Of a DNA stretch of 64,000 bases, positions 1 through 64,000 are shown in pieces. This DNA is from Parabacteroides distasonis (GTDB taxonomy: Bacteria > Bacteroidota > Bacteroidia > Bacteroidales > Tannerellaceae), in contig SUXM01000008.1 of NCBI GenBank assembly GCA_015060925.1, positions 1 to 64,000 of the forward strand. The letters are read 5' to 3'. Position 1 is the first letter of the stretch. Every line of letters starts with the position of its first letter. The translations under genes were made by a program, and so were the position numbers. The notes under the pieces are model-generated. The model was not told where the DNA came from. It worked only from the letters and a program-made list of their open reading frames with translations, and did no database searches.

Positions 1-25
1 GTTCGCCTTTCTCAGGGTACTTAGA

Positions 26-51
26 AGCGTGTGAAGTAACCTCCACACGCT
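26..51 (-). terminator. Hairpin after the large secreted protein gene
   Basis: An 8-bp stem (AGCGTGTG / CACACGCT) lies about 50 bases past the stop codon of the minus-strand gene ending at 101. No strong T-run follows, so it is a weak intrinsic terminator or a 3' stabilising hairpin. Confidence 0.45.
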
Positions 52-100
52 CCCGCGTAATCTTTACATTTAGAATTTTATTTGATTATAAATGTTTTAC

Positions 101-3100
101 TTATTTTACGATTGCCTTTACAACTGCTTCACCTTCAACCTTAACAACTACAACACCTGCAGGAGCAGCGATAGTAGCGTTGTCAGAAGCGATGATTGTG
201 TTAGCTACAGTCTGACCTAAGATGTTAGCGATAACCACCTTCTTACCAGCAGCACCAGCGATTGTGATGTTACCGTTACCAGCGATTACTGTTACACCAG
301 CAGCAGCGATTTCTTCGTTAGAAGTAGCAGAACCTTCTTTACCAATCAAAATTTCAACTTCACCTGTTGCAACTACGTGTTCAGAAGTAGTAATGAAATC
401 TTGAGCTAAATAAGATTTACCATTCTTATACAAACATGGGTGATAAGCAACTACTTGAACATCATACAATGTATTCGGTTTCAAGTTGATTACTTGAGCC
501 TTAAGAAGTTTACCATCCTTTGTATAGTTAGATTCTGCATTTGCATTGATCTGAGCAGATTCAGCACCGTCAGCTACACTGAACTGTACGTTAGATTCAT
601 CTTCCCACATGTAGTATGCAGTAGCATTTGCACTTGAAATAGAAGTATTGATTGTTTCCCATGCAGAGATTTCAAATTTATCTGCATTTTCTGCCAAACC
701 ATTCTGAGATACACGTGCCAAGTGAGCACCAGCTTCACCAAATGAGAAGATATCGATCTGGTTCATACCTTCCATCAAACGAACATCATATTTGAAGTTA
801 TCGCTGATTTCCAAATAAACCGGAGTACCTACAGTTTCATCTTCACCTGTTGCATTAACAAATTCATTGATAATAACAGCTGTTGAATTCCAACCACCTT
901 CTAAGTTAATGATATTGATATCTGTATTCTTGAAGTGACCATAGTATTTGTTAGTTTTCTTAGTTGTTTTGTTATACTGAGAAACTTCCAAATAATAGTT
1001 AACTAACATCTTAGGATTAATAACCTTACCTGTACCATTGAACAACTCAACAGCTAAGAAGTCTGTATTATCAGTACCATTATCTTTTGCAAATACTTCA
1101 GAGATAAATACGTTCTTAGAAGTATTGATTGGAGCCAAATGACCAACTCTTACTACATAATAGTCAGCACCCGGAACCGGAGCCCATCTCAAGTTAGCAG
1201 TAGATCCATCGATATCACCATGTACCATAGCATCCAATGTAGGAACAGCGTCACCTGTAGTAGGTTTAGCAACGATCAAGGTATCAAGAGTTATACAACC
1301 TGCTTCAACTAACAATACATTTTCATCTGCACATGCGTTAACAGCATTAGGTTGAACAATGATATCATCAACAGCTGTAAATCGTCCGAATGAATTAATA
1401 GTTACATCCTTTGCTTTGCTCAATGTAAACATATTATCTGATTCAGTGAATGAACGAGCAATTTCAACTGTTGTAACATTCAAAGGATTAAATTCATAAC
1501 CTTCAATAGTAACAGGAACTGTTGTTTTTGCATCTACAGCTGCTTCAATTTTACCATCTTCATTTGAAGGATAATTAATAGTAATATAAGGTTTCCAAAT
1601 ATTACCCATTACTTCAGCAGCTTCATCATATTGTGCATAATAGAATGGGCTGAACGGAGTCAAACCAGGAGTAGTCCAACGGATAACTGATTCATTAGAT
1701 TTTACAATTACAGAATCTTCAGCGATATGACAACCCGGGATCTTAGCATCTGCAGCATCGAATGTTACAACAACCAAACCAAGAACTTCACCATACTGGT
1801 TAGGAGTCAACTTGTTATCAGCAACTACTGCACCACCATTCAACATATCCTTAACTACATAAGAAAATGCGTTTTCATATTTATATGACTTATCAGCTTC
1901 AACACTGTACTTTTCATTTACTTTCTTAGTAATATCAACTGTTTTTTCCAAGTTGTAACCTGCAACATAGAATGAGTCAACAGCCAACGGATTTACAGCA
2001 TTGCAATCATCTTGATATGCATTACCATAATACTTCTGGAATTCAGGGTAAACTAAAGCCGGGAATTTAAGACCCCAAACCGGTCTCCAAGAGTTATTCA
2101 TTTCGTGAATAGCCTTCACATCATTCAAGTTACTCCACAAGTTAGCACGAGTATCACCATACAAGTTAGCAACTACAGAAGTCAAACCACAGAACAAACA
2201 TAATTCACCATCAGCTTCTTCAACTTCATCAAACCAAGCTTCGTCATTAACCCATGCCTGCAATTGATATGTATCAGGAGTCCAAGTAATCATTTCATTA
2301 CTTTCAACATGGTAACCATCTTTATTCGGAACAAACTGTACGAAAATAGACAAACCTTCTTCACGCAAGCTCTTCATTACTGCCGGATCCAAAGTATTGA
2401 TTTCGATAGACAATGTATCTGTATTATTGTTTGTCCAAGCATCAGCTTCAGCTAATTTGAAACGGAATTCCTGATCGTCAGTATTATTTTGATTATAGAA
2501 TGTCATATTATCCAAGAATAACTTGATAACAGCAGTCTGACCATCTTTTTCTGTAGCTTTCAATTCACTTGCATGCAACTTATATTCTTTCACGCGAGAA
2601 GCATAACGAGCATTATCCAATGGATCATTTGCATTATACGGAGCAAAGAATACGTTGTCAGCTGTATGACGGCTTTCTGTACCATCGAAGTTTTCACCTT
2701 CGTAAGTCAACCACAAAGCACCAACCTTAGCTGTAGCTACAGCATAATCATAAGGATATACTTCAACAGCATCATAATTTTTACCTGTACCTAAAGCATT
2801 TTCAACTAAATAATCATTATTAATTGCAATCTTCCATGCTTCAAGACGAGTGATATCATTTGTCCATTCCAACAAATTCAAAGACAAATGAGGAACTTGA
2901 GTATGTTCACCTATGATTACACCACAATCTGAAAGTTCAAAGTGTTCTTCAACTTTAATTGCACCATAAGGCAACCATTGATTCAAATTATCAGTTGTTT
3001 TCTTTTCATAAGCGATGAAATCAACTTCGCTATATCTTGGATTAGGAATATTCTTACCTGAAACAGTCACATCAATATGTTGACAAGTCTGGCTGAAGAA

Positions 3101-4306
3101 GATATGATTATCAGCTAACTTAAGTTCAGGAATTGAATTACCGCTAACCACTTCAGATTCAGCCTGTAATCTCAACGGGTTTAAAGTTTGATAAGATCCA
3201 TATGAATTTTCAAGTTTCACACCAAATTTTCCAGAATAAGTACCAATAGCAGTAGGTGCGAACACATAAGAATCTTTCAATTCACGACAACCTGTATCTT
3301 CATTCTTCTTAGCATCTGCCAACTTCACATCTGCAAAATCAGGAGCTGCAATTGGTGTTGCAGCATCAGTAAATACAAAGTGATTAGCAACTTTAGCCGA
3401 TTCAATAAAATACAAGTTGTTCATAATAAGAGTTAACTCACCTGTTTCACAGCTTGTAAAGCCCATACCTGCATCAAAAGCTGTACGATCTACATCAAGA
3501 GCGATACTTGGTTGAGCAAATTCCATGTTAAATCCACTTACAACCAATGCCGGAGCAAAGTGACTGGTTGTAGTAGCATTATTAACATCCTTAATTTCAA
3601 CTTCATTTGACCACAATTCAATCTGAATCAACTTATTGCTCAAGCTTTCATCCAACAACTGTTCGTAAACATCTGTTACATCATCAGATACAACTTTAAA
3701 TAAATTGATTGTTTTAGGAGCATCTTTTGCTGTATTAAAGATACCTTCTTTTTTAAATTCTGCAGGATTAGTATCTCCATTTTCTAACAAATCAGCAAAA
3801 GTAGCAGGAGTACCATCTAATTTGTAAACACGGATAGCGATATTCCAGATAGCTTCAGAAGTTGCTGTCAAACCGAATGTTTCAGCACTCAAATTCAAAG
3901 TAAAATTCTGAATATCTCTTAAATACATAGTTGACAAGTCAAACAAAACTTGACCGGCCATTTTATCACCTAAGAAAACACCCAAAGAGTCTTCGGCAGT
4001 CCAAACTGTAGTTGTAGTGTAGTTGCTTGTCGGTTTTTCAGTAGCGTTCGGATAATAAAGAGTAGTACCTTCTTTAATTGTACGAACATACACACCTTTA
4101 CCCAAAGAGTTACCAGGGAAACCAGGTAAAACAGCATCAACACCTTCTACATTAGAATACAAAATAGGTTTAACATTTTCTGTCGGTTTCGGAAATTTTA
4201 CAGTTTCCCAGCCATTCTGAGGTTCAGTCTGTCCGAAAGCTGCAGTTGTACCAAAAACCATCATAGCACCTAAAGCAAGTGCTTTTACGTTAGTAAACTT
4301 TTGCAT
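101..4306 (-). CDS. Large secreted protein with C-terminal DUF6383-like (T9SS-tail-like) domain
   Basis: 1401 residues. A signal peptide covers about residues 1-25 (hydrophobic run, small residues, then GQTEP), so the protein is exported. The centre is a long series of beta-rich segments with no catalytic motif I recognise. The last 75 residues read like a DUF6383 domain: a GNGNITIAGAAGKK start, then ANILGQTV, then an alternating hydrophobic end with VVVVKVEGEAVVKAIVK. That pattern resembles the type IX secretion sorting tail (NxxGQxV ... GVYxVxV ... K), and porQ lies at 24.4-25.4 kb, so surface delivery by T9SS is a reasonable inference. It stands alone with about 1 kb of non-coding sequence upstream. 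Substrate or partner is unknown. Confidence 0.85.
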   Translation of the reverse strand: MQKFTNVKALALGAMMVFGTTAAFGQTEPQNGWETVKFPKPTENVKPILYSNVEGVDAVLPGFPGNSLGKGVYVRTIKEGTTLYYPNATEKPTSNYTTTTVWTAEDSLGVFLGDKMAGQVLFDLSTMYLRDIQNFTLNLSAETFGLTATSEAIWNIAIRVYKLDGTPATFADLLENGDTNPAEFKKEGIFNTAKDAPKTINLFKVVSDDVTDVYEQLLDESLSNKLIQIELWSNEVEIKDVNNATTTSHFAPALVVSGFNMEFAQPSIALDVDRTAFDAGMGFTSCETGELTLIMNNLYFIESAKVANHFVFTDAATPIAAPDFADVKLADAKKNEDTGCRELKDSYVFAPTAIGTYSGKFGVKLENSYGSYQTLNPLRLQAESEVVSGNSIPELKLADNHIFFSQTCQHIDVTVSGKNIPNPRYSEVDFIAYEKKTTDNLNQWLPYGAIKVEEHFELSDCGVIIGEHTQVPHLSLNLLEWTNDITRLEAWKIAINNDYLVENALGTGKNYDAVEVYPYDYAVATAKVGALWLTYEGENFDGTESRHTADNVFFAPYNANDPLDNARYASRVKEYKLHASELKATEKDGQTAVIKLFLDNMTFYNQNNTDDQEFRFKLAEADAWTNNNTDTLSIEINTLDPAVMKSLREEGLSIFVQFVPNKDGYHVESNEMITWTPDTYQLQAWVNDEAWFDEVEEADGELCLFCGLTSVVANLYGDTRANLWSNLNDVKAIHEMNNSWRPVWGLKFPALVYPEFQKYYGNAYQDDCNAVNPLAVDSFYVAGYNLEKTVDITKKVNEKYSVEADKSYKYENAFSYVVKDMLNGGAVVADNKLTPNQYGEVLGLVVVTFDAADAKIPGCHIAEDSVIVKSNESVIRWTTPGLTPFSPFYYAQYDEAAEVMGNIWKPYITINYPSNEDGKIEAAVDAKTTVPVTIEGYEFNPLNVTTVEIARSFTESDNMFTLSKAKDVTINSFGRFTAVDDIIVQPNAVNACADENVLLVEAGCITLDTLIVAKPTTGDAVPTLDAMVHGDIDGSTANLRWAPVPGADYYVVRVGHLAPINTSKNVFISEVFAKDNGTDNTDFLAVELFNGTGKVINPKMLVNYYLEVSQYNKTTKKTNKYYGHFKNTDINIINLEGGWNSTAVIINEFVNATGEDETVGTPVYLEISDNFKYDVRLMEGMNQIDIFSFGEAGAHLARVSQNGLAENADKFEISAWETINTSISSANATAYYMWEDESNVQFSVADGAESAQINANAESNYTKDGKLLKAQVINLKPNTLYDVQVVAYHPCLYKNGKSYLAQDFITTSEHVVATGEVEILIGKEGSATSNEEIAAAGVTVIAGNGNITIAGAAGKKVVIANILGQTVANTIIASDNATIAAPAGVVVVKVEGEAVVKAIVK

Positions 4307-4377
4307 ACGAATAACTTTAAATTAATAATTTATTTATAATCACTTGTTTTTCAACGATAAATCTTAAATTCTGTATA

Positions 4378-4411
4378 ATGACCAGAAATAACGAACGTTT
4401 TTTTTAGCCAT
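4378..4411. repeat. Imperfect palindrome related to the 4555-4596 hairpin
   Basis: Reads TGACC...AACGAACG, an eight-T run, then AGCCAT. On the minus strand it gives the same A-run, ACGTTCGTT, GGTC arrangement as the perfect hairpin at 4555-4596. It lies 72-105 bases upstream of the 1401-residue gene start, where an operator or leader structure could sit. Confidence 0.5.
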
Positions 4412-4554
4412 TTTCAACTGCAAAAATACATATAGTTTTTATTCCTACAATTATTTTTTAGAAATATTTTTCTTTTCTATCCCCTTTCTTATCAATCAAA
4501 TACGATTTTAGGACGAAAATACCCCTTTTGTTGTACGAAGCCTTTTTGCTCAAT

Positions 4555-4596
4555 AAAAATGACCAAAAAAAACGTTCGTTTTTTTTGGTCATTTTT
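4555..4596. repeat. Perfect 19-bp-stem palindrome with GTTC loop
   Basis: Both arms pair perfectly over 19 bp: AAAAATGACC followed by eight A and C, with the complementary arm after a four-base GTTC loop. A- and T-rich arms make it look like a bidirectional terminator, but no gene ends next to it on either strand; the nearest are the gene starting at 4306 and the gene ending at 5317. Confidence 0.75.
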
Positions 4597-4960
4597 GTTT
4601 TCGTAGATTTCTCATCATCAGACAATTAGCATTTTCAGCAGGTTTCTTTAGAGGGTAAAAAGAGGGTTTTCGCCTTAAAAAGTCGATTTTACTTAAAGTA
4701 CTGGGGCTAAATGTTTTAAAGTATTTAAGGAGCTTAAGGAGTTTAAGGTAAAAAAGTAAAAAACGGGCTTTTTCTCCTCAAATGACGTTTTTCGGCTTCC
4801 CAAAGTGTTTTTTTTCTTAAAAAGTAGCTCTATATTTATTAAGGTATAAGGAGTAAAAACTTCGGCAAGAGGCTTTATCGGGATGCCTAAGGATTTAAGG
4901 CGACATGGGCATCCGTTTGTCCTTGGCAGGTAGTGAAAAGGAGGAGGGAACAATAAAAAA

Positions 4961-5137
4961 GTTCCAAAATTCCCTTATGGTTGTTTTTACATAGACTTTT
5001 TGCTTAATAAACGTAATTTATTAGTACACAATAATATAAACCAAACTTAAGCTAAACAAAAGAATATTTATCTGAACTCTCACGGACATTTGAAAGATGA
5101 AGCACTTTTTAAATAGTACCATAGGAATTTTTGGAAC
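4961..5137. repeat. Inverted repeat of about 19 bp enclosing 138 bp
   Basis: GTTCCAAAATTCCCTTATGG at 4961-4980 faces CCATAGGAATTTTTGGAAC at 5119-5137, complementary with a few mismatches. The enclosed AT-rich sequence has no ORF. It could be a small miniature mobile element or a folded RNA; no target-site duplication is evident. Confidence 0.45.
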
Positions 5138-5243
5138 TTTTGGAACTTTTTGCGTTCAGTTTTTTCAAGCCTCTTTCCAATATTTCTTTCCCAAATAGAT
5201 TTTCTACAAAAAAAGGAGAGATAAAGAGTATATCCAAATTAAG

Positions 5244-5266
5244 AAGGATGTGCTTAGCACATCCTT
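5244..5266 (-). terminator. Intrinsic terminator of the first GH3 gene
   Basis: Perfect 10-bp stem AAGGATGTGC / GCACATCCTT with a three-base loop, flanked by short A and T runs, about 50 bases past the stop of the minus-strand GH3 gene. Confidence 0.7.
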
Positions 5267-5316
5267 TCTTATTGTACGTAAAAGAGGTTTACACTAACTA
5301 AACCAAACATTGACCT

Positions 5317-7893
5317 TTATTCCCATGATAATCGGATGTTAAGTTCTTTTTGGTTATCGACAGGAATAAACTGAGGTGCAAATCCTTTCTTGAAAACTTC
5401 CAACGTATCGGTCGGATAAACCTCAATGACATAGTCTCCATGGCTATTCGTTTTCACTTGTTTACCCTTTACTTTAATCACCACATCAGCCAAAAGATTA
5501 GCTTGTACATCACGAACCTCTCCTTTCACCTTTATAGGAGAATCATTCGTGATATTCCCTTTTCCCTTTTCTACCGCTTGTTTCATCTGAAATGTCGGGA
5601 TAACCTTCATCTGGTCTTTCTGAACGGTAATCTTTTTCTTCAAACGGATATCAACCGACGAGCTACCTATCTGCAGCTCAAATTCACCCGGTTCAACCAC
5701 CCGTTGCATGTCCTTGTTATACAAAGCCAGTTCGGATACCGGGATGGCAATCTGAACCTTTTTAGTCTCACCTCTCTTTAACCAAACTTTTGCAAAACCT
5801 TTCAACTCTTTAACAGGAGTCACAATACTGGAAACCACATCACGCACATAGATCTGAGGAACTTCGTAGCCATCTCTATCTCCGGTATTAGCTATCGACA
5901 AAGTAACATGGATCGTATCGGTAGGTTGGTAATCCGTTTTAGAAAGTTCCACTGACTGATAATCAAACTGCGTATAGCTAAGTCCATGACCAAATGGCCA
6001 TAATGAGACCGGCTTATCAAAGACATAATCTTTTCCCGGCTTATTAATTGTACCCGGAGAACGATAATATCCTTTATCTGTCGGTAAATAGTTGTAATAA
6101 CAAGGCATATTTCCCGTACTACGTGGAAATGAATAGTTCAATTTGCCTGAAGGATTTATCTTGCCAAAAAGAACATCTGCCAACGCTTCCCCTCCCTGTT
6201 CACCAGGATACCATTGCACTAATACACTCGGAATATGCTCTTGAATCCAAGGTATCGCAAAAGGTTTACCGGCCAAAAGTACTACAACTGTTGGTTTACC
6301 TGTTTGATATACAGCCTTTACCAACTCTTCCTGTACACCCGTCAGCTCTATTTGCGACAAGTCAAACCCCTCTCCACAAGTCGCATTACTATAATCACGT
6401 CCTAAAGAGGAACTGGCTGAACCTATTACTACAATGTTCACATCGCTTTCCAATGCAGCTTTCACTGCCTGAGAAATGCCGGAACGATCATCCGTTACCC
6501 AATCACACCCTTGGGCATAGTTTATTTTAATCTGATTTCCATATCTTGCCCGAAGAGCAGCCAACAAAGTAATACCATCCTTATTATCTCTACTCCAGGT
6601 ATAATCCCCAAACTGCACTTGATCGGCATTCGGACCGATAATCGTCATAGACTTGATCTGTTTCAAATCTAAAGGTAACAGGTCTGCTTCATTTTTTAAC
6701 AAGACAATCGACTCTTCGGCAATCTTACGAGCCAATTCGACATGTTCTCGACGATGCACCTTCTTGTCATAGGTTGTCACTGTCGGCAACTCATACTCAA
6801 ATAAACCCATAGCGAACTTCGCTTTCAAGATACGGGCAACCGCTCTATCAATGAACTTCATATCCACATAACCTTGTTCCACCAAATGTGTCAATTCGAT
6901 GTAGCAGTCGTCTGAAGCCTCCGCATCCAAACCGGCCATCAATGCAGCCATAGCAGCCTCTGCTTTCGTGGATACACTCTTATGGAAATACCTCAACATC
7001 CCAATTGCTCCCCAATCGGAATAGACATATCCCTGAAATCCCCACTTATCTCGTAATAAATCGGTCAGCAGATAGGAAGAGGATGAGTTTGGTTGATAGT
7101 TCCATGAATTATAGGAAGACATAACCGCCCAAGGAGTTGCCTTTTTAATCACCTCTTCAAAAGGTTTCAGATAAACAGTCAACACTTCTCTTTCCCCACA
7201 AGAGACAGAAGCCAAGTTCAAACCGCCTTGTGGTCCCCCATGTGCACCAAAATGTTTAATCATCGGAGAAATTTGATGTTCCAAATAACCTTTGACTTGG
7301 GCAATACCCATTTGGGTATTCAAGAAGGGATCTTCACTGAAACACTCTTCTACCCTTCCCCATCGTAAATCCCTGCACACATCCAAAACCGGACTCAACG
7401 TTTGGGTAATTCCTTGCGCTTTCAATTCTTCAGAAATAAAACTTGTCATTTCGTAAGCCAACGCTGTATTAAAGGTACTACCTAATGCTATCGACTGTGG
7501 GAAGATGGTCGAACCATCATGAACTGAACCATGTAACGACTCAGACACAGTAAAAATTGGAATTCCCAAACGGGTGTGATTGCGTACATACATCTGTACC
7601 TCATTCATAAATAGAAGACACTCCTTTCCGGGAAGAGTAATTCCCTCAATGAATCCCATGCCCCCCTTTTGAAGCAAGGTTTCCAATTTTTCTTTATCCA
7701 ATGCCCCCTCTTTCATGATGGTATATCCATGGATATGCCGCATCTGCGCAACCTTCTCAGACAATGTCATCTGTTCCAACAGACAAGAAACCCTTGTATC
7801 GATAGGCAAAGAACGATCCAAATAGCGTTTATCTTGTGCAAACAAACCTATTGTCAACAATAAGGCTAATTTCGTAATACAAAATTTTCTCAT
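5317..7893 (-). CDS. Glycoside hydrolase family 3 enzyme, beta-glucosidase-like, with extra C-terminal domain
   Basis: 858 residues; a signal peptide (about 1-19) directs it to the periplasm or surface. The GH3 N-terminal barrel includes KHFGAHGG, and the probable nucleophile Asp is in YSDWGAIG near residue 292. The second GH3 domain follows (NADQVQFGDYTW, then PGEQGGEALADVLFG), then a fibronectin-III-like domain (ANTGDRDGYEVPQIYV). The last 75 residues (GEVRDVQANLLADVVIKVKG onward) look like a carboxypeptidase-regulatory-like beta domain, not usual for GH3. By family it releases terminal beta-linked sugars from oligosaccharides; exact linkage cannot be read from sequence. The lipoprotein aldose epimerase lies 81 bp upstream in the same direction, which fits sugar processing. 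Confidence 0.92.
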   Translation of the reverse strand: MRKFCITKLALLLTIGLFAQDKRYLDRSLPIDTRVSCLLEQMTLSEKVAQMRHIHGYTIMKEGALDKEKLETLLQKGGMGFIEGITLPGKECLLFMNEVQMYVRNHTRLGIPIFTVSESLHGSVHDGSTIFPQSIALGSTFNTALAYEMTSFISEELKAQGITQTLSPVLDVCRDLRWGRVEECFSEDPFLNTQMGIAQVKGYLEHQISPMIKHFGAHGGPQGGLNLASVSCGEREVLTVYLKPFEEVIKKATPWAVMSSYNSWNYQPNSSSSYLLTDLLRDKWGFQGYVYSDWGAIGMLRYFHKSVSTKAEAAMAALMAGLDAEASDDCYIELTHLVEQGYVDMKFIDRAVARILKAKFAMGLFEYELPTVTTYDKKVHRREHVELARKIAEESIVLLKNEADLLPLDLKQIKSMTIIGPNADQVQFGDYTWSRDNKDGITLLAALRARYGNQIKINYAQGCDWVTDDRSGISQAVKAALESDVNIVVIGSASSSLGRDYSNATCGEGFDLSQIELTGVQEELVKAVYQTGKPTVVVLLAGKPFAIPWIQEHIPSVLVQWYPGEQGGEALADVLFGKINPSGKLNYSFPRSTGNMPCYYNYLPTDKGYYRSPGTINKPGKDYVFDKPVSLWPFGHGLSYTQFDYQSVELSKTDYQPTDTIHVTLSIANTGDRDGYEVPQIYVRDVVSSIVTPVKELKGFAKVWLKRGETKKVQIAIPVSELALYNKDMQRVVEPGEFELQIGSSSVDIRLKKKITVQKDQMKVIPTFQMKQAVEKGKGNITNDSPIKVKGEVRDVQANLLADVVIKVKGKQVKTNSHGDYVIEVYPTDTLEVFKKGFAPQFIPVDNQKELNIRLSWE

Positions 7894-7913
7894 TTGATAA
7901 CTTTTTGAGGTAT

Positions 7914-7954
7914 CAAAAAAAACCGCCTGATGTATAATACCAAACAGACGGTTT
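7914..7954 (-). terminator. Terminator after the aldose epimerase gene
   Basis: On the minus strand AAACCGTCTG pairs with CAGGCGGTTT (one wobble) and is followed by a T-run. It lies between the epimerase stop (7975) and the GH3 start (7893), suggesting the GH3 gene has its own promoter or depends on read-through. Confidence 0.65.
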
Positions 7955-7974
7955 CCTTTGATGTTACCTATGTG

Positions 7975-9102
7975 TTATTCTATAGTAAACTTAAAGATAC
8001 AATGGCTGAAATAGGTTTCTCCCGGGCGCAAAACAGCGGATGGCCATTCCGGTTTATTGGGGGTATCGGGGAATTTCTGTGTTTCCAAACATACCGAAGC
8101 ACGTTCGTTATAGACAATTCCATTCTTCCCAGTCAATGTTGAATCCAAGAAATTTCCTGAATAGCATTGAATACCCGGTTCGTTGGTATAGACACTCAAA
8201 ACGATACCACTTTCCGGAGATTTCAATACCGCACAAGGTCTACTCATGTCCCCTTTCGTATTCAACACCCAGTTATGGTCATACCCTTTTCCATTTTTCA
8301 ATTGCACGAAGTCGTAATTATTGATACGTGAACCTACAGCCGTAGGTGTGCGGAAGTCCATCGGAGTATCTTCCACCGACAGAATTTCCCCTGTAGTCAT
8401 AAAAGTACTATCCACTGGAGTATAAGCATCCGCATCAATCATCAACAGATGGTTGGCATTGCTTGCCGCATTTCCATCCAAGTTAAAATAGGAATGGTTG
8501 GTCATATTCACGATAGTCGGTTTATCGGTTTCTGCCGAATACTTCAAATCGATTGCATTGTCATCCGTCAAAGTCATCACCACCTTGCATTGTACGTTGC
8601 CGGGGAATCCCTCTTCTCCATCTTTACACAAATAGCTTAACTCCAACACCTGGTCGTTTGGCTGTTTCACATCAAAAACCTGATATTGGAACCCCTTCGG
8701 TCCTCCATGCAAACAGTGTCCGAAATTATTTTGAGGTAACTGATAATCGACTCCATCCAATGTAAATTTACCCTGATTAATACGGTTGGCATATTGTCCG
8801 ATAGTCGCACCGAAATCTGTCGGATAGGTCATATAGTCCTGCACATTGTCAAATCCCAATACAACATCACGCATCAATCCTCTTTTATCCGGGACCATGA
8901 TACTGACGATTCGTCCACCGAAACTGGTCACGCAAACCTCCATTCCTTTTTGGTTCTTCAACACATACAACCCTGTGGTTTTTCCATCCACCTCTGCCAC
9001 GAAGTTGGAGGCTTTCAAACCGGATAACGTCACATTCTCTTTCTTTTCCGTACATGACAACAACAGACAAAGTGCCATGACTGCCATACAAAGTTTCTTC
9101 AT
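7975..9102 (-). CDS. galM: Aldose 1-epimerase (mutarotase), lipoprotein
   Basis: 375 residues. The N-terminus ends in a lipobox (ALCLLLSC, Cys17) followed by charged residues, so it is a lipoprotein acting outside the cytoplasm. Family motifs are clear: RIVSIMVPDKRG, NRINQGKF, LHGGPKGF with the catalytic-type His, NMTNHSYFNL, and a C-terminal VCLETQKFPD carrying the family Glu. The reaction interconverts alpha and beta anomers of aldoses such as glucose and galactose. Placed upstream of a GH3 hydrolase, it would mutarotate sugars that the hydrolase releases; that link is inference from position. Confidence 0.93.
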   Translation of the reverse strand: MKKLCMAVMALCLLLSCTEKKENVTLSGLKASNFVAEVDGKTTGLYVLKNQKGMEVCVTSFGGRIVSIMVPDKRGLMRDVVLGFDNVQDYMTYPTDFGATIGQYANRINQGKFTLDGVDYQLPQNNFGHCLHGGPKGFQYQVFDVKQPNDQVLELSYLCKDGEEGFPGNVQCKVVMTLTDDNAIDLKYSAETDKPTIVNMTNHSYFNLDGNAASNANHLLMIDADAYTPVDSTFMTTGEILSVEDTPMDFRTPTAVGSRINNYDFVQLKNGKGYDHNWVLNTKGDMSRPCAVLKSPESGIVLSVYTNEPGIQCYSGNFLDSTLTGKNGIVYNERASVCLETQKFPDTPNKPEWPSAVLRPGETYFSHCIFKFTIE

Positions 9103-9187
9103 ATTAATACGTCAAATTTAATGCATTTAGATATGTAGGCAAATATAGCACTTATTCTTTCAAAACCGGTTATGTCATAAAATAATG

Positions 9188-9218
9188 TTGTTTAATACAA
9201 ATCACTTTCGTACATTTG
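9188..9218 (+). promoter_or_regulatory. Bacteroidetes-type promoter of thyA-folA
   Basis: TTG at 9188-9190, a 20-base spacer and TACATTTG at 9211-9218 match the Bacteroidetes sigma-ABfr consensus. The thyA start codon is 20 bases further on, leaving a short leader. Confidence 0.75.
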
Positions 9219-9237
9219 CACAGAATTTTGGAATAAA

Positions 9238-10032
9238 ATGAAACAATACTTAGATTTACTCAATCGTGTTCTTACAGAAGGTGTTAAGAAAGAAGACCGA
9301 ACCGGAACCGGTACATATAGCATCTTCGGGCATCAGATGCGTTTCAATTTGGAAGAGGGATTCCCTCTGCTGACCACTAAGAAATTGCATCTGAAATCGA
9401 TCATCTATGAGCTGCTTTGGTTCTTGCAAGGTGATACTAATGTCAAATATTTACAGGAGCATGGCGTACGTATCTGGAACGAATGGGCTGATCCGGACGG
9501 TAGTTTAGGACCTATCTATGGATTCCAGTGGCGGTCATGGCCTGACTACAAAGGCGGCAGTATCGACCAGATCAGCGAAGCGGTTGAAACAATCAAACAT
9601 AATCCGGATTCTCGACGTATCATCGTCAGTGCATGGAACGTAGGTGATTTGCCTAATATGAACCTACCGCCTTGCCATGCTTTCTTCCAGTTTTATGTAG
9701 CTAACGGACGATTGAGCCTGCAGCTCTACCAACGTAGTGCAGATATCTTCTTGGGGGTTCCATTCAACATTGCCTCATACGCACTTTTATTGAAGATGAT
9801 GGCACAAGTGACCGGATTGAAAGCCGGGGATTTTGTCCATACCTTGGGGGATGCCCATATCTACACGAACCATTTGGAACAAGTCAAACTCCAACTGACA
9901 CGTGAGCCTCGTCCGCTTCCGCACATGAACATCAACCCGGAGGTCAAAGATATTTTCAGTTTTCAATATGAGGACTTCCAACTCACTGATTACGATCCAC
10001 ATCCACATATTAAAGGGATAGTAGCGGTATAA
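9238..10032 (+). CDS. thyA: Thymidylate synthase
   Basis: 264 residues, the standard length for the ThyA class. It methylates dUMP to dTMP with methylene-tetrahydrofolate. The catalytic Cys is residue 146 in [12 protein letters not shown], and [25 protein letters not shown] and HIYTNHLEQ are the usual substrate-binding blocks. folA follows after 42 bp, so the enzyme that makes dihydrofolate sits next to the one that recycles it. Cytoplasmic housekeeping gene with its own promoter. Confidence 0.99.
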
Positions 10033-10074
10033 CACAAACAATAGAACAGCAAGTTTGAACTAAATAATAAACTT

Positions 10075-10572
10075 ATGCCTACAATTTCAATTATCGTAGC
10101 TGTTGCAAAGGACAATGCAATAGGAAAAAACCAAGCATTACTTTGGCGCATGCCGGCAGACATGAAACGTTTCAAAGAATTGACAACAGGACATACAGTC
10201 ATCATGGGACGAAAGACTTTTGAATCTTTACCTAATGGTGGACTACCGAACCGCAAAAATGTGATACTGACCAGTATGCCGGAGGCCGGATTCATCGATT
10301 GTTTCGCTTGTGGTTCCATGCACGAAGCGTTAGACCTATGCGAAAAGGAGGATCAGATATTTTTAATCGGCGGATCATTTGTTTATAGACAGGGATTAAA
10401 ATTCGCTGACAAGATGTATCTCACTCGTATCCATGCCACATTCCCAGATGCAGATGCCTTCTTTCCAGAGGTAAATTGGGAGGAATGGGAAGAGGTTGAA
10501 TGCCAGGAATTTCCTGCAGATGAAAAAAATCCTTATCCGTATACATTCTTGACTTATATCCGTAAAAAGTAA
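10075..10572 (+). CDS. folA: Dihydrofolate reductase
   Basis: 165 residues. The N-terminus ISIIVAVAKDNAIGKNQALLWRMPADMKRFKELT has the DHFR active-site pattern (I-G-x-x-x-x-L-W-x-x-P, then an acidic residue), although Met occupies the position usually Leu before Pro. GRKTFESLP and IFLIGGSFVYRQGL are the cofactor motifs. It reduces dihydrofolate to tetrahydrofolate with NADPH, regenerating the thymidylate synthase cofactor. It lies 42 bp after thyA and is probably co-transcribed. Confidence 0.98.
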   Translation: MPTISIIVAVAKDNAIGKNQALLWRMPADMKRFKELTTGHTVIMGRKTFESLPNGGLPNRKNVILTSMPEAGFIDCFACGSMHEALDLCEKEDQIFLIGGSFVYRQGLKFADKMYLTRIHATFPDADAFFPEVNWEEWEEVECQEFPADEKNPYPYTFLTYIRKK

Positions 10573-10670
10573 GATTTACTTATCTTTAACGGTCTATTTA
10601 CAACTTTTTGCTCTTACTTTGTATCTAAAGAAACAAAGACCATTTGTTTAACACAATAAATTCTATAGAT

Positions 10671-13600
10671 ATGAAGGTAAGAGCTTTTATTTTTATCATC
10701 GTACACATTATCTCCTCATCCCTGTTCCAAACAAACCCGGTTCAAGCCCTGCATACCCCCCAACGTATCCAAACCTTTATTACCCAGATAAAAGAACAAT
10801 TAGAAAAGGATGCAGAGTCCTTTCCGGAGCTTATCCAAGAGGTCGAAACATACACACAATCTTGTACAGACTCCGTCGACATGGCTATCCTTCACTCTAT
10901 GATTGCCGAAATGTATGACTACTATTTCGACCAAAACGCCCATAAGATTTATAGACGAACCGAACTGACCGATTACAGACCTTCCGATATACGTGAATGG
11001 ACTGCCAATCTCTTTAAAGAAAAGATTAAACATGAGTTCACACTTTCCCTCCAACCGGCTCACCTCTTACAACAAACACCGATTAACCGATACAATCTCA
11101 TCCTTGAAAAAGGAAAAGATACTCCCTTGCTTCGCCCTACCGTCTATGATTTTTTGGTTTATCGAGCTATTGACATCAATCCTTCTATTCAATGGTACGA
11201 CGATTTGCTGACTTTCAGACGTAGCCAACCAGAGAAACAGCCGCTCTTATTCGATGAGTTAGCCTATTGGAAATACAGCTACCACCAAGGGGATATTCCA
11301 ACTACAGCCTATCAGTATAAATTAGACAGTCTATATAATGCATACCAAGAAGAGCCTTATGCTGCCGAAATTCGGATCGACCAACTGTATCTTTTAAGAG
11401 ATCAACAACACCAAGGCCCCCAAGCTAAGCAAGACTCCGTACGAGCTGCTCTCTATTCATTGTGTAAAGAGAGTATCGCGCAGTATCCGCAATACAACCG
11501 TATCCATGTATTCCAAAACCAACTGAATGAGATGGAAAATCCTTTCTTAAATATTGAAATAAAGAATAATGTATATCCGGGAAAGGAACAAACATTCCGA
11601 ATCCATTACAAAAACATACCTCAATTGACGGTTCGTATTTATCAAAGTCTCCGTAATCCGGAAGACACATGGAAAAACAAGAAAAACAGTCCATATTTAC
11701 GAGGCAAATTGATCAAAGAGAAAAGTTACACCCTGTCATTACCGAATACCTATACACACATAGATACTCTCCTTATAGTACCTATGGAACAGTTAGGGCT
11801 ATATGAATATGAGGTAACCACTCTCGATAAGAAATTATCCGTTTCGAGCTGTTTCAGCGTAAGCCGTTTGGCTCTTATCACTCGTAACCTGAACCAAACA
11901 ACCGAATGCTTTGTCACCGATATAGAAAGCGGGAAACCCATAGAAGGGGCAACCGTCATCTCCTATAAAACCAATATGATGAACGGATCACTTGAACCAC
12001 AAGAACAAAAACAGACCGACCGTTTCGGTTTGGTATCGTTTCCTGCCACAAACAAACAGACTTTGGTCCGCCCCATTTTTCGTGGAGACACAGCATCTAT
12101 CATAACCAACTCCTATGACTTTAATAAAAGCAAACTGAAAGACAAAGAAAAAGCAGAAATTGCTTTGTTCACCGACAGAGGTATCTACCGTCCCGGACAA
12201 ACCATCTATTTTAAAGGGATTGCATACATAGAGAACAGTGATACCCCTCACGTAGTAGACGGACAAACTTACACTGTCTCACTGTTGGATGCCAACTATA
12301 AAACAATCGCACAAAAGAGTTATCAAACCAACTCATTTGGATCGTTTGATGGGGAGTTCGCTATTCCTTCTCAGGTACTCAGTGGAACGTTCCTTCTTGA
12401 GACAGGAGAAAAGCGGATCAGTATCCGCGTGGAGGAATACAAACGCCCATCCTTCAAGATCGATATCCTACCCATCACCGAGCAGGTCTCCTTTGGGCAA
12501 ACTCTTCACATAAAAGGGAAAGCCGAAATGTTTTCCGGGATGGCTTTACAAACCGGAAAAATCAATTGGAGTATCACACCCGCCTATTTCTGGGGAGAAG
12601 ACTACTATCCATTCATTCCTCGTTATCAGAATACTCAGTCTGCTACAGGGACTGCAGATGTTGACCATAAAGGGAACTTTACCATTCCCTTTACCCCTCA
12701 ACTTCCTCAATGTAATCCCAATCATCCTGTTTTCTTTAGTTATCGTGTAAAGGTTACGCTAACTGACAGCAAAGGAGAGACACAAGAGACAGACTACCTC
12801 TTTTCTGTCGGGAACAGAGGATTTCTACTCAACCTACAACAACCCAGCAGCATAATGGATAAAGAGGTAGCTCGTGCAAGAATCAATGCGAAAACAGTTA
12901 ATGGAGAAAAGATAACTATAGAAGGGATATACAATCTTTACTCTTTATTAGAAGAACAAGAAAATACTGAAAACCCTCAAAAGAGTACTTACAAAATCAA
13001 ACAACTTTTGACTACCGGCACCTTTATCTCCAATAAAGAGTTATCACCGGCAATCTTTAATTCACTTCTTCCCGGTCGATACCGTTTAGAGGTTAAAGCA
13101 AGCGATGCACAGGGTAGAACGATTACAAACTACAAAGACTTTATTTTATATACCCAAGAAGACAAACGTCCTCCAGTCTTCATGCACACCTGGGTAGTCC
13201 AACAACAAACCACCTGTTCTCCGGGAGAAGAGGCAAAGTTTATCTTTGGCACATCGGATAAAGAGACTTATGTCCTTTACGAAAGATTCTCATCCGACCA
13301 GAAACGTTTGGACTGCAAGTTACTTCAATTAAACAACGAAAACCGTTCATTCCGAATTCCTTTTAAAGAGAGCGACGGAGAGGGATTCACAGTCTCTTTC
13401 ACCTTTATTAAAAAGGGAGAATTATATACAGAAGAGATTCCAATTTATCGCTGCCGCCCCAACTTAAGACTGAACATCAATACCGAAACTTTCCGTAACC
13501 ATCTGTTACCCGGAAGCCAAGAATATTGGAAATTCCGAATAACTGATACAGATTCCATAGCTGCCACCTCTGAAGTTTTAGCCAGTATGTATGATGCCTC

Positions 13601-16253
13601 ATTAGATAAATTAAAACCTTTCAGATGGTATTTCCGTACACAAAAAGGATATTCATGGTTTCTTCAGAATTTTTATGCAGGAAGTTCTTTCAAAAAAAGT
13701 ACAAAGACGGAAAGGAAGACCTTTAAACTATTACCTGTATATGAGTTCCAATATGACCATCTAAACTGGCAAAATGCACTTAACCCAATATATAAAAGAA
13801 ATTTCTTCTCTCTATCAATGAATAGAGGTATAATGGCGAAGGAGAACATCGTTTTGGAAGAAGCGGCTGTCACTTCTACAGCCTATGATGCACAACCTAT
13901 TCAAGAAGAAGTAGTAGAGATTGATAACGAGCATGCCTCCACAACCCTCCTTTTACGAGAGAACTTTGCCGAGACAGCCTTCTTCTATCCGGCTTTAATT
14001 ACGAATGAAAAGGGAGAAGTCGCTTTCGGATTTACCATTCCGGGAAGTAACACCACCTGGAAACTGCAAATGTTTGCCCACACAAAAGGGCTGAAACATG
14101 GTTATCTTTCTAAAGAAGTGATAACCTGCAAGCCTTTAATGATCACCCCTAACCTGCCCCGTTTCCTACGTCAAGGGGATAAAGCTACTATAATAGCTCA
14201 GGTTAGCAACCAATCTCAAGAAGCAATTCAAGGAGAAGCCTTGTTGGAATTTTTTGATCCCAATACAGATCAACTTGTGGAAAGTATAGTAATCAAGCCC
14301 CAAGAGTTCAAACTGGCAACAGACAGTACCATTAGCGTCAGTTGGTCTTTCCTTGTTCCTCCTGTACCACATGGAATGATTGGATGCCGTATCATTGCCA
14401 AAGGAGACAAAGGAAGTGATGGTGAACAACATTTAATACCGATTCTGTCTAATCAAATTATGCTAACCGAAAGTACGCCTTTCTATCTATTTAATAAAGA
14501 CCAAGAGATTGTCCATTTACAAACAGAAAAAGGCATTCAACCGTTCCGTACGACCTTGGAACTAACAGCTAATCCGATATGGTATGCGGTACAAGCCCTA
14601 CCTACAATCAATCAACCGGAGAATGAAAACATCATCTCTTGGTTCGGCTCTTACTACGGCAATACGTTAGCTTACCACATCGCATCGTCCCATCCACGTA
14701 TTCAACAAGCCATCCGTCAATGGGAAGCTAAAGGAGAAGATGTCTCTACCCTTTATTCCAACTTGGAAAAGAATCCAGAGCTGAAAACAATCTTGTTACA
14801 AGAGACACCTTGGGTTTTAGAGGCAGAAAACGAAACTGATCAGAAACAACATCTATACCTTTTATTAAATCAGAATAGATCCAAAGAGCAACAACAAAGA
14901 GCGATGCGTCATCTTCTTGAACAGCAGACCGAGCAAGGAGGTTGGGGATGGTTTAAAGGATGGTATCCTAATACCACTTTTACCCTATATATACTCAAAG
15001 GGATGAGCCAGTTAACCGATTTACAAGCAATCGAATACAATCAACAAGAAAAAGAGATGCAAATAAAAGCCATTCGCTATTTGGATAAGCAGATTCAACA
15101 GAAATATGAGCTACTCCAACAGGATAAAAACCGAAAGAGGTACATCTTCTCTCCGGAGATCATCGAATATCTGTATGTACGTAGTGCCTATCGAGACATA
15201 CCAGAACCAGGTGAGTCCAAAGAGGCTATCCGTTATTTTACAAACTTAGCCAAGGAACAATGGGAGAAACAATCTCTTTACGGCAAAGGAGCTATTGCAT
15301 GGATCATGTTACGGAATGGAGAGAAGGAGGTAGCACACCAAATTCTTTCTTGGTTACGCAAAACCGCTACTCATTCCGCAGACAAAGGGATGTTCTGGAC
15401 CAATAACCGAAGAGAGACAAATTTCTTCCTATCTCCAATCGACACCCATTGTCTATTCATGAGTCTGTTCAAAGAGCTGTCGACTAATCAGGAAGAGATA
15501 AATGAAATGAAACAATGGTTATTAAACCAGAAGCAAACCCAAGCATGGGAATCTGTGCCTACCACTTGCCAAGCGATTTATACTCTATTGTTAACCGGGA
15601 ATGATTGGTTAACGACTTCGAATGAATGTTCGGTTCGATGGGATAACCAAGCGTACCACACAAATGAAGGTGAAGTCCTAACCGGCTATCTCAAAATTGT
15701 TCATGATCAAACAAAGAATGAGACTCCTTCAAACAATCAAATCTCAATCACTAAAAAGGGGAATGCCCCAGCTTGGGGTGCAGTTTACCTGCAATACCTC
15801 CAAAACATCAACCAAGTTAAAGCAGATAAAGGTGTATTAAATGTAGAAAAAAAATTATTCATAGAAAGGAATATCGGAAGAAAGAAACAGCTTCTGCCTT
15901 TCACACAGCAAGAACCGCTTCAAATAGGAGACAAAGTCATCATCCGATTGACTATCCGTACAGACAGAGATATGGAATATGTTGTATTGAAAGATATGCG
16001 TGCTGGCTGTTTCGAACCTGCAGACCAACAATCGGGAACAACCTTCCGAGATGGGCTTTGGTTTTACCAATCACCAACAGACATCTCTGAAAATTTCTTC
16101 TTCGATCGTCTTCCGACAGGGACTTACGTATTGGAATATCCGGTCTATGTATCCAGAGCGGGAGAATATGCAAGTGGCATCAGTACCATCCAATGTCTAT
16201 ATGCCCCTGAATTTGTTTCCCATACAAAAGGAGAGGATATAAGGATTTATTAA
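10671..16253 (+). CDS. Alpha-2-macroglobulin family protein (MG2 type), no thioester motif seen
   Basis: 1860 residues from the ATG at 10671, chosen because MKVRAFIFIIVHIISSSLF begins a clean signal peptide; an upstream TTG would add nine residues before it. A regulatory-type beta domain (GKPIEGATVISY, about residue 420) precedes the MG2 hallmark FTDRGIYRPGQTIYFKG near residue 500. The TTWKLQMFAHTKG segment and a helical TED-like region (GGWGWFKGWYP, about 1425) follow. Bacterial relatives are protease-trapping or envelope-defence proteins, many using a CxEQ thioester. Where that would sit I see INQPENENIISWFG instead, so covalent trapping looks unlikely. It follows folA by about 100 bp; function otherwise unknown. 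Confidence 0.9.
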   Translation: MKVRAFIFIIVHIISSSLFQTNPVQALHTPQRIQTFITQIKEQLEKDAESFPELIQEVETYTQSCTDSVDMAILHSMIAEMYDYYFDQNAHKIYRRTELTDYRPSDIREWTANLFKEKIKHEFTLSLQPAHLLQQTPINRYNLILEKGKDTPLLRPTVYDFLVYRAIDINPSIQWYDDLLTFRRSQPEKQPLLFDELAYWKYSYHQGDIPTTAYQYKLDSLYNAYQEEPYAAEIRIDQLYLLRDQQHQGPQAKQDSVRAALYSLCKESIAQYPQYNRIHVFQNQLNEMENPFLNIEIKNNVYPGKEQTFRIHYKNIPQLTVRIYQSLRNPEDTWKNKKNSPYLRGKLIKEKSYTLSLPNTYTHIDTLLIVPMEQLGLYEYEVTTLDKKLSVSSCFSVSRLALITRNLNQTTECFVTDIESGKPIEGATVISYKTNMMNGSLEPQEQKQTDRFGLVSFPATNKQTLVRPIFRGDTASIITNSYDFNKSKLKDKEKAEIALFTDRGIYRPGQTIYFKGIAYIENSDTPHVVDGQTYTVSLLDANYKTIAQKSYQTNSFGSFDGEFAIPSQVLSGTFLLETGEKRISIRVEEYKRPSFKIDILPITEQVSFGQTLHIKGKAEMFSGMALQTGKINWSITPAYFWGEDYYPFIPRYQNTQSATGTADVDHKGNFTIPFTPQLPQCNPNHPVFFSYRVKVTLTDSKGETQETDYLFSVGNRGFLLNLQQPSSIMDKEVARARINAKTVNGEKITIEGIYNLYSLLEEQENTENPQKSTYKIKQLLTTGTFISNKELSPAIFNSLLPGRYRLEVKASDAQGRTITNYKDFILYTQEDKRPPVFMHTWVVQQQTTCSPGEEAKFIFGTSDKETYVLYERFSSDQKRLDCKLLQLNNENRSFRIPFKESDGEGFTVSFTFIKKGELYTEEIPIYRCRPNLRLNINTETFRNHLLPGSQEYWKFRITDTDSIAATSEVLASMYDASLDKLKPFRWYFRTQKGYSWFLQNFYAGSSFKKSTKTERKTFKLLPVYEFQYDHLNWQNALNPIYKRNFFSLSMNRGIMAKENIVLEEAAVTSTAYDAQPIQEEVVEIDNEHASTTLLLRENFAETAFFYPALITNEKGEVAFGFTIPGSNTTWKLQMFAHTKGLKHGYLSKEVITCKPLMITPNLPRFLRQGDKATIIAQVSNQSQEAIQGEALLEFFDPNTDQLVESIVIKPQEFKLATDSTISVSWSFLVPPVPHGMIGCRIIAKGDKGSDGEQHLIPILSNQIMLTESTPFYLFNKDQEIVHLQTEKGIQPFRTTLELTANPIWYAVQALPTINQPENENIISWFGSYYGNTLAYHIASSHPRIQQAIRQWEAKGEDVSTLYSNLEKNPELKTILLQETPWVLEAENETDQKQHLYLLLNQNRSKEQQQRAMRHLLEQQTEQGGWGWFKGWYPNTTFTLYILKGMSQLTDLQAIEYNQQEKEMQIKAIRYLDKQIQQKYELLQQDKNRKRYIFSPEIIEYLYVRSAYRDIPEPGESKEAIRYFTNLAKEQWEKQSLYGKGAIAWIMLRNGEKEVAHQILSWLRKTATHSADKGMFWTNNRRETNFFLSPIDTHCLFMSLFKELSTNQEEINEMKQWLLNQKQTQAWESVPTTCQAIYTLLLTGNDWLTTSNECSVRWDNQAYHTNEGEVLTGYLKIVHDQTKNETPSNNQISITKKGNAPAWGAVYLQYLQNINQVKADKGVLNVEKKLFIERNIGRKKQLLPFTQQEPLQIGDKVIIRLTIRTDRDMEYVVLKDMRAGCFEPADQQSGTTFRDGLWFYQSPTDISENFFFDRLPTGTYVLEYPVYVSRAGEYASGISTIQCLYAPEFVSHTKGEDIRIY

Positions 16254-16286
16254 TTCTTAGAATCATCAATCATTCATTTAATATCG

Positions 16287-16294
16287 TATCTTTG
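16287..16294 (+). promoter_or_regulatory. -7 box upstream of the DUF1573 pair
   Basis: TATCTTTG matches the Bacteroidetes TAnnTTTG box. Its predicted start point near 16301 leaves almost no leader for an ATG at 16305 and a normal one for the ATG at 16326, supporting the downstream start. Confidence 0.6.
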
Positions 16295-16325
16295 TCGAAT
16301 CAATATGAATCATAAGAGAAACAAA

Positions 16326-16715
16326 ATGAAACAGATTATTTTTATTTTCATGGCTATTCTGTTAGCAACCGGCATAGCCTCTGCTCAAAAAAGTAAAGCT
16401 GTCATATCAGCAGAAGTAACCTCTCATGACTTCGGCACCATCAAGGAAGCAGACGGAGAAGTTTCATGTACATTCACAATTAAAAATGCAGGAGAAGCAC
16501 CCTTGGTATTAACACGTGTGATTGCCTCTTGTGGCTGTACTACTCCGGAATGGACTAAAGAACCCATAGCTGCGGGAAAGACTGGAGACATCAAAATCAC
16601 CTACAATCCCAAAGGACGTCCGGGGCCATTTGTGAAAACAATTTCCGTTTACAGCAACGGGAAAACCGGCAGTTTCATTTTAACTATCCGAGGCAACGTA
16701 GAAGGAGCAAAATAA
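16326..16715 (+). CDS. DUF1573 domain secreted protein (short paralogue)
   Basis: 129 residues from the ATG at 16326, preferred over 16305 because it starts the signal peptide directly (MKQIIFIFMAILLATGIASAQ) and fits the promoter. One DUF1573 domain follows: HDFGTIKEADGEVSCTFTIKN, then IASCGCTTPEWTKEPI and ITYNPKGRPGPF. These immunoglobulin-like beta domains are found in exported Bacteroidetes proteins; no biochemical role is established. It is very similar to the first domain of the gene 15 bp downstream, so the two arose by tandem duplication and are probably co-transcribed. Confidence 0.85.
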   Translation: MKQIIFIFMAILLATGIASAQKSKAVISAEVTSHDFGTIKEADGEVSCTFTIKNAGEAPLVLTRVIASCGCTTPEWTKEPIAAGKTGDIKITYNPKGRPGPFVKTISVYSNGKTGSFILTIRGNVEGAK

Positions 16716-16730
16716 ATCTAATATACCAGC

Positions 16731-17846
16731 ATGACAAACAATAAAAAGCTGGTCTTTATCTTAACCGGCATACTGCTACTCATAAGTAGTATGTCGGCAC
16801 AAAATAAGGCCGTTATCAATGCAGACCAGTTAATCCATGACTTCGGTACTATCGGGGAGGCTGATGGATTGGTCAGTCATACATTTACCATAAAAAACAC
16901 AGGAGATGGACCGCTTGTCATCACTCGGATCACTGCTTCTTGTGGTTGTACCCAACCAGAATGGAGCAAAGAGCCTATTGCTCCCGGGAAGACTGGAGAA
17001 ATAAAGGTCACCTATAACCCCAAAGGACGTCCGGGGCCTTTTTACAAAACCATTTCCATTTACAGCAACGGTAAGAAAGGACGTTTCTCTTTAGGGATAA
17101 AAGGGAACGTAACTCCTAAAGAGTTGAAACCTGTATTCACCTATCCTTACCATATCGGAGACCTTAAGTTGGAATCAAAGCAGATACTTTTCAGCACAGT
17201 TCGCCCAACAGAAACTGTCGGTAAAAAGATCCATGTGATAAACGAAGGCCAAACCTCGTTAAACATCCACATTGGCAAAGTACCCGCCTATCTGAATGTG
17301 GTAGCTACACCCTCTCAATTAGCACCTGGTGAAGTGGGAGAAATCACACTCCTCTTAGAGGTTAAATCCGTCAAACAAAAGGGACGTGTCACCACAAAGA
17401 TACCGGTAACCATTCAAAGTATCGGTCAAAAGAGAGGGATAGAAGAGGATATACACCTTGCCGCGAATGTAATAGATGACTTCAGCAAGTTAACTCCGGC
17501 AGAAAAATCAAAAGCACCGGTAGCCAAACTTTCTGGCACATTACTTGATTTCGGCAAATTACCTGATAAAAACAGCATCATTCCTTTGGTCGGAGGCAAA
17601 GTCAGCGGGACTATTGAAATCACCAATACAGGCAAATCTCCTTTAGTGATATATAGTGCAACTTGTGACGATGAACGTATCAACGTTACCGGAGGGAAAA
17701 AAGAGATCAAACCAGGTATGACGGCCATATTGAAAGTGACTGTTCGCCCGAAAGAGATCAAAACAAAGTTGGAAGCATTAATCAACATCGTATGCAATGA
17801 CCCTAATGGGCCAGTACGATTAGTAAAGGTTACAGCCGAGAAATAA
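16731..17846 (+). CDS. DUF1573 domain secreted protein (long paralogue)
   Basis: 371 residues with a signal peptide ending near SMSAQ. The first DUF1573 domain (HDFGTIGEADGLVSHTFTIKN, ASCGCTQPEWSKEPI, NPKGRPGPF) nearly repeats the upstream gene. Two further divergent beta domains follow, the last opening with LLDFGKLPDKNSI and having a single ATCDDERI in place of the SCGC motif. Periplasmic or surface location is inferred from the signal peptide. The MeaB-type GTPase begins 8 bp after the stop, so these genes probably share a transcript although a functional link is not obvious. Confidence 0.85.
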   Translation: MTNNKKLVFILTGILLLISSMSAQNKAVINADQLIHDFGTIGEADGLVSHTFTIKNTGDGPLVITRITASCGCTQPEWSKEPIAPGKTGEIKVTYNPKGRPGPFYKTISIYSNGKKGRFSLGIKGNVTPKELKPVFTYPYHIGDLKLESKQILFSTVRPTETVGKKIHVINEGQTSLNIHIGKVPAYLNVVATPSQLAPGEVGEITLLLEVKSVKQKGRVTTKIPVTIQSIGQKRGIEEDIHLAANVIDDFSKLTPAEKSKAPVAKLSGTLLDFGKLPDKNSIIPLVGGKVSGTIEITNTGKSPLVIYSATCDDERINVTGGKKEIKPGMTAILKVTVRPKEIKTKLEALINIVCNDPNGPVRLVKVTAEK

Positions 17847-17854
17847 CAAAACCC

Positions 17855-18952
17855 ATGGAACATCCTGAAAATGACATTCAATACAAAGGATTAAAGGTAA
17901 ACGAAGGGGTATCAGATGTCCCTACGATCAATCCTTACCTCAAAAAAAGAATCAAACGGAAAGAATATACACCGTCTGAATTTGTAGAGGGTATCCTTAA
18001 AGGAAATATTACCATATTAAGCCAGGCCGTCACGTTGGTGGAGAGTGCCAAATATGAGCATCAGCAGACAGCACAAGAGATAATCGAAAAATGTTTGCCA
18101 CACGCAGGCAAGTCGGTTCGTATTGGTATAACCGGAGTTCCCGGTGCAGGGAAAAGTACCTCCATTGATGCTTTCGGGATGCATCTGATCAATGAGGGAA
18201 GAAAACTCGCAGTCTTAGCCATAGACCCCAGTAGCGAACGTTCCAAAGGGAGCATTCTTGGAGACAAAACCCGTATGGAGGCTTTGTCAAGGGCAAAGAA
18301 TGCCTTCATCCGTCCTTCCCCATCTGCAGGTTCATTAGGAGGTGTTGCACGTAAAACTCGTGAGACCATCGTTTTATGTGAAGCAGCAGGCTTTGATACC
18401 ATATTCGTGGAAACAGTAGGTGTCGGCCAAAGTGAGACAGCCGTTCATTCCATGGTTGATTTCTTCCTTTTGATCCAATTGGCGGGAACAGGAGACGAAC
18501 TGCAAGGAATCAAGCGAGGCATCATGGAAATGGCAGATGGTATTATCATCAACAAAGCAGACGGAGACAATATTGAGAAAGCCAAGCTCGCTGCTGCACA
18601 ATTCCGCAATGCCCTTCATCTGTTTCCACCGGCTGAATCCGGCTGGTTTCCCAAAGTATTGACCTATTCCGGATATTACAATTTAGGAATCAAGGAGATT
18701 TGGGAAATGATTAATGAATACATGGCTTTTACAAAAAAGAATGGTTATTTCGATCACAAACGAAACGAACAGGCCAAATACTGGATGTACGAAAGTATAA
18801 ACGACACGCTTCGTGAAACATTTTACCATAATCCGGCCGTTGAAAAGATGCTTCAGTTCACTGAACAACAGGTCTTGCGTAATGAAATAAGTTCTTTTGT
18901 CGCAGCCAAACGGATGATGGATTTGTTTTTAAACAATCTATCCAACTCTTAA
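17855..18952 (+). CDS. meaB: MeaB/ArgK-type GTPase, methylmalonyl-CoA mutase chaperone
   Basis: 365 residues, G3E-type P-loop GTPase. The Walker A motif GVPGAGKST is near residue 92, then AIDPSSERSKGSILGDKTRM, FVETVGVGQSE (Walker B region) and INKADGDN (base recognition, NKxD). MeaB proteins protect and reload the B12 cofactor of methylmalonyl-CoA mutase, part of the succinate-propionate route used by Parabacteroides and Bacteroides. The mutase genes are not in this window. It starts 8 bp after the DUF1573 gene. Cytoplasmic. Confidence 0.95.
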   Translation: MEHPENDIQYKGLKVNEGVSDVPTINPYLKKRIKRKEYTPSEFVEGILKGNITILSQAVTLVESAKYEHQQTAQEIIEKCLPHAGKSVRIGITGVPGAGKSTSIDAFGMHLINEGRKLAVLAIDPSSERSKGSILGDKTRMEALSRAKNAFIRPSPSAGSLGGVARKTRETIVLCEAAGFDTIFVETVGVGQSETAVHSMVDFFLLIQLAGTGDELQGIKRGIMEMADGIIINKADGDNIEKAKLAAAQFRNALHLFPPAESGWFPKVLTYSGYYNLGIKEIWEMINEYMAFTKKNGYFDHKRNEQAKYWMYESINDTLRETFYHNPAVEKMLQFTEQQVLRNEISSFVAAKRMMDLFLNNLSNS

Positions 18953-18994
18953 AAAATAAACAGTATAGCAATAAACAACTAACTTATAGATTTT

Positions 18995-21502
18995 ATGAAA
19001 AAATCAGTTCTAACAGTGGTTTTCTTTTCTGCCCTGTTTCTATTCGTTAACTGCCAAACAGATCCTGTCAAGCAGCAAGTGTCATCAGTCATGAAGGATT
19101 TGACTGTTGAAGAAAAGATTGACATTTTATGCGCCAAAGCACCAGCGATCGAACGCCATTCCATGCCTGCTTATGACTGGTGGAGCGAATGTCTCCATGG
19201 GGTAGCCCGTGCCGGAAAAGCAACCGTCTTTCCTAAACCCATTGCTTTAGGTTCCATGTGGGACACAGCATTATTGAATGAAATAGCAGTAGCCATATCT
19301 GATGAGGCCAGAGCCAAATACCATGCAGCACTGGCAGAGAAGGGGTACACCAACCGATACGAAGGATTAACTTTCTTCTCCCCTACTTTGAACATTGCTC
19401 GTGACCCTCGTTGGGGACGAACCGCTGAATGTTTCAGTGAAGACCCCCATTTAACTTCCCAGATGGGTGTAGCTTTCATCAAAGGATTACAAAGCGAAAA
19501 AGAGGGACATCTTAAACTAGTTGCGACTTCTAAGCATTTCGTTGCCAACAATGAAGAGAACCGCCGAAACGATGGTTCTGCCGATGTCGATGAATTATCC
19601 TTACGGGAATATTACCTCCCAGCATTCGAAGCCAGTGTCAAAGAGGGTAAAGTAGCCTCATTCATGTCAGCCTATAACGCATTGAACGGAGTTCCCTGTA
19701 CAGCCAACAGCTTCTTATTGGAAGATGTATTGCGTAAAGAATGGGGATTTGACGGCGTAACGATTTCAGATGGTTCGGCTGTAGAAAAGATTTATACCCA
19801 CCACAAATACAAATCCAACTTAGCAGAAGCTTCTGCCGCTGCCCTTTTAGCTGGTTGCAACATGTCTTTACGTGATGAATACCGCCAAGGGTTACGTGAT
19901 GCCTTTGCTCAAAAACTTATTCAAGAAAAGGATTTGGATGAAGCAGTAAAGAAAGTATTGGAATTACGTGTACGCTTAGGGATGTTCGATTCCTTTGCCT
20001 CTCCTTATGCAGATATTCCAATGAGTGTGGTAGAATGTGAGAAGCATCGTCAATTGGCTCAAGAAGCAGCAGAGAAATCTATTATATTGCTAAAGAACAA
20101 CGGCCTGTTGCCTATTCAATACGAAAACAAGAGCATAGCTTTGATAGGTAATGCTTTCAATAAAGTGTATTACGGTGATTACAGCGGGATACCTGACCAT
20201 AACCCTACGCTGTTTGAAGTTCTAAAAGAGAAAATAGGCGATAAAGCTAACTTAAAATGGGTAAGCGACTTTGCAGAAGAGGAAGAGGTGATTCCTTCCA
20301 ATTGTTTCTTACGTGAAGCCAAATATGAATATGAAGGCCGTTTAGGATTAACCGGTGAATATTTCAACAACCCTGATTTAGAAGGCGAAGCCCTATTCAA
20401 GCAACATGACCTAACTTTGGATATCTCCACTGACAGAAAAGAATTTGCATCTAACACGACCGGTATCTCTGCCAAATGGCATTCAGCGTTGGTTGCTCCG
20501 GAAACAGGATTATACAAACTTCACTTCAAAGGTTCTGCCAACTGGAAACTGTTCTTAAACGGGAAGTTGGTGGCAGACACAAAAGTTAAGCATGGAGAGA
20601 AATCTGTTGTCAATGTTCAATTGGAAGCAAAGAAAGAGAACCAGTTAGTCATTGAAGCACGTGGTATGCAAAAGAACGTCCACTACTCACTTTGTTGGGA
20701 AACACCTCGAAACAAGCAGGCCGCATCCCCGGAAAAAGTAGCAGCTTCGTCTGATTTGGCGATAGTGTTCATGCGTGACGACAGAGCGTCAGAGGGAAAA
20801 GACCGTACCACATTGGCAATGACCGAACACCAACAATCGTTCATTGAAAAGATTATCAAAGCCAATCCGAACACCATTGTCATCATCGGAGCAAGTGCAC
20901 CTTTGTTACTCAAAGAGGTAGCCGAAAAATCTGCAGCTTTGCTAAACATTTGGATCGGAGGACAAGGGGAAGCACCGGCGCTTGCCAACATCCTATTAGG
21001 TGAGGTTAATCCTTCCGGAAAGACACCGGTAACCTTTGTCACTAATGAGCAAGAACTTCCGGCTTTAAATGACTATAACATAAAGAATGGAAGAAGTTAC
21101 CAATATTTCAAAGGCGAAGTCCTATTCCCATTCGGCTATGGTTTAAGTTATACGACATTTAATTACGGCAAACCATCCGTTAAGAGTCCGAAAATCTCTG
21201 CTAAGGATTGTTTGACAGTCACTACCTCCATCACCAATACAGGAGAGATGGACGGTGAAGAGGTGATTCAGTATTACGTAACTTCACCGGTTTGGAATGA
21301 CCTACAATGCAAATTGGTTGCATTCAAACGAGTATCGGTTCCTAAGGGGGAAACAGTTGAAGTAAGTCTTGACATTCCTGCTTCAAGATTAAGACGTTGG
21401 TCTGAAAGCCAAAAAGCATGGGAAATCATTAACGGTGATTATGAATTGCATGTTGTTCCTAACTCACAAGCATCCAACGGTTGTACCTTCCAAGTACAAT
21501 AA
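18995..21502 (+). CDS. Glycoside hydrolase family 3 with PA14 insert, beta-xylosidase/glucosidase-like lipoprotein
   Basis: 835 residues. FLFVNC is a lipobox (Cys at about 20), so it is probably lipid-anchored. GH3 blocks in order: PAYDWWSECLHGVARAG, ARDPRWGRTAECFSEDP, KHFVANNEENRRN, and the probable nucleophile Asp in VTISDGSAVE near residue 260. A PA14 domain (TGEYFNNPDLEG to YSLCWETP, about 447-570) is inserted in the second GH3 domain, and a fibronectin-III-like tail (ITNTGEMDGEEVIQYYV) ends the protein. This architecture is common in plant-polysaccharide-degrading GH3 enzymes acting on beta-xylosides or beta-glucosides; specificity cannot be read here. A strong terminator follows. Confidence 0.94.
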   Translation: MKKSVLTVVFFSALFLFVNCQTDPVKQQVSSVMKDLTVEEKIDILCAKAPAIERHSMPAYDWWSECLHGVARAGKATVFPKPIALGSMWDTALLNEIAVAISDEARAKYHAALAEKGYTNRYEGLTFFSPTLNIARDPRWGRTAECFSEDPHLTSQMGVAFIKGLQSEKEGHLKLVATSKHFVANNEENRRNDGSADVDELSLREYYLPAFEASVKEGKVASFMSAYNALNGVPCTANSFLLEDVLRKEWGFDGVTISDGSAVEKIYTHHKYKSNLAEASAAALLAGCNMSLRDEYRQGLRDAFAQKLIQEKDLDEAVKKVLELRVRLGMFDSFASPYADIPMSVVECEKHRQLAQEAAEKSIILLKNNGLLPIQYENKSIALIGNAFNKVYYGDYSGIPDHNPTLFEVLKEKIGDKANLKWVSDFAEEEEVIPSNCFLREAKYEYEGRLGLTGEYFNNPDLEGEALFKQHDLTLDISTDRKEFASNTTGISAKWHSALVAPETGLYKLHFKGSANWKLFLNGKLVADTKVKHGEKSVVNVQLEAKKENQLVIEARGMQKNVHYSLCWETPRNKQAASPEKVAASSDLAIVFMRDDRASEGKDRTTLAMTEHQQSFIEKIIKANPNTIVIIGASAPLLLKEVAEKSAALLNIWIGGQGEAPALANILLGEVNPSGKTPVTFVTNEQELPALNDYNIKNGRSYQYFKGEVLFPFGYGLSYTTFNYGKPSVKSPKISAKDCLTVTTSITNTGEMDGEEVIQYYVTSPVWNDLQCKLVAFKRVSVPKGETVEVSLDIPASRLRRWSESQKAWEIINGDYELHVVPNSQASNGCTFQVQ

Positions 21503-21544
21503 AAAAGAATAAGCATCGCTTGCTCAAGCAATAGGCAAGTGACA

Positions 21545-21588
21545 AAAAAGGATGGGCAACCCATTTAACTCGGTTGCCCATCCTTTTT
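21545..21588. terminator. Bidirectional terminator between the GH3 gene and pfkA
   Basis: Long perfect stem (AAAAAGGATGGGCAACC and its complement) with a short loop and A/T runs on both sides, placed exactly between two convergent genes. Confidence 0.92.
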
Positions 21589-21613
21589 CTATCCTATCGT
21601 CCGTATCTCTTTT

Positions 21614-22594
21614 TTAGATGGAAGAAACACGAAGTGTATTCAATAAATTACGGTTGATAGGTTTATCATTCTTTATCGCTTTAGAGAAAGGAACATACAC
21701 AATCTCATCGTTTTGGATACCCATCATAACATTACGTTGGTCATCCAATAATGCATCCACTGCCGCCACCCCCATACGGGTAGCCAAAATACGGTCTTGC
21801 GCAGTCGGTGACCCTCCGCGTTGCAAATGTCCCAAAATAGAGACACGCACATCGAACTGCGGATATTCCTTCTTTACACGTTCCGCAACCCCCATAGCCC
21901 CACCGGTCACATCACTCTCTGCCACCAGTACGATACTACTGTTTTTAGACTTACGGAATCCGGCTTCAATCATTTCAGCCAATTGGTCCTTCTCCATGGA
22001 GATTTCCGGAATGATAGCCGCCTCTGCCCCAGAAGCGATAGCCCCATTCAACGCCAAGAAGCCCGCATCACGTCCCATCACCTCAATAAAGAACAGACGT
22101 TCGTGCGAGGTAGCTGTATCCCGAATCTTATCCACACATTCCATAATGGTATTCAATGCCGTATCATAACCTATCGTAACGTCTGTCCCATACAGGTCAT
22201 TGTCAATCGTACCAGGCAAACCGACAATAGGGATATTAAATTCTTGAGCCAACACACGTGCGCCAGTCAATGTTCCGTCCCCACCAATAACGACCAAAGC
22301 ATCTATTCCATGTTCCTTCAACCGTTCATAAGCCTGTTGACGACCTTCCGGAGTCTTAAATTCCATACAACGAGCCGTCTTCAAAATCGTACCACCACGC
22401 TGTATGATATTACTTACATTTTGAGTTTTAAAATCTATAATTTCATTTGTTATCAGCCCTTTGTATCCACGATAAATACCTTTTACAGACATTCCGTTAT
22501 AGATCGCAGAACGTGTCACCGCACGAATCGCGGCATTCATACCGGGCGCATCACCTCCGGAAGTTAAAATGCCAATACATTTAACTGCAGACAT
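21614..22594 (-). CDS. pfkA: ATP-dependent 6-phosphofructokinase
   Basis: 326 residues, typical for bacterial Pfk[19 protein letters not shown] is the N-terminal ATP loop, [11 protein letters not shown] near residue 103 the phosphate-binding loop, and [11 protein letters not shown] the catalytic Asp region; [16 protein letters not shown]-type sequence ([13 protein letters not shown] here) binds the sugar phosphate. Gly at position 104 of GGDGT indicates use of ATP rather than pyrophosphate. It phosphorylates fructose 6-phosphate in glycolysis. It lies 44 bp downstream of ispH in the same direction. Confidence 0.98.
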
Positions 22595-22638
22595 AAGCTC
22601 TTTCTTTTATTTATTTTAGGCAAATATACTTATAAATT

Positions 22639-23511
22639 CTACATATTCAACTCCCGAATCCGGACAGCCACCTCCTCCATCAGCCATTTGGGGGTAGAAG
22701 TAGCTCCACAAACTCCTACGCTCTTGACATCTTCCGGAAGCGGATCTGTTATCTCCTGCGCTTCAGAGATGAACACCGTATTCGGGTTGGCTTTCCGACA
22801 CTCTTCCAATAACATCTTGCCATTGGAACTTTTCTTTCCTGCCACAAAGTAGATCCAATCATGTTTGGATGCAAACTCCTTGATATTAGGTAACCGGTTC
22901 GCCACTTGGCGACAGATGGTATCAAAATAGTCAAACGCCACATTCTCGGCAATACGTCCCTTTATTTCAGAGACCACCTCCCGAAAACCATCTAACGATT
23001 TGGTTGTTTGTGAAAACAGACATATCGGCCGGTTGAAATCCAAACGGTCTAAATCTTCCACCCGTTCAATGACAATAGCCGTACCATCCGTCTGTCCGAC
23101 CAACCCGTTTACCTCCGCATGCCCCTTCTTTCCGTATATGACAATCTGCGCATGGCTGTCACGAGTCTCCTTATACCACTTATGGATCTTGCGTTGTAGC
23201 TGTAACACCACCGGGCAGGTGGCATCTACGATCGTGATGTTATTTTGTCGGGCAGTCTCATAAGTAGCAGGAGGTTCCCCATGCGCACGCAATAACACCT
23301 TTTCCCCTTTTAACTGCCGAAACTCTTCATGTTCAATCGTACGTAACCCTAAGGCTTCCAGACGTTCAACCTCCAAGCTATTGTGCACGATATCTCCCAA
23401 ACAATACAGGGTATGCGTGTCGGCATTGTTCAGTTCACGTTCGGCACTTTCAATGGCTGTGACGACACCGAAACAAAAACCTGAGCCTTTATCTATTTCG
23501 ACCTCTATCAT
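22639..23511 (-). CDS. ispH: 4-hydroxy-3-methylbut-2-enyl diphosphate reductase
   Basis: 290 residues. The three iron-sulfur Cys ligands are in [17 protein letters not shown] and [10 protein letters not shown], and RAHGEPP carries the active-site region; the proton-donor Glu and QTTKS-type loop are present ([11 protein letters not shown]). It performs the last step of the MEP isoprenoid pathway, giving IPP and DMAPP. The start overlaps the end of cmk by four bases (ATGA), implying translational coupling. A polyprenyl synthase that uses the product lies at 26.3 kb. Confidence 0.98.
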
Positions 23512-24206
23512 AGTTCTTCCTTTGCTACAACCCTCTCATATTGCTCCAAAAGCCATGCTTTCTGTTCAGGAATAGTCAAAGATGAATTATCCAACTCCAA
23601 CGCATCATCAGCCTTTCGAAGCGGACTTTCAGCCCGGTTCATATCAATATAGTCACGAGTCTTTACATTTTCAAGCACCTCCTCAAACGAGGCTTGTTCT
23701 CCTTTGGCCTTCAACTCATCCAAACGGCGTTGTGCACGAACCTCCGGGCTGGCTGTCACATAAATTTTCAGTTCAGCATTCGGGAAGACTACTGTTCCTA
23801 TATCACGTCCATCCATGACTATTCCTTTCGCCTTGCCCATCTCTTGTTGTTTGGCAACCATGGCACGCCGCACAAAACCCAAAGCGGCTATCGGGCTGAC
23901 CCAACCTGCCACCTCCATGCCTCGAATCTCTTTTTCCACCTTTACCCCATTCAAATAGGTATCCGGGCGACCAGTCTCCGGATCGAACTGGAAAGAGATG
24001 TCAATATCATCCATTGCTGCCTGCAATTTCTCCTCATCGATCTTCCCATCTACAAAGAAACCATGCTGTAAACTATATAATGTAACTGCCCGATACATGG
24101 CACCCGTATCAATATAGGTGTACCCTAATTCTTTTGCCAAATCCTTGGCCATCGTACTCTTCCCCGTAGAAGAGACACCATCTATCGCTATAATGATCTT
24201 TTTCAT
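23508..24206 (-). CDS. cmk: Cytidylate kinase
   Basis: 232 residues. The P-loop [15 protein letters not shown] is at about 8-22, followed by [14 protein letters not shown] (NMP site) and [23 protein letters not shown], the signature for CMP kinases. It phosphorylates CMP and dCMP. Coupled to ispH by a four-base overlap. porQ is the next gene upstream, an arrangement also known in other Bacteroidetes. Confidence 0.98.
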
Positions 24207-24262
24207 AACCTACTTGTCGTTTTTTATATAGTAATGTAATGATGCAAATATACAACAAAAAC

Positions 24263-24350
24263 TTTTTCTCATAGGCATGAGAAAAAATTCTCGTCAGTAT
24301 AAGAAACTTTTCTCAAGGTGATGAGAAAAACATCTCATAGGCATGAAATT
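24263..24350. repeat. Three tandem ATGAGAAA hairpins between porQ and cmk
   Basis: Hairpins at 24263-24286 (perfect, loop AGGC), 24308-24329 and 24331-24350 all share a TCTCAT...ATGAGA core. The first has a 10-bp stem with A/T flanks like a terminator. Three related copies within 88 bp is more than one terminator needs. Confidence 0.6.
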
Positions 24351-24370
24351 CTCTAAAAATCGCAAGTTAA

Positions 24371-25363
24371 TTAAAAATCGGCAAGAGTGGTGGAGACACT
24401 CAACATGAAAGAGAGTGCGGACGGATGGTATTTAGCAACTGACACACCGACATCGAACATCTTGATCCGTACACCTGCGCCACCGGAGAAACCTGCCAAT
24501 GCATTTCCCCCTTGCAACTTCATATCCAAAGCGGTCTTCGGATTATAACCAATTCCCAACCAGAAATTATCCGAGGGGACATAGTCCACCCCTATTACAA
24601 GGTGCTTAACAAAAGACTTAAAGAAGCTATCGTCTTCATGTTCGACATCACTATCGTCTATATAATTAATCTTCCATTTATTCAGATACATGGCAGTAAG
24701 GGAAAAACGAATGGGAGCATGCGCCATCCGCTTAGAGACCCCGAGCTGAATATCCCACGGCATCTTCTGCCGTTCATCTTCATACGCCTTCAGCTGCGCC
24801 CCTATATTTTTTAATACCACCCCGAAAGAGAAGCCCTTTTCTGAATGGTAATAACTCAATCCGGCATCAATACCCATTCCCATAGAGGTATAATCCCCGA
24901 TACTGGAATACAAAAACTTCAAGGAAACACCCCCACGCCACCGTGCAGAAAGGTCATAAGAGAAAAATCCGTTCAGGCTGATATCTTTTGCCGTAAAATC
25001 ACCCGTAGGTAATCCCTCCTCCGACATTCCCCGGATTTTTCCTTGACTAAAGAAAGAGGCACCTACTCCCCAAGCCGCCTTTTCTTTAATAGCCTTCGTA
25101 AAGAGTGCGCTCCCTACATTGATGTCAGAGATATAATTCAAATAATTCAAGTTCACCATCTGATCCATCTCTGCTCCCAAAAGAGCCGGGTTATGATAGA
25201 CCAAAGAGGGATCCCGCTCTACCAAAGAGACCGTATTCCCTCCTAAAGCATTGGCTCTGGCAGAGGAGGGGTAACGCAAAAAGGTATATCCCGTATCTCC
25301 GGTCTGGGCAGAAACAAACAGCGACAAGAATAAACAGAAAAATATAATTAACCCATTTCTCAT
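24371..25363 (-). CDS. porQ: Type IX secretion system protein PorQ
   Basis: 330 residues with a signal peptide (about 1-19). GYTFLRYPSSARANALGGNTVSLVERDPSLVYHNPALL is the PorQ / PorV-like opening, and the remainder is a beta-barrel pattern ending in an aromatic (TTLADF), as expected for an outer-membrane protein. PorQ belongs to the attachment complex that delivers T9SS cargo to the surface. The gene order porQ-cmk-ispH-pfkA keeps it in a housekeeping context. Its presence fits the T9SS-tail-like protein at 0.1-4.3 kb. Confidence 0.9.
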   Translation of the reverse strand: MRNGLIIFFCLFLSLFVSAQTGDTGYTFLRYPSSARANALGGNTVSLVERDPSLVYHNPALLGAEMDQMVNLNYLNYISDINVGSALFTKAIKEKAAWGVGASFFSQGKIRGMSEEGLPTGDFTAKDISLNGFFSYDLSARWRGGVSLKFLYSSIGDYTSMGMGIDAGLSYYHSEKGFSFGVVLKNIGAQLKAYEDERQKMPWDIQLGVSKRMAHAPIRFSLTAMYLNKWKINYIDDSDVEHEDDSFFKSFVKHLVIGVDYVPSDNFWLGIGYNPKTALDMKLQGGNALAGFSGGAGVRIKMFDVGVSVAKYHPSALSFMLSVSTTLADF

Positions 25364-25500
25364 ATTTCCAATTCCAAATAATCGACAAAGATAAATAAAT
25401 ACAGATATAAATAGCTCAATAACCCAAACGAGAAATAGAGGAAAAAGGTATATTGTTGCTCAAAAAAATAAAAAAAAGCACAGTATTTTAACTGAATCGT

Positions 25501-25529
25501 TTTGTATTTGAAAATATTCCGTATATTTG
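25501..25529 (+). promoter_or_regulatory. Promoter of the TonB-family gene
   Basis: TTTG at 25501-25504 and TATATTTG at 25522-25529 with a 17-base spacer, slightly short for the Bacteroidetes consensus. The ATG is 37 bases downstream. Confidence 0.55.
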
Positions 25530-25565
25530 TCGCAGAAGAAAAACACATTTTTAAATATTTAGTAT

Positions 25566-26255
25566 ATGGAAATTAAGAAATCACCGAAAGCGGACTTGGA
25601 AAAAGGCAAGACGATGGGTATCCTTATGGGTATGGTCGTAGGGCTTGCAATCTTGTTCGTGGGCTTCGAATGGAGCAACCGTGAGATCACAATTGCCAAA
25701 GATGAAGGCGTTGCTGACATCATCGCGGAAGAGGAAATTGAAATCACGAGACCGGAGGATACGCCCCCTCCACCACCGCCACCACCACCAGCACCAGCTG
25801 CTATTGAAGAGTTGAATGTTGTGGAAGATGATGTTAAGTTGGAAGACGTTGAAATCTCAACAGAAGACGATGCGAGCCAAGCTCAGCAGGAAGCATACGT
25901 TCCACCTGCAGTCGTTGAAGAAGAAGAAGAATCAGAACAACAGATTTTTACCGTTGTAGAAACAATGCCGGAATTCCCAGGTGGTATGGGTGCTTTGATG
26001 CAGTATTTGGCTAAATCAATCAAATATCCGGTTATCGCACAGGAAAATGGCATCCAAGGTCGTGTAACTTGTACATTCGTCATCAACAAAGACGGTTCTA
26101 TCGTGGATGCACAAGTATTACGTGGTATCGACCCTTCTTTGGATAAAGAAGCGCTTCGCGTGATCAACGCTATGCCGAAATGGTCTCCAGGTAAACAACG
26201 TGGTAAACCAGTACGTGTTAAATATACCGTTCCTGTTACATTCAGATTACAGTAA
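25566..26255 (+). CDS. tonB: Energy transducer TonB
   Basis: 229 residues. A short cytoplasmic start precedes one membrane helix (about 19-37, GILMGMVVGLAILFVGF). A proline-rich segment (TPPPPPPPPPAPAA, about 65-78) and an acidic stretch span the periplasm. The C-terminal TonB domain (MPEFPGGMGALMQYLAKSI, GRVTCTFVINKDGSI, AMPKWSPGKQRGKPV) contacts outer-membrane receptors. It passes proton-motive energy to SusC/TonB-dependent transporters. ExbB/ExbD partners lie 2.1 kb downstream in the same direction. Confidence 0.96.
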   Translation: MEIKKSPKADLEKGKTMGILMGMVVGLAILFVGFEWSNREITIAKDEGVADIIAEEEIEITRPEDTPPPPPPPPPAPAAIEELNVVEDDVKLEDVEISTEDDASQAQQEAYVPPAVVEEEEESEQQIFTVVETMPEFPGGMGALMQYLAKSIKYPVIAQENGIQGRVTCTFVINKDGSIVDAQVLRGIDPSLDKEALRVINAMPKWSPGKQRGKPVRVKYTVPVTFRLQ

Positions 26256-26272
26256 TAACATGTAAATATTCC

Positions 26273-26300
26273 GAAAAGGCTGCTACCATGCAGCCTTTTC
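26273..26300 (+). terminator. Terminator after tonB
   Basis: Perfect 11-bp stem GAAAAGGCTGC / GCAGCCTTTTC with a six-base loop. An in-frame ATG at 26288 falls inside it, which argues for the next gene starting at 26321 instead. Confidence 0.85.
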
Positions 26301-26320
26301 TATTTAAACCTTTATCCCTT

Positions 26321-27295
26321 ATGTTCACTTTTAATGCTATTCTCCAAAAAATAGAGCAAGAGATTGCTCAACTCCAATTCACCTATCCTCCCAAAAGTTT
26401 ATATGAGCCGATTGAATACACCTTGTCTTTAGGAGGAAAACGAATCCGTCCGGCTTTGGTTTTAATGGCTTACAATCTATATAAAGAAGATGTAGAAGCA
26501 GCGATCAAACCAGCTTTGGGTCTTGAAGTTTTCCATAATTTCACCCTGTTGCATGACGACTTAATGGATGAAGCCGACAAAAGAAGAGGCAAGCCGACCG
26601 TACATAAAGTATGGAATGCCAACTCTGCAATCTTATCCGGTGACGCCATGCTGATTGCCGCCTACCAACTGATAGGAGAAACACAACCGGAATCATTAAA
26701 AGAGGTCATGGATCTTTTCACTGTTACCGCTCTTGAAATCTGTGGAGGCCAGCAATATGACATGGAATTTGAATCCCGTTCTGACGTAGCGGAAGAGGAA
26801 TACATCGAGATGATCCGATTGAAAACAGCTGTGCTCTTGGCATGCGCCCTTAAAACGGGTGCAATCATAGCCCATGCACCTCAAGCTGAAGCAGAAGCTC
26901 TTTACCAATTCGGCATCAATATTGGTTTAGCCTTCCAATTACAGGATGATTTATTAGATGTATATGGAGACCCGACCACATTTGGGAAAAACATAGGTGG
27001 AGATATTCTTTGTAATAAAAAGACCTTTATGCTAATCAATGCATTCAAGTTAGCATCCGAGCAACAAAAAGCGACACTTAACCAATGGATCAACCAAGAA
27101 ACATTCAATCCGACAGAGAAAATAGCAGCCGTAACAGCTATATATAATGAATTACATTTAAAAGAATTATCGGAAAACAAAATACAGACTTACTATGACC
27201 AGGCCATGAGCTGCTTGGCTTCACTCTGCATTCCTAAAGAAAGATTGAATATACTCATAGAGGTCTGCGAACGTTTAATGAACCGTCAATCTTAA
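26321..27295 (+). CDS. Polyprenyl (short/medium-chain) diphosphate synthase
   Basis: 324 residues from the ATG at 26321, chosen because the earlier in-frame ATG (26288) lies inside the tonB terminator. GGKRIRPALVLMA binds IPP. The first Asp-rich motif LHDDLMDEADKRRGKPT is near residue 78 and the second, LQDDLLDVYGD, near 208; both bind the magnesium-diphosphate. It condenses IPP onto allylic diphosphates (geranyl, farnesyl or longer). Chain length cannot be settled by eye. tatD begins one base after the stop. Confidence 0.94.
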   Translation: MFTFNAILQKIEQEIAQLQFTYPPKSLYEPIEYTLSLGGKRIRPALVLMAYNLYKEDVEAAIKPALGLEVFHNFTLLHDDLMDEADKRRGKPTVHKVWNANSAILSGDAMLIAAYQLIGETQPESLKEVMDLFTVTALEICGGQQYDMEFESRSDVAEEEYIEMIRLKTAVLLACALKTGAIIAHAPQAEAEALYQFGINIGLAFQLQDDLLDVYGDPTTFGKNIGGDILCNKKTFMLINAFKLASEQQKATLNQWINQETFNPTEKIAAVTAIYNELHLKELSENKIQTYYDQAMSCLASLCIPKERLNILIEVCERLMNRQS

Positions 27296-27296
27296 T

Positions 27297-28082
27297 ATGC
27301 AATTAATCGACACACATAACCATCTATATTTGGATGAGTTCAACTCTGATCGAGAAGCGTTGATTACAGCGGCTCAAGATTCCGGCATAGAGAAACTTCT
27401 GCTCCCCAACGTTGATATAACAACTATTGAGCAGATGCATAGTTTATGCGATAACTATCCGGAATTTACTTACCCCATGATGGGCTTGCACCCCACCAGC
27501 GTAGACACACATTATGCCGAAGACTTAAAAAAGATAGAATCATGGCTTGGGAAACGGACATACTGCGGAATTGGCGAGATTGGAATTGATTTATATTGGG
27601 ATAAAACATATATCAAAGAACAAAAAAAAGTTTTCGAAGAGCAACTCCAATGGAGCATTGACCTAAATTTACCGGTTGCCATCCATACAAGAGATGCTTT
27701 CCCGGAAGTTTTTGATTCCTTATATAAAGTAGGAGCAGATAAACTATGCGGCGTATTCCATAGTTTTACAGGAGACGAGAACGACTTGGCAGAGGTCAAA
27801 AAATTCCCCCATTTCAAAATAGGGATTAACGGAGTGATTACATTCAAGAACTCAAAACTATCAGAAGTTATCCAACAAACAGACATCGGCCATATCGTTT
27901 TAGAGACAGATGCCCCTTACCTATCTCCTGTCCCTTACCGAGGAAAAAGAAATGAGCCTGTCTACATTTGGAAGACGGCCGAAAAGATTGCGCAAACATA
28001 TAATTTGACAGTTGAACAGGTTGTAGAGGAAACAAGAAAAAATGCTCTAAAACTTTTTAAAATTGCAAATTGCGCTTTATAA
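27297..28082 (+). CDS. tatD: TatD family metal-dependent hydrolase
   Basis: 261 residues. DTHNHLYLDEF is the N-terminal metal site (HxH), IGEIGIDLYWDK the Glu ligand region, AIHTRDAF and VFHSFTGD His ligands, and LETDAPYLSP the Asp ligand: the complete amidohydrolase-fold TatD set. Family members are 3'-5' DNA/RNA exonucleases. It follows the prenyl synthase by one base and is surely co-transcribed. Confidence 0.95.
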   Translation: MQLIDTHNHLYLDEFNSDREALITAAQDSGIEKLLLPNVDITTIEQMHSLCDNYPEFTYPMMGLHPTSVDTHYAEDLKKIESWLGKRTYCGIGEIGIDLYWDKTYIKEQKKVFEEQLQWSIDLNLPVAIHTRDAFPEVFDSLYKVGADKLCGVFHSFTGDENDLAEVKKFPHFKIGINGVITFKNSKLSEVIQQTDIGHIVLETDAPYLSPVPYRGKRNEPVYIWKTAEKIAQTYNLTVEQVVEETRKNALKLFKIANCAL

Positions 28083-28227
28083 AAAGAAATTTCGTCTCAG
28101 ATGCAAAATTTATACCTCAGATATTGTGATATGTCAATCAAAAACTATAGATTTGTGCACTGAAACGCTTGTATATGCGATTTTTTTCGTAATTTGCACC
28201 CGTTTTAGAAAAGGGCGGTTAGTGCTT

Positions 28228-28315
28228 GGAGAGATGCTCGAGTGGTTGAAGAGGCACGCCTGGAAAGCGTGTAAACCCCTAAAGGGTTTCGCGGGTTCGA
28301 ATCCCGCTCTCTCCG
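28228..28315 (+). tRNA. tRNA-Ser(GGA)
   Basis: 88 bases with a 7-bp acceptor stem (GGAGAGA / TCTCTCC), an anticodon loop CTGGAAA giving GGA, the long variable arm typical of serine tRNAs (CCCCTAAAGGG), and GGTTCGAAT in the T arm. No CCA is encoded. Confidence 0.97.
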
Positions 28316-28398
28316 CTTATACCATGAAATTAATTAAAGATAGATAATAATATTAAAAACAAATAAGAGAATTATTAATCTTAAAAATTAAACACACA

Positions 28399-29136
28399 AT
28401 GAAAAAGTATTTTGCAAAAACATTCATGAGTTTATGTGCTCTTGGAATTTCTTCTGTAGCATTCGCGCAAGAAGCTGCTGAAACCGCAGTAGAAGGTGGT
28501 TTGTATCAAGCTCTTAAAACAAAGTTCATCGAAGGTGGTGCAGACTTTATGTCTTTAGTTGCTATCGCTTTGATTTTTGGTTTGGCTTTCTGCTTGGAAA
28601 GAATCATCTACTTAAACTTGGCAGAAACTAATTCTTCTAAGTTATTAAAAGGTATCGAAGAAGCTTTGGATAAAGGCGATGTAGAAGGTGCAAAAGCTAT
28701 TGCTCGTGACACAAGAGGTCCTATCGCTTCTATCGCTTACCAAGGTTTGATGAGAATTGACCAAGGTATCGATGTTGTTGAAAAATCTGTTATCTCTTAT
28801 GGTGGTGTACAGGGTGGTCTTTTGGAAAAGAACATGTCTTGGATCACATTGTTTATCGCTATGGCTCCGTCATTGGGATTCTTGGGTACTGTAATCGGTA
28901 TGATCATGGCGTTCGATAAAATCGAACAAGTTGGTGATATCAGCCCGACCGTTGTTGCTGGTGGTATGAAAGTGGCTTTGATTACTACTGTAGGTGGTTT
29001 GATCGTTGCTTTGATTCTTCAGATTTTCTATAACTATTTGTTAAGCAAATTGGAAGCTATTTTGAACCAAATGGAAGATGCTTCAATCTCTTTGTTAGAC
29101 TTAGTTATCAAATACAACCTTAAATTCAAAAAATAA
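28399..29136 (+). CDS. exbB: MotA/TolQ/ExbB proton channel protein
   Basis: 245 residues. An N-terminal signal-like segment (to AFAQEA) is usual in Bacteroidetes ExbB. Three membrane helices follow: about 53-70, 150-170 and 190-215. The conserved ITLFIAMAPSLGFLGTVIGMI block is the TolQ/ExbB signature. It forms the inner-membrane proton channel that energises TonB. It heads an operon with a small membrane protein and two exbD genes. Confidence 0.95.
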   Translation: MKKYFAKTFMSLCALGISSVAFAQEAAETAVEGGLYQALKTKFIEGGADFMSLVAIALIFGLAFCLERIIYLNLAETNSSKLLKGIEEALDKGDVEGAKAIARDTRGPIASIAYQGLMRIDQGIDVVEKSVISYGGVQGGLLEKNMSWITLFIAMAPSLGFLGTVIGMIMAFDKIEQVGDISPTVVAGGMKVALITTVGGLIVALILQIFYNYLLSKLEAILNQMEDASISLLDLVIKYNLKFKK

Positions 29137-29145
29137 TAGACAACT

Positions 29146-29619
29146 ATGGCAGTTACTAAGATAAGAAAAATATCTAGTTGGACATTATTGATATGCTCTA
29201 TTGTCAGTATTGTCGTTCTAGGTATGTTTTACACAGGAGGAGTTGTAGATCCTGCTGCTGAAATGCTAGAGCCTGTTCATACAGGATTGCTGATTGATTG
29301 GTCTTCAGCTTTGTTCTTTGCAACAGTATTAAGTACTGTATTGTTCGCTGCATGGCAGTTCCTTTCTTCTTTGAAAGCAGATCCTAAAGGTGCTATCATG
29401 TCTTTGGTTTCTTTGATTTTGTTTGCCGCATTGTTATTCATCACTTATACAATGGGTGATCCTACACCAATTGAAGGTATGAATGCTGAAGCACAAGCTT
29501 ACAACACTGCTGGTTGGTTAAAAACAACAGATATGTGGATTATGACTACTATCATCTTGATGGGCTTAATCGTTGCTTGTGTTGTTTGGGGCTCTTTGAA
29601 GAAAATGCTTAATAAATAA
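29146..29619 (+). CDS. Small membrane protein in the exb operon
   Basis: 157 residues with four hydrophobic segments at about 11-30, 51-70, 81-99 and 131-150. I know no characterised domain in it. It sits between exbB (9 bp gap) and exbD (32 bp gap), a placement seen in other Bacteroidetes exb operons, so an accessory role in the proton channel complex is likely by context only. Cytoplasmic membrane location is predicted from the hydrophobicity. Confidence 0.85.
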   Translation: MAVTKIRKISSWTLLICSIVSIVVLGMFYTGGVVDPAAEMLEPVHTGLLIDWSSALFFATVLSTVLFAAWQFLSSLKADPKGAIMSLVSLILFAALLFITYTMGDPTPIEGMNAEAQAYNTAGWLKTTDMWIMTTIILMGLIVACVVWGSLKKMLNK

Positions 29620-29651
29620 TAGTAATAAAGAACTGATTAAACAAGAAAGAA

Positions 29652-30236
29652 ATGGGTAAGAAAAGAAAGACACCGGGTATCAATGGTTCTTCTTCAGCCG
29701 ATATTGCTTTCATGTTGCTTATCTTCTTCCTTATTACTACATCCATGGACACAGATAAAGGTTTGGCAAGACGTTTGCCGCCTCCTGTTCCTAAAGATCA
29801 AAAGAAGCAAGACGTTGATATCAATAAGAGAAACCTATTGGTTGTATTGATCAATAGTAACAATGAAATCCTTTGTGGAGATCAATTCGTTGATATCAAG
29901 CAATTGAAAGACAAGGTAAAAGAGTTCATTGACAATCCGTTTAATGATGCTAATAAACCTGAAAAAGTAGAAGAAGATGTACCTTTCTTCGGTAAAATAA
30001 TGACTGCCAAGAAACACGTAATCTCTCTACAGAATGACCGTGGTACTGAATACCAGGCATACATCAGTGTTCAGAATGAATTAGCAAAGGCATACAATGA
30101 ATTGCGTGATGATCTTTCTAAAAAGAAATTTGGAATGGCATTCGCAGAATTAGATGAAGAACAACAAAAGGCTGTGCAACAGGTATATCCGCAAAAGATA
30201 TCTGAAGCTGAACCTAAAAATTATGGAGGTAAATAG
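29652..30236 (+). CDS. exbD: Biopolymer transport protein ExbD (first copy)
   Basis: 194 residues. A short basic N-terminus, then SSADIAFMLLIFFLITTSMDTDKG: the ExbD transmembrane helix with its proton-carrying Asp (ADIAFMLL). The periplasmic part is long, with an insertion (residues about 85-125) common in Bacteroidetes ExbD. It forms the stator with ExbB and TonB. The next exbD begins 2 bp after its stop. Confidence 0.93.
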   Translation: MGKKRKTPGINGSSSADIAFMLLIFFLITTSMDTDKGLARRLPPPVPKDQKKQDVDINKRNLLVVLINSNNEILCGDQFVDIKQLKDKVKEFIDNPFNDANKPEKVEEDVPFFGKIMTAKKHVISLQNDRGTEYQAYISVQNELAKAYNELRDDLSKKKFGMAFAELDEEQQKAVQQVYPQKISEAEPKNYGGK

Positions 30237-30238
30237 TA

Positions 30239-30706
30239 ATGGGAAAATTTAGTAAAGCGGGCGGACGTGAAATGCCCGAATTAAATACGTCATCATTACC
30301 TGACTTGGTCTTTGCCTTCTTGTTCTTTATCATGATGGTAACATCTATGCGTGAAGTAACTTTAATGGTACAATTCCGTGCTCCTCAAGCTACAGAGTTA
30401 CAGAAGTTGGAAAAGAAATCATTGGTTACATTCATCTATGTAGGAAAGCCTAATCAAGAATTTCAGGCAAAAATGGGTACTGAAGCACGTTTGCAATTAA
30501 ATGATAAATTTGCAGAAGTTTCTGAAATCCAAGATTACATTGCTCAGGAAAAGTCAAGTATGAATGAAGAAGATCAGCCGTTTATGACTGTATCAATCAA
30601 AGCCGACAGTGAAACTAAGATGGGTTTGATTACAGACGTAAAACAAGCACTTCGTGAAGCATACGCATTGAAGATTAGTTATTCAGCTCGTCAAGCTGTT
30701 GAATAA
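30239..30706 (+). CDS. exbD: Biopolymer transport protein ExbD (second copy)
   Basis: 155 residues. The motif is LNTSSLPDLVFAFLFFIMMVTSM, with Asp in the transmembrane helix as in ExbD/TolR. It is shorter than the first copy and differs from it substantially, so the two probably form a heterodimer or serve different partners. Last gene of the exb operon; a terminator follows. Confidence 0.92.
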   Translation: MGKFSKAGGREMPELNTSSLPDLVFAFLFFIMMVTSMREVTLMVQFRAPQATELQKLEKKSLVTFIYVGKPNQEFQAKMGTEARLQLNDKFAEVSEIQDYIAQEKSSMNEEDQPFMTVSIKADSETKMGLITDVKQALREAYALKISYSARQAVE

Positions 30707-30720
30707 CAAAATTCATACAT

Positions 30721-30769
30721 AAAAAAAGGAAAGCAGGAGTTGATAAAACAATTCTTGCTTTCTTTTTTT
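30721..30769 (+). terminator. Terminator of the exb operon
   Basis: GGAAAGCA and TGCTTTC arms form a stem with A-run before and T-run after, 15 bases past the exbD stop. Confidence 0.8.
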
Positions 30770-30848
30770 ATAATACATCATCAAATCAACCACAAATTCA
30801 TAAAGTATAAATTTAAAATTAAAATAGCGATAATTCTTAAAGATTGAT

Positions 30849-30856
30849 TATATTTG
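30849..30856 (+). promoter_or_regulatory. -7 box upstream of the Lrp-type gene
   Basis: TATATTTG fits the Bacteroidetes TAnnTTTG box, 38 bases before the start codon. No clear -33 TTTG is seen. Confidence 0.5.
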
Positions 30857-30894
30857 TGTCAAAATAAAGTATAAACTTACAAACTAACACAATC

Positions 30895-31368
30895 ATGGCA
30901 CACCATCAATTAGATGAATTAGATGAAAAGATATTAAAACTAATTATAGGCAACGCACGTATCCCATTCCTTGAAGTAGCAAGAGAGTGTAATGTATCAG
31001 GAGCTGCAATACATCAACGAATCCAAAAACTAACAAACTTAGGAGTAATTAAAGGTTCAGAATTTATTGTTGACAATACAAAAGTAGGATATGAGACATG
31101 TGCTTATATGGGATTATACCTTAAGTCTCCAGGACAATTCCCTGCTGTCACTGAAGCTCTGAAAAAAATACCTGAGGTAGTTGAATGTCACTACACAACA
31201 GGTCAATATGATTTATTTATTAAGATTTATGCAAAGAATAACCAGCACTTATTAAGTATAATCCATAATAAACTACAACCATTAGGACTTGCAAGAACAG
31301 AATCCCTAATCTCTTTTAAAGAAGCTTTCAAAAGACAAATTCCTATAGATATAGAAGATAAAGAATAA
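30895..31368 (+). CDS. Lrp/AsnC family transcriptional regulator
   Basis: 157 residues. The N-terminal helix-turn-helix reads LDELDEKILKLIIGNARIPF then GAAIHQRIQKLTNLGVIKG; the C-terminal RAM ligand domain contains VVECHYTTGQYDLFIKIYAKN. Such regulators sense amino acids and control their metabolism. It stands alone; the neighbouring convergent gene is asnS. Targets are unknown. Confidence 0.95.
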   Translation: MAHHQLDELDEKILKLIIGNARIPFLEVARECNVSGAAIHQRIQKLTNLGVIKGSEFIVDNTKVGYETCAYMGLYLKSPGQFPAVTEALKKIPEVVECHYTTGQYDLFIKIYAKNNQHLLSIIHNKLQPLGLARTESLISFKEAFKRQIPIDIEDKE

Positions 31369-31398
31369 AAAAACTCCACACAGTGTGGAGTTTTTTTT
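31368..31398. terminator. Bidirectional terminator between the Lrp gene and asnS
   Basis: Stem CTCCACA / TGTGGAG with a three-base loop between an A-run and a T-run, lying between convergent genes. Confidence 0.9.
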
Positions 31399-31419
31399 AT
31401 TTTATCCAAAGATAGATAA

Positions 31420-32826
31420 TTAGAAATCTGCATTTTTAGGCGTACGAGGAAAAGGTATTACATCACGAATATTTGCCATACCTGTAACAAATAACAATAA
31501 ACGTTCAAATCCTAACCCAAAACCAGAATGAGGGACAGTTCCAAATCTACGAGTATCTAAATACCACCACATATCTTTCATTGGGATACCTAATTCGTTT
31601 ATACGATTCAACAACTTATCATAATCAGCCTCACGTTCTGAACCTCCAATTATCTCGCCAATTTTGGGGAACAAAACATCCATAGCACGAACGGTCTTTC
31701 CATCTTCATTTTGCTTCATATAGAAAGCCTTTATTTCTTTAGGATAATCAATCAAAATAACAGGACGTTTAAAATGCTCTTCTACCAAATAGCGCTCATG
31801 TTCTGAAGCCAAATCAACACCCCAATAGATAGGGAATTCAAATTTATGTCCATTCGCTACAGCCTCTTCAAGAATCTTTATACCCTCAGTATATGGCAAA
31901 CGAACAAATTCATCCTTCAAAACACCTTGTAAACGTTCAATTAAGCCCTTATCAAACATATCATTTAAGAACTTAATATCATCAATACAATTATCCAAAG
32001 CCCATCGTACGCAATATTTAATAAATTCTTCAGCCAACTCCATATTATCCTGAATGTCATTGAATGCAACTTCAGGTTCAATCATCCAGAATTCGGCCAA
32101 GTGACGAGGAGTATTAGAATTTTCAGCACGGAAAGTAGGTCCAAAAGTATAAATCTGTCCTAAAGCTGTTGCAGCCAATTCACCTTCCAACTGTCCGGAA
32201 ACAGTCAAACTTGCCTGCTTTCCAAAGAAATCATTATCATAAATAATAGAGCCATTCTCATCCTTTTTCAAATCATACAAATTCATCGTAGTAACTTGAA
32301 ACATTTGTCCAGCTCCTTCACAGTCAGAAGCTGTGATTAGAGGCGTATGAAAATAGAAGAATCCTTTATCATGAAAAAACTTATGAATAGCATAAGCCAT
32401 ATGATGACGTATGCGAAAGACTGCTCCAAAAGTATTGGTACGTGGACGCAAATGAGCGATTTCACGTAAAAATTCCATCGAATGTCCCTTTTTCTGCAAA
32501 GGATATGTATTAGGATCAGCAGTACCGTAAATTTCAATTTCAGTTGCCTGTATTTCTACATTCTGTCCTTTTCCTTGTGATTGCACTAATGTTCCATTAA
32601 CGCTGATACTCGCACCCGTTGTAATCGGCTTCAGATATTCCTCTCCTAACTTATCTACATCAACAACTATCTGAACATTATTAATCGTAGAACCATCATT
32701 CAATGCAATAAAATTAACTTGTTTACTTCCACGACGAGTACGAACCCAACCCTTTACATTTACAGTCGAACCAAAAGCTTCACTTTTTAGAAGGTCAACA
32801 ATCTTCGTTCTTTTAATTGCTTCCAT
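31420..32826 (-). CDS. asnS: Asparaginyl-tRNA synthetase
   Basis: 468 residues, class II synthetase. An N-terminal OB-fold anticodon domain ([23 protein letters not shown]) precedes the catalytic domain: motif 2 region [25 protein letters not shown] and motif 3 [27 protein letters not shown]. The C-terminal [11 protein letters not shown] is the AsnRS ending. It charges tRNA-Asn. The Lrp gene and asnA elsewhere in the window give a loose asparagine theme, which may be chance. Confidence 0.98.
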
Positions 32827-32892
32827 CTTTATATTTTTATAAATAAATCTACAAATTAATTAGCCGGTTTATTCAACCGGCTAAATTCACTA

Positions 32893-34284
32893 TTATTCAA
32901 AAGCACCCATACGAAGTGCATTCACTTCACGTTCATTCAAATAACGCCATTTACCTCTTCCCAGATTCTTTTTAGTCAGACCGGCAAAATAAACACGATC
33001 CAATTTCACCACATGGTAACCCAAAGATTCAAAGATACGACGAACAATACGGTTACGTCCTGAATGAATTTCGATTCCTACCTGACTCTTATCTGTTTCA
33101 CTAGCATAGCTAATAGCATCTGCGTGAATCTCACCATCTTCCAATTCTAAACCATTGGCAATCTTCTCCATATCCTCTACTGAGACATTCTTATCCAACC
33201 ATACATGGTAGATTTTCTTTTTCTTGAAAGAAGGATGAGTTAATTTAGATGCTAAATCCCCATCATTAGTAAGAAGTAATACCCCTGTAGTATTTCTATC
33301 CAAACGTCCTACAGGATAAATACGTTCATGGCAAGCGTTTTTCACAAGATCCATAACAGTCAAACGTTCTTGAGGATCATCAGAAGTAGTTACACAATTT
33401 TTAGGCTTATTCAATACGATATAAACTTTGCTTTCAATCTGAACCTGTTCACCATTGAATGTTACCACATCTTGGCGCGTAATCTTTGTACCCAATTCCG
33501 TTACAACCTGATCATTTACCTTAACAACTCCTGCTTGGATAAATTCATCAGCTTCCCTACGTGAACATACACCTGCATTTGATAAGAACTTATTCAAACG
33601 GATCGGTTCATTTGGATCAGCCAATACCTCTTTGTATTTAAGTTGTTTTTGGAAATTATATTTTGAATTTGGATTATAATCACTCGTACGGCGGTTCATA
33701 TTAGGACGTCTGTTATTATTACCACCACGTCCACCATTATTACCATAGCGATTATTATTACCGTATGAAGTTCTGTTACCGCCACGGTTTTCACGAGCAT
33801 CATAAAATTGATTTACGCGGCTATCTCCAACACGAGGTCTTCTTTTCTTAACGCCATCTGTTGACAAACCTTCTCCAGAAGGAGTAGCAGAATAAGCTTT
33901 ACCTCTATCTTCATAGTTAGGACGAGACGGGCGACTGTATTGGTTACCGTATGAAGCTCCACCATTATTATTTCCATAAGGACGGTTATTTCCATAAGAC
34001 GGCTTATTGTAACCCCCATTACCATAACTACGGTTATATGGTCTATTATACCCTCCTTCACGATTCTCATATACACGAGAATGACTTTGTCTATCACCAT
34101 ACGAACCATAACCGCCATCTCTGTTAGGACGATTATAAGGTTTACGCTCATAGTTACCTTCAGGTCTGTTATAACCCTGATTATAAGGTCTTCTCTCAGC
34201 GTCCTGGTCTGTGTTTTCCCTTCTAAAACCCTGCGTCACTCTTCTTGGACGCTGTTGAAATTCTTCTCTTTCTTCAGTACTCAT
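32893..34284 (-). CDS. Pseudouridine synthase (RsuA/RluB/E/F type) with long low-complexity N-terminus
   Basis: 463 residues. The catalytic half has an S4 RNA-binding segment (IRLNKFLSNAGVCSRREADEFIQAGVVKVN, about 227-256) and the PSUS domain with RLDRNTTGVLLLTNDGDLA, whose Asp near 328 is the nucleophile. It isomerises uridine in rRNA; the closest type is RluB-like 23S or RsuA-like 16S. The first about 210 residues are almost wholly Arg, Asn, Gly and Tyr repeats (NNRPYGNNNGGASYGNQYSR-like), a disordered RNA-binding tail found in Bacteroidetes homologues. Frequent Tyr and Arg suggest condensate-type RNA interactions, an inference. Confidence 0.93.
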   Translation of the reverse strand: MSTEEREEFQQRPRRVTQGFRRENTDQDAERRPYNQGYNRPEGNYERKPYNRPNRDGGYGSYGDRQSHSRVYENREGGYNRPYNRSYGNGGYNKPSYGNNRPYGNNNGGASYGNQYSRPSRPNYEDRGKAYSATPSGEGLSTDGVKKRRPRVGDSRVNQFYDARENRGGNRTSYGNNNRYGNNGGRGGNNNRRPNMNRRTSDYNPNSKYNFQKQLKYKEVLADPNEPIRLNKFLSNAGVCSRREADEFIQAGVVKVNDQVVTELGTKITRQDVVTFNGEQVQIESKVYIVLNKPKNCVTTSDDPQERLTVMDLVKNACHERIYPVGRLDRNTTGVLLLTNDGDLASKLTHPSFKKKKIYHVWLDKNVSVEDMEKIANGLELEDGEIHADAISYASETDKSQVGIEIHSGRNRIVRRIFESLGYHVVKLDRVYFAGLTKKNLGRGKWRYLNEREVNALRMGAFE

Positions 34285-34338
34285 TTGTTATAAATTAAAT
34301 ATTATTACTTAGAAGCCTCACGGCTTACCGTTTTCATA

Positions 34339-35688
34339 TCAAATACCTGTATAATTATGAGGTGTAATCGCCTTCAATTCAGCTTTAACAGCCTCACTCA
34401 CCTGCAATGTATCAATAAAATTACTAATAGACTCAGCAGTGATTCCTTCATTTGTTCGAGTCAATGCCTTTAATGCTTCATAAGGTTTCGGATAACCTTC
34501 ACGACGAAGGATAGTCTGAATACCTTCAGCAACAACAGCCCAGCAATTATCCAAATCTCTATACAATGCACTTTCGTTTAATAACAATTTACCTAACCCT
34601 TTTGTTAAACTTTTAAATGCAATTTCGATATGTGCCATCGGGACACCTACATTACGAAGGACAGTAGAGTCTGTTAAATCTCGTTGCAAACGAGAGATTG
34701 GCAACTTCATAGCCAAATGAGTCAAGATAGCATTAGCCATACCCAAGTTTCCTTCTGCATTTTCAAAGTCAATCGGATTCACTTTATGAGGCATAGCAGA
34801 AGATCCGACTTCACCGGCCTTAATCTTTTGTTTGAAATATTCCATAGAAACATACTGCCAAAAGTCACGACACAAGTCAATCAAAATGGTATCAATACGT
34901 TTCATGCCATCAAAAATAGCCGCCAAATTATCATAATTTGAAATTTGGGTTGTCCATTCTTCACGGTTCAATCCTAACACTTCATTCACGAACTTATTAC
35001 CAAAAGCTCTCCAATCATACTCCGGATAAGCAACATGATGTGCATTAAAATTACCCGTTGCTCCACCAAACTTGGCAGAGATAGGAGTTGCTTTCAATAA
35101 TTTCACCTGTTGTTCCAATCGATAAACAAAGACCATCACCTCTTTCCCCAAACGAGTAGGAGATGCAGGTTGTCCATGTGTCTTTGCCAACATCGAAACA
35201 CCCGACCACTCTTCTGCATATTTTTTCAACAAACTAATCACCTCTTCCAAACTTGGGAAATAAACTTCATTCAACGCATCTTTAATAGATAAAGGGACAG
35301 AGGTGTTATTTATATCCTGTGAGGTCAAACCAAAATGGATAAATTCCTTATAATCCTGTAAAGACAATAGATCAAACTTTTCTTTAATAAAATATTCGAC
35401 AGCCTTTACATCGTGGTTTGTTATACTCTCTATTTCTTTGATTCGTGTAGCATCTTCTACCGAAAAATCTTGATAGATTTTTCGTAAAGCTTCTTTATTC
35501 GCTACTGTTGCCAATGCTTGAAGTCCTGGCAAAAATTCAGACAGAGTGATAAAATACTCAATCTCCACCTGCACTCTATATTTTATAAGTGCATATTCTG
35601 AAAAATAAGCCGCTAAACCTTCGGCTTTGTTTCTATATCGCCCGTCAACAGGAGATATAGCAGTTAGTGCTGAAAATACCATATACAT
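34339..35688 (-). CDS. purB: Adenylosuccinate lyase
   Basis: 449 residues, close to the E. coli PurB length. AISPVDGRYRNK opens the protein, TSQDINNTSVPL and KTHGQPASPTRLGKE carry active-site residues, and SSAMPHKVNPIDFENAEGN is the fumarase/lyase signature. It acts twice in purine synthesis (SAICAR to AICAR, adenylosuccinate to AMP). Two in-frame ATGs (35688 and 35682) are equally possible. Confidence 0.97.
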   Translation of the reverse strand: MYMVFSALTAISPVDGRYRNKAEGLAAYFSEYALIKYRVQVEIEYFITLSEFLPGLQALATVANKEALRKIYQDFSVEDATRIKEIESITNHDVKAVEYFIKEKFDLLSLQDYKEFIHFGLTSQDINNTSVPLSIKDALNEVYFPSLEEVISLLKKYAEEWSGVSMLAKTHGQPASPTRLGKEVMVFVYRLEQQVKLLKATPISAKFGGATGNFNAHHVAYPEYDWRAFGNKFVNEVLGLNREEWTTQISNYDNLAAIFDGMKRIDTILIDLCRDFWQYVSMEYFKQKIKAGEVGSSAMPHKVNPIDFENAEGNLGMANAILTHLAMKLPISRLQRDLTDSTVLRNVGVPMAHIEIAFKSLTKGLGKLLLNESALYRDLDNCWAVVAEGIQTILRREGYPKPYEALKALTRTNEGITAESISNFIDTLQVSEAVKAELKAITPHNYTGI

Positions 35689-35772
35689 TATTAATAAGGA
35701 GTTGCAAAGTTACTATAAATCTTAATACATATAAGAAACCATGAAGTTTTTTTATACTTTTTCTCAAAAATA

Positions 35773-35803
35773 TTTGGTGGTAATAAAAAAAGCCGTATCT
35801 TTG
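35773..35803 (+). promoter_or_regulatory. Promoter of the tRNA-Val cluster
   Basis: TTTG at 35773-35776, 19-base spacer, TATCTTTG at 35796-35803: a full match to the Bacteroidetes consensus. The first tRNA begins 48 bases later. Confidence 0.8.
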
Positions 35804-35851
35804 CAGCGCTTTAGAGAGATAAAGTATTAACCGATTTAATGATAAATGAAA

Positions 35852-35926
35852 GGGCGTTTAGCTCAGCTGGTTCAGAGCATCTGCCTTACAAGCAGAGGGT
35901 CGGCGGTTCGAATCCGTCAACGCCCA
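35852..35926 (+). tRNA. tRNA-Val(UAC), copy 1
   Basis: 75 bases; acceptor stem GGGCGTT / AACGCCC, anticodon loop CTTACAA giving UAC, GGTTCGAATCC in the T arm. First of three identical copies on one transcript. Confidence 0.97.
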
Positions 35927-35952
35927 CTTTCATAACGAATTGATTTCACTTT

Positions 35953-36027
35953 GGGCGTTTAGCTCAGCTGGTTCAGAGCATCTGCCTTACAAGCAGAGGG
36001 TCGGCGGTTCGAATCCGTCAACGCCCA
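35953..36027 (+). tRNA. tRNA-Val(UAC), copy 2
   Basis: Identical to copy 1 over 75 bases; separated from it by 26 bases of unrelated spacer. Anticodon UAC. Confidence 0.97.
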
Positions 36028-36049
36028 CCATCAAATTGAATTCAACTTC

Positions 36050-36124
36050 GGGCGTTTAGCTCAGCTGGTTCAGAGCATCTGCCTTACAAGCAGAGGGTCG
36101 GCGGTTCGAATCCGTCAACGCCCA
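36050..36124 (+). tRNA. tRNA-Val(UAC), copy 3
   Basis: Identical to copies 1 and 2; spacer of 22 bases. A terminator-like hairpin follows directly. Confidence 0.97.
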
Positions 36125-36130
36125 CTAAAT

Positions 36131-36172
36131 AAAAAAGAGGCTGTCTCAAATAAACTTTGAGATGGTCTTTTT
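36131..36172 (+). terminator. Terminator of the tRNA-Val cluster
   Basis: TCTCAAA / TTTGAGA stem extended by AAAGA / TCTTT and followed by a T-run. The left arm reads GAGGCTGTCTCAAA, resembling an IS terminal repeat, but no transposase or second end is present. Confidence 0.7.
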
Positions 36173-36340
36173 TGTGTTTGCGAAAAAAATCGAGCAACAG
36201 TTTGAAAGGATAAAATCTTCAAAAGTAAGCTTGCAAACTCCTCTTTTGAGAAAAAACTAATGACTTCAATCTGATATGAGACAAAAAACTTTCGATTTTA
36301 CTTCGCAACCTTGAAGATGAAACTTACTTACTGATTATAA

Positions 36341-36382
36341 ATTTCCCTGCCCAGGAAAATTTATTTTTCTGGGCAGGGAGAT
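36341..36382 (-). terminator. Strong hairpin downstream of upp
   Basis: TCCCTGCCCAG pairs with CTGGGCAGGGA and the stem continues almost unbroken through the A/T-rich interior (GAAAAT / ATTTTT), leaving a two-base loop. It lies about 50 bases past the upp stop, so a terminator is likely, although the T-run on the upp side is weak. Confidence 0.65.
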
Positions 36383-36429
36383 AAAATTACATCGGATGTT
36401 TATTTTTATAAATCCGAATATTTTTTAGA

Positions 36430-37053
36430 CTACTTCGTACCAAAAATACGATCCCCCGCATCACCTAAACCAGGCAAAATATAATTAACCTCATTCAAAC
36501 CCTCATCTATAGAAGCTAAATAAATATCTACCTCCGGATAATTTTCCATCACAGCCTTCACTCCTTGCGGAGAAGCGACTAAACACATCATGCGGATATT
36601 CAAGAATCCATCATTCTTCAAACGAGCAATAGCATCGCATGCACTACCTCCTGTTGCCAACATCGGGTCTGTCAAAATAACCAAACGATCTTTATTTTTA
36701 GGCATTTTATAATAATAAAACACAGGATTACAAGTGTTTTCATCTCGATATAAGCCTATATGACCAATACGAGCAGAAGGAATAAGCTTCAACAGCCCAT
36801 CCACCATACCAAGACCAGCTCTTAATATAGGAACAATAACCACTTTTTTACCAACAATTTTAGGTGCATTCATCACTTGTAAAGGCGTCTCAATCTCTTC
36901 ATATTCAAGAGGAAAATCACGAGTAATTTCATATCCCATCAACATAGAGATTTCTTGAAGTAATTCACGAAACTTCAATGTAGAAGTATCTTTCTGACGC
37001 AATATGGACAATTTATGTTGCACCAACGGATGTTCAATTATATGCAAACTCAT
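36430..37053 (-). CDS. upp: Uracil phosphoribosyltransferase
   Basis: 207 residues. The PRPP-binding loop [16 protein letters not shown] and the uracil-binding C-terminus ([23 protein letters not shown]) are the UPRT signatures; [14 protein letters not shown] is the other conserved block. It salvages uracil to UMP. Its upstream side abuts the left end of the integrative element, so the original chromosomal neighbour was the tRNA-Arg gene now at 50.7 kb. Confidence 0.97.
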
Positions 37054-37107
37054 AACAAAACATTTATTCTATAATTTCAGATACAAATATAAAAATAAAA
37101 AGCCATT

Positions 37108-37201
37108 AAATCACCTATTTATCAATGATTTAACAGCTTTATTACTTGTGACCAGGGTGGGATTCAAACCCACGACCTTCAGAACCGGGATCTGACGCTC
37201 T
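37108..37201. repeat. Left attachment-site repeat
   Basis: 81 bases identical to 50671-50751, one mismatch (37189 g against 50752 a), then 12 more identical bases. It contains the tRNA-Arg 3' half and the downstream hairpin (overall arms 37099-37113 and 37126-37140) that terminates the tRNA. Confidence 0.95.
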
Positions 37202-37252
37202 CAAGCCATGTAAAGCCTTACGGCTCTCATGGAATCAGCTAAGCTACAAGAC
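37149..37252 (-). pseudogene. tRNA-Arg-like sequence with D-loop insertion, non-functional
   Basis: On the minus strand the D-stem start (TAGCTTAGCTGA), anticodon arm, T arm and 3' acceptor strand match the intact tRNA-Arg at 50712-50785. About 32 extra bases, themselves a hairpin (CCATG...CATGG around AGCC...GGCT), sit in the D loop. The 5' acceptor strand (GTCTTGT) does not pair with the 3' strand. The anticodon loop reads TCCCGGT, so the universal U33 is C. A working tRNA is very unlikely. Confidence 0.75.
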
Positions 37253-37297
37253 TTTATGCCATAAATCGACATTTTTATAATCTCAAGTTTAAAACAA

Positions 37298-37319
37298 ATT
37301 AGTCAACAATTAGTCAACA
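37298..37319 (+). repeat. Tandem 11-bp arm-type motifs, left end
   Basis: ATTAGTCAACA occurs twice head to tail (37298-37308, 37309-37319). The same pair in the same orientation lies at 50574-50595. Paired short repeats just inside both ends are what tyrosine-integrase arm-binding sites look like. Confidence 0.8.
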
Positions 37320-37512
37320 TTTGTTCCATTACAAAGATATGGAATCTCCATTTCATATTCAATATTATTATCATAAAGTTAACCACTTGTCCCTAACTTA
37401 TTTCTACGATTCAAGCTGCCATACATTTTGGCATATTACAGCTTTCCAATCACTCAAAATACCAAGATTATCTCTATCTCTACTTCTCATATATCAAGTA
37501 TCGTTTAAATCA

Positions 37513-37544
37513 TTTGTTCTACTACTGCCTACTGAATATCCTTG
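37513..37544 (+). promoter_or_regulatory. Promoter of the 43-residue gene
   Basis: TTTG at 37513-37516, a 20-base spacer and TATCCTTG at 37537-37544, a good match to the Bacteroidetes consensus with one change. The small gene starts 30 bases later. Between 37253 and this box there is nothing else but the arm motifs. Confidence 0.65.
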
Positions 37545-37573
37545 TATATATGTCTAATTAAAATTTTATAGCT

Positions 37574-37705
37574 ATGAAGAATTTTGATTTTAAAAAGTAT
37601 TTTGGAAATATCGTTGGAATGCCAACAAGTATGAAATATCCGGTAACTAAACCAAAGTTAGAAAAAGGAGTTTCAGATTCTAGATTAGTAAAGAAAAGCA
37701 AGTAA
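37574..37705 (+). CDS. Small 43-residue protein of the integrative element
   Basis: The product begins MKNFDFKKYFGNIVGMPTSM and ends in a basic tail (SRLVKKSK). It has no signal peptide or membrane helix. A promoter match 30 bases upstream and a strong terminator 11 bases downstream bracket this short ORF exactly, the main reason to call it a gene. It is the only plus-strand gene of the element and faces away from the left end. I do not recognise a family; a regulatory peptide or an RNA with an incidental ORF are both possible. Confidence 0.6.
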   Translation: MKNFDFKKYFGNIVGMPTSMKYPVTKPKLEKGVSDSRLVKKSK

Positions 37706-37715
37706 AAAGAAAAAC

Positions 37716-37750
37716 GCCAACTTATCCTTGATTGGGTAAGTTGGCATTTT
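37716..37750. terminator. Bidirectional terminator between the small gene and the fimbrillin operon
   Basis: A 12-bp stem (GCCAACTTATCC with GGGTAAGTTGGC, one wobble) flanked by A-run and T-run. It serves the small gene on the plus strand and the fimbrillin gene ending at 37800 on the minus strand. Confidence 0.88.
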
Positions 37751-37799
37751 TATAATCCCTTTAAAAGGAGGATTAGTACGGGATTACGTATAAACTTTT

Positions 37800-39245
37800 T
37801 TATTCTCCATCATATACAGCTCTTATATAACGACCTTGATATGGGACAGCACCCTGTACAATTTCTGTATAATCAAAATTTAACAAAAAATAATAGGGCG
37901 CAATGAATTCACTATCATCTGTAAGAGAAGGGCCGCTATATGTAAAATCAGTACTTGTCCAATATGTGTAAAATGAATATGTTGCTGGGACATAGATTTT
38001 ATTATCATTTTTATTGCTCTTAAAAACATAATAAAAACTACTACCATCTATTTCGTATGAGGTTGCAGTACAATTACTTTTAAGCTCTTCCCATTCAGCT
38101 TTAGTCGGCATTCTCCAACCTTCTCCTAAAATCGCTGTTGCTGCATCATATTCAGTACCACTAATATCATCTCCTAAATCTTGATATGTACTATTTGTAA
38201 CATCATAAAACACATAATCTTCTTTTGTATTATTACCTTGTGCGGGTGAAGTTTCACCCCATTTATATAAGTTTCCTCTTGCTAATTCTGTTTTTGCTCC
38301 CAAATTACAAAATGCCCATTTTACACTGAGTCCTAAATCTACTGCTGTCATTTTAAAAACGTCCTCCTCAGCATCACCTGTTGCTTCTTCATCAGTCCAA
38401 TCTGTAATATTATCAGATTCTACGTCTATCTCAACTTTACTTTCCTTAACATTCAACGTATAACTATAGGAATAACCAGACTTGAATTCTTTCTTTGCAG
38501 ACAATGTGTAATAGAAGTTCTTGTTGTTATATATCACTTTAATGAATTTAGTTCCACTTGCCAATTCTTGAGGTACAACAATGGCAGAAGATGTATATGC
38601 AGAAGTTGTAGTTACTCCAGCCTTAATTTCAACGACATTAGCTGTTGTCGCTGATAGAGTTCCATCTGCTGGATTAAAATTTGTAGTTATGTTTGTTCCA
38701 CAAATAGATATGGTTGCATTACTCAAATCTGCAATATCTTCACTAGTTAAAGTAACGTTTATCTTAGCTAACTTATGTTTGAAGACCAAAGGTATAGCAT
38801 TTTCAGTCTTTGAAGAAGACGCAGTAGCCCAAAGTAAATCACTATTCAAATAATTCTCATCAGTACTTTGGTCTGTACTTACAGAGAAAGTATGACTTGT
38901 ACTAGTCCATGATGAATTATAAGGATGGTAAGCAGTAATGGTGGTTTCACTATCTCCATAATAGATAGGATTACCAGTATTTGTCAATGCTCCACTTTCT
39001 CCGGCAGTCCAAGCCACATTGTTATGTTCACTCTTGGCTCCTGTAATAGTTACACCTACTTGTTGACCTGTTACAATTTGGGTAGCCTGTAAGTTTTGAT
39101 TGGTTGCACGTGTTACAGGATTGATGCTACTTGTTAATCTGATTTCACTATTATTACCAATTAGTTCATCAGTAATGTTTTCACAAGCTGTAAAACTTGC
39201 GACTGTAGCCACAAATGCTAATTTGAATAAATCCTTTATTTTCAT
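37800..39245 (-). CDS. Fimbrillin-family lipoprotein with C-terminal Fib_succ_major-type domain
   Basis: 481 residues. The lipobox ASFTAC puts the acylated Cys at 21, followed by acidic residues (CENITDE) as in Bacteroidetes surface-lipoprotein export signals. The N-terminal half is fimbrillin-like (VTRATNQNLQATQIVTGQQVGV, YGDSETTITAYHPY, FKHKLAKINVTLTS). The C-terminus (VDLGLSVKWAFCNLGAKTELA, WGETSPA, EGWRMPTKAEWEEL) is the Fibrobacter-succinogenes-major-paralogue type. By family it is a surface adhesin or fimbrial tip protein. It starts 53 bp after its paralogue and shares its first about 110 residues with it. Confidence 0.88.
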   Translation of the reverse strand: MKIKDLFKLAFVATVASFTACENITDELIGNNSEIRLTSSINPVTRATNQNLQATQIVTGQQVGVTITGAKSEHNNVAWTAGESGALTNTGNPIYYGDSETTITAYHPYNSSWTSTSHTFSVSTDQSTDENYLNSDLLWATASSSKTENAIPLVFKHKLAKINVTLTSEDIADLSNATISICGTNITTNFNPADGTLSATTANVVEIKAGVTTTSAYTSSAIVVPQELASGTKFIKVIYNNKNFYYTLSAKKEFKSGYSYSYTLNVKESKVEIDVESDNITDWTDEEATGDAEEDVFKMTAVDLGLSVKWAFCNLGAKTELARGNLYKWGETSPAQGNNTKEDYVFYDVTNSTYQDLGDDISGTEYDAATAILGEGWRMPTKAEWEELKSNCTATSYEIDGSSFYYVFKSNKNDNKIYVPATYSFYTYWTSTDFTYSGPSLTDDSEFIAPYYFLLNFDYTEIVQGAVPYQGRYIRAVYDGE

Positions 39246-39298
39246 TTGAATTAAGTTTTTATATTAACTGATTTCTAAAAAGAAAATAGTTAGTTTTT

Positions 39299-41290
39299 TT
39301 ATTCTTCTACAATGTTTGTAAAATCTTTCCAATAATCAGCAGTTTCATAAACTGATTTATATCCTTCTGGTACATAAAGAGTGCATGAAGATTCATTATT
39401 AAAGGCAAAACTATTTATTGTTGGAGGAGTAGTAGCTTTACAATGAATTTCTGTCAAATTTTCACAAAAACAGAAAGCATAAGTACCAATAGAAGTTACA
39501 CTATTTGGGATAGTAACAGATGTTAAACCTGTACACTCCATGAAAGCATTATCTCCAATATTAGTTACACTATTTGGGATAGTAACAGATGTTAAACTAA
39601 CACAACTCACAAAAGCATAATCTCCAATACTAGTTACACTATTTGGGATAGTAATAGAAGTTAAATTTCTACAACTACTGAAAGCAGATTCTTCAATAGA
39701 AGTTACACTATTTGGGATAGTAACAGATGTTAAACTTGAACAACCAAAAAAAGCATTATTTCCAATAGAAGTTACACTATTTGGAATAGTAGTGCTATTA
39801 CAACATACTTTTAATGTATTTGTATAAGTTTCAATAATAGCATTACAATTATCTCTAGAATCATAAACAGTATTCCCTTTTTCTACAACAATAGATGTTA
39901 AGCTTGAACAACCAAAAAAAGCATTATTTCCAATAGAAGTTACACTATTTGGGATAGTAATAGAAGTTAAATTTCCACAACCACCGAAAGTATAATCTCC
40001 AATACTAGTTACACTATTTGGGATAGTAATAGAAGTTAAATTTTTACAACTGTTAAATGCTCTTTCTGCAATTTTCGTTATATTGTTCGGCATTTTAATA
40101 ATTTGTAAGTTCCTAAAATCTGAAAACATTGCTTCTCCAATAATATTATCTTGAGTATAACTGTCGTAATTATTATTAGGATAATAATTACTGCCACCTT
40201 TAACAATTGAAACATTACTAAGGTCTAACATTGTTATTTTACCTTTAATCTTATCTATACCTGCCATGATATCACGAAGAAAGGCTATATCTGTACCATT
40301 TAGTGGTCCAGATATTGTTAATGAGGTAATATTATATTTTTCTTCATCAGAAATTAAAGTAGATAATGTTCCTGCTGTTTCTACTGTTACATTTTTTGCA
40401 ATAACCACTTCTTCTTCAGCATCACCGTCAATATCTTCATTTGTCCAATCTGTAATATTCTCAGAGGTATTAATCAATACTGAGTTCTTTACATTTAAAG
40501 TATAGCTATAAGATTTTCCGGATACTAATTCTTTGTCTACATTTAGAGTATAGTAATAAATTTTATTGTTAAGAACGACTTTGATAAATTGAGTTCCACT
40601 TGCTATAGTTTGAGGGATAACTATAGCAGATGCAGTTTTTTCAGTATCTGTTGTTACACTAGCTTTAATTTCAGTTACATTACTCGTGGCAGAAGATAAC
40701 TCTCCTGTTGAAGGATTGAAGTTAGTAGCAATATTAGTACCACAAATGCTAATAGTTGCTCCACTTAAATCAGTAATATCTGTACTTGTTAAAGTTACAT
40801 TTATCTTTGCCAACTTATGAGTAAATGTTAACGATACAGGGTTTACGGATCTTGAAGCATTTACCGTAGCCCAAAGCAAATCACTATTCAAATAATTCTC
40901 ATCAGTACTTTGGTCTGTACTTACAGAAAAGGTATAAGCCGTGTTTTCATCCCAAGCATCATTGAAAGGATGGTAAGCAGTAATGGTGGTTTCACTATCT
41001 CCATAATAGATAGGATTACCAGTATTTGTCAATGCTCCACTTTCTCCGGCAGTCCAAGCCACATTGTTATGTTCACTCTTGGCTCCTGTAATAGTTACAC
41101 CTACTTGTTGACCTGTTACAATTTGGGTAGCCTGTAAGTTTTGATTGGTTGCACGTGTTACAGGATTGATGCTACTTGTTAATCTGATTTCACAATCATT
41201 ACCAATTAGTTCATCAGTAATGTTTTCACAAGCTGTAAAACTTGCGACTGTAGCCACAAATGCTAATTTGAATAAATCTCTAATCTTCAT
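39299..41290 (-). CDS. Fimbrillin-family lipoprotein with C-terminal BspA-type leucine-rich repeats
   Basis: 663 residues. Residues 1-110 are nearly identical to the downstream paralogue, including the lipobox Cys21 and CENITDE. The fimbrillin half continues to about residue 300 (FTHKLAKINVTLTS). Then come BspA/TpLRR repeats of about 23 residues with the recurring core TIPNSVTSIGDYAF, at least seven between about 410 and 630, ending in an YVPEGYKSVYE cap. BspA repeats mediate binding to host proteins and other bacteria. First gene of a two-gene operon behind a candidate attenuator (41331-41500). Confidence 0.9.
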   Translation of the reverse strand: MKIRDLFKLAFVATVASFTACENITDELIGNDCEIRLTSSINPVTRATNQNLQATQIVTGQQVGVTITGAKSEHNNVAWTAGESGALTNTGNPIYYGDSETTITAYHPFNDAWDENTAYTFSVSTDQSTDENYLNSDLLWATVNASRSVNPVSLTFTHKLAKINVTLTSTDITDLSGATISICGTNIATNFNPSTGELSSATSNVTEIKASVTTDTEKTASAIVIPQTIASGTQFIKVVLNNKIYYYTLNVDKELVSGKSYSYTLNVKNSVLINTSENITDWTNEDIDGDAEEEVVIAKNVTVETAGTLSTLISDEEKYNITSLTISGPLNGTDIAFLRDIMAGIDKIKGKITMLDLSNVSIVKGGSNYYPNNNYDSYTQDNIIGEAMFSDFRNLQIIKMPNNITKIAERAFNSCKNLTSITIPNSVTSIGDYTFGGCGNLTSITIPNSVTSIGNNAFFGCSSLTSIVVEKGNTVYDSRDNCNAIIETYTNTLKVCCNSTTIPNSVTSIGNNAFFGCSSLTSVTIPNSVTSIEESAFSSCRNLTSITIPNSVTSIGDYAFVSCVSLTSVTIPNSVTNIGDNAFMECTGLTSVTIPNSVTSIGTYAFCFCENLTEIHCKATTPPTINSFAFNNESSCTLYVPEGYKSVYETADYWKDFTNIVEE

Positions 41291-41330
41291 AAACTTAGTT
41301 TTATGCCAACTAATTCCCAGAAGAAAGCTG

Positions 41331-41422
41331 ATGAAAAAAGAAGGTGTGGGAACTTTATTGTTTCATCCTTAGATTAGGCCTTCGCATTGCCTTTGGAATG
41401 GATAAAACAATAGCCCACACCT
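41331..41422 (-). promoter_or_regulatory. Attenuator-like hairpin in the fimbrillin leader
   Basis: On the minus strand AGGTGTGGG pairs with CCCACACCT, then ATTGTTTTATCC with GGATGAAACAAT (12 bp, one wobble), with an inner AGGC/GCCT stem. A T-run (CTTTTTTC) follows at once, 40 bases before the fimbrillin ATG: the form of an intrinsic terminator inside a leader. Its apical loop contains CATTCCAAA, complementary over nine bases to the start region of the leader ORF at 41450-41500. Confidence 0.7.
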
Positions 41423-41449
41423 ATATTGACAATATCTAAAAGCCCATAT

Positions 41450-41500
41450 CTAATGAGCAGATATAATCAAATGATGTGGTGCTATTGCCATCATCTTCAT
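41450..41500 (-). CDS. Candidate 16-residue leader peptide upstream of the fimbrillin operon
   Basis: ATG to TAG encoding MKMMAIAPHHLIISAH, lying 27 bases before the attenuator-like hairpin. The stretch has three His codons and several Ile codons. No known leader family is recognised. It is called because of its position and the complementarity of its start region (TTTGGAATG on the transcript) to the hairpin loop; coding by chance at this length is possible. Confidence 0.45.
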   Translation of the reverse strand: MKMMAIAPHHLIISAH

Positions 41501-41997
41501 TCCAAAAATTAAAGTTGCGAAGTTTAATCTAAGAAGATAATTTCAATAACACCTTTTTTCGTTAATATGTAATTCTCCACTACCGCTGTAGTGTAGAATG
41601 AGTGCAAAGTAAGTGAAAAAGGTGTTATAGTTGTATCTTTTTATTCAGTTTTTTATCTAAATGAAATATACTTTATTCTATGACTATTTTTAGTACCGGC
41701 TCTTTAGGGACAAAACTCTCAATTTCTGTAATTGGTATAGCTAATGCAAAAAAACAAATTTTGTCCCTGTGGTAGATTTTTCAAATCTCACCTTATAAGA
41801 TGAAAATTTTCCTATTTTCTACCAACATAGAATTAGAACAAAATCTGCTCTTAATATGTATAATTCTTATTCACCAGAAGTCCAATTCAAAGATGATACA
41901 ATCATGAGTATTTTTTGATGATAGAAGATTAGAAGGTGACAAAATCTGAATTAGCCCCTAATAGAGATTTTTTTCAGAAAAATGTCACCTCATAAAT
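41501..41997. other. Non-coding stretch packed with palindromes
   Basis: No ORF. Four separate inverted repeats: 41545-41628 (ATAACACCTTTTT arms), 41708-41767 (GGGACAAAA arms, 9 bp), 41770-41824 (55-bp family, copy A) and 41934-41990 (AGGTGACA arms, probably the terminator of the recombinase). A segment at 41688-41709 (ATGACTATTTTTAGTAcc...GGCTCTTTA) recurs with small changes at 45314-45342. Confidence 0.7.
41770..41824 (+). repeat. 55-bp palindromic repeat, copy A
   Basis: Starts TGGTAGA, ends TCTACCA, with CCTTATAAGATGAAAATTTT in the middle. Aligns to the reverse complements of copies B (45704-45758) and C (47634-47688), all exactly 55 bp. Confidence 0.85.
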
Positions 41998-42585
41998 TCA
42001 AAAACTTAAACAATCATAAGTTTCAAGTATTTCCTCCTGCCTTAAACCTAAGTATCTTTTAGTAATGCAAACACTACTATGATTAAATAATTCCATGAGC
42101 TTAACTAATGCCAACTCTGCATTTTCATTATTCATATTGTAAACCTGTCTTCCAAATGTCTTACGAAGAGAGTGACAGCTAAAATTCTTTACTTTCAAAC
42201 GATATTTCTTCTTTACTTCTTTCAAGATTACATTGATACGCTGAACGGTAAAGATTGTACCTTTCTGACTTACTAGGATAGGAGCATTTAAACAAATGGG
42301 ATTGATTTGATTGTAACAATCTGATATGTGTTGTTGAAGTTGAGGATTCAAACGAAGTATCCTTTTCTTTCCGGTCTTTTTCTCTATGATTGAAAACTCA
42401 TCTGTATTGAGTATCTGTTTCCACCTTAAAGCAAGTATATCTGAAATTCTCAATCCTGTAAAACAACCTAGTGCTATAAGTAGCGACATTTTATAATTAC
42501 CATCTTTAGCTAATTTACGAATAAGATTCATGGCTTCATCCCATTGTAAAAAATCTGCTGTTGTATTTGAATATTTAAGTGACAT
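41998..42585 (-). CDS. Small tyrosine recombinase (catalytic domain only)
   Basis: 195 residues from the ATG at 42585; an in-frame TTG three codons earlier is less likely. Catalytic residues are visible: Arg in FTGLRISDIL, Lys in KTGKKRILRL, His-x-x-Arg in CHSLRKTFG, His in LFNHSSVCITK and Tyr in RYLGL. There is no N-terminal arm or core-binding domain, unlike the 422-residue integrase of the same element. Short forms like this act as invertases or resolvases in Bacteroidetes. Its nearness to the fimbrillin leader suggests phase control, but I find no clear pair of inversion sites around a promoter. Confidence 0.88.
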   Translation of the reverse strand: MSLKYSNTTADFLQWDEAMNLIRKLAKDGNYKMSLLIALGCFTGLRISDILALRWKQILNTDEFSIIEKKTGKKRILRLNPQLQQHISDCYNQINPICLNAPILVSQKGTIFTVQRINVILKEVKKKYRLKVKNFSCHSLRKTFGRQVYNMNNENAELALVKLMELFNHSSVCITKRYLGLRQEEILETYDCLSF

Positions 42586-42615
42586 AATGTTCAATTTTAT
42601 AGGTGAATAAATAAA

Positions 42616-42675
42616 AGTGAATGTTCTTTTTCATCGTTGACTCATAAGTCATTGATTGCTAAAGAAACATTCACT
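42616..42675 (-). terminator. Hairpin after radC
   Basis: AGTGAATGTT at 42616-42625 faces AACATTCACT at 42666-42675; a perfect 10-bp stem around a 40-base interior, 20 bases past the radC stop. Confidence 0.55.
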
Positions 42676-42694
42676 AATCATCAAAGTGTGTATT

Positions 42695-43141
42695 TTAAAG
42701 AAGTCCTTCTTCCAAAAAGCTGAAATAATTTGTATCAGTTAAGATAACATGGTCAGTAACTGTTATATTAAAAAGTTTGGCAGCTTCCTTTATTCTCTTG
42801 GTTAATTCTTCGTCACATTTACTTGGCTTTAAATTACCACTTGGATGATTGTGTGCCAAAATGATAGCTACAGAATTTGTCAATAAGGCTGCTTGCATTA
42901 CGTTTCTAATATCAACGGTTGTTTCTGAAATTCCACCCTCTGAAATTTGAGTATATCCTAACATTTCACCATTACTATTCATAAACAATATTTTGAAATA
43001 TTCTTTGTAATTGATAGTTCCAGCTCTGTATGTTGGACGTAAAGCATTATAAACATCTGTTGCTGTTCTTATTTTTTGCTTTGTTTGAGAATAAGTTTTG
43101 TAAGACAACTCTACTTCTCCCACTTTATAATCTATGTTCAT
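42695..43141 (-). CDS. radC: RadC-family JAB-domain protein
   Basis: 148 residues. The JAMM metal motif AHNHPSGNLKPSKCDEEL (HxHPSG-x(8)-D pattern) is complete, with a Glu near SEGGISET. The N-terminal HhH part of chromosomal RadC is missing, as in copies carried on mobile elements. Biochemical role is unclear; such proteins accompany integrative elements and have been linked to recombination or anti-defence. It lies between the HTH gene and the small recombinase, each with its own terminator. Confidence 0.92.
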   Translation of the reverse strand: MNIDYKVGEVELSYKTYSQTKQKIRTATDVYNALRPTYRAGTINYKEYFKILFMNSNGEMLGYTQISEGGISETTVDIRNVMQAALLTNSVAIILAHNHPSGNLKPSKCDEELTKRIKEAAKLFNITVTDHVILTDTNYFSFLEEGLL

Positions 43142-43177
43142 TTTGTATTCGTTTAATTAGTTAGAAAATAAAAAAAA

Positions 43178-43202
43178 GGACACCTAACTGAATAGATGTC
43201 CT
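43178..43202 (-). terminator. Terminator after the DUF2442-HTH gene
   Basis: AGGACATCT / AGGTGTCCT arms (minus strand) followed by eight T; 23 bases past the stop. Confidence 0.8.
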
Positions 43203-43225
43203 AATATTGTTAATAATAGTAAGGG

Positions 43226-43642
43226 TTAAACTGCCATTAGTTCCTGTCCTAATAAATGAAGTGCTTCCTTAATCTGCTCTTTCCGTTGTTCACTTGGTCG
43301 TTTCATCCCATAGATGTACTTGGAAAGCAAACTTTTGTGAATTCCAATACTTCTTGCTACTTCCGATACATTCAGTTGTGGGAATCTACGGAAAATCTTC
43401 GCTATCTCATTATCATAGTCTGGCTCTTCCGTATCATGGAAACTACAGATATGAATGTCTTCATCTATTTCTTCCCAACGGATGGAATCTCCAAAACGAC
43501 CAATCTTAAAAGATAAACGTTGTGCTTCTGTTGCATCCTTCAAGGTTGGAAAGGCTTCCAAAGGGCGACTAAGTGTTTGCCCTTCGTCTGTTGTAATCCA
43601 GATTCTGTCTGAATCAAACCAAAGTTTTTCAATCTTAGCCAT
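43226..43642 (-). CDS. DUF2442 plus helix-turn-helix protein, putative antitoxin
   Basis: 138 residues from the ATG at 43642; an in-frame GTG at 43666 would overlap the upstream gene. The N-terminal part (IEKLWFDSDRIWITTDEGQTLSRPLEAFPTL) is DUF2442-like. The C-terminal part (NVSEVARSIGIHKSLLSKYIYGMKRPSEQRKEQI) is an XRE-type DNA-binding domain. DUF2442 is regularly found next to DUF4160, as here, 16 bp downstream of it. The pair is widely predicted to be a type II toxin-antitoxin-like module, with this protein as DNA-binding partner; that role is inferred. Confidence 0.85.
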   Translation of the reverse strand: MAKIEKLWFDSDRIWITTDEGQTLSRPLEAFPTLKDATEAQRLSFKIGRFGDSIRWEEIDEDIHICSFHDTEEPDYDNEIAKIFRRFPQLNVSEVARSIGIHKSLLSKYIYGMKRPSEQRKEQIKEALHLLGQELMAV

Positions 43643-43658
43643 AACTCTTTGTTTTAAA

Positions 43659-43895
43659 TTATTCACCGTGAAATTCTTTCCACTTTTCTATAAATTCTTC
43701 TTTGTATTGTTCTACAATAAACATTGCCCTTTTAATATCTTTGGGCTTGATGCCTCTATTTTCTATCAATTTAATTTCTGGTTCTAATTCTATCTTAGCT
43801 AAACCATCACTATTTTCCAAATGAACATGAATAGGCAAATGTTCATCTGCATAGAAAAAGAAACGTAATCCAAATATTATTAATATTGTTGGCAT
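43659..43895 (-). CDS. DUF4160 protein, partner of the DUF2442-HTH protein
   Basis: 78 residues. MPTILIIFGLRFFFYADEHLPIHVHLE matches the DUF4160 opening (P-x-I, then F-Y-x-x-E-H-x-P-x-H-V-H). The His-rich EHLPIHVH segment could be catalytic or metal-binding. It is the first gene of a two-gene unit with the DUF2442-HTH gene. Putative toxin by association only. Confidence 0.88.
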   Translation of the reverse strand: MPTILIIFGLRFFFYADEHLPIHVHLENSDGLAKIELEPEIKLIENRGIKPKDIKRAMFIVEQYKEEFIEKWKEFHGE

Positions 43896-43966
43896 AGTTA
43901 TTCTTTTTATTAATTACAAATATAGGTCTAAATTTTGAGACCTCAAAACTAATATGGAGTTATTTA

Positions 43967-43996
43967 AATGAGAGGACACCGAAATATCCTCCCATT
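43967..43996 (-). terminator. Hairpin after the 66-residue gene
   Basis: AATG-GAGGA pairs with TCCTC-CATT, each arm with one bulged base, starting 2 bases past the stop codon. Confidence 0.5.
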
Positions 43997-43998
43997 AG

Positions 43999-44199
43999 TT
44001 AATAACTGCGTTCACTTAAAATCTCACAACACATCCATGAGCAACAATTAAGATTGAATCCGTACTTGTCTTCCAAAGTTTCTATGAACTCGCTGAAATC
44101 CTCGTACTTTTCAGATACAATCTTTTCTTCTTCACTCAATCTAATCTTGATTATTTCGCCTACGGAGCAATCAAGTAAAACAATGTAGTTAATATCCAT
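43999..44199 (-). CDS. Small protein, unknown function
   Basis: 66 residues, acidic, ending in a Cys-rich stretch (LNCCSWMCCEILSERSY). It starts MDINYIVLLDCSVGEIIKI and has no signal peptide or membrane helix. It is bracketed by hairpins on both sides and lies between DUF3871 and DUF4160 in the same direction, with codon use like theirs, so it is probably a real gene. Four Cys in seven residues could bind metal; I do not recognise a family. Confidence 0.7.
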   Translation of the reverse strand: MDINYIVLLDCSVGEIIKIRLSEEEKIVSEKYEDFSEFIETLEDKYGFNLNCCSWMCCEILSERSY

Positions 44200-44236
44200 A
44201 TATTTAATAAGTTATAATCGTTGATAAACAAGAATA

Positions 44237-44260
44237 GGACACCTACCGAAGTAAGTGCCC
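44237..44260 (-). terminator. Hairpin after the DUF3871 gene
   Basis: GGGCACTTAC pairs with GTAGGTGTCC (two mismatches) on the minus strand, 18 bases past the stop. Confidence 0.6.
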
Positions 44261-44277
44261 TTCAATCAATAATTCAC

Positions 44278-45267
44278 TTAGCCTAAGAACCAAGCATATT
44301 TATTATCATATCCTTGCATAACGTTATTAAGTCCAACACTGACTTCTGTTGCATTGACACCACGCTGTAGATAGGTATCAATGTAGCTCATCTTATTTGA
44401 TTCAGTCAGTAGATTGTGAAAATCAAATAAAGAAATCGTATTGTCTTTTACTCCAAAGTTCTCATTATGGTAATAGTCACGACAGACATTGTTTATCTGA
44501 CTGTCAGTAATAAGAAGTTTAGGAATTAACCGTTGTTTGGATGTTGGTAATGCTTGATATAACCTCATCCTGCCTACCACCTGTGCAAATTGTGTTTCAG
44601 ATAGGTAAGTATCAGATAAAGATTGTAACAAGTGAATTTCTTTGGCGGGATTAAAGCTCTGGAATAATTCAAGCACGTTTCTGTAAAGTTCACCTATATT
44701 GGTTACTTCCATGTTAAACTTTACTCCATCACCTGTAAGAACTTGATTGGAACATACTCTCACACGCCACCCCACAAACACTGAAAACTTCTCCATGCCC
44801 TTAGTAGCACGATAAAGATTCAAATCTGAATAGTTGCGTACTCCACCCACACACAATTCAAGTTTTTCTCCTTTAATTGTTTCATAAATGGATGGAATGG
44901 TAAAAGCAAATGCAAGTCTTTGATAGAATTGCGTCTTTTCACACTCCAATAATTCAGATGCTTTCTTTCCTAATGCTGATGGAATTCTTCCACGTACAAT
45001 ATGTGAAACTCTAATATCCGGAATATTTATCAGTTCACCTCTGTAGAAGTCTTTGGCAGCTTCATGCACACAGCCTATAAAGTCTTGATGTGCGATTGTT
45101 AAATCTTGATTAGCCCAAGTAGGCACAACACACTTATTGGCAAGTTCTTCGATAGTGATTGTATCTGTATTAGCATCCAAAAAACTAACACTGTCATTAA
45201 CAATTACTGCATCTTCTGCAAACTCACCCAAATTGATTCTTTTTGGTAACATAATTAACTCGTTCAT
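44278..45267 (-). CDS. DUF3871 family protein
   Basis: 329 residues. The sequence (PDIRVSHIVRGRIPSALGKKASELLECEKTQFYQRLAFAF, then LCVGGVRNYSDLNLY and FSVFVGWRVRVCSNQ) matches my memory of DUF3871, a Bacteroidetes family of about this size found on mobile elements. VGWRVRVCSNQ recalls DUF932-type plasmid and phage proteins. No catalytic motif is evident. It lies next to the helicase-like gene behind a 477-bp non-coding stretch that would hold its promoter. Confidence 0.8.
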   Translation of the reverse strand: MNELIMLPKRINLGEFAEDAVIVNDSVSFLDANTDTITIEELANKCVVPTWANQDLTIAHQDFIGCVHEAAKDFYRGELINIPDIRVSHIVRGRIPSALGKKASELLECEKTQFYQRLAFAFTIPSIYETIKGEKLELCVGGVRNYSDLNLYRATKGMEKFSVFVGWRVRVCSNQVLTGDGVKFNMEVTNIGELYRNVLELFQSFNPAKEIHLLQSLSDTYLSETQFAQVVGRMRLYQALPTSKQRLIPKLLITDSQINNVCRDYYHNENFGVKDNTISLFDFHNLLTESNKMSYIDTYLQRGVNATEVSVGLNNVMQGYDNKYAWFLG

Positions 45268-45744
45268 AGTAACTAAAATTTATTGATTGATACTCATTTT
45301 TTATAGACATTTTTTTAATGACTATTTTAGTATTACAGGCTCTTTACATTTGCCTACATTTTTGGAAAAGCATTCTTTTTATATCAATTATGAGGAGGGG
45401 GACTAAAAGGGGTTGTGAGGGAACTTGCTGATCACTCTATAAATTTTCAAGTTCTGATTTTTAACAATACAGCGACCATGAAAAAACTGCAAATTGAAGT
45501 GATCTTGGTTGTATCTGTATGGCGATGAGGCTTCCAAAGTATATGCTATATGACTATCAAAATTGAGAAATCTGAAAATACAAAATCAGCCTGCCGGGGA
45601 GGATATGAAGGTCAACACTTTCTTTTGTCAATTTGATACAATGCCCATGCTTACAACGTAGCACAGGCATCATTATGTCAACTTCTCCGTGAAAATTACC
45701 CGATGGTAGAGATTTCAAAAATTTTCATCTTATAGACCCACGTT
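45268..45744. other. Non-coding stretch upstream of the DUF3871 gene
   Basis: About 477 bases with no convincing ORF. It contains a segment (45314-45342) nearly repeating 41688-41709, a hairpin-prone TGCC...GGCA sequence near 45642-45671, and most of palindrome copy B. More GC-rich than its surroundings around 45590-45690. An origin of replication or transfer could lie here, but nothing proves it. Confidence 0.5.
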
Positions 45745-45758
45745 TCAAAAATCTACCA
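45704..45758 (-). repeat. 55-bp palindromic repeat, copy B
   Basis: TGGTAGA...TCTACCA, opposite orientation to copy A: its reverse complement shares TGGTAGATTTTT and ATAAGATGAAAATTTT with A at the same offsets. It overlaps the last codons of the helicase-like gene. Confidence 0.85.
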
Positions 45759-47586
45759 TTGGAAATTTAAACACATTAAGACGGAACGATGGTAGTTCCA
45801 TAGAGTTGCTTTCACTCACATCATAGTAATCTCGGATGGTTTCTTGTGCTACTTTGTACTGCACACCATTCTCTTGCAAGATAACCTGTAATCGTTGCTG
45901 AATCTCCTTCTTCGGAATGTAAACACCTATTGGGAACTCACGCAAGATGTCTTTCAGGACATTTTCGGAGAATCGTAGCATGTTGGCCTGTGCCTTATCA
46001 TACTCACGCACCTTTCTATCAATTAAAGACTTTTTGTATTCAGCCGTAACAATGGCATCCTTACCTATCTTCTCATAGGCAGTCAAGATATAGTTACCTT
46101 CTACCTGCTGTCGAAAATAGTTAAGATGTTGTTCCATTTCTTCATATGGAATCTTACCATCAATAAACCATTGCTCAATACGAACGATAAGTTGGAGTAT
46201 GATTTTACGCTGCTCAATCTGCTGTTTGGTATTGTTGAGGCGTTCCAAATCATCCGTACCTACACATTCAGTAACATCATACAAGGTTACATTAAAGAAA
46301 CCTGTATCAAGATATGCTTGATGTAAGGCTTCCGCTGATTGGTAATAGCTTCGAACCCTTTCTTCATTATATAGATTATCTACGGAAAAAGGATTTATCT
46401 CTCCACGCTCATCAATCAAATCCTGATACTTCAAGCTGCCCATATCTTCAAGTATTGCCTTTTTCTTGAACTCATCCAATTCTGCATCATGTTCCTCTTT
46501 CAGCAAATTGTAGTCTGCAATGAATCTTTCCACCCGGTTATGGATTTCCTCATTGGTGCGTACCTTAATGTCAGGATTCACCGTAGATATATGCGTCAGC
46601 GAATTATAAGTAATATCATCCTTGCCTTTCTTACGGAATCGGCCTTGTATCTGTATGGATTCCGTGAAGGGGTCAATCATTGTCCAATTAGCTGTACGCA
46701 AATCAGTAAGCATAACAATATCCGGTTTGTACTTGCCGATGTGTATATCCAAAGCAGAATAGAAACGGCAGGTAAAGAAGTTGTACTTAGCTAAAGGATA
46801 GTCAATCTCCGAATAGGCTTGCTGCATACCTCGCTTTATCAGTTTCTTCACACTATCTTCCGAACAGAATACCTTATAGTCAGTAATGCCCAAGTTGCTA
46901 ATCAGGTTTGCAATCCCATCGGTCACATTAAAGAAAATGCAAATATGTTTGCTGTCCTCCAAATCATCCAAAACCTTTTGCAATCGCTTATAATAGCTAT
47001 TAGTTACAATCAATGTTAAGTCCTTCTTGTAATCGAACTCAGGCTCAACCTTTACCATCTGGAAGCCTTGTTTCTCAAACTCCGGATGTGACATAGGTAA
47101 AGGTGTAGCAGACACAAATGCTTTCTGTTCGAACTGAAAGAAATCATATATCGGCTGTGATATTTTCCTGCGATAGTCAATATCCTGCGTTACCTTCTCA
47201 CACTCATCAAACAGGCAAAAGAAAGTCTTGTAGATATTGATTTTTAATTCTTCAGCAGCTTTTCGTATCTTCTTGAAGCTTTCCGGAGTAGTAATAATCT
47301 TCTTGTACTCAATATCCATTTGCAGGTACTTCTTCAAATTGTAAGGAGTACACTTTGCATACACAGCTTCCAAATTTTCGTTATCATCCAATTTGCCAAG
47401 TATTACAGGCACATTAGGTTCGATGATAATTGAAGAACGCTTGCTGTGAATCTCGCTATGGGTTGCCCCAAGTCCGGTTAGCGTCTTATTTAAGATGCAG
47501 TTACTTGGTATCATTGAGTGGCCGATGCGTTTTAATGCGTCAAGCAGCCATTCGCCTTTCTTAAGTATGGCCTTAACTATGTTCAT
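45745..47586 (-). CDS. SF2 DEAD/DEAH helicase-like protein
   Basis: 613 residues. A degenerate Walker A region (LNKTLTGLGATHSEI, about 33-47), DEAx-type Walker B (FCLFDECEKV, about 125), motif III SATPLP (about 155) and motif VI QIQGRFRKKGKDD (about 310) are in helicase order. GATHS in place of GKT/S raises doubt about normal ATP binding. The C-terminal 250 residues are helical with no known domain. Likely a replication or maintenance helicase of the element. The upstream 491-residue gene is separated by a terminator and palindrome C. Confidence 0.75.
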   Translation of the reverse strand: MNIVKAILKKGEWLLDALKRIGHSMIPSNCILNKTLTGLGATHSEIHSKRSSIIIEPNVPVILGKLDDNENLEAVYAKCTPYNLKKYLQMDIEYKKIITTPESFKKIRKAAEELKINIYKTFFCLFDECEKVTQDIDYRRKISQPIYDFFQFEQKAFVSATPLPMSHPEFEKQGFQMVKVEPEFDYKKDLTLIVTNSYYKRLQKVLDDLEDSKHICIFFNVTDGIANLISNLGITDYKVFCSEDSVKKLIKRGMQQAYSEIDYPLAKYNFFTCRFYSALDIHIGKYKPDIVMLTDLRTANWTMIDPFTESIQIQGRFRKKGKDDITYNSLTHISTVNPDIKVRTNEEIHNRVERFIADYNLLKEEHDAELDEFKKKAILEDMGSLKYQDLIDERGEINPFSVDNLYNEERVRSYYQSAEALHQAYLDTGFFNVTLYDVTECVGTDDLERLNNTKQQIEQRKIILQLIVRIEQWFIDGKIPYEEMEQHLNYFRQQVEGNYILTAYEKIGKDAIVTAEYKKSLIDRKVREYDKAQANMLRFSENVLKDILREFPIGVYIPKKEIQQRLQVILQENGVQYKVAQETIRDYYDVSESNSMELPSFRLNVFKFPMVDF

Positions 47587-47633
47587 GTCTTAAATATTTA
47601 CATTAGCAATTCATATTGTAGATAACCGTTGCT

Positions 47634-47688
47634 TGGTAGGATTTCCGAAATAAATGCTCTTATAAGGGCAGTTCATGAAAATCTACCA
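47634..47688 (-). repeat. 55-bp palindromic repeat, copy C
   Basis: TGGTAGG...TCTACCA with CTTATAAG in the middle; its reverse complement aligns to copy A (TGGTAGATTTT, then CCTTATAAGA at the same offset). Lies 48 bases upstream of the helicase-like gene. Confidence 0.85.
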
Positions 47689-47708
47689 AACCAAGGTTAC
47701 GGTGAATA

Positions 47709-47733
47709 GAAGCCCACCTGTCACATGGGCTTC
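47709..47733 (-). terminator. Terminator after the 491-residue gene
   Basis: Perfect 8-bp stem GAAGCCCA / TGGGCTTC with a nine-base loop, 13 bases past the stop. Confidence 0.65.
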
Positions 47734-47745
47734 CATCGTAACTCG

Positions 47746-49221
47746 TTAGGCAGCTTGGTTGAGTTCTTCACGTTGCATTCTGATAATCCATGAAGTCAGT
47801 ACCATAACGATACAGGATTCTTTGTCGCCACACTTTTTTAATTTAGCATACGTTACTTTCTCAGCCGGGATGGTTCTAAGAGCTTCCAATATCGTATCCA
47901 AATCGTAGTCACCACCTTCAAGAAGAGAATCAATAGCACGAATCGCATAGCGTTTCTTGGCTTCTGCTTCACCAAAGGTCAATTTTATTCTATTAAATAG
48001 ACGTTGGGCATCCTCAGGTGTTCTGCCCAAGGTTATTTCCATTTTGGATTTATGGCCAAACATCATTACTGCAAGAGTCTTAGGAGTAAAATGAGCCTTG
48101 TTGTAATACTCTGAAACACTTTCAGGAAGTTTGTTCTCCATAGCGAAACGTGCAACCTGTTTGGCTGCTTCATTACCTGTAGCCAAACCTGCAACAGCTA
48201 CTTCTTTAACCTTATCAAAACCTTGACAAAGTTGATTAGTAGCCCCTACCTTCTTAGCCCAATCCTGTACAGATTCGAATTCGTGTACCTCCACATCGGC
48301 AAGAACTTCATCAAAAAAGACACGGCAGTTTGTTCCCGGTTCAGGACACAAAACGTACACGTTAGGAGTTCCATTCGATATTTCGTTTCCTTCATGGTCA
48401 AACACTAAGTATCGTTCATCCCAAAACAACTTGGCATCTACCACGTTGTACTTAACTGGAAGTAAATCGTCCTTTTTGGCCAACTTAAACAACACCTCTT
48501 TCTTCTTGGATACAGATACGTTACATTCAGTGAAACCGATAATGATTTCTTGTTCTTCGCCATTAATGATGGCCTTCCACGTTTTAGGAGCTTCATCGTC
48601 AGAGCATCCACAATCTTCTACTTCTGCCGAAGTTACTTGCTCTTCCTTAGGCTCATCCTTACCAAGGTTTTCAAACCAAGCATCTTTATTTTGAACCATG
48701 TGCGGAGAATCTGTTTTGAAACAAATCTTCATTGGAGTATTGTATTTATGCTTTGGCTTATTCAGAGCTATAAATAATCGTAAAAGATCCGGACGTACAA
48801 CATAAGTATTACGCATAAAATCCTGCCTTATGTTTTCAGCTTCTTCATCAAGATACAAGTCGTTTTCATTTCGGTTAAAAACAGCAGACATGAAAACTAA
48901 GATAAAAGTTACCGTTTCTAACAAATCTTTGTCTTCGATACATTGACCACACAAATCAACTATTGCATCAATTTGTTTATCAAAATCTTCTGTTACACGG
49001 ATACCCAAACTATCATTGGTATTTATTGCATAAGAAGCACTATCTAGGTAACCATTCTTATCAGTGAATTGATTTGCCAATTCTTTGTTAAATCTTTTCT
49101 CTCTATGATGTAAACCTACAATCAATGAAAGTTCACTTGATATTTCACTTAGATCGAAACCATAACATTCTTCTAATATAGGTAGAGAAGCCTTTAATTG
49201 GGGTATGTAAAACGATGGCAT
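47746..49221 (-). CDS. Unknown protein of the integrative element
   Basis: 491 residues from the ATG at 49221 (MPSFYIPQLKASLPILEE). A 24-residue upstream extension is rejected because it would run through the integrase terminator at 49251-49281. The middle has an acidic linker with CGCSDDEAPK (about 225) and a beta-rich segment after it; the C-terminal third (TLAVMMFGHKSKMEITLGRTPEDAQRLFNRIKL) is helical. No signal peptide. I do not recognise a family. Position next to the integrase and helicase suggests a role in replication or maintenance of the element. Confidence 0.8.
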   Translation of the reverse strand: MPSFYIPQLKASLPILEECYGFDLSEISSELSLIVGLHHREKRFNKELANQFTDKNGYLDSASYAINTNDSLGIRVTEDFDKQIDAIVDLCGQCIEDKDLLETVTFILVFMSAVFNRNENDLYLDEEAENIRQDFMRNTYVVRPDLLRLFIALNKPKHKYNTPMKICFKTDSPHMVQNKDAWFENLGKDEPKEEQVTSAEVEDCGCSDDEAPKTWKAIINGEEQEIIIGFTECNVSVSKKKEVLFKLAKKDDLLPVKYNVVDAKLFWDERYLVFDHEGNEISNGTPNVYVLCPEPGTNCRVFFDEVLADVEVHEFESVQDWAKKVGATNQLCQGFDKVKEVAVAGLATGNEAAKQVARFAMENKLPESVSEYYNKAHFTPKTLAVMMFGHKSKMEITLGRTPEDAQRLFNRIKLTFGEAEAKKRYAIRAIDSLLEGGDYDLDTILEALRTIPAEKVTYAKLKKCGDKESCIVMVLTSWIIRMQREELNQAA

Positions 49222-49250
49222 AAGATATTTTTTTTCAAAAATAAACAGAA

Positions 49251-49281
49251 AATCCCACCTACAACATAGGTAAGTGGGATT
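49251..49281 (-). terminator. Terminator after the integrase gene
   Basis: AATCCCAC.TAC pairs with GTA.GTGGGATT around a short loop, followed by a T-rich run on the minus strand; 9 bases past the integrase stop. Confidence 0.75.
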
Positions 49282-49289
49282 AACTTCAA

Positions 49290-50558
49290 TCATCTACCAA
49301 AAACATATTTAATGACCTTTGTATTTGCTTTGTTTTCGTTCACGAAATCACGTTCGATATAGATGTCCGTTACTTTCATTGCTTCATCTACATGATTGAG
49401 AGCTGCATGAACTGTGTACTTATCAATGCCAACTTTATTAAGAGCTATAGTAGCCCATGAGTGCCGGGCGGCATAGTATTCTAAATCATCAATGTTTAAA
49501 ATAGAACCAATTTCTTTAAGACCATAGTTGATAGCCTTATTGAAAGTCTTTTCATCCGCATAGTAACGATAGAAATTGAAAATTCGCTTTCCGGACTTAT
49601 CTCTGTACTTTTCCACAATAGGCATAAGTAATTTAGGAATATCCACCTGCATTTTTGCGCCATCCAATCTGCGTGCTTTTGTTTTCGTACGATTGTAAGT
49701 AATGGTGTTATCCTGTATATCCGTTGCAAAGTAAAGGTCTGCGGAATTCATACCCATCAAACAAAACGACAGAATGAAACAATCTTTCGCCAAATTATAA
49801 CGACAAGTTGATTTGTAGCCTTTCTTCATTTCTTTGTATGGAAGCTTCCATACATTTTTAATAATATCTGGTGAAATTGCTCTTTTTCGTGTAGCTTCCT
49901 GTCGTGGTATGGTAAAATTATCAAAAGGAGAATGAGCAATTAGTATCAAGTTCTTCTCCTTGCGATTGTACTTCTTCTTCGCTTCATTAAACAACTTTTT
50001 TAGACTTTCTAAATATAACGATAATGTACGGTTAGATGGAACACGTTTCCCATTTTGAATTAGTTTCATAGTTCTTACATCACGTTCTCTTTCTAAAAAT
50101 GATTTGAATTGTTCAAGAAAATCAGTCGTAATCAATTTAATATCCAAAGTATCCTTACCAATAAAACGAATTAGCGCATTAACTGATGTTGAATAATTAA
50201 TAGCTCCCTTAATTGTTGTTGTTGAAATCCATTCACGACTAAACTTTATAAAATCTATAGTCTGCTGCTTTTCTCGTTCTCCATCTAATATGTCAAATAC
50301 TTCTTCAAGAGTATAATTCTGTAACTCTATTTGAAGTTTAGCACACTTTTCTTGATAACTCCTAATCAGATTTTCAACATCTCGTTTAACAGGTGATGAA
50401 GATTTGATTTTCAAGTTTTTAGTTAAATCTTTTGCTGTTACAAACAAACTTGTGGAAAGCCGCCTAACCTTTCGATCTAACGTAAATCTCAACTTTACAT
50501 TATAAGTTCCATTCAACTTTCGTTCACTCTTCTTAATTTCCGCATTAATAGTCAGCAT
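49290..50558 (-). CDS. Tyrosine-type integrase of the element
   Basis: 422 residues. The ATG at 50558 is preferred: AGAAGGGG lies just upstream as a strong ribosome site, while an earlier TTG would overlap the arm-type repeats. The N-terminal arm-binding domain (about 1-90: LTINAEIKKSERKLNGTYNVKLRF) is the Bacteroidetes type, then a SAM-like core-binding domain and a catalytic domain. LMGMNSADLYFATDI replaces the usual first Arg, as in some Bacteroides integrases such as IntDOT. AARHSWAT, LNHVDEAM and the Tyr in TDIYIERDF are the remaining catalytic boxes. It lies 113 bases from the right repeat in tRNA-Arg, the standard placement. Confidence 0.95.
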   Translation of the reverse strand: MLTINAEIKKSERKLNGTYNVKLRFTLDRKVRRLSTSLFVTAKDLTKNLKIKSSSPVKRDVENLIRSYQEKCAKLQIELQNYTLEEVFDILDGEREKQQTIDFIKFSREWISTTTIKGAINYSTSVNALIRFIGKDTLDIKLITTDFLEQFKSFLERERDVRTMKLIQNGKRVPSNRTLSLYLESLKKLFNEAKKKYNRKEKNLILIAHSPFDNFTIPRQEATRKRAISPDIIKNVWKLPYKEMKKGYKSTCRYNLAKDCFILSFCLMGMNSADLYFATDIQDNTITYNRTKTKARRLDGAKMQVDIPKLLMPIVEKYRDKSGKRIFNFYRYYADEKTFNKAINYGLKEIGSILNIDDLEYYAARHSWATIALNKVGIDKYTVHAALNHVDEAMKVTDIYIERDFVNENKANTKVIKYVFGR

Positions 50559-50573
50559 TTTACCCCTTCTAAA

Positions 50574-50595
50574 ATTAGTCAACAATTAGTCAACA
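50574..50595 (+). repeat. Tandem 11-bp arm-type motifs, right end
   Basis: ATTAGTCAACA twice (50574-50584, 50585-50595), identical in sequence, spacing and orientation to 37298-37319. It sits between the integrase start and the right repeat. Confidence 0.8.
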
Positions 50596-50670
50596 AATAG
50601 CAAAAAAAGGATGATTTTAAGCCAAAAATCAAGAGAAAAACAAATTCGGTAGAAAATAAAAAAAGCTATC

Positions 50671-50764
50671 AAATCACCTATTTATCAATGATTTAACAGC
50701 TTTATTACTTGTGACCAGGGTGGGATTCAAACCCACGACCTTCAGAACCGGAATCTGACGCTCT
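50671..50764. repeat. Right attachment-site repeat (inside tRNA-Arg)
   Basis: Direct repeat of 37108-37201. It spans the tRNA-Arg 3' half plus most of its terminator hairpin (50662-50703). Integration at this copy leaves the tRNA intact. Confidence 0.95.
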
Positions 50765-50785
50765 ATTCAGCTAAGCTACCCAGCC
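50712..50785 (-). tRNA. tRNA-Arg(CCG), integration target
   Basis: 74 bases on the minus strand. The anticodon loop TTCCGGT gives CCG; D stem GCTT/GAGC and T arm GTGGG TTTGAAT CCCAC are sound. The acceptor stem GGCTGGG / CCTGGTC pairs with three G-U wobbles, unusual and perhaps the result of 3'-end exchange by integrating elements. Followed by its terminator hairpin within the right repeat. Confidence 0.93.
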
Positions 50786-50845
50786 AAAAACGTTGCAAAA
50801 GTATATATAATCTTGCAAGAAAACAAACTTACAGAATAAAATCAT

Positions 50846-50853
50846 TATCTTTG
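50846..50853 (+). promoter_or_regulatory. -7 box upstream of asnA
   Basis: TATCTTTG fits the Bacteroidetes box, 35 bases before the asnA ATG. No clear -33 element. Confidence 0.55.
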
Positions 50854-50888
50854 CCCCGCATTATACAAACATAAAGCATAACAAGAAC

Positions 50889-51926
50889 ATGAGTTATCTG
50901 ATTAAACCTACAGGATATAAAGCTTTATTAAATCTGTCCCAAACAGAGATGGGGATTAAGAAAATTAAAGATTTTTTCCAACAAAACCTCTCTTCTGAAT
51001 TAAGACTTCGCAGAGTAACAGCTCCTTTATTCGTATTGAAAGGGATGGGGATCAATGATGACCTCAATGGGACGGAACGTGCAGTAACATTCCCGATCAA
51101 AGACTTGAATGATTCAAAAGCTGAGATTGTCCACTCTTTAGCAAAATGGAAGCGTCTTACTTTGGCTGATTACCAAATAGAGAAAGATTACGGTATTTAC
51201 ACCGATATGAACGCAATCCGTTCAGATGAAGAATTAGGCAATCTACATTCCTTATATGTTGACCAATGGGACTGGGAACGTGTGATGGGAGTAGAAGAAC
51301 GAAACGTTGAATTTTTGAAAGAGATTGTGCGGCGTATCTATGCAGCCATGGTTCGTACAGAATATTTGGTTTATGAAATGTTCCCGGAAATCCGTCCGGT
51401 ATTACCTCAGCAAATCCACTTTATTCATTCGGAAGATCTACTCCAAAAATATCCGACATTGACATCCAAACAGCGAGAAGATGCAATCACCAAAGAATAT
51501 GGAGCAGTTTTCATTATCGGCATTGGTTGTCAATTAAGCAATGGAGAAAAACATGACGGACGTGCTCCGGACTATGACGACTGGTCAACAGTAGCAGAGA
51601 ACGGTCAAGTGGGATTAAACGGAGATCTTCTTGTTTGGGATGACGTATTAAACCGTTCCTTAGAATTATCCTCTATGGGTATTCGTGTAGACAAAGAGGC
51701 TCTACTTCGTCAGTTGACTCTTTGCCATGCAGAAGACAGGAAAGAATTATATTTCCACCAGCGGTTATTGAATGATGAGCTACCATTAAGTATCGGTGGA
51801 GGTATCGGGCAAAGCCGTCTATGCATGTTCTATTTGCGTAAAGCCCATATTGGAGAAATCCAATCCAGTATATGGCCGGAAGAGATGCGCCGTGAAGCTC
51901 GTGAAGCCGGCATGCATTTAATTTAA
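50889..51926 (+). CDS. asnA: Aspartate--ammonia ligase
   Basis: 345 residues, the length of AsnA. RRVTAPLFVLKGMGINDDLNG, SLYVDQWDWE, YGAVFIIGIGCQL and LSIGGGIGQSRLCMFYLRK are the class-II-synthetase-like active-site blocks of this family. It makes asparagine from aspartate with ammonia and ATP. ung follows by 12 bp. With the element removed, asnA would be the divergent neighbour of tRNA-Arg. Confidence 0.97.
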   Translation: MSYLIKPTGYKALLNLSQTEMGIKKIKDFFQQNLSSELRLRRVTAPLFVLKGMGINDDLNGTERAVTFPIKDLNDSKAEIVHSLAKWKRLTLADYQIEKDYGIYTDMNAIRSDEELGNLHSLYVDQWDWERVMGVEERNVEFLKEIVRRIYAAMVRTEYLVYEMFPEIRPVLPQQIHFIHSEDLLQKYPTLTSKQREDAITKEYGAVFIIGIGCQLSNGEKHDGRAPDYDDWSTVAENGQVGLNGDLLVWDDVLNRSLELSSMGIRVDKEALLRQLTLCHAEDRKELYFHQRLLNDELPLSIGGGIGQSRLCMFYLRKAHIGEIQSSIWPEEMRREAREAGMHLI

Positions 51927-51938
51927 TCCTCTCTTTTA

Positions 51939-52601
51939 ATGGATGTAAAAATTGAACAAAGTTGGAAACAGCGATTAACCCCGGAGTTTGAAAAAGATTA
52001 TTTCAAACAGTTGATTTCTTTTGTCAAAGAAGAATACCGACAAGGGACTGTTTACCCTCCGGGACCTTGCATTTTTAGTGCATTTGAACATTGTCCATTC
52101 GACAAAGTAAAGGTGGTTATCCTCGGGCAAGACCCCTATCATGAACCCGGGCAAGCACATGGGCTTTGTTTCTCTGTCCAAGATGGTATCCCTTTTCCAC
52201 CCTCTTTAGTCAATATATTCAAAGAGATAGAGAGTGATTTAGGGAAATCGATACCCCAAACCGGGAATTTACTTCGTTGGGCAGATCAAGGCGTATTATT
52301 ACTTAATGCCACATTAACGGTTCGTGCCCATCAAGCTGGTTCGCACCAAAACAGAGGTTGGGAAACCTTCACCGATGCCGTGATCCATCATCTGGCAGAA
52401 GAGAGAAGTCATATTGTATATATTTTATGGGGTGCATATGCACAACGTAAAGGAGCGTTCATTAATACTTCTCGTAATCTCGTCTTAAAATCAGCCCATC
52501 CCTCTCCCCTCTCTGCATACAGAGGATTTTTCGGGAACAAACATTTTAGCAAGGCCAATGATTATTTAATAGCAACAGGACAAGATCCTATCGAATGGTA
52601 A
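51939..52601 (+). CDS. ung: Uracil-DNA glycosylase
   Basis: 220 residues, family 1 UDG. VVILGQDPYHEPGQAHGLCFSV contains the catalytic Asp (GQDPYH) and LLLNATLTVRAHQAGSH the uracil pocket; LKSAHPSPLSAYRGFFG is the minor-groove loop with its HPSPLS motif. It removes uracil from DNA. Likely co-transcribed with asnA; a terminator follows. Confidence 0.98.
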   Translation: MDVKIEQSWKQRLTPEFEKDYFKQLISFVKEEYRQGTVYPPGPCIFSAFEHCPFDKVKVVILGQDPYHEPGQAHGLCFSVQDGIPFPPSLVNIFKEIESDLGKSIPQTGNLLRWADQGVLLLNATLTVRAHQAGSHQNRGWETFTDAVIHHLAEERSHIVYILWGAYAQRKGAFINTSRNLVLKSAHPSPLSAYRGFFGNKHFSKANDYLIATGQDPIEW

Positions 52602-52612
52602 TATAACTTTAG

Positions 52613-52642
52613 AGGCTGGCAATTAACAATGTCAGCCTTTTT
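52613..52642. terminator. Terminator between ung and lptD
   Basis: AGGCTGgCA pairs with TGtCAGCCT, followed by six T on the plus strand, between convergent genes. Confidence 0.85.
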
Positions 52643-55391
52643 AATACCAAGTTTGTCCATCCCTATAATTGCTGGATTTCCTCCATTTCAAATCTTGTAA
52701 TAAAGATGATTTTACAGCAATATTAAACGTATAAGATTTATAAGGACCTACAGGGACAAAGCTGGCACTCATCTGCCAACAGTGCATATCTCGTGTTATG
52801 TTACAAGTCATATAAGAGATCTTATGCGTATCAAAATCATACGTTGCATTGAAATCAAATTTCCAGTTCTTGGTAGGTTGGATATTTCCGTTAAAACCCA
52901 ATGCATGGGTTAGTTTATACTTATACTCCAGCTTATTCGGATCAAAATCACCATAACGCAATTGCATACTGTAATTGAACGACAAACTCCAAGGCACCTT
53001 TTGCACCAAATAGCCATACGAGTCTATATCCCCATCTTTTTTCTTTGGTTCTCTCAAACTTCTTCCATTTCTCTTAGGTTCTTCCCCATCTGCAAGTTGT
53101 TCCAATTGCGGGTCATTTGTCCCATCCTGTCCCAAAGAGGAACCATTTGACTTATCATCTTCATCCTTTCTTCCGAACCATTTAGTAAAAGTATCATTAT
53201 TAAAGGTATAAGAAAAACTAGTACCGGTTTGACGCAAACGCCCAAAACCTTTTCCTGCCTGCCAACGAGGAATATTCAAACGACGAACAGTCCCTGTCTT
53301 TTCATCATATCCATACGTATAGGTATCAAATGTACCATTTAAGTTCAACGTATAACTTTTAGAGAACTTAATACGCAATCCGACATTCAAATCACTCCAT
53401 TTGAAAGAATCAGCGGCCATATTATAACTCATACCCAACGACAACTTATCAATCAAGCTAATCTTACGTTCACCGGTAGAATCACGATCTGACTTAATCT
53501 TCATCTCAATATTATTATCCAATTGAAAACTCAAACTACCGGTCTTTCCTCTGGCTGCCGTACCGAACATTCCGTTCTCAAAGGGAGAATAGGTCACCCG
53601 CTGTTCTTTACCATATTGATCTTCATACACAACATCTTTCCAAAATCCAAAACGGGAATCTCCGAAATCGGGAGCATAACTCAATGAGACAGACGGTTCA
53701 AAACGATGACGTATCATCTGTACCTTATCTCCTAAAAAAGGCAATGGCTTATAAAATCCGTACAATGTAGTGGAAGCTGAAAGCGCAGCATTAAAATCAT
53801 AAACACGATAGAATCCATAGGTCGTATCCTGTGCAACGACCTGTTTCCTTTGCATATCATACCCCTTCTCAATCTTATTGGTGTACCAACGTTCCGTATA
53901 ATTCACTGACGGAGAAAGATTCAAATATTTAAACAAAGAGAAAGTTGCACTTACCGGTATTTGATGTTGCATAGCGTTTTTCCAATCCTTCACCAAACTG
54001 GACTTGAACAATAAATTCTCTTTTGTATCAATACTATTACGCAGATAACCATTATAACTCATTGAAATCTTTTCATACCAACGATCTTTACCGACCTTAT
54101 TCTTTCGCTTAAATGGATAGATACGGCTCATAGTGATCGTGATATCCGGCAAGGTCAAAGAGATGGTAGAGTCCTTTGAACGTTGATTGACGTTCATGGT
54201 CGCGGAAATCGTAAACGGATTATTTGGAAAACGTTGCGTGATGTTAATGCTGGAACCCTTTGTATTCTGGTTGGCATCAGCAAAACCTTGTGAACCGGGA
54301 TAGAAGCTATTCATATTATTACGGTCATAGCTACTGGTTGAGAAATTCACACTGGCAGAGAAAGATCGATAAGGATTTGCTTTTGGATCCTGGGTATGAG
54401 TCCAATTCAACTTAAAGTCTTTCGATTTACTATAATCCGGCAACCCCTTATCACCTAAACGAGTCACTAAATAAGAGGCATTAAAACTTCCTGAGTATTT
54501 ATAACGCTTCCGGTAGTTTGAACGAGCCGACACTCCCCAAGATCCTTTGGTATAGATTTCACCCGTCACCGCCAAATCCATATAATCACTTAATGCAAAA
54601 TAGTATCCTCCATCTCGCAAATAAAACCCACGTGTACTTTCATCTCCAAATGTTGGCATGATCACCCCGGATGAATAGGAATCAGAAAAGGGGAAGAAAC
54701 AGAAAGGCAAACCAATTGGATAAAGCGGCACATCTTCAAATACCATATAAACCGGGCCTGTCACAATATCTTTATTCGGACGAACCTTAGCCTTCGTCAT
54801 TTTGATATAAAAGTGTGGATGTTCATGCTCATCACAAGTCGTATATTGCCCTCCGACCATATTCAAGGCTTCACCCTCAGTCTTTTTCGTACGACCGGCC
54901 GTCACATATCCTTCTCCTTGTTGCGTTATCACATCGGTAATATAACCTTTCTTCGTACCGAAATTATACCGCATAGACTTTGATTCATACTGTTGCTGTC
55001 CATCAATGAAGACCGGATATCCAAATTCTTTACCTAATGAGTCCTTACCAAAAGTAGCATACACCAAACTACTATCCATATTCATCTCAATCCTCTCGGA
55101 TTGCAGTTGGATCTGTTGGTACTTAACATCACTTGCCCCATACAGGAAAGCCCAATTTGTACCGGTCATGACGATAGAGTCTTTTGCCTGGTAAGAGACG
55201 GGAGCTTCCAAACCATTTTTTTGGGGGACGGAATCCAATACAAGCGCACTATCCTTTCCTGCAGGCACAATCGTATCTCCTGCAACGACCAAAGTCGTGT
55301 CAGTCGGAGTAACCGATTCCTGTGCCTCAATCATCCAATTTCCGAAAAGGGAAAGCAACAAAATAAATAGGCATTTGTATTTCAAAAACAT
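52641..55391 (-). CDS. lptD: LptD-like LPS-assembly outer-membrane protein
   Basis: 916 residues with a signal peptide (about 1-23, to IEAQ). The N-terminal part (TGTNWAFLYGASDVKYQQIQLQSERIEMN, then GYVTAGRTKKTEGEALNMVGGQYTTCDEHEHPHFYIK) is the OstA-like beta-taco of Bacteroidetes LptD; the rest is a large beta-barrel of alternating aromatic strands ending in an aromatic residue (GQTWY). It inserts LPS into the outer leaflet. Preceded by an HD-domain gene 65 bp upstream in the same direction. An acidic, Asn/Gly-rich loop lies at about 720-765. Confidence 0.92.
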   Translation of the reverse strand: MFLKYKCLFILLLSLFGNWMIEAQESVTPTDTTLVVAGDTIVPAGKDSALVLDSVPQKNGLEAPVSYQAKDSIVMTGTNWAFLYGASDVKYQQIQLQSERIEMNMDSSLVYATFGKDSLGKEFGYPVFIDGQQQYESKSMRYNFGTKKGYITDVITQQGEGYVTAGRTKKTEGEALNMVGGQYTTCDEHEHPHFYIKMTKAKVRPNKDIVTGPVYMVFEDVPLYPIGLPFCFFPFSDSYSSGVIMPTFGDESTRGFYLRDGGYYFALSDYMDLAVTGEIYTKGSWGVSARSNYRKRYKYSGSFNASYLVTRLGDKGLPDYSKSKDFKLNWTHTQDPKANPYRSFSASVNFSTSSYDRNNMNSFYPGSQGFADANQNTKGSSINITQRFPNNPFTISATMNVNQRSKDSTISLTLPDITITMSRIYPFKRKNKVGKDRWYEKISMSYNGYLRNSIDTKENLLFKSSLVKDWKNAMQHQIPVSATFSLFKYLNLSPSVNYTERWYTNKIEKGYDMQRKQVVAQDTTYGFYRVYDFNAALSASTTLYGFYKPLPFLGDKVQMIRHRFEPSVSLSYAPDFGDSRFGFWKDVVYEDQYGKEQRVTYSPFENGMFGTAARGKTGSLSFQLDNNIEMKIKSDRDSTGERKISLIDKLSLGMSYNMAADSFKWSDLNVGLRIKFSKSYTLNLNGTFDTYTYGYDEKTGTVRRLNIPRWQAGKGFGRLRQTGTSFSYTFNNDTFTKWFGRKDEDDKSNGSSLGQDGTNDPQLEQLADGEEPKRNGRSLREPKKKDGDIDSYGYLVQKVPWSLSFNYSMQLRYGDFDPNKLEYKYKLTHALGFNGNIQPTKNWKFDFNATYDFDTHKISYMTCNITRDMHCWQMSASFVPVGPYKSYTFNIAVKSSLLQDLKWRKSSNYRDGQTWY

Positions 55392-55456
55392 TCTGTCGTT
55401 ATTTGCTGTGTATTACAGCGGGCAAATGTATAATAATTTAATGAGCCAAGCCCACT

Positions 55457-56002
55457 TTATTCCCCTAAAAAGCGTTTACACCAGTCGTCAAACTGCAGAA
55501 CAGTCTCATTTCCATACTTGGAAAGGCTTTGTCTTACCTTCTCTACAGGCTTTTCCTTATCCAATTTGGTTTTGCTAAAAAATTTATCGGCAAAACAGAT
55601 CAACTGTTCTTCCCATGTCTCCGGCCTGAAATCATCTCGATGAGGGAGTGGCAAATTACGCTCTTCTATCATGGCCAAAGAAAGTCCTGTACCTGTATGA
55701 CGTTCACAAACTCGAGCATGACGAGGATACCCTTCCGCACGCATCAGTTCAGCGCCCAAATATCCATGGCAAATATATTCAGCCTCACCATGGCAATCAA
55801 TACCGGGAGCATTACAACGGAAGATACCGATATCATGCAACATGGCAGCCTCCTCTATAAAGGATAAATCCAAATTCATCTCAGGATGCATACGTGCAAT
55901 GGCTAAAGCCTTGTCAGCCACCTTTCTGCTATGTGTCACTAAAATCCGGTAAGCATCCGATTCTACCGGATAATATTTGGCAATGATATCTAAAGGGTTC
56001 AT
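55457..56002 (-). CDS. HD-domain phosphohydrolase
   Basis: 181 residues. The HD pattern is AAMLHDIGIF (HD) with upstream His in VTHSRKVADKAL and downstream CHGYLGAELM and CERHTGTGLS: a full metal-binding set. Substrate is probably a nucleotide or cyclic nucleotide but cannot be named. Upstream of lptD, likely in one transcript. No signal peptide; cytoplasmic. Confidence 0.9.
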   Translation of the reverse strand: MNPLDIIAKYYPVESDAYRILVTHSRKVADKALAIARMHPEMNLDLSFIEEAAMLHDIGIFRCNAPGIDCHGEAEYICHGYLGAELMRAEGYPRHARVCERHTGTGLSLAMIEERNLPLPHRDDFRPETWEEQLICFADKFFSKTKLDKEKPVEKVRQSLSKYGNETVLQFDDWCKRFLGE

Positions 56003-56064
56003 CTTTTCTTCTTATTGTTGTGCAAAGATAAAAATTATCCGGAACCTCAAGGCATTCATATTTT

Positions 56065-56093
56065 AACAAAATTCACTAACAGACTTACAAAAT
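56065..56093 (+). promoter_or_regulatory. 29-bp putative operator before the winged-helix regulator
   Basis: Begins AACAAAATTCACTAAC and ends ACTTACAAAAT. It matches 27 of 29 bases of a motif upstream of both NVEALA operons (60298-60326 and 63774-63802). Internal ACTAACA/ACTTACA half-sites suggest dimer binding. It ends 16 bases before the -7 box of the regulator. Confidence 0.65.
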
Positions 56094-56109
56094 CCATCTT
56101 TTTCTTTTT

Positions 56110-56117
56110 TATCTTTG
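56110..56117 (+). promoter_or_regulatory. -7 box of the winged-helix regulator
   Basis: TATCTTTG, 24 bases before the start codon. The putative operator lies directly upstream, where a bound regulator could act on this promoter. Confidence 0.6.
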
Positions 56118-56141
56118 TGTTCCATCATGTAAATTTATTTT

Positions 56142-57173
56142 ATGAAAACACAGAAACGAACTCTCTATACTCTTTACGTAAGTATTGGTATCTTTTTACT
56201 TTCAATTTGTATTTTCCAAATAAATCAATTCAATAAAAAAACACAAAAGATTATCGAACAAGTTTTCTTACAAGCAATCGATAAAGATCTGTTCGAACGG
56301 TTAAATGCTTCAAAAGCAAATCTTATACGAGTATCCGGAGAAATCAACCAAACACAAGAAGCGACAACCGGCATTCAAATTCGATCTGCGACTTGTGACT
56401 CCATCATTCCTTACAACCGAGATGTAACAAGGGAAAAAATCCTTTTGGATAATCGTTATATCGATCAAACAATGACCCGTTTTGTAAACCCCATCCAACC
56501 GGAATCATTAGAAAAACGTTTCACATTTCTATTAGATAGCTTTGGGATAAAAGCACAAACTGCTATTACTTACTATGACAAAAAAGAGGGGAAAAGATAC
56601 CACAGCCATTCCGATATGTATCTCTACACCTCTTCTTTCCATTCAAATGTGATTTCTTTAGGGATAGAAAAAGAGATGGAGGTACAGGGATTTGTCCGTT
56701 TTACCCCATGCTGGTTATTTCAACCTATAGGAAAACACATCTTCTATAGTTTAATATTCTTTGGATTGTTTATATTATTCATAATAGATTTTCAATTGGC
56801 TATATCCAAACGAATGATAACCAAATACAGAAGTCAAAAACAACCAATCCAACCTCGAATCATATTACAGCCCAATGGTTGTTATCAAATAGGAACGATT
56901 CTTTTAAACACTCATAACGGAATATTGACAACTCCAAAACAGAGTTTAAATATAGGTAAACGACAGGAATATATTTTACTAAAAGCTTTTTTAGAAGCAC
57001 CTCATTTCCAATTATCACGTGAAAAGGTTTATTCGATTTTGAAAAAAGCAGACGAAAAATATTCAAATCAAGTTAATATGGTTATCAGCCGCCTCCGTAA
57101 ATTATTGGAAGACGACCCAAACATCAAACTTGAACTCCTCAACGAAGAGGTTTATCGGTTATCTTGTGTTTAA
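56142..57173 (+). CDS. Membrane-anchored winged-helix transcriptional regulator
   Basis: 343 residues. Membrane helices at about 9-27 (YTLYVSIGIFLLSICIF) and 202-222 (SLIFFGLFILFIIDF) flank a periplasmic domain of about 175 residues without a family I know. The cytoplasmic C-terminus (RQEYILLKAFLEAPHFQLSREKVY ... QVNMVISRLRKLLEDDPNIKLE) is an OmpR-type winged helix. It would sense something outside and bind DNA directly, in the manner of ToxR/CadC but with the DNA-binding end C-terminal. It faces the NVEALA / propeller array, converging with its last gene (15-base overlap). A 58-base remnant of its 3' end lies inside that array. Confidence 0.85.
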   Translation: MKTQKRTLYTLYVSIGIFLLSICIFQINQFNKKTQKIIEQVFLQAIDKDLFERLNASKANLIRVSGEINQTQEATTGIQIRSATCDSIIPYNRDVTREKILLDNRYIDQTMTRFVNPIQPESLEKRFTFLLDSFGIKAQTAITYYDKKEGKRYHSHSDMYLYTSSFHSNVISLGIEKEMEVQGFVRFTPCWLFQPIGKHIFYSLIFFGLFILFIIDFQLAISKRMITKYRSQKQPIQPRIILQPNGCYQIGTILLNTHNGILTTPKQSLNIGKRQEYILLKAFLEAPHFQLSREKVYSILKKADEKYSNQVNMVISRLRKLLEDDPNIKLELLNEEVYRLSCV

Positions 57174-57710
57174 TACCTGTTTTATAAAAAGTTCCTTTAT
57201 TGCCTCCTTTTGAACCGGATTTCCGACAACAAGTACCTTGTTTTCTTTATCCAACAAAAAGGTTTGAAATCGTGTGTCAGTCGGAAAATGGTTCAATCTG
57301 TTTAATTTCCCTTTAGTATCAAGAACTACCGGATAATCAAAACGGTTTTCCCTTAAAATTTCTTCCATTCGGGAAACGTTTCTCACATCCAAAATAAATA
57401 AGAAAGATATGTTATGATTTGTTACCGAATCCAATACTGGGATCATCTTTTTCCATTTAGATAACTGTAATTTACAACTTAAACAATCCAACGAGTCAAC
57501 ATAAACAAACGTCTTAAACGGTCTATTCAAATAGGAATAATCTATCGTATCAACAGCATATTTCGTAAAGATTAAATCTTTCGGAATCTTAATTTTTTTC
57601 CCTTGCCATTCCCTCAAGATTGAGGGTATATCTGCCGGTTTATCCGAACAAGAAAGGATAATGAAAACCAAACAAAAACAACAAGCGATAAATCGAATAT
57701 ATCTTTTCAT
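57159..57710 (-). CDS. Thioredoxin-like lipoprotein with CxxC
   Basis: 183 residues. The lipobox IILSC gives Cys21 as lipid anchor. YVDSLDCLSCKLQLSKW (about 73-89) is a thioredoxin-fold active-site position with CLSC; FDYPVVLDTKGKLNRLNHFPTDTRFQTFLLDKENKVL has the cis-Pro-like and strand pattern of TlpA-type proteins. Predicted periplasmic thiol-disulfide protein. It overlaps the membrane thioredoxin-like gene by four bases (translational coupling) and its 3' end overlaps the convergent regulator gene. Redox activity on the cysteine-rich peptides of this locus is my inference. Confidence 0.82.
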   Translation of the reverse strand: MKRYIRFIACCFCLVFIILSCSDKPADIPSILREWQGKKIKIPKDLIFTKYAVDTIDYSYLNRPFKTFVYVDSLDCLSCKLQLSKWKKMIPVLDSVTNHNISFLFILDVRNVSRMEEILRENRFDYPVVLDTKGKLNRLNHFPTDTRFQTFLLDKENKVLVVGNPVQKEAIKELFIKQVLNTR

Positions 57711-58330
57711 TTAAAAAAATATTTTTCTACAAGTTTCAAATAGTTATCAGATAATAAGACATTTGTTTTATCTACGATAATTAATTTATCTATGATTCGA
57801 TTATCTGATAGCATAAAAGCCATTGCATAATCATTATATTCCGGAAAGATATCCAAGTCACGATCAATCCGAAAAACTTCCAATCCTATCGCATTTTCTT
57901 GTAAAAAAGATTGATAACTCCTATGATTTTGAAATTTTCCAATAACAATCACCTGTTCTTTCCCAATTCTACCAGCAAGTTCACTCACTTTTTTCAAGAA
58001 AGGCAAGGAACATACTGTACAACTTTGTTCCGAAAAATAATAGATCAACTTAGGATTTTCAGAAAGTAATTTTCCTAAACTTATACTGTCTTTATTCTCT
58101 TTATACAGAAGAATATCTTTTACGATTTTTCCTTCTGCAAAATACTGCAATTTCGATATAACAGCTAAATTCTCTATTACATACTGTTTTTCAGCATCTA
58201 ATTCTTGTAACTTCTCTATTTGTTGATTTTTCTCTTTGACTAAATGTTGGTTCTTTATTGAGAAATAACTTAAAAATATTGCCAGTAATACAAAAATCAC
58301 CGGCAAAAAATGATTCGAAAGACTCTTCAT
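57707..58330 (-). CDS. Membrane-anchored thioredoxin-like protein with CxxC
   Basis: 207 residues from the ATG at 58330, chosen because it begins the membrane anchor (HFLPVIFVLLAIFLSYFSI, about 6-24) and lies 14 bases after the propeller stop, as the downstream ORFs do in the two sister copies. A coiled-coil-like stretch follows, then YYFSEQSCTVCSLPFLKKV (about 100-118) with the CTVC active site. Probably a periplasmic thiol oxidoreductase or reductant partner. The downstream lipoprotein thioredoxin overlaps its end by four bases. Confidence 0.8.
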   Translation of the reverse strand: MKSLSNHFLPVIFVLLAIFLSYFSIKNQHLVKEKNQQIEKLQELDAEKQYVIENLAVISKLQYFAEGKIVKDILLYKENKDSISLGKLLSENPKLIYYFSEQSCTVCSLPFLKKVSELAGRIGKEQVIVIGKFQNHRSYQSFLQENAIGLEVFRIDRDLDIFPEYNDYAMAFMLSDNRIIDKLIIVDKTNVLLSDNYLKLVEKYFFK

Positions 58331-58343
58331 AATCACTCTCTTT

Positions 58344-59549
58344 TTAAAACTCTTTGACTTTGATACGCAATAAAACCGGATTGTCATCCTCCTTTAAGGT
58401 CGTACACATCTTGACCAAATCCGGATATTTTGATTTAAACTCTGCACGGCGAGGTTCTGACAAGTTGGACATATACTTCCGATACCCCTCTATCAAATAC
58501 GATGGCTCCACCTCCCACAAAATATCCCCGTTATCACTGTTGTGAGGTAGCAATCTAAAAGTAAGAGGAAAGATATTTCCTTTAAAAAACATATCATCTT
58601 CCAGTTTACGAGCTGAAATAGTTTTTCCTGTATTTTTTGAATACAACGTAATATATGCTTGATAATATTTATTGTGAGAGCCTATATACAAGTAATGTTC
58701 TGCTAATCCAAAAGAAGTTAAACATATATAATCATCTAAACTTGACAACTTCTTTATCATTACATCATGTTCATCTGATAAATCAAATAATTCTTCCGGA
58801 ATCTGCTTGTTTCCATAATTAACATAATAAAAAGGACGAACATTTTCATTTTGTATTTCAAAAATAGTATCCCTATAAGGATAATTTAAATAATAAGAAT
58901 TATCGTAAAAGATTAAAGATCTTAAATTTATACGATTCGAACTAATTTTTACTTCATTCTCTTTACGCTTAAAAAAACGAGCTTCAACAACACCTTCATC
59001 ATTCATCTGATTTAATAAAGTAAAACCTTTTCTGTCAGAACCAAAATTATATACAAGATAAGAACTATCCTTTCTTTCTAAAAACTCTTTCACCTGTTGC
59101 TCTATCTTATATTCCTTAAAAAATCGTCCCTGTTTGTCATACTTTATCAATTTAAAATTGGTTGCTATAACCACATATTCATCCGTTACCAAAAAATCTG
59201 TGATATCGATATACTCGCCCGGTCCATAACCTCTCTGAGATATTTTACGGCAAAATTGTCCGGAAGAATTAAATACTAACAACTTTGAATCCATCAACGA
59301 CCGAGTTGAGTGAATATAATATAAACTATCTGCATAAACGATACGATTTACATCACTGATTAAACTTTCATCCGTAGTTTCCAATGGGATAAACTCTATC
59401 GTATCCACAAATTGGGAGAATTTCAGCTTATCCACTAAACTGGATTCAAAATCAATTGTAATTAAATCTTTATTTCGTAGAGATTCGGTTTGTTCCTCTT
59501 TACAAGCAAACAGAATCAACCCAATAAGTAAAAAAATAGATTTTTTCAT
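58344..59549 (-). CDS. Six-bladed beta-propeller lipoprotein, copy 1
   Basis: 401 residues from the ATG at 59549, matching the starts of its two paralogues. Lipobox LILFAC places Cys at about 16. Then SLRNKDLITIDFESSLVDKLKFSQFVDTIEFIPLETTDES, the typical opening of the six-bladed beta-propeller family (DUF5128/DUF4934 type), and four to six propeller blades (ISQRGYGPGEYIDITDF is a blade core). The last about 70 residues are nearly identical in all three copies. Family members are outer-surface or periplasmic lipoproteins found with NVEALA peptides; a ligand is not known. The two thioredoxin-like genes follow in the same operon. Confidence 0.87.
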   Translation of the reverse strand: MKKSIFLLIGLILFACKEEQTESLRNKDLITIDFESSLVDKLKFSQFVDTIEFIPLETTDESLISDVNRIVYADSLYYIHSTRSLMDSKLLVFNSSGQFCRKISQRGYGPGEYIDITDFLVTDEYVVIATNFKLIKYDKQGRFFKEYKIEQQVKEFLERKDSSYLVYNFGSDRKGFTLLNQMNDEGVVEARFFKRKENEVKISSNRINLRSLIFYDNSYYLNYPYRDTIFEIQNENVRPFYYVNYGNKQIPEELFDLSDEHDVMIKKLSSLDDYICLTSFGLAEHYLYIGSHNKYYQAYITLYSKNTGKTISARKLEDDMFFKGNIFPLTFRLLPHNSDNGDILWEVEPSYLIEGYRKYMSNLSEPRRAEFKSKYPDLVKMCTTLKEDDNPVLLRIKVKEF

Positions 59550-59567
59550 TTTAAGTATAGAATTTAT

Positions 59568-59608
59568 AAAGACAATATATACCCAATCATTGAGCATATA
59601 CTGTCTTT
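59568..59608 (-). terminator. Hairpin between NVEALA peptide and propeller, copy 1
   Basis: Arms AAAGACA / TGTCTTT extended by about ten further pairs with two mismatches. The equivalent in the second block (63044-63084) is an almost perfect 20-bp stem. Partial termination or RNA processing here would make more peptide than propeller transcript. Confidence 0.6.
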
Positions 59609-59618
59609 AAGTTAAAAA

Positions 59619-59879
59619 TCAACAAGGAACTTGTTCTTGAACATGACAAACCACATTTCCACCAACCAATACACAAATAGAACAATTACCTTGATATCTC
59701 ATTTCAAAACCTTGACAAATCATACAATGGGAAGTTTCTCCACTTGCCAACGCCTCCATATTTTCTAAAGTCAAATCAGACAAATCCACTTCATTTCTAC
59801 TTTGATACACATTCCAACCGGCTGTTAAAGCCATCATGATGACACTCAATGCTACTCCTATTCTTTTCTTTGTTTTCAT
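59619..59879 (-). CDS. NVEALA-type peptide with six cysteines, copy 1
   Basis: 86 residues. MKTKKRIGVALSVIMMALTAGW is a signal or membrane segment; LSDLTLENMEALASGE (about 34-49) is a variant of the NVEALA motif and resembles a double-glycine-type leader end. The predicted mature part has six Cys as two CxxC pairs (CMIC, CSIC) and two single Cys, then ends in Cys. NVEALA proteins are Bacteroidales-specific small exported proteins of unknown function. A sister copy at 63095-63355 differs mainly in the MRYQGN stretch between the CxxC pairs. Confidence 0.85.
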   Translation of the reverse strand: MKTKKRIGVALSVIMMALTAGWNVYQSRNEVDLSDLTLENMEALASGETSHCMICQGFEMRYQGNCSICVLVGGNVVCHVQEQVPC

Positions 59880-59999
59880 ATCTATTCTTTTTAATTTGTT
59901 TTTTATAATTCATAATCAACAACTACATCTGTTTTTCATAAACTTATCTACTTCCTTTCTTAGTTCCACCTCCTTCCCTTTTATCTTTTAATTTCTTTT

Positions 60000-60230
60000 T
60001 TATCTTAAAGGCCCTACCACATAAGCCACTTTTGCATCTGTTCTCGGACAATCCACATCTCCAAATCCATAACAATAATAGATACCATTATCGCCTTCAC
60101 CTTGTGCCAATGCTTCTACATTTTCCAATGTCAAATCTGAAAGTAACTTTCTATCCTCATAACCTTTCCCTATATTAAAAAGGATAGCTCCTACAACTAA
60201 TAAAATCAATAAAACAAGTTTCTTTTTCAT
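60000..60230 (-). CDS. NVEALA-type peptide, two cysteines, copy 1
   Basis: 76 residues. MKKKLVLLILLVVGAILFNIGKG is a signal segment; LSDLTLENVEALAQGE (about 34-49) is the NVEALA motif itself. The tail has two Cys (YYCYGFGDVDCP) and ends VAYVVGPLR. The amino-acid sequence is identical to the copy at 63476-63706. First gene of its operon; the putative operator lies 68-96 bases upstream. Probably exported and cleaved after GE; function unknown. Confidence 0.87.
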   Translation of the reverse strand: MKKKLVLLILLVVGAILFNIGKGYEDRKLLSDLTLENVEALAQGEGDNGIYYCYGFGDVDCPRTDAKVAYVVGPLR

Positions 60231-60297
60231 AATTTTTTACATTTAAAAATCTACACAAAAGTCTTATCAATCTCCCATATAAACGCTTTCACGCACT

Positions 60298-60326
60298 AAC
60301 AAAATCCACTAACAGACTAACAAAAT
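60298..60326 (-). promoter_or_regulatory. 29-bp putative operator before NVEALA operon 1
   Basis: AACAAAATCCACTAAC ... ACTAACAAAAT on the plus strand, identical to 63774-63802 and 27 of 29 to 56065-56093. Relative to transcription the motif is reversed compared with the regulator gene. Confidence 0.65.
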
Positions 60327-60337
60327 AAAAACAACCA

Positions 60338-60395
60338 GAAGACGACCCAAACATCAAACTTGAACTCCTCAACGAAGAGGTTTATCGGTTATCTT
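60338..60395 (+). pseudogene. Remnant of the regulator gene's 3' end
   Basis: 58 bases identical to 57108-57165, the last codons of the winged-helix regulator (encoding DDPNIKLELLNEEVYRLS). It marks the edge of a tandem duplication of the locus in which the rest of the regulator and the thioredoxin-like genes were lost. Confidence 0.9.
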
Positions 60396-60486
60396 ATTTA
60401 AAATAATCAATGCATATTTCTTTGTAAACTCTCTTATCCAATCGCCAAATAATTTTTACTTCCAGGTCTGTCGCAAAATATCTCAT
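60394..60486 (-). CDS. 30-residue ORF after propeller copy 2
   Basis: Encodes a product starting MRYFATDLEVKIIWRLDK; its sister at 61705-61800 differs at a few positions. The start is 13 bases after the propeller stop with the same spacing sequence seen before the membrane thioredoxin gene at 58330. It may be a real small protein or the collapsed remains of a longer gene lost in duplication. I recognise no family. Confidence 0.4.
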   Translation of the reverse strand: MRYFATDLEVKIIWRLDKRVYKEICIDYFK

Positions 60487-60499
60487 AATCACTCTCTTT

Positions 60500-61708
60500 T
60501 TAAAACTCTTTGACTTTGATACGCAATAAAACCGGATTGTCATCCTCTTTTAAGGTCGTACACATCTTGACCAAATCCGGATATTTTGATTTAAACTCTG
60601 CACGGCGAGGTTCTGACAAGTTGGACATATACTTCCGATACCCCTCTATCAAATACGATGGTTCCACCTCCCACAAAATATCCCCATTATCACTGTTGTG
60701 AGGAAGCTTTTTTCGATTTATTGGTAAAATCATCCCTTTTAAATACAAATCATCTTCTATTTTACGAGTAGAGATGGACTTTCCTGTTTTTCGAGAATAT
60801 AAAGTCAAAAAATGTTGATAAATTTTGTTTGTTGAATTTACATACATATAATGACCAGCCACACCAAATGAGTTTATAAAAAGATAATCATTTAATTTTG
60901 CTAACTTCTCATCTATAACCTTATAATGGTCTGATAACTCAAACATATCCGGTATCGCTTTATCCCCATAATCGATATAGAACAAAGGCTTTACCTTTTC
61001 ATCTTCTATTTGAAAAATTGTATCACTAAATGGATGATTAAAATAATAGATATTATTCCAGGATTCCAAACCTCTCCAATGTATACGGAAATCATTGATT
61101 CTTGCTTCTGATTCATTTCGTTGAAAAAAACGTTTTTCTACTTTTCCATCATCATTCATTTTAAACAAAAAATTCAAATCATTTGACCTTGTTCTAAAAA
61201 CAAAAGCAAAAAAAGTCGTATCATTAATAGGAATAAACTCTTTTACCTGACTTTTAAGTTCTATTTTACTTTCTTTTATAAATTGCCCCAACTTATCATA
61301 GCTTATAAATTTAAAATAAGAGATCACATTTATTCGTTCTTTTGTCAAAAGAAAATCTTCAAAATCATTATACTCTCCAGGCCCATTTCCCCTTTTATTT
61401 AATCCCCACAAAAACTTTCCTTTCTTATCAAACACAAATAAATTGGCATTTTGCATTCCTCGGGTTACCCGTATATAATACTTTTCATCATCATAAATAA
61501 TACGTTGTATCTCCCCTATCAAATTCTCATCCGTTGTTTCCAATGGGATAAACTCTATCGTATCCACAAATTGGGAGAATTTCAGCTTATCCACCAAACT
61601 GGACTCAAAGTCGATTGTAATTAAATCTTTATTTCGCAAAGAATCGGTTTGTTCCTTTTTACAAGCAAACAGAATCAACCCTATAAGTAAAAAAATAGTT
61701 TTTTTCAT
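60500..61708 (-). CDS. Six-bladed beta-propeller lipoprotein, copy 2
   Basis: 402 residues. Lipobox LILFAC with Cys16, then KKEQTDSLRNKDLITI and the FIPLETTDENLI blade opening. NKRGNGPGEYNDFEDF is the blade core equivalent to that in copy 1. Residues about 60-330 differ widely from copy 1 and moderately from copy 3, while both ends are nearly identical. Its start overlaps the stop of the 31-residue ORF upstream by four bases (ATGA), implying coupled translation within one long operon that begins with the NVEALA pair at 63.4-63.7 kb. Confidence 0.87.
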   Translation of the reverse strand: MKKTIFLLIGLILFACKKEQTDSLRNKDLITIDFESSLVDKLKFSQFVDTIEFIPLETTDENLIGEIQRIIYDDEKYYIRVTRGMQNANLFVFDKKGKFLWGLNKRGNGPGEYNDFEDFLLTKERINVISYFKFISYDKLGQFIKESKIELKSQVKEFIPINDTTFFAFVFRTRSNDLNFLFKMNDDGKVEKRFFQRNESEARINDFRIHWRGLESWNNIYYFNHPFSDTIFQIEDEKVKPLFYIDYGDKAIPDMFELSDHYKVIDEKLAKLNDYLFINSFGVAGHYMYVNSTNKIYQHFLTLYSRKTGKSISTRKIEDDLYLKGMILPINRKKLPHNSDNGDILWEVEPSYLIEGYRKYMSNLSEPRRAEFKSKYPDLVKMCTTLKEDDNPVLLRIKVKEF

Positions 61709-61800
61709 TTTAAGATAAAATCAATGCATATTTCTTTGTAAACTCTCTTATCCAATCGCCAAATAATTTTTACTTCCAGGTCTGTCGAAAAATATCTCAT
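61705..61800 (-). CDS. 31-residue ORF between propeller copies 3 and 2
   Basis: Encodes MRYFSTDLEVKIIWRLDK and a short tail. The stop overlaps the next propeller start (ATGA). The start is 13 bases after propeller copy 3. Conservation of a second copy at 60394-60486 and the coupled stop favour translation, but the duplication is recent, so conservation is weak evidence. Confidence 0.45.
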   Translation of the reverse strand: MRYFSTDLEVKIIWRLDKRVYKEICIDFILK

Positions 61801-61813
61801 AATCACTCTCTTT

Positions 61814-63025
61814 TTAAAACTCTTTGACTTTGATACGTAATAAAACCGGATTGTCATCCTCTTTTAAGGTCGTACACATCTTGACTAAATCCGGATATTT
61901 TGATTTAAACTCTGCACGGCGAGGTTCTGACAAGTTGGACATATACTTTCGATACCCCTCTATCAAATACGATGGTTCCACCTCCCACAAAATATCCCCA
62001 TTATCACTATTATGAGGCATTTTCTTTATTGTTATAGGTAAAATCATCCCTTTTAAAAATATATCATCTTCTATTTTACGAGTAGAGATAGACTTTCCTG
62101 TTTTTCGGGAATATAAAGTCAAAAATGACTGATATACTTTATTGATTGAACAAGCATATATATAATGATCTGCTATCCCAAAGGAGTTAATATAAAAATA
62201 ATCGTCTAATCTAGATAACTTTTCATTAATGATATTATAAGGATCTGATAATTCTAAAAGATTTTCTGGAATAGACTTATCACCATAGTTTACATAAAAC
62301 ATTGGTCGTACATTTTCTTCTTGTATTTGAAAAATTGTATCACTAAATGGATGATTTAAGTAATAGATATTATTCCATAAATCAAGACCTTTCCCATGTA
62401 TCCGATAATCGTTAGCTCTTGCTTCTGACTCATTTCGTTGAAAAAAACGTTTTTCCACTTTTCCATCACCTTTCATTCTAAACAAAAAATTCAAATCATT
62501 TGACCTTGTTCCAAAAATCAAAGCAAGGAAAGTCGTATCATTAATAGGTACGAATTCTTTCACTTGGTTTTCAAGTTCTATTTTACTCTCTTTTATAAAT
62601 TCTCCCTGTTTATCATAACTTATAAACTTAAAAAAGGAAATTACATGAATCTGATTTTCAGTAATGGAAAAATCAACAAAATCATTGTATTCACCGGGGC
62701 CGTTTCCTCTTTTATTTAATCCCCACAAATATTTTCCTTTCTTATCAAACACAAATAAATTGGCATTTTGTATACTACGAGTAGTTCTAATATAATATTT
62801 TTCATCATCATAAATAATACGCCTTACCTCTGCAATCAAATTTCTATCCGTAGTTTCCAATGGGATAAACTCTATCGTATCCACAAATTGGGAGAATTTC
62901 AGCTTATCCACCAAACTGGACTCAAAATCGATTGTAATTAAATCTTTATTTCGCAAAGAATCGGTTTGTTCCTTTTTACAAGCAAACAGAATCAACCCAA
63001 TAAGTAAAAAAATAGATTTTTTCAT
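61814..63025 (-). CDS. Six-bladed beta-propeller lipoprotein, copy 3
   Basis: 403 residues. Same lipobox (LILFAC) and opening (SLRNKDLITIDFESSLVDK) as the others; RIIYDDEKYYIRTTRSIQNA and NKRGNGPGEYNDFVDF are blade cores closest to copy 2. The last about 70 residues (HNSDNGDILWEVEPSYLIEG onward) match the other two copies. It follows the Cys-rich NVEALA gene and a strong hairpin. Lipid-anchored and exported by signal; binding partner unknown. Confidence 0.87.
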   Translation of the reverse strand: MKKSIFLLIGLILFACKKEQTDSLRNKDLITIDFESSLVDKLKFSQFVDTIEFIPLETTDRNLIAEVRRIIYDDEKYYIRTTRSIQNANLFVFDKKGKYLWGLNKRGNGPGEYNDFVDFSITENQIHVISFFKFISYDKQGEFIKESKIELENQVKEFVPINDTTFLALIFGTRSNDLNFLFRMKGDGKVEKRFFQRNESEARANDYRIHGKGLDLWNNIYYLNHPFSDTIFQIQEENVRPMFYVNYGDKSIPENLLELSDPYNIINEKLSRLDDYFYINSFGIADHYIYACSINKVYQSFLTLYSRKTGKSISTRKIEDDIFLKGMILPITIKKMPHNSDNGDILWEVEPSYLIEGYRKYMSNLSEPRRAEFKSKYPDLVKMCTTLKEDDNPVLLRIKVKEF

Positions 63026-63043
63026 TTTAAGTATAGAATTTAT

Positions 63044-63084
63044 AAAGACAGTCTATGCCCAATTATTGAGCATAGACTGTCTTT
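63044..63084 (-). terminator. Hairpin between NVEALA peptide and propeller, copy 2
   Basis: Arms AAAGACAGTCTATGC and GCATAGACTGTCTTT pair perfectly, and the stem continues almost to the loop. Several base pairs differ from the 59568-59608 copy on both arms together, keeping pairing and suggesting the structure is selected. Confidence 0.7.
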
Positions 63085-63094
63085 AAGTTAAAAA

Positions 63095-63355
63095 TCAACA
63101 AGGAACTTGTTCTTGAACATGACAAACCACATTTCCACCAACCAATACACAAGTAGAACAATTATTTGAAACAACCATTTCAAAACCTTGACAAATCATA
63201 CAATGGGAAGTTTCTCCACTTGCCAACGCCTCCATATTTTCTAAAGTCAAATCAGACAAATCTACTTCATTTCTACTTTGATACACATTCCAACCGGCTG
63301 TTAAAGCCATCATGATGACACTCAATGCAACTCCTATTCTTTTCTTTGTTTTCAT
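63095..63355 (-). CDS. NVEALA-type peptide with six cysteines, copy 2
   Basis: 86 residues, same signal segment and LTLENMEALASGE motif as copy 1. The tail keeps all six Cys (CMIC, CSTC, then two single Cys) but changes the loop before the second pair to MVVSNN. Substitutions restricted to the predicted mature part fit diversification of the secreted product. It follows the two-cysteine peptide gene in the same operon. Confidence 0.85.
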   Translation of the reverse strand: MKTKKRIGVALSVIMMALTAGWNVYQSRNEVDLSDLTLENMEALASGETSHCMICQGFEMVVSNNCSTCVLVGGNVVCHVQEQVPC

Positions 63356-63475
63356 ATCTATTCTTTTTAATTTGTTTTTTATAATTCATAATCAACAACT
63401 ACATCTGTTTTTCATAAACTTATCTACTTCCTTTCTTAGTTCCACCTCCTCCCCTTTTATCTTTTAATTTCTTTT

Positions 63476-63706
63476 TTATCTTAAAGGCCCTACCACATAA
63501 GCCACTTTTGCATCTGTTCTCGGACAATCCACATCTCCAAATCCATAACAATAATAGATACCATTATCGCCTTCACCTTGTGCCAATGCTTCTACATTTT
63601 CCAATGTCAAATCTGAAAGTAACTTTCTATCCTCATAACCTTTCCCTATATTAAAAAGGATAGCTCCTACAACTAATAAAATCAATAAAACAAGTTTCTT
63701 TTTCAT
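63476..63706 (-). CDS. NVEALA-type peptide, two cysteines, copy 2
   Basis: 76 residues, amino-acid identical to the copy at 60000-60230, including LTLENVEALAQGE and the YYCYGFGDVDCP tail. First gene of the long array operon. The putative operator lies 68-96 bases upstream at 63774-63802. Exported small protein, function unknown. Confidence 0.87.
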   Translation of the reverse strand: MKKKLVLLILLVVGAILFNIGKGYEDRKLLSDLTLENVEALAQGEGDNGIYYCYGFGDVDCPRTDAKVAYVVGPLR

Positions 63707-63974
63707 AATTTTTTACATTTAAAAATCTACACAAAAGTCTTATCAATCTCCCATATAAACGCTTTCACGCACTAACAAAATCCACTAACAGACTAACAAA
63801 ATGAAGAAGAATTCTTCATAATTCCAATATGAAATTACCTCGGACTTATTTTCAATTACCTCGGAGGTAATCTCCACTTTCCCGGCGACTAATTTCTATT
63901 TACTTTTATATAGGTTTTCCATTATAAAAAGTTTCATTATTTTTGTGCCATAACAATCTAAAATAGATAACGAT
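63707..63974. other. Upstream region of the array and of a new plus-strand gene
   Basis: Contains the second NVEALA operator (63774-63802), a GAAGAATTCTTC palindrome (63806-63817), two ATTACCTCGG copies ending in the palindrome ATTACCTCGGAGGTAAT, and a TATTTTTG box at 63938-63945 reading on the plus strand. Confidence 0.5.
63774..63802 (-). promoter_or_regulatory. 29-bp putative operator before NVEALA operon 2
   Basis: Identical to 60298-60326 and 27 of 29 to the copy before the regulator gene. Lies 68-96 bases before the first peptide start. Confidence 0.65.
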
Positions 63975-64000
63975 ATGCTCCATAGTCCGAGACTCATTAT
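63975..64000 (+). CDS. Start of a possible gene running off the window
   Basis: ATG at 63975, 30 bases after a TATTTTTG box, reading MLHSPRLI before the window ends. Too short to identify. Confidence 0.3.

Follow-up and report, generated by a model that had tools for sequence, protein, structure and literature searches.

An NVEALA peptide locus of Parabacteroides distasonis is one copy of a recurrent Bacteroidota cassette and may encode a peptide-pheromone circuit

A periplasmic sensing domain and an OmpR-type winged helix are united in one membrane protein in ToxR and CadC, as they are in the regulator described here, and SusR is a membrane-integrated transcription regulator of comparable kind. 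The domain order of ToxR and CadC is the reverse of that in our regulator, which has its two TM segments first and its winged helix last and so resembles a kinase sensor in which the kinase has been replaced. Small leader peptides are also encoded by the Bacteroidales RiPP and bacteroidetocin clusters, but these clusters, in the excerpted text of PMC10352776, have GG leaders and C39 transporters, neither of which was recurrent in our census of the cassette. In the literature searched we met no function for NVEALA proteins, DUF5128 or TolB_like propellers; a search on NVEALA found no paper, and there was no description of such Bacteroidota peptide signalling among the matches listed (the best 20 of 73 and the best 12 of 21).

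The window, by which we mean the whole stretch of DNA analysed, comprises 64,000 nt of P. distasonis (SUXM01000008.1, GCA_015060925.1, positions 1-64,000 of the forward strand) from a genome of 2.54 Mb. All the genes that an initial annotation had claimed at 56142-63706, a regulator, four NVEALA peptides, three propellers and two CxxC proteins, were found. The locus is one copy of a recurrent multi-gene cassette that occurs in several families of Bacteroidota and is repeated in its own genome, and it may well be a peptide-pheromone circuit in which the sensor senses one type of NVEALA peptide, type A, and controls a second type, B, whose members are matched with propellers.

The sensor-regulator and the peptides beside it

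The regulator (56142..57173, forward strand, 343 aa) is a membrane sensor-regulator with the order TM, periplasmic domain, TM and cytoplasmic OmpR/PhoB-type winged helix, its hydrophobic segments lying near residues 7-27 and 199-223 by hydropathy. Its C-terminus is Trans_reg_C (PF00486, E 5.3e-7) in a Pfam search that found no Response_reg receiver and, after the TM-periplasmic-TM segment, no kinase domains, and it is therefore neither a two-component response regulator nor a histidine kinase. The winged-helix part of the regulator-family profile matches the ToxR and CadC structures. Sensor residues 28-204 were predicted with pLDDT 81 and pTM 0.74; Foldseek gave no match to this model with an E value of 0.001 or below; the best rows of a second structural aligner mixed kinase sensor domains, dynein light chains and ribosomal proteins, so we leave the sensor fold (PAS-like or other) unassigned.

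The four peptides, all on the reverse strand, match PF14055 with E 3.4e-12 to 3.7e-12 (46.2-46.3 bits, cut-off 27). The initial annotation had treated them as one kind. We divide them into two types, A being linked to the sensor and B to the propellers; PF14055 itself is a name without a function. The two type A copies (63476..63706 and 60000..60230; 76 aa, C-x3-G-x3-C) are identical (0 of 231 nt differ), and the predicted cleavage after EALA exposes QGE, as noted for the first copy. The two type B copies (63095..63355 and 59619..59879; 86 aa) differ at 12 of 261 nt, ten of them within codons 61-68, and the six cysteines that had been claimed for two of the four peptides are present in both, after EALA. 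More generally, the peptide next to the sensor tends to be of the conserved type A (Cx3Gx3C), and the type B peptides downstream are variable. Exactly two cysteines occur in 64 of 71 A-like peptides and an even, non-zero number in 89 of 99 B-like peptides, in a tally that omitted matches without A[LI]A and those longer than 200 aa and whose B list contains two Sphingobacterium type A peptides. A predicted model of peptide A (helix 3-42, strands 52-60 and 67-72, pTM 0.28) carries no weight as evidence. Elsewhere in the same genome, the NVEALA peptide of locus L045 is shortened to 52 aa.

Across genomes the sensor and an NVEALA gene usually lie together. A divergent adjacent NVEALA gene was found at 51 of 68 regulator ORFs, with a median gap of 184 bp. 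The A1 profile was made from the six regulators of the window genome (five with a divergent NVEALA neighbour, the sixth being that of the window), and for this reason we also give the count without that genome: once these six and two double counts are subtracted, 45 of 60 distinct regulators have a divergently adjacent NVEALA gene. Instead of the usual divergent layout, the window has its regulator convergent with the array, which it faces from the far end. A scan of named genomes that started from the peptide gave 28 loci (eight of which were also counted in the regulator-based survey); in 23 of them the sensor, in winged-helix or kinase form, adjoined type A, and in five Bacteroides loci the two were on the same strand. 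Together with a census of 66 distinct operons (69 starts listed, less three double counts, L145, which equals L088, and the second A of the window and of L153), these counts show that the co-occurrence proposed initially as a check is conserved in other Bacteroidales/Bacteroidota genomes; they are raw, with kinship ignored, as are the pairing and peptidase counts below. The distribution of the cassette is nonetheless patchy: at E 1e-8, 3 of the 395 genomes in a phylum sample had NVEALA and two of these belong to the same genus as the window, protein database searches with the regulator gave few relatives (7 and 5), and a plasmid collection gave one match. The whole-family sensor profile (A2), run over the order with at most five candidates scored per genome, says little on absence, since most of the matches listed were winged-helix only.

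What does the sensor sense? In three Sphingobacterium loci (L162-L164) the sensor segment lies in a histidine kinase (HATPase_c) accompanied by a response regulator; this kinase aligns to the regulator profile from TM1 via the periplasmic part to TM2, and its gene is divergent from the adjoining peptide A gene. The sensor segment thus stays with peptide A although the output changes from winged helix to histidine kinase. Covariation suggests that mature A is modestly coupled to the periplasmic domain (partial Mantel r 0.197, p 0.001, 46 pairs), more so than to the winged helix (r 0.102, p 0.064), although in the same pairs the leader also reached p 0.041 against the periplasmic domain; the set excludes L138, the regulator of L128, which is split in two, L045 for its shortened peptide and L081 as a near copy of L043.

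The thioredoxin-like proteins bear on the same question. The first is a StoA-like lipoprotein with CLSC (57159..57710, reverse strand, 183 aa), which resembles StoA at E 1e-5 to NF041202, below that model's cut-off, and at E 1.3e-6 to PDB 3erw, and which clusters with a CTSCK thioredoxin-like protein present in 49 of the 66 distinct operons (census cluster 2). The second, with CTVC (census cluster 10), is membrane-anchored (57707..58330 from its likely start, ORF to 58387, reverse strand, 207 aa) and has a weak Pfam match to Redoxin (E 0.047, below the cut-off). The frequency of such proteins would suit a sensor of envelope, redox or ligand stress rather than of peptide A, with peptides and propellers induced by stress and the thioredoxin-like proteins as the true purpose of the locus. 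Also in its favour, 15 of the 60 regulators outside the window genome have no adjacent NVEALA gene, and six of these have a divergent propeller neighbour instead (Pfam), so that the sensor's signal may be something handled by propellers. We consider such a stress sensor fairly unlikely, because peptide A remains beside the sensor despite changes of orientation or output domain, because mature A covaries more with the periplasmic domain than with the winged helix, and because a general stress answer hardly accounts for the variability of B and its matching with propellers.

Operator-like elements lie before the regulator and both type A genes. The first, CACTAACAGACTTACAAAATC, is upstream of the regulator (56074..56094), and the others, each with one mismatch to it, are upstream of type A copy 2 (60307..60327) and copy 1 (63783..63803), all given on the forward strand. 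The element (19-21 nt) has three matches in the window, where 0.01 would be expected, and a scan of all 2.54 Mb of the genome for its 19-nt core, with at most two mismatches allowed, gives three sites, each of them at this locus. Direct repeats at 11-bp spacing mark the sensor-peptide intergenic regions of the family (z 13.0, 45 non-redundant regions); the window element is not such a repeat but irregular, with half-sites 13 and 8 bp apart. The block at 56142-63706 is a tandem duplication, since 68 nt of the regulator 3' end survive as a scar at 60338..60405 (forward strand, 94% identical to 57108-57175). It is extremely improbable that the array is a decaying duplicate with no present function, maintained by recombination, as that remnant and the shortened peptide (L045, 52 aa) in the window genome could suggest, given that its reading frames are open, its cysteines conserved and its operators specific to the locus, and that the system is conserved in more than one order.

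The NVEALA motif and a candidate signal peptidase

The peptides have a hydrophobic segment at the N-terminus and a stretch, N-x-E-A-L-A-x-x-E, that is conserved and that the initial annotation had taken for a GG-like leader end. Among 174 aligned peptides the alanines at -3 and -1 are 99% conserved, ALA 98-99% and the glutamate at +3 98%, whereas the supposed leader-end glycine, at +2, reaches 64%; an unfiltered recount of the motif found 8 of 179 distinct matches without A[LI]A. Of the 66 distinct operons, 22 include a gene for a signal peptidase I, and no ABC transporter was seen among the gene clusters of at least three members in that census. On these grounds the GG-like claim is not supported, and the motif appears to read better as a signal peptidase I AxA site. 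The median distance from the best hydrophobic window to the ALA site is 24 residues, longer than the distance from hydrophobic segment to cleavage site in ordinary signal peptides. Double-glycine leaders have a spacing of hydrophobic residues like that of NVEALA leaders, and this, with the glycine at +2 in 64%, is what would speak for cleavage and export of the peptides by a C39 peptidase transporter. We judge that very improbable, given the constancy of ALA and E(+3) but not of the glycine, the N-terminal hydrophobic segment and, within the operons censused, a signal peptidase I without a recurrent ABC transporter. Returning to signal peptidase I, the commonest residue at +1 is Q (30% of the 174), which is in the same direction as the Q-rule for Bacteroidetes substrates of this enzyme, as given in an extract of PMC5837995.

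The cassette signal peptidase forms its own clade (98/95), distinct from the two housekeeping types, in a tree whose bootstrap is not settled and whose Sphingobacterium row is long-branched. The cassette type is present in 42 of 61 NVEALA genomes, leaving 19 without it, versus 11 of 62 genomes lacking NVEALA (kinship ignored), and with the window's genus set aside the association weakens (21 of 38 versus 11 of 47, p 0.003). Among the matches listed, which come from draft genomes, 26 of 67 cassette-type peptidase genes lie within 15 kb of an NVEALA gene on the same contig.

Propellers inherited with type B peptides

Three six-bladed propeller lipoproteins are encoded on the reverse strand, P1 at 61814..63025 (PF17170 E 2.6e-36), P2 at 60500..61708 (E 9.4e-40) and P3 at 58344..59549 from its likely start (ORF to 59597; E 2.5e-41). 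They match DUF5128 (PF17170) with 125.8-142.4 bits, the cut-off being 22.9, and begin with a lipobox-like start. The last 30-aa window compared is the same in P2 as in P1 and P3, and the middle of P2 has diverged.

How closely the propellers follow the peptides can be seen between genera. At a similarity limit of 0.38 there were 21 similar cross-genus B pairs, of which 13 had the downstream gene on both sides and 13 the upstream gene. The downstream propellers were at or above the 95th percentile of similarity in 13 of 13 measurable pairs; the upstream gene, as control, was so in 0 of 13, and a thioredoxin control, measurable in one pair only, was at the 31st percentile. A separate count of similar B pairs gave 37 of 37 at or above the 97.8th percentile (38 of 38 if one Sphingobacterium type A pair is included). 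In the out-of-sample record L186 the propeller ranked 1, 2, 1 and 1 of 80 and the upstream gene 47, 49, 66 and 63, although for two of these four the best B match (0.33 and 0.31) is below the 0.38 limit. By sequence comparison, then, B peptides are co-inherited with the downstream propeller and without the upstream gene, which marks a unit and does not imply contact.

Matched inheritance would equally be expected if the propeller were a chaperone or carrier that folds or exports its own B peptide, the target of which lies elsewhere (host, rival or nutrient), and the lipobox-like starts and thioredoxin-like neighbours agree with this. We think a carrier of this sort quite unlikely, while acknowledging that the present data give no separation of a carrier from an immunity protein or receptor.

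The B. theta locus BT0662-BT0669 includes an O-antigen ligase, a propeller, a signal peptidase and an RND adaptor in the portion of PMC10434189 used here. Its response to iron, considered as evidence of regulation, had p 0.11-0.44 with mixed signs in that portion, and we therefore infer no iron regulation.

A candidate circuit and its likeness to class II bacteriocin clusters

In the pheromone circuit that we prefer, the peptides would enter the inner membrane, where a signal peptidase I, often encoded by the cassette, would cleave them behind ALA. In the periplasm their cysteines would pair, in bonds that the thioredoxin-like lipoproteins would make or proof-read. Mature A would then bind the periplasmic domain of the sensor, and the signal would pass straight to the winged helix in the window form, or via histidine kinase and response regulator in the Sphingobacterium form. 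The winged helix probably binds the tandem repeats seen before the regulator and A genes, closing a feedback loop, and the sensor-regulator would switch on type B operons, activation rather than repression being a guess. Each B peptide is probably bound by its own propeller, and the two may act as a matched pair, most likely, by analogy with class II bacteriocin logic, an effector with its cognate immunity or receptor protein. The model of the initial annotation, in which secreted disulfide peptides are bound by propellers and sensed by the regulator's periplasmic domain, is thus partly supported, by evidence that is independent but indirect.

A broader and more tentative reading, to which we give somewhat less than an even chance, is that of a Bacteroidota peptide language. 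Its pheromone circuits would be insulated from one another, no two sharing a peptide, sensor or operator, and would control a mobile stock of lock-and-key modules of peptide and propeller; these modules would be exchanged across genera and orders and diversify at home, and a dedicated signal peptidase would serve for maturation. NVEALA, DUF5128 and TolB_like proteins gain one testable framework, which comprises a sensor whose ligand is predicted, an operator, and a putative cleavage site with its candidate enzyme, and the matched peptide-propeller pairs offer a specificity that is open to swapping. If the circuit is true, Bacteroidota gain a peptide-signalling logic in which cells release and sense their own peptides.

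Class II bacteriocin clusters differ from the cassette in several respects. They are Gram-positive and use a pheromone, a histidine kinase and a response regulator, whereas the cassette is Gram-negative and mostly has a one-component membrane winged-helix protein; their leaders are of the GG/C39 kind, those of the cassette of the AxA/signal-peptidase type; and their immunity proteins have 50-150 aa, while the partner matched after B is a propeller lipoprotein of about 350 aa. Class II bacteriocins are antimicrobial, and the cassette, for which no antimicrobial activity is known, is likened to them by its genes alone. The likeness is one of gene layout: in three-component clusters (plantaricin, sakacin and Blp, and the ubericin K cluster of PMC8515946) a sensor also sits beside a peptide that shares the leader type of the other peptides. 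A partner gene likewise follows the peptides, many clusters have a processing gene, and the promoters contain direct repeats, to which the 11-bp repeats of the cassette family correspond, the window element being irregular.

Organization of the window locus and its surroundings

The list of genes that the initial annotation gave for the NVEALA/propeller/thioredoxin locus (56142-63706) was correct by gene calls and family matches in the window. With A and B for NVEALA peptides and P for propeller lipoproteins, the minus strand reads A1-B1-P1-P2-A2-B2-P3-Trx-Trx, and the regulator (56142-57173, plus strand) sits at the opposite end of the array, facing these genes. A 68-nt leftover of the regulator 3′ end at 60338 is the mark of a duplication. 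The A1 and A2 peptide genes are identical, B1 and B2 differ at 12 of 261 nt, with 10 of the 12 in codons 61-68, inside the predicted mature part, and the three propellers share 100% identity in the last 30-aa window compared, with middle windows falling to 57% (P1-P2) and 33% (P1-P3 and P2-P3). Just past the array, on the opposite strand (window 63976-64000 and 8976-11754 of retrieved locus L050), are an open frame that we take from its motifs to be sulfatase-like, and a gene that is presumably radical-SAM maturase-like.

Matches to NVEALA number 24 and those to PF17170 12 in this genome, a draft of 2.54 Mb that is 88% complete and lies in 41 contigs. Because several of its contigs (L040, L043, L044, L049) end within propeller-like or lipoprotein genes of cassettes, the cassette copy number is probably underestimated. 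Three type A peptides (L044:10977-11207, L044:14147-14386 and L042:7744-7974) have no adjoining regulator; nearby are copies of what looks to us like a PD-(D/E)XK transposase-like (Rpn) protein gene.

Winged helices of the OmpR/PhoB type use a repeat spacing of 11 bp. At exactly this spacing, direct repeats stand out in a set of 45 non-redundant intergenic regions, with a z of 13.0; at 22 bp z is 3.6, and all other spacings from 7 to 23 bp reach 1.7 at most. The repeat sequence varies from locus to locus, so that the circuits look insulated from each other. In the window, a 19-nt element, which is not a regular 11-bp repeat, precedes the regulator and both A genes (56075, 60308, 63784); with as many as two mismatches allowed, the rest of the genome gave no further copy, a reversed control pattern giving one match. 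The operator of a second regulator recurs once, as an exact match, on another contig before the orphan A gene at L044:10977-11207.

Sensor and peptide A across genomes

We searched 123 genomes of the family with a profile built from six regulators of the window genome and retrieved 60 of the regulator places listed. A divergent NVEALA gene adjoins 51 of the 68 regulator ORFs examined (median gap 184 bp) and is absent from 17. When the window genome's six regulators and two double-counted fragments are excluded the figure is 45 of 60. The co-occurrence across genomes that the initial annotation proposed to check is conserved. Of the other 15 regulators, six (L090, L100, L101, L118, L120, L136) have a divergent propeller gene (Pfam) there instead and two are cut off by contig ends. 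In one Parabacteroides massiliensis locus (L128:1483-2557 = L141:5701-6775) the sensor-regulator is broken into two frames.

A peptide-first scan of named genomes gave 28 loci, eight of them already in the regulator-first count. Type A lies beside a same-family regulator in 20, on the same strand rather than divergently in five Bacteroides loci, and beside a histidine kinase and response regulator in the regulator's place in three Sphingobacterium loci; no sensor was seen beside it in five of the 28. The Sphingobacterium kinase (HATPase_c) matches the regulator profile across the membrane-periplasm-membrane segment (clean alignment in L163, residues 1-241), which indicates that the predicted input domain and peptide A remain paired while the output domain is swapped. 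Across 46 pairs, mature A correlates with the periplasmic domain when winged helix and leader are controlled for (partial Mantel r 0.197, p 0.001) and more weakly with the winged helix (partial Mantel r 0.102, p 0.064); for the leader against the periplasmic domain the Mantel value is 0.114 (p 0.041).

Peptide types and the B-propeller unit

The sensor-adjoining peptide, truncated in L045, is typically type A, in which N-x-x-A-L-A-x-x-E is followed by about 30 residues with C-x3-G-x3-C (residues invariant in 36 aligned rows). Downstream peptides are mostly type B, with a conserved leader, a diverse mature part and an even, non-zero cysteine count in 89 of 99. When no regex filter is applied, 99% of NVEALA peptides carry A(-3) and A(-1), 98% E(+3) and 64% G(+2), and the commonest residue at +1 is Q (30%). 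Cutting by signal peptidase I of Bacteroidetes, Parabacteroides distasonis among the species examined, typically exposes Q on its substrates (PMC5837995). These features make ALA a likelier predicted cut site than the GG-like leader end initially proposed, although the hydrophobic segment is far away from it (a median of 24 residues).

B types recur between genera, the GPK type, for example, in Parabacteroides, Proteiniphilum and Sphingobacterium. Among 21 cross-genus pairs of similar B peptides, both members are followed by a downstream gene in 13. In each of these 13 the similarity of the downstream genes reaches the 95th percentile or more, and in 11 the 99th or more; of the 13 pairs in which upstream genes could be compared, none reached the 95th. 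In a test on a previously unused Phocaeicola massiliensis locus (L186, OY726023.1 107854-124093), where sensor, A and a thioredoxin-like gene are followed by four B-propeller pairs, the best-matching B picked the propeller ranked 1, 2, 1 and 1 of 80, against 47, 49, 66 and 63 of 80 for the upstream genes. Both results show that B and propeller are inherited together as a module. The L186 record is labelled a plasmid; it may be chromosomal, given neighbouring genes that we take to be ffh-like and folD-like.

The cassette and its reading

Reading onward from type A gave 66 distinct operons (69 starts, three double counts), whose counts are lower bounds set by locus length; gene labels come from Pfam matches of a few representatives. 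Propellers occur in at least 58, B peptides in at least 52, a CTSCK thioredoxin-like lipoprotein in at least 49, a transglutaminase-like lipoprotein (representatives below the Pfam model's cut-off) in at least 31, signal peptidase I in at least 22 and a Wzy_C membrane protein in at least 18. The cassette signal peptidases form their own clade (98/95), separate from both housekeeping types, and are present in 42 of 61 NVEALA genomes against 11 of 62 others (p 9e-9): 21 of 23 against 0 of 15 in the window's genus and 21 of 38 against 11 of 47 in other genera (p 0.003), both p values ignoring kinship. For at least 26 of 67 such genes, a listed NVEALA gene is found no more than 15 kb away along the contig; in the window genome there is one such peptidase gene, next to a thioredoxin-like and a propeller fragment where contig C4 ends. 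Downstream of seven cassettes or regulator-propeller loci (L096, L098, L108, L137, L167, L120, L136) is a gene that, from sequence likeness, presumably encodes an RND-type efflux adaptor, which may be an export route or merely synteny; in five of them a pump-like gene stands behind it.

Sequence comparison establishes three things: the cassette, the link between sensor and A, and the unit of B with its propeller. That they form a pheromone circuit controlling peptide-propeller pairs we hold to be about an even chance; sensing, cutting, binding, release and effect would be its steps.

We considered and rejected filing the cassette as a bacteriocin cluster, because the GG/C39 feature is lacking in the peptides and operons surveyed and any antimicrobial activity would be hypothetical. 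The cassette layout follows the same logic as three-component bacteriocin clusters (PMC8515946), built from different parts.
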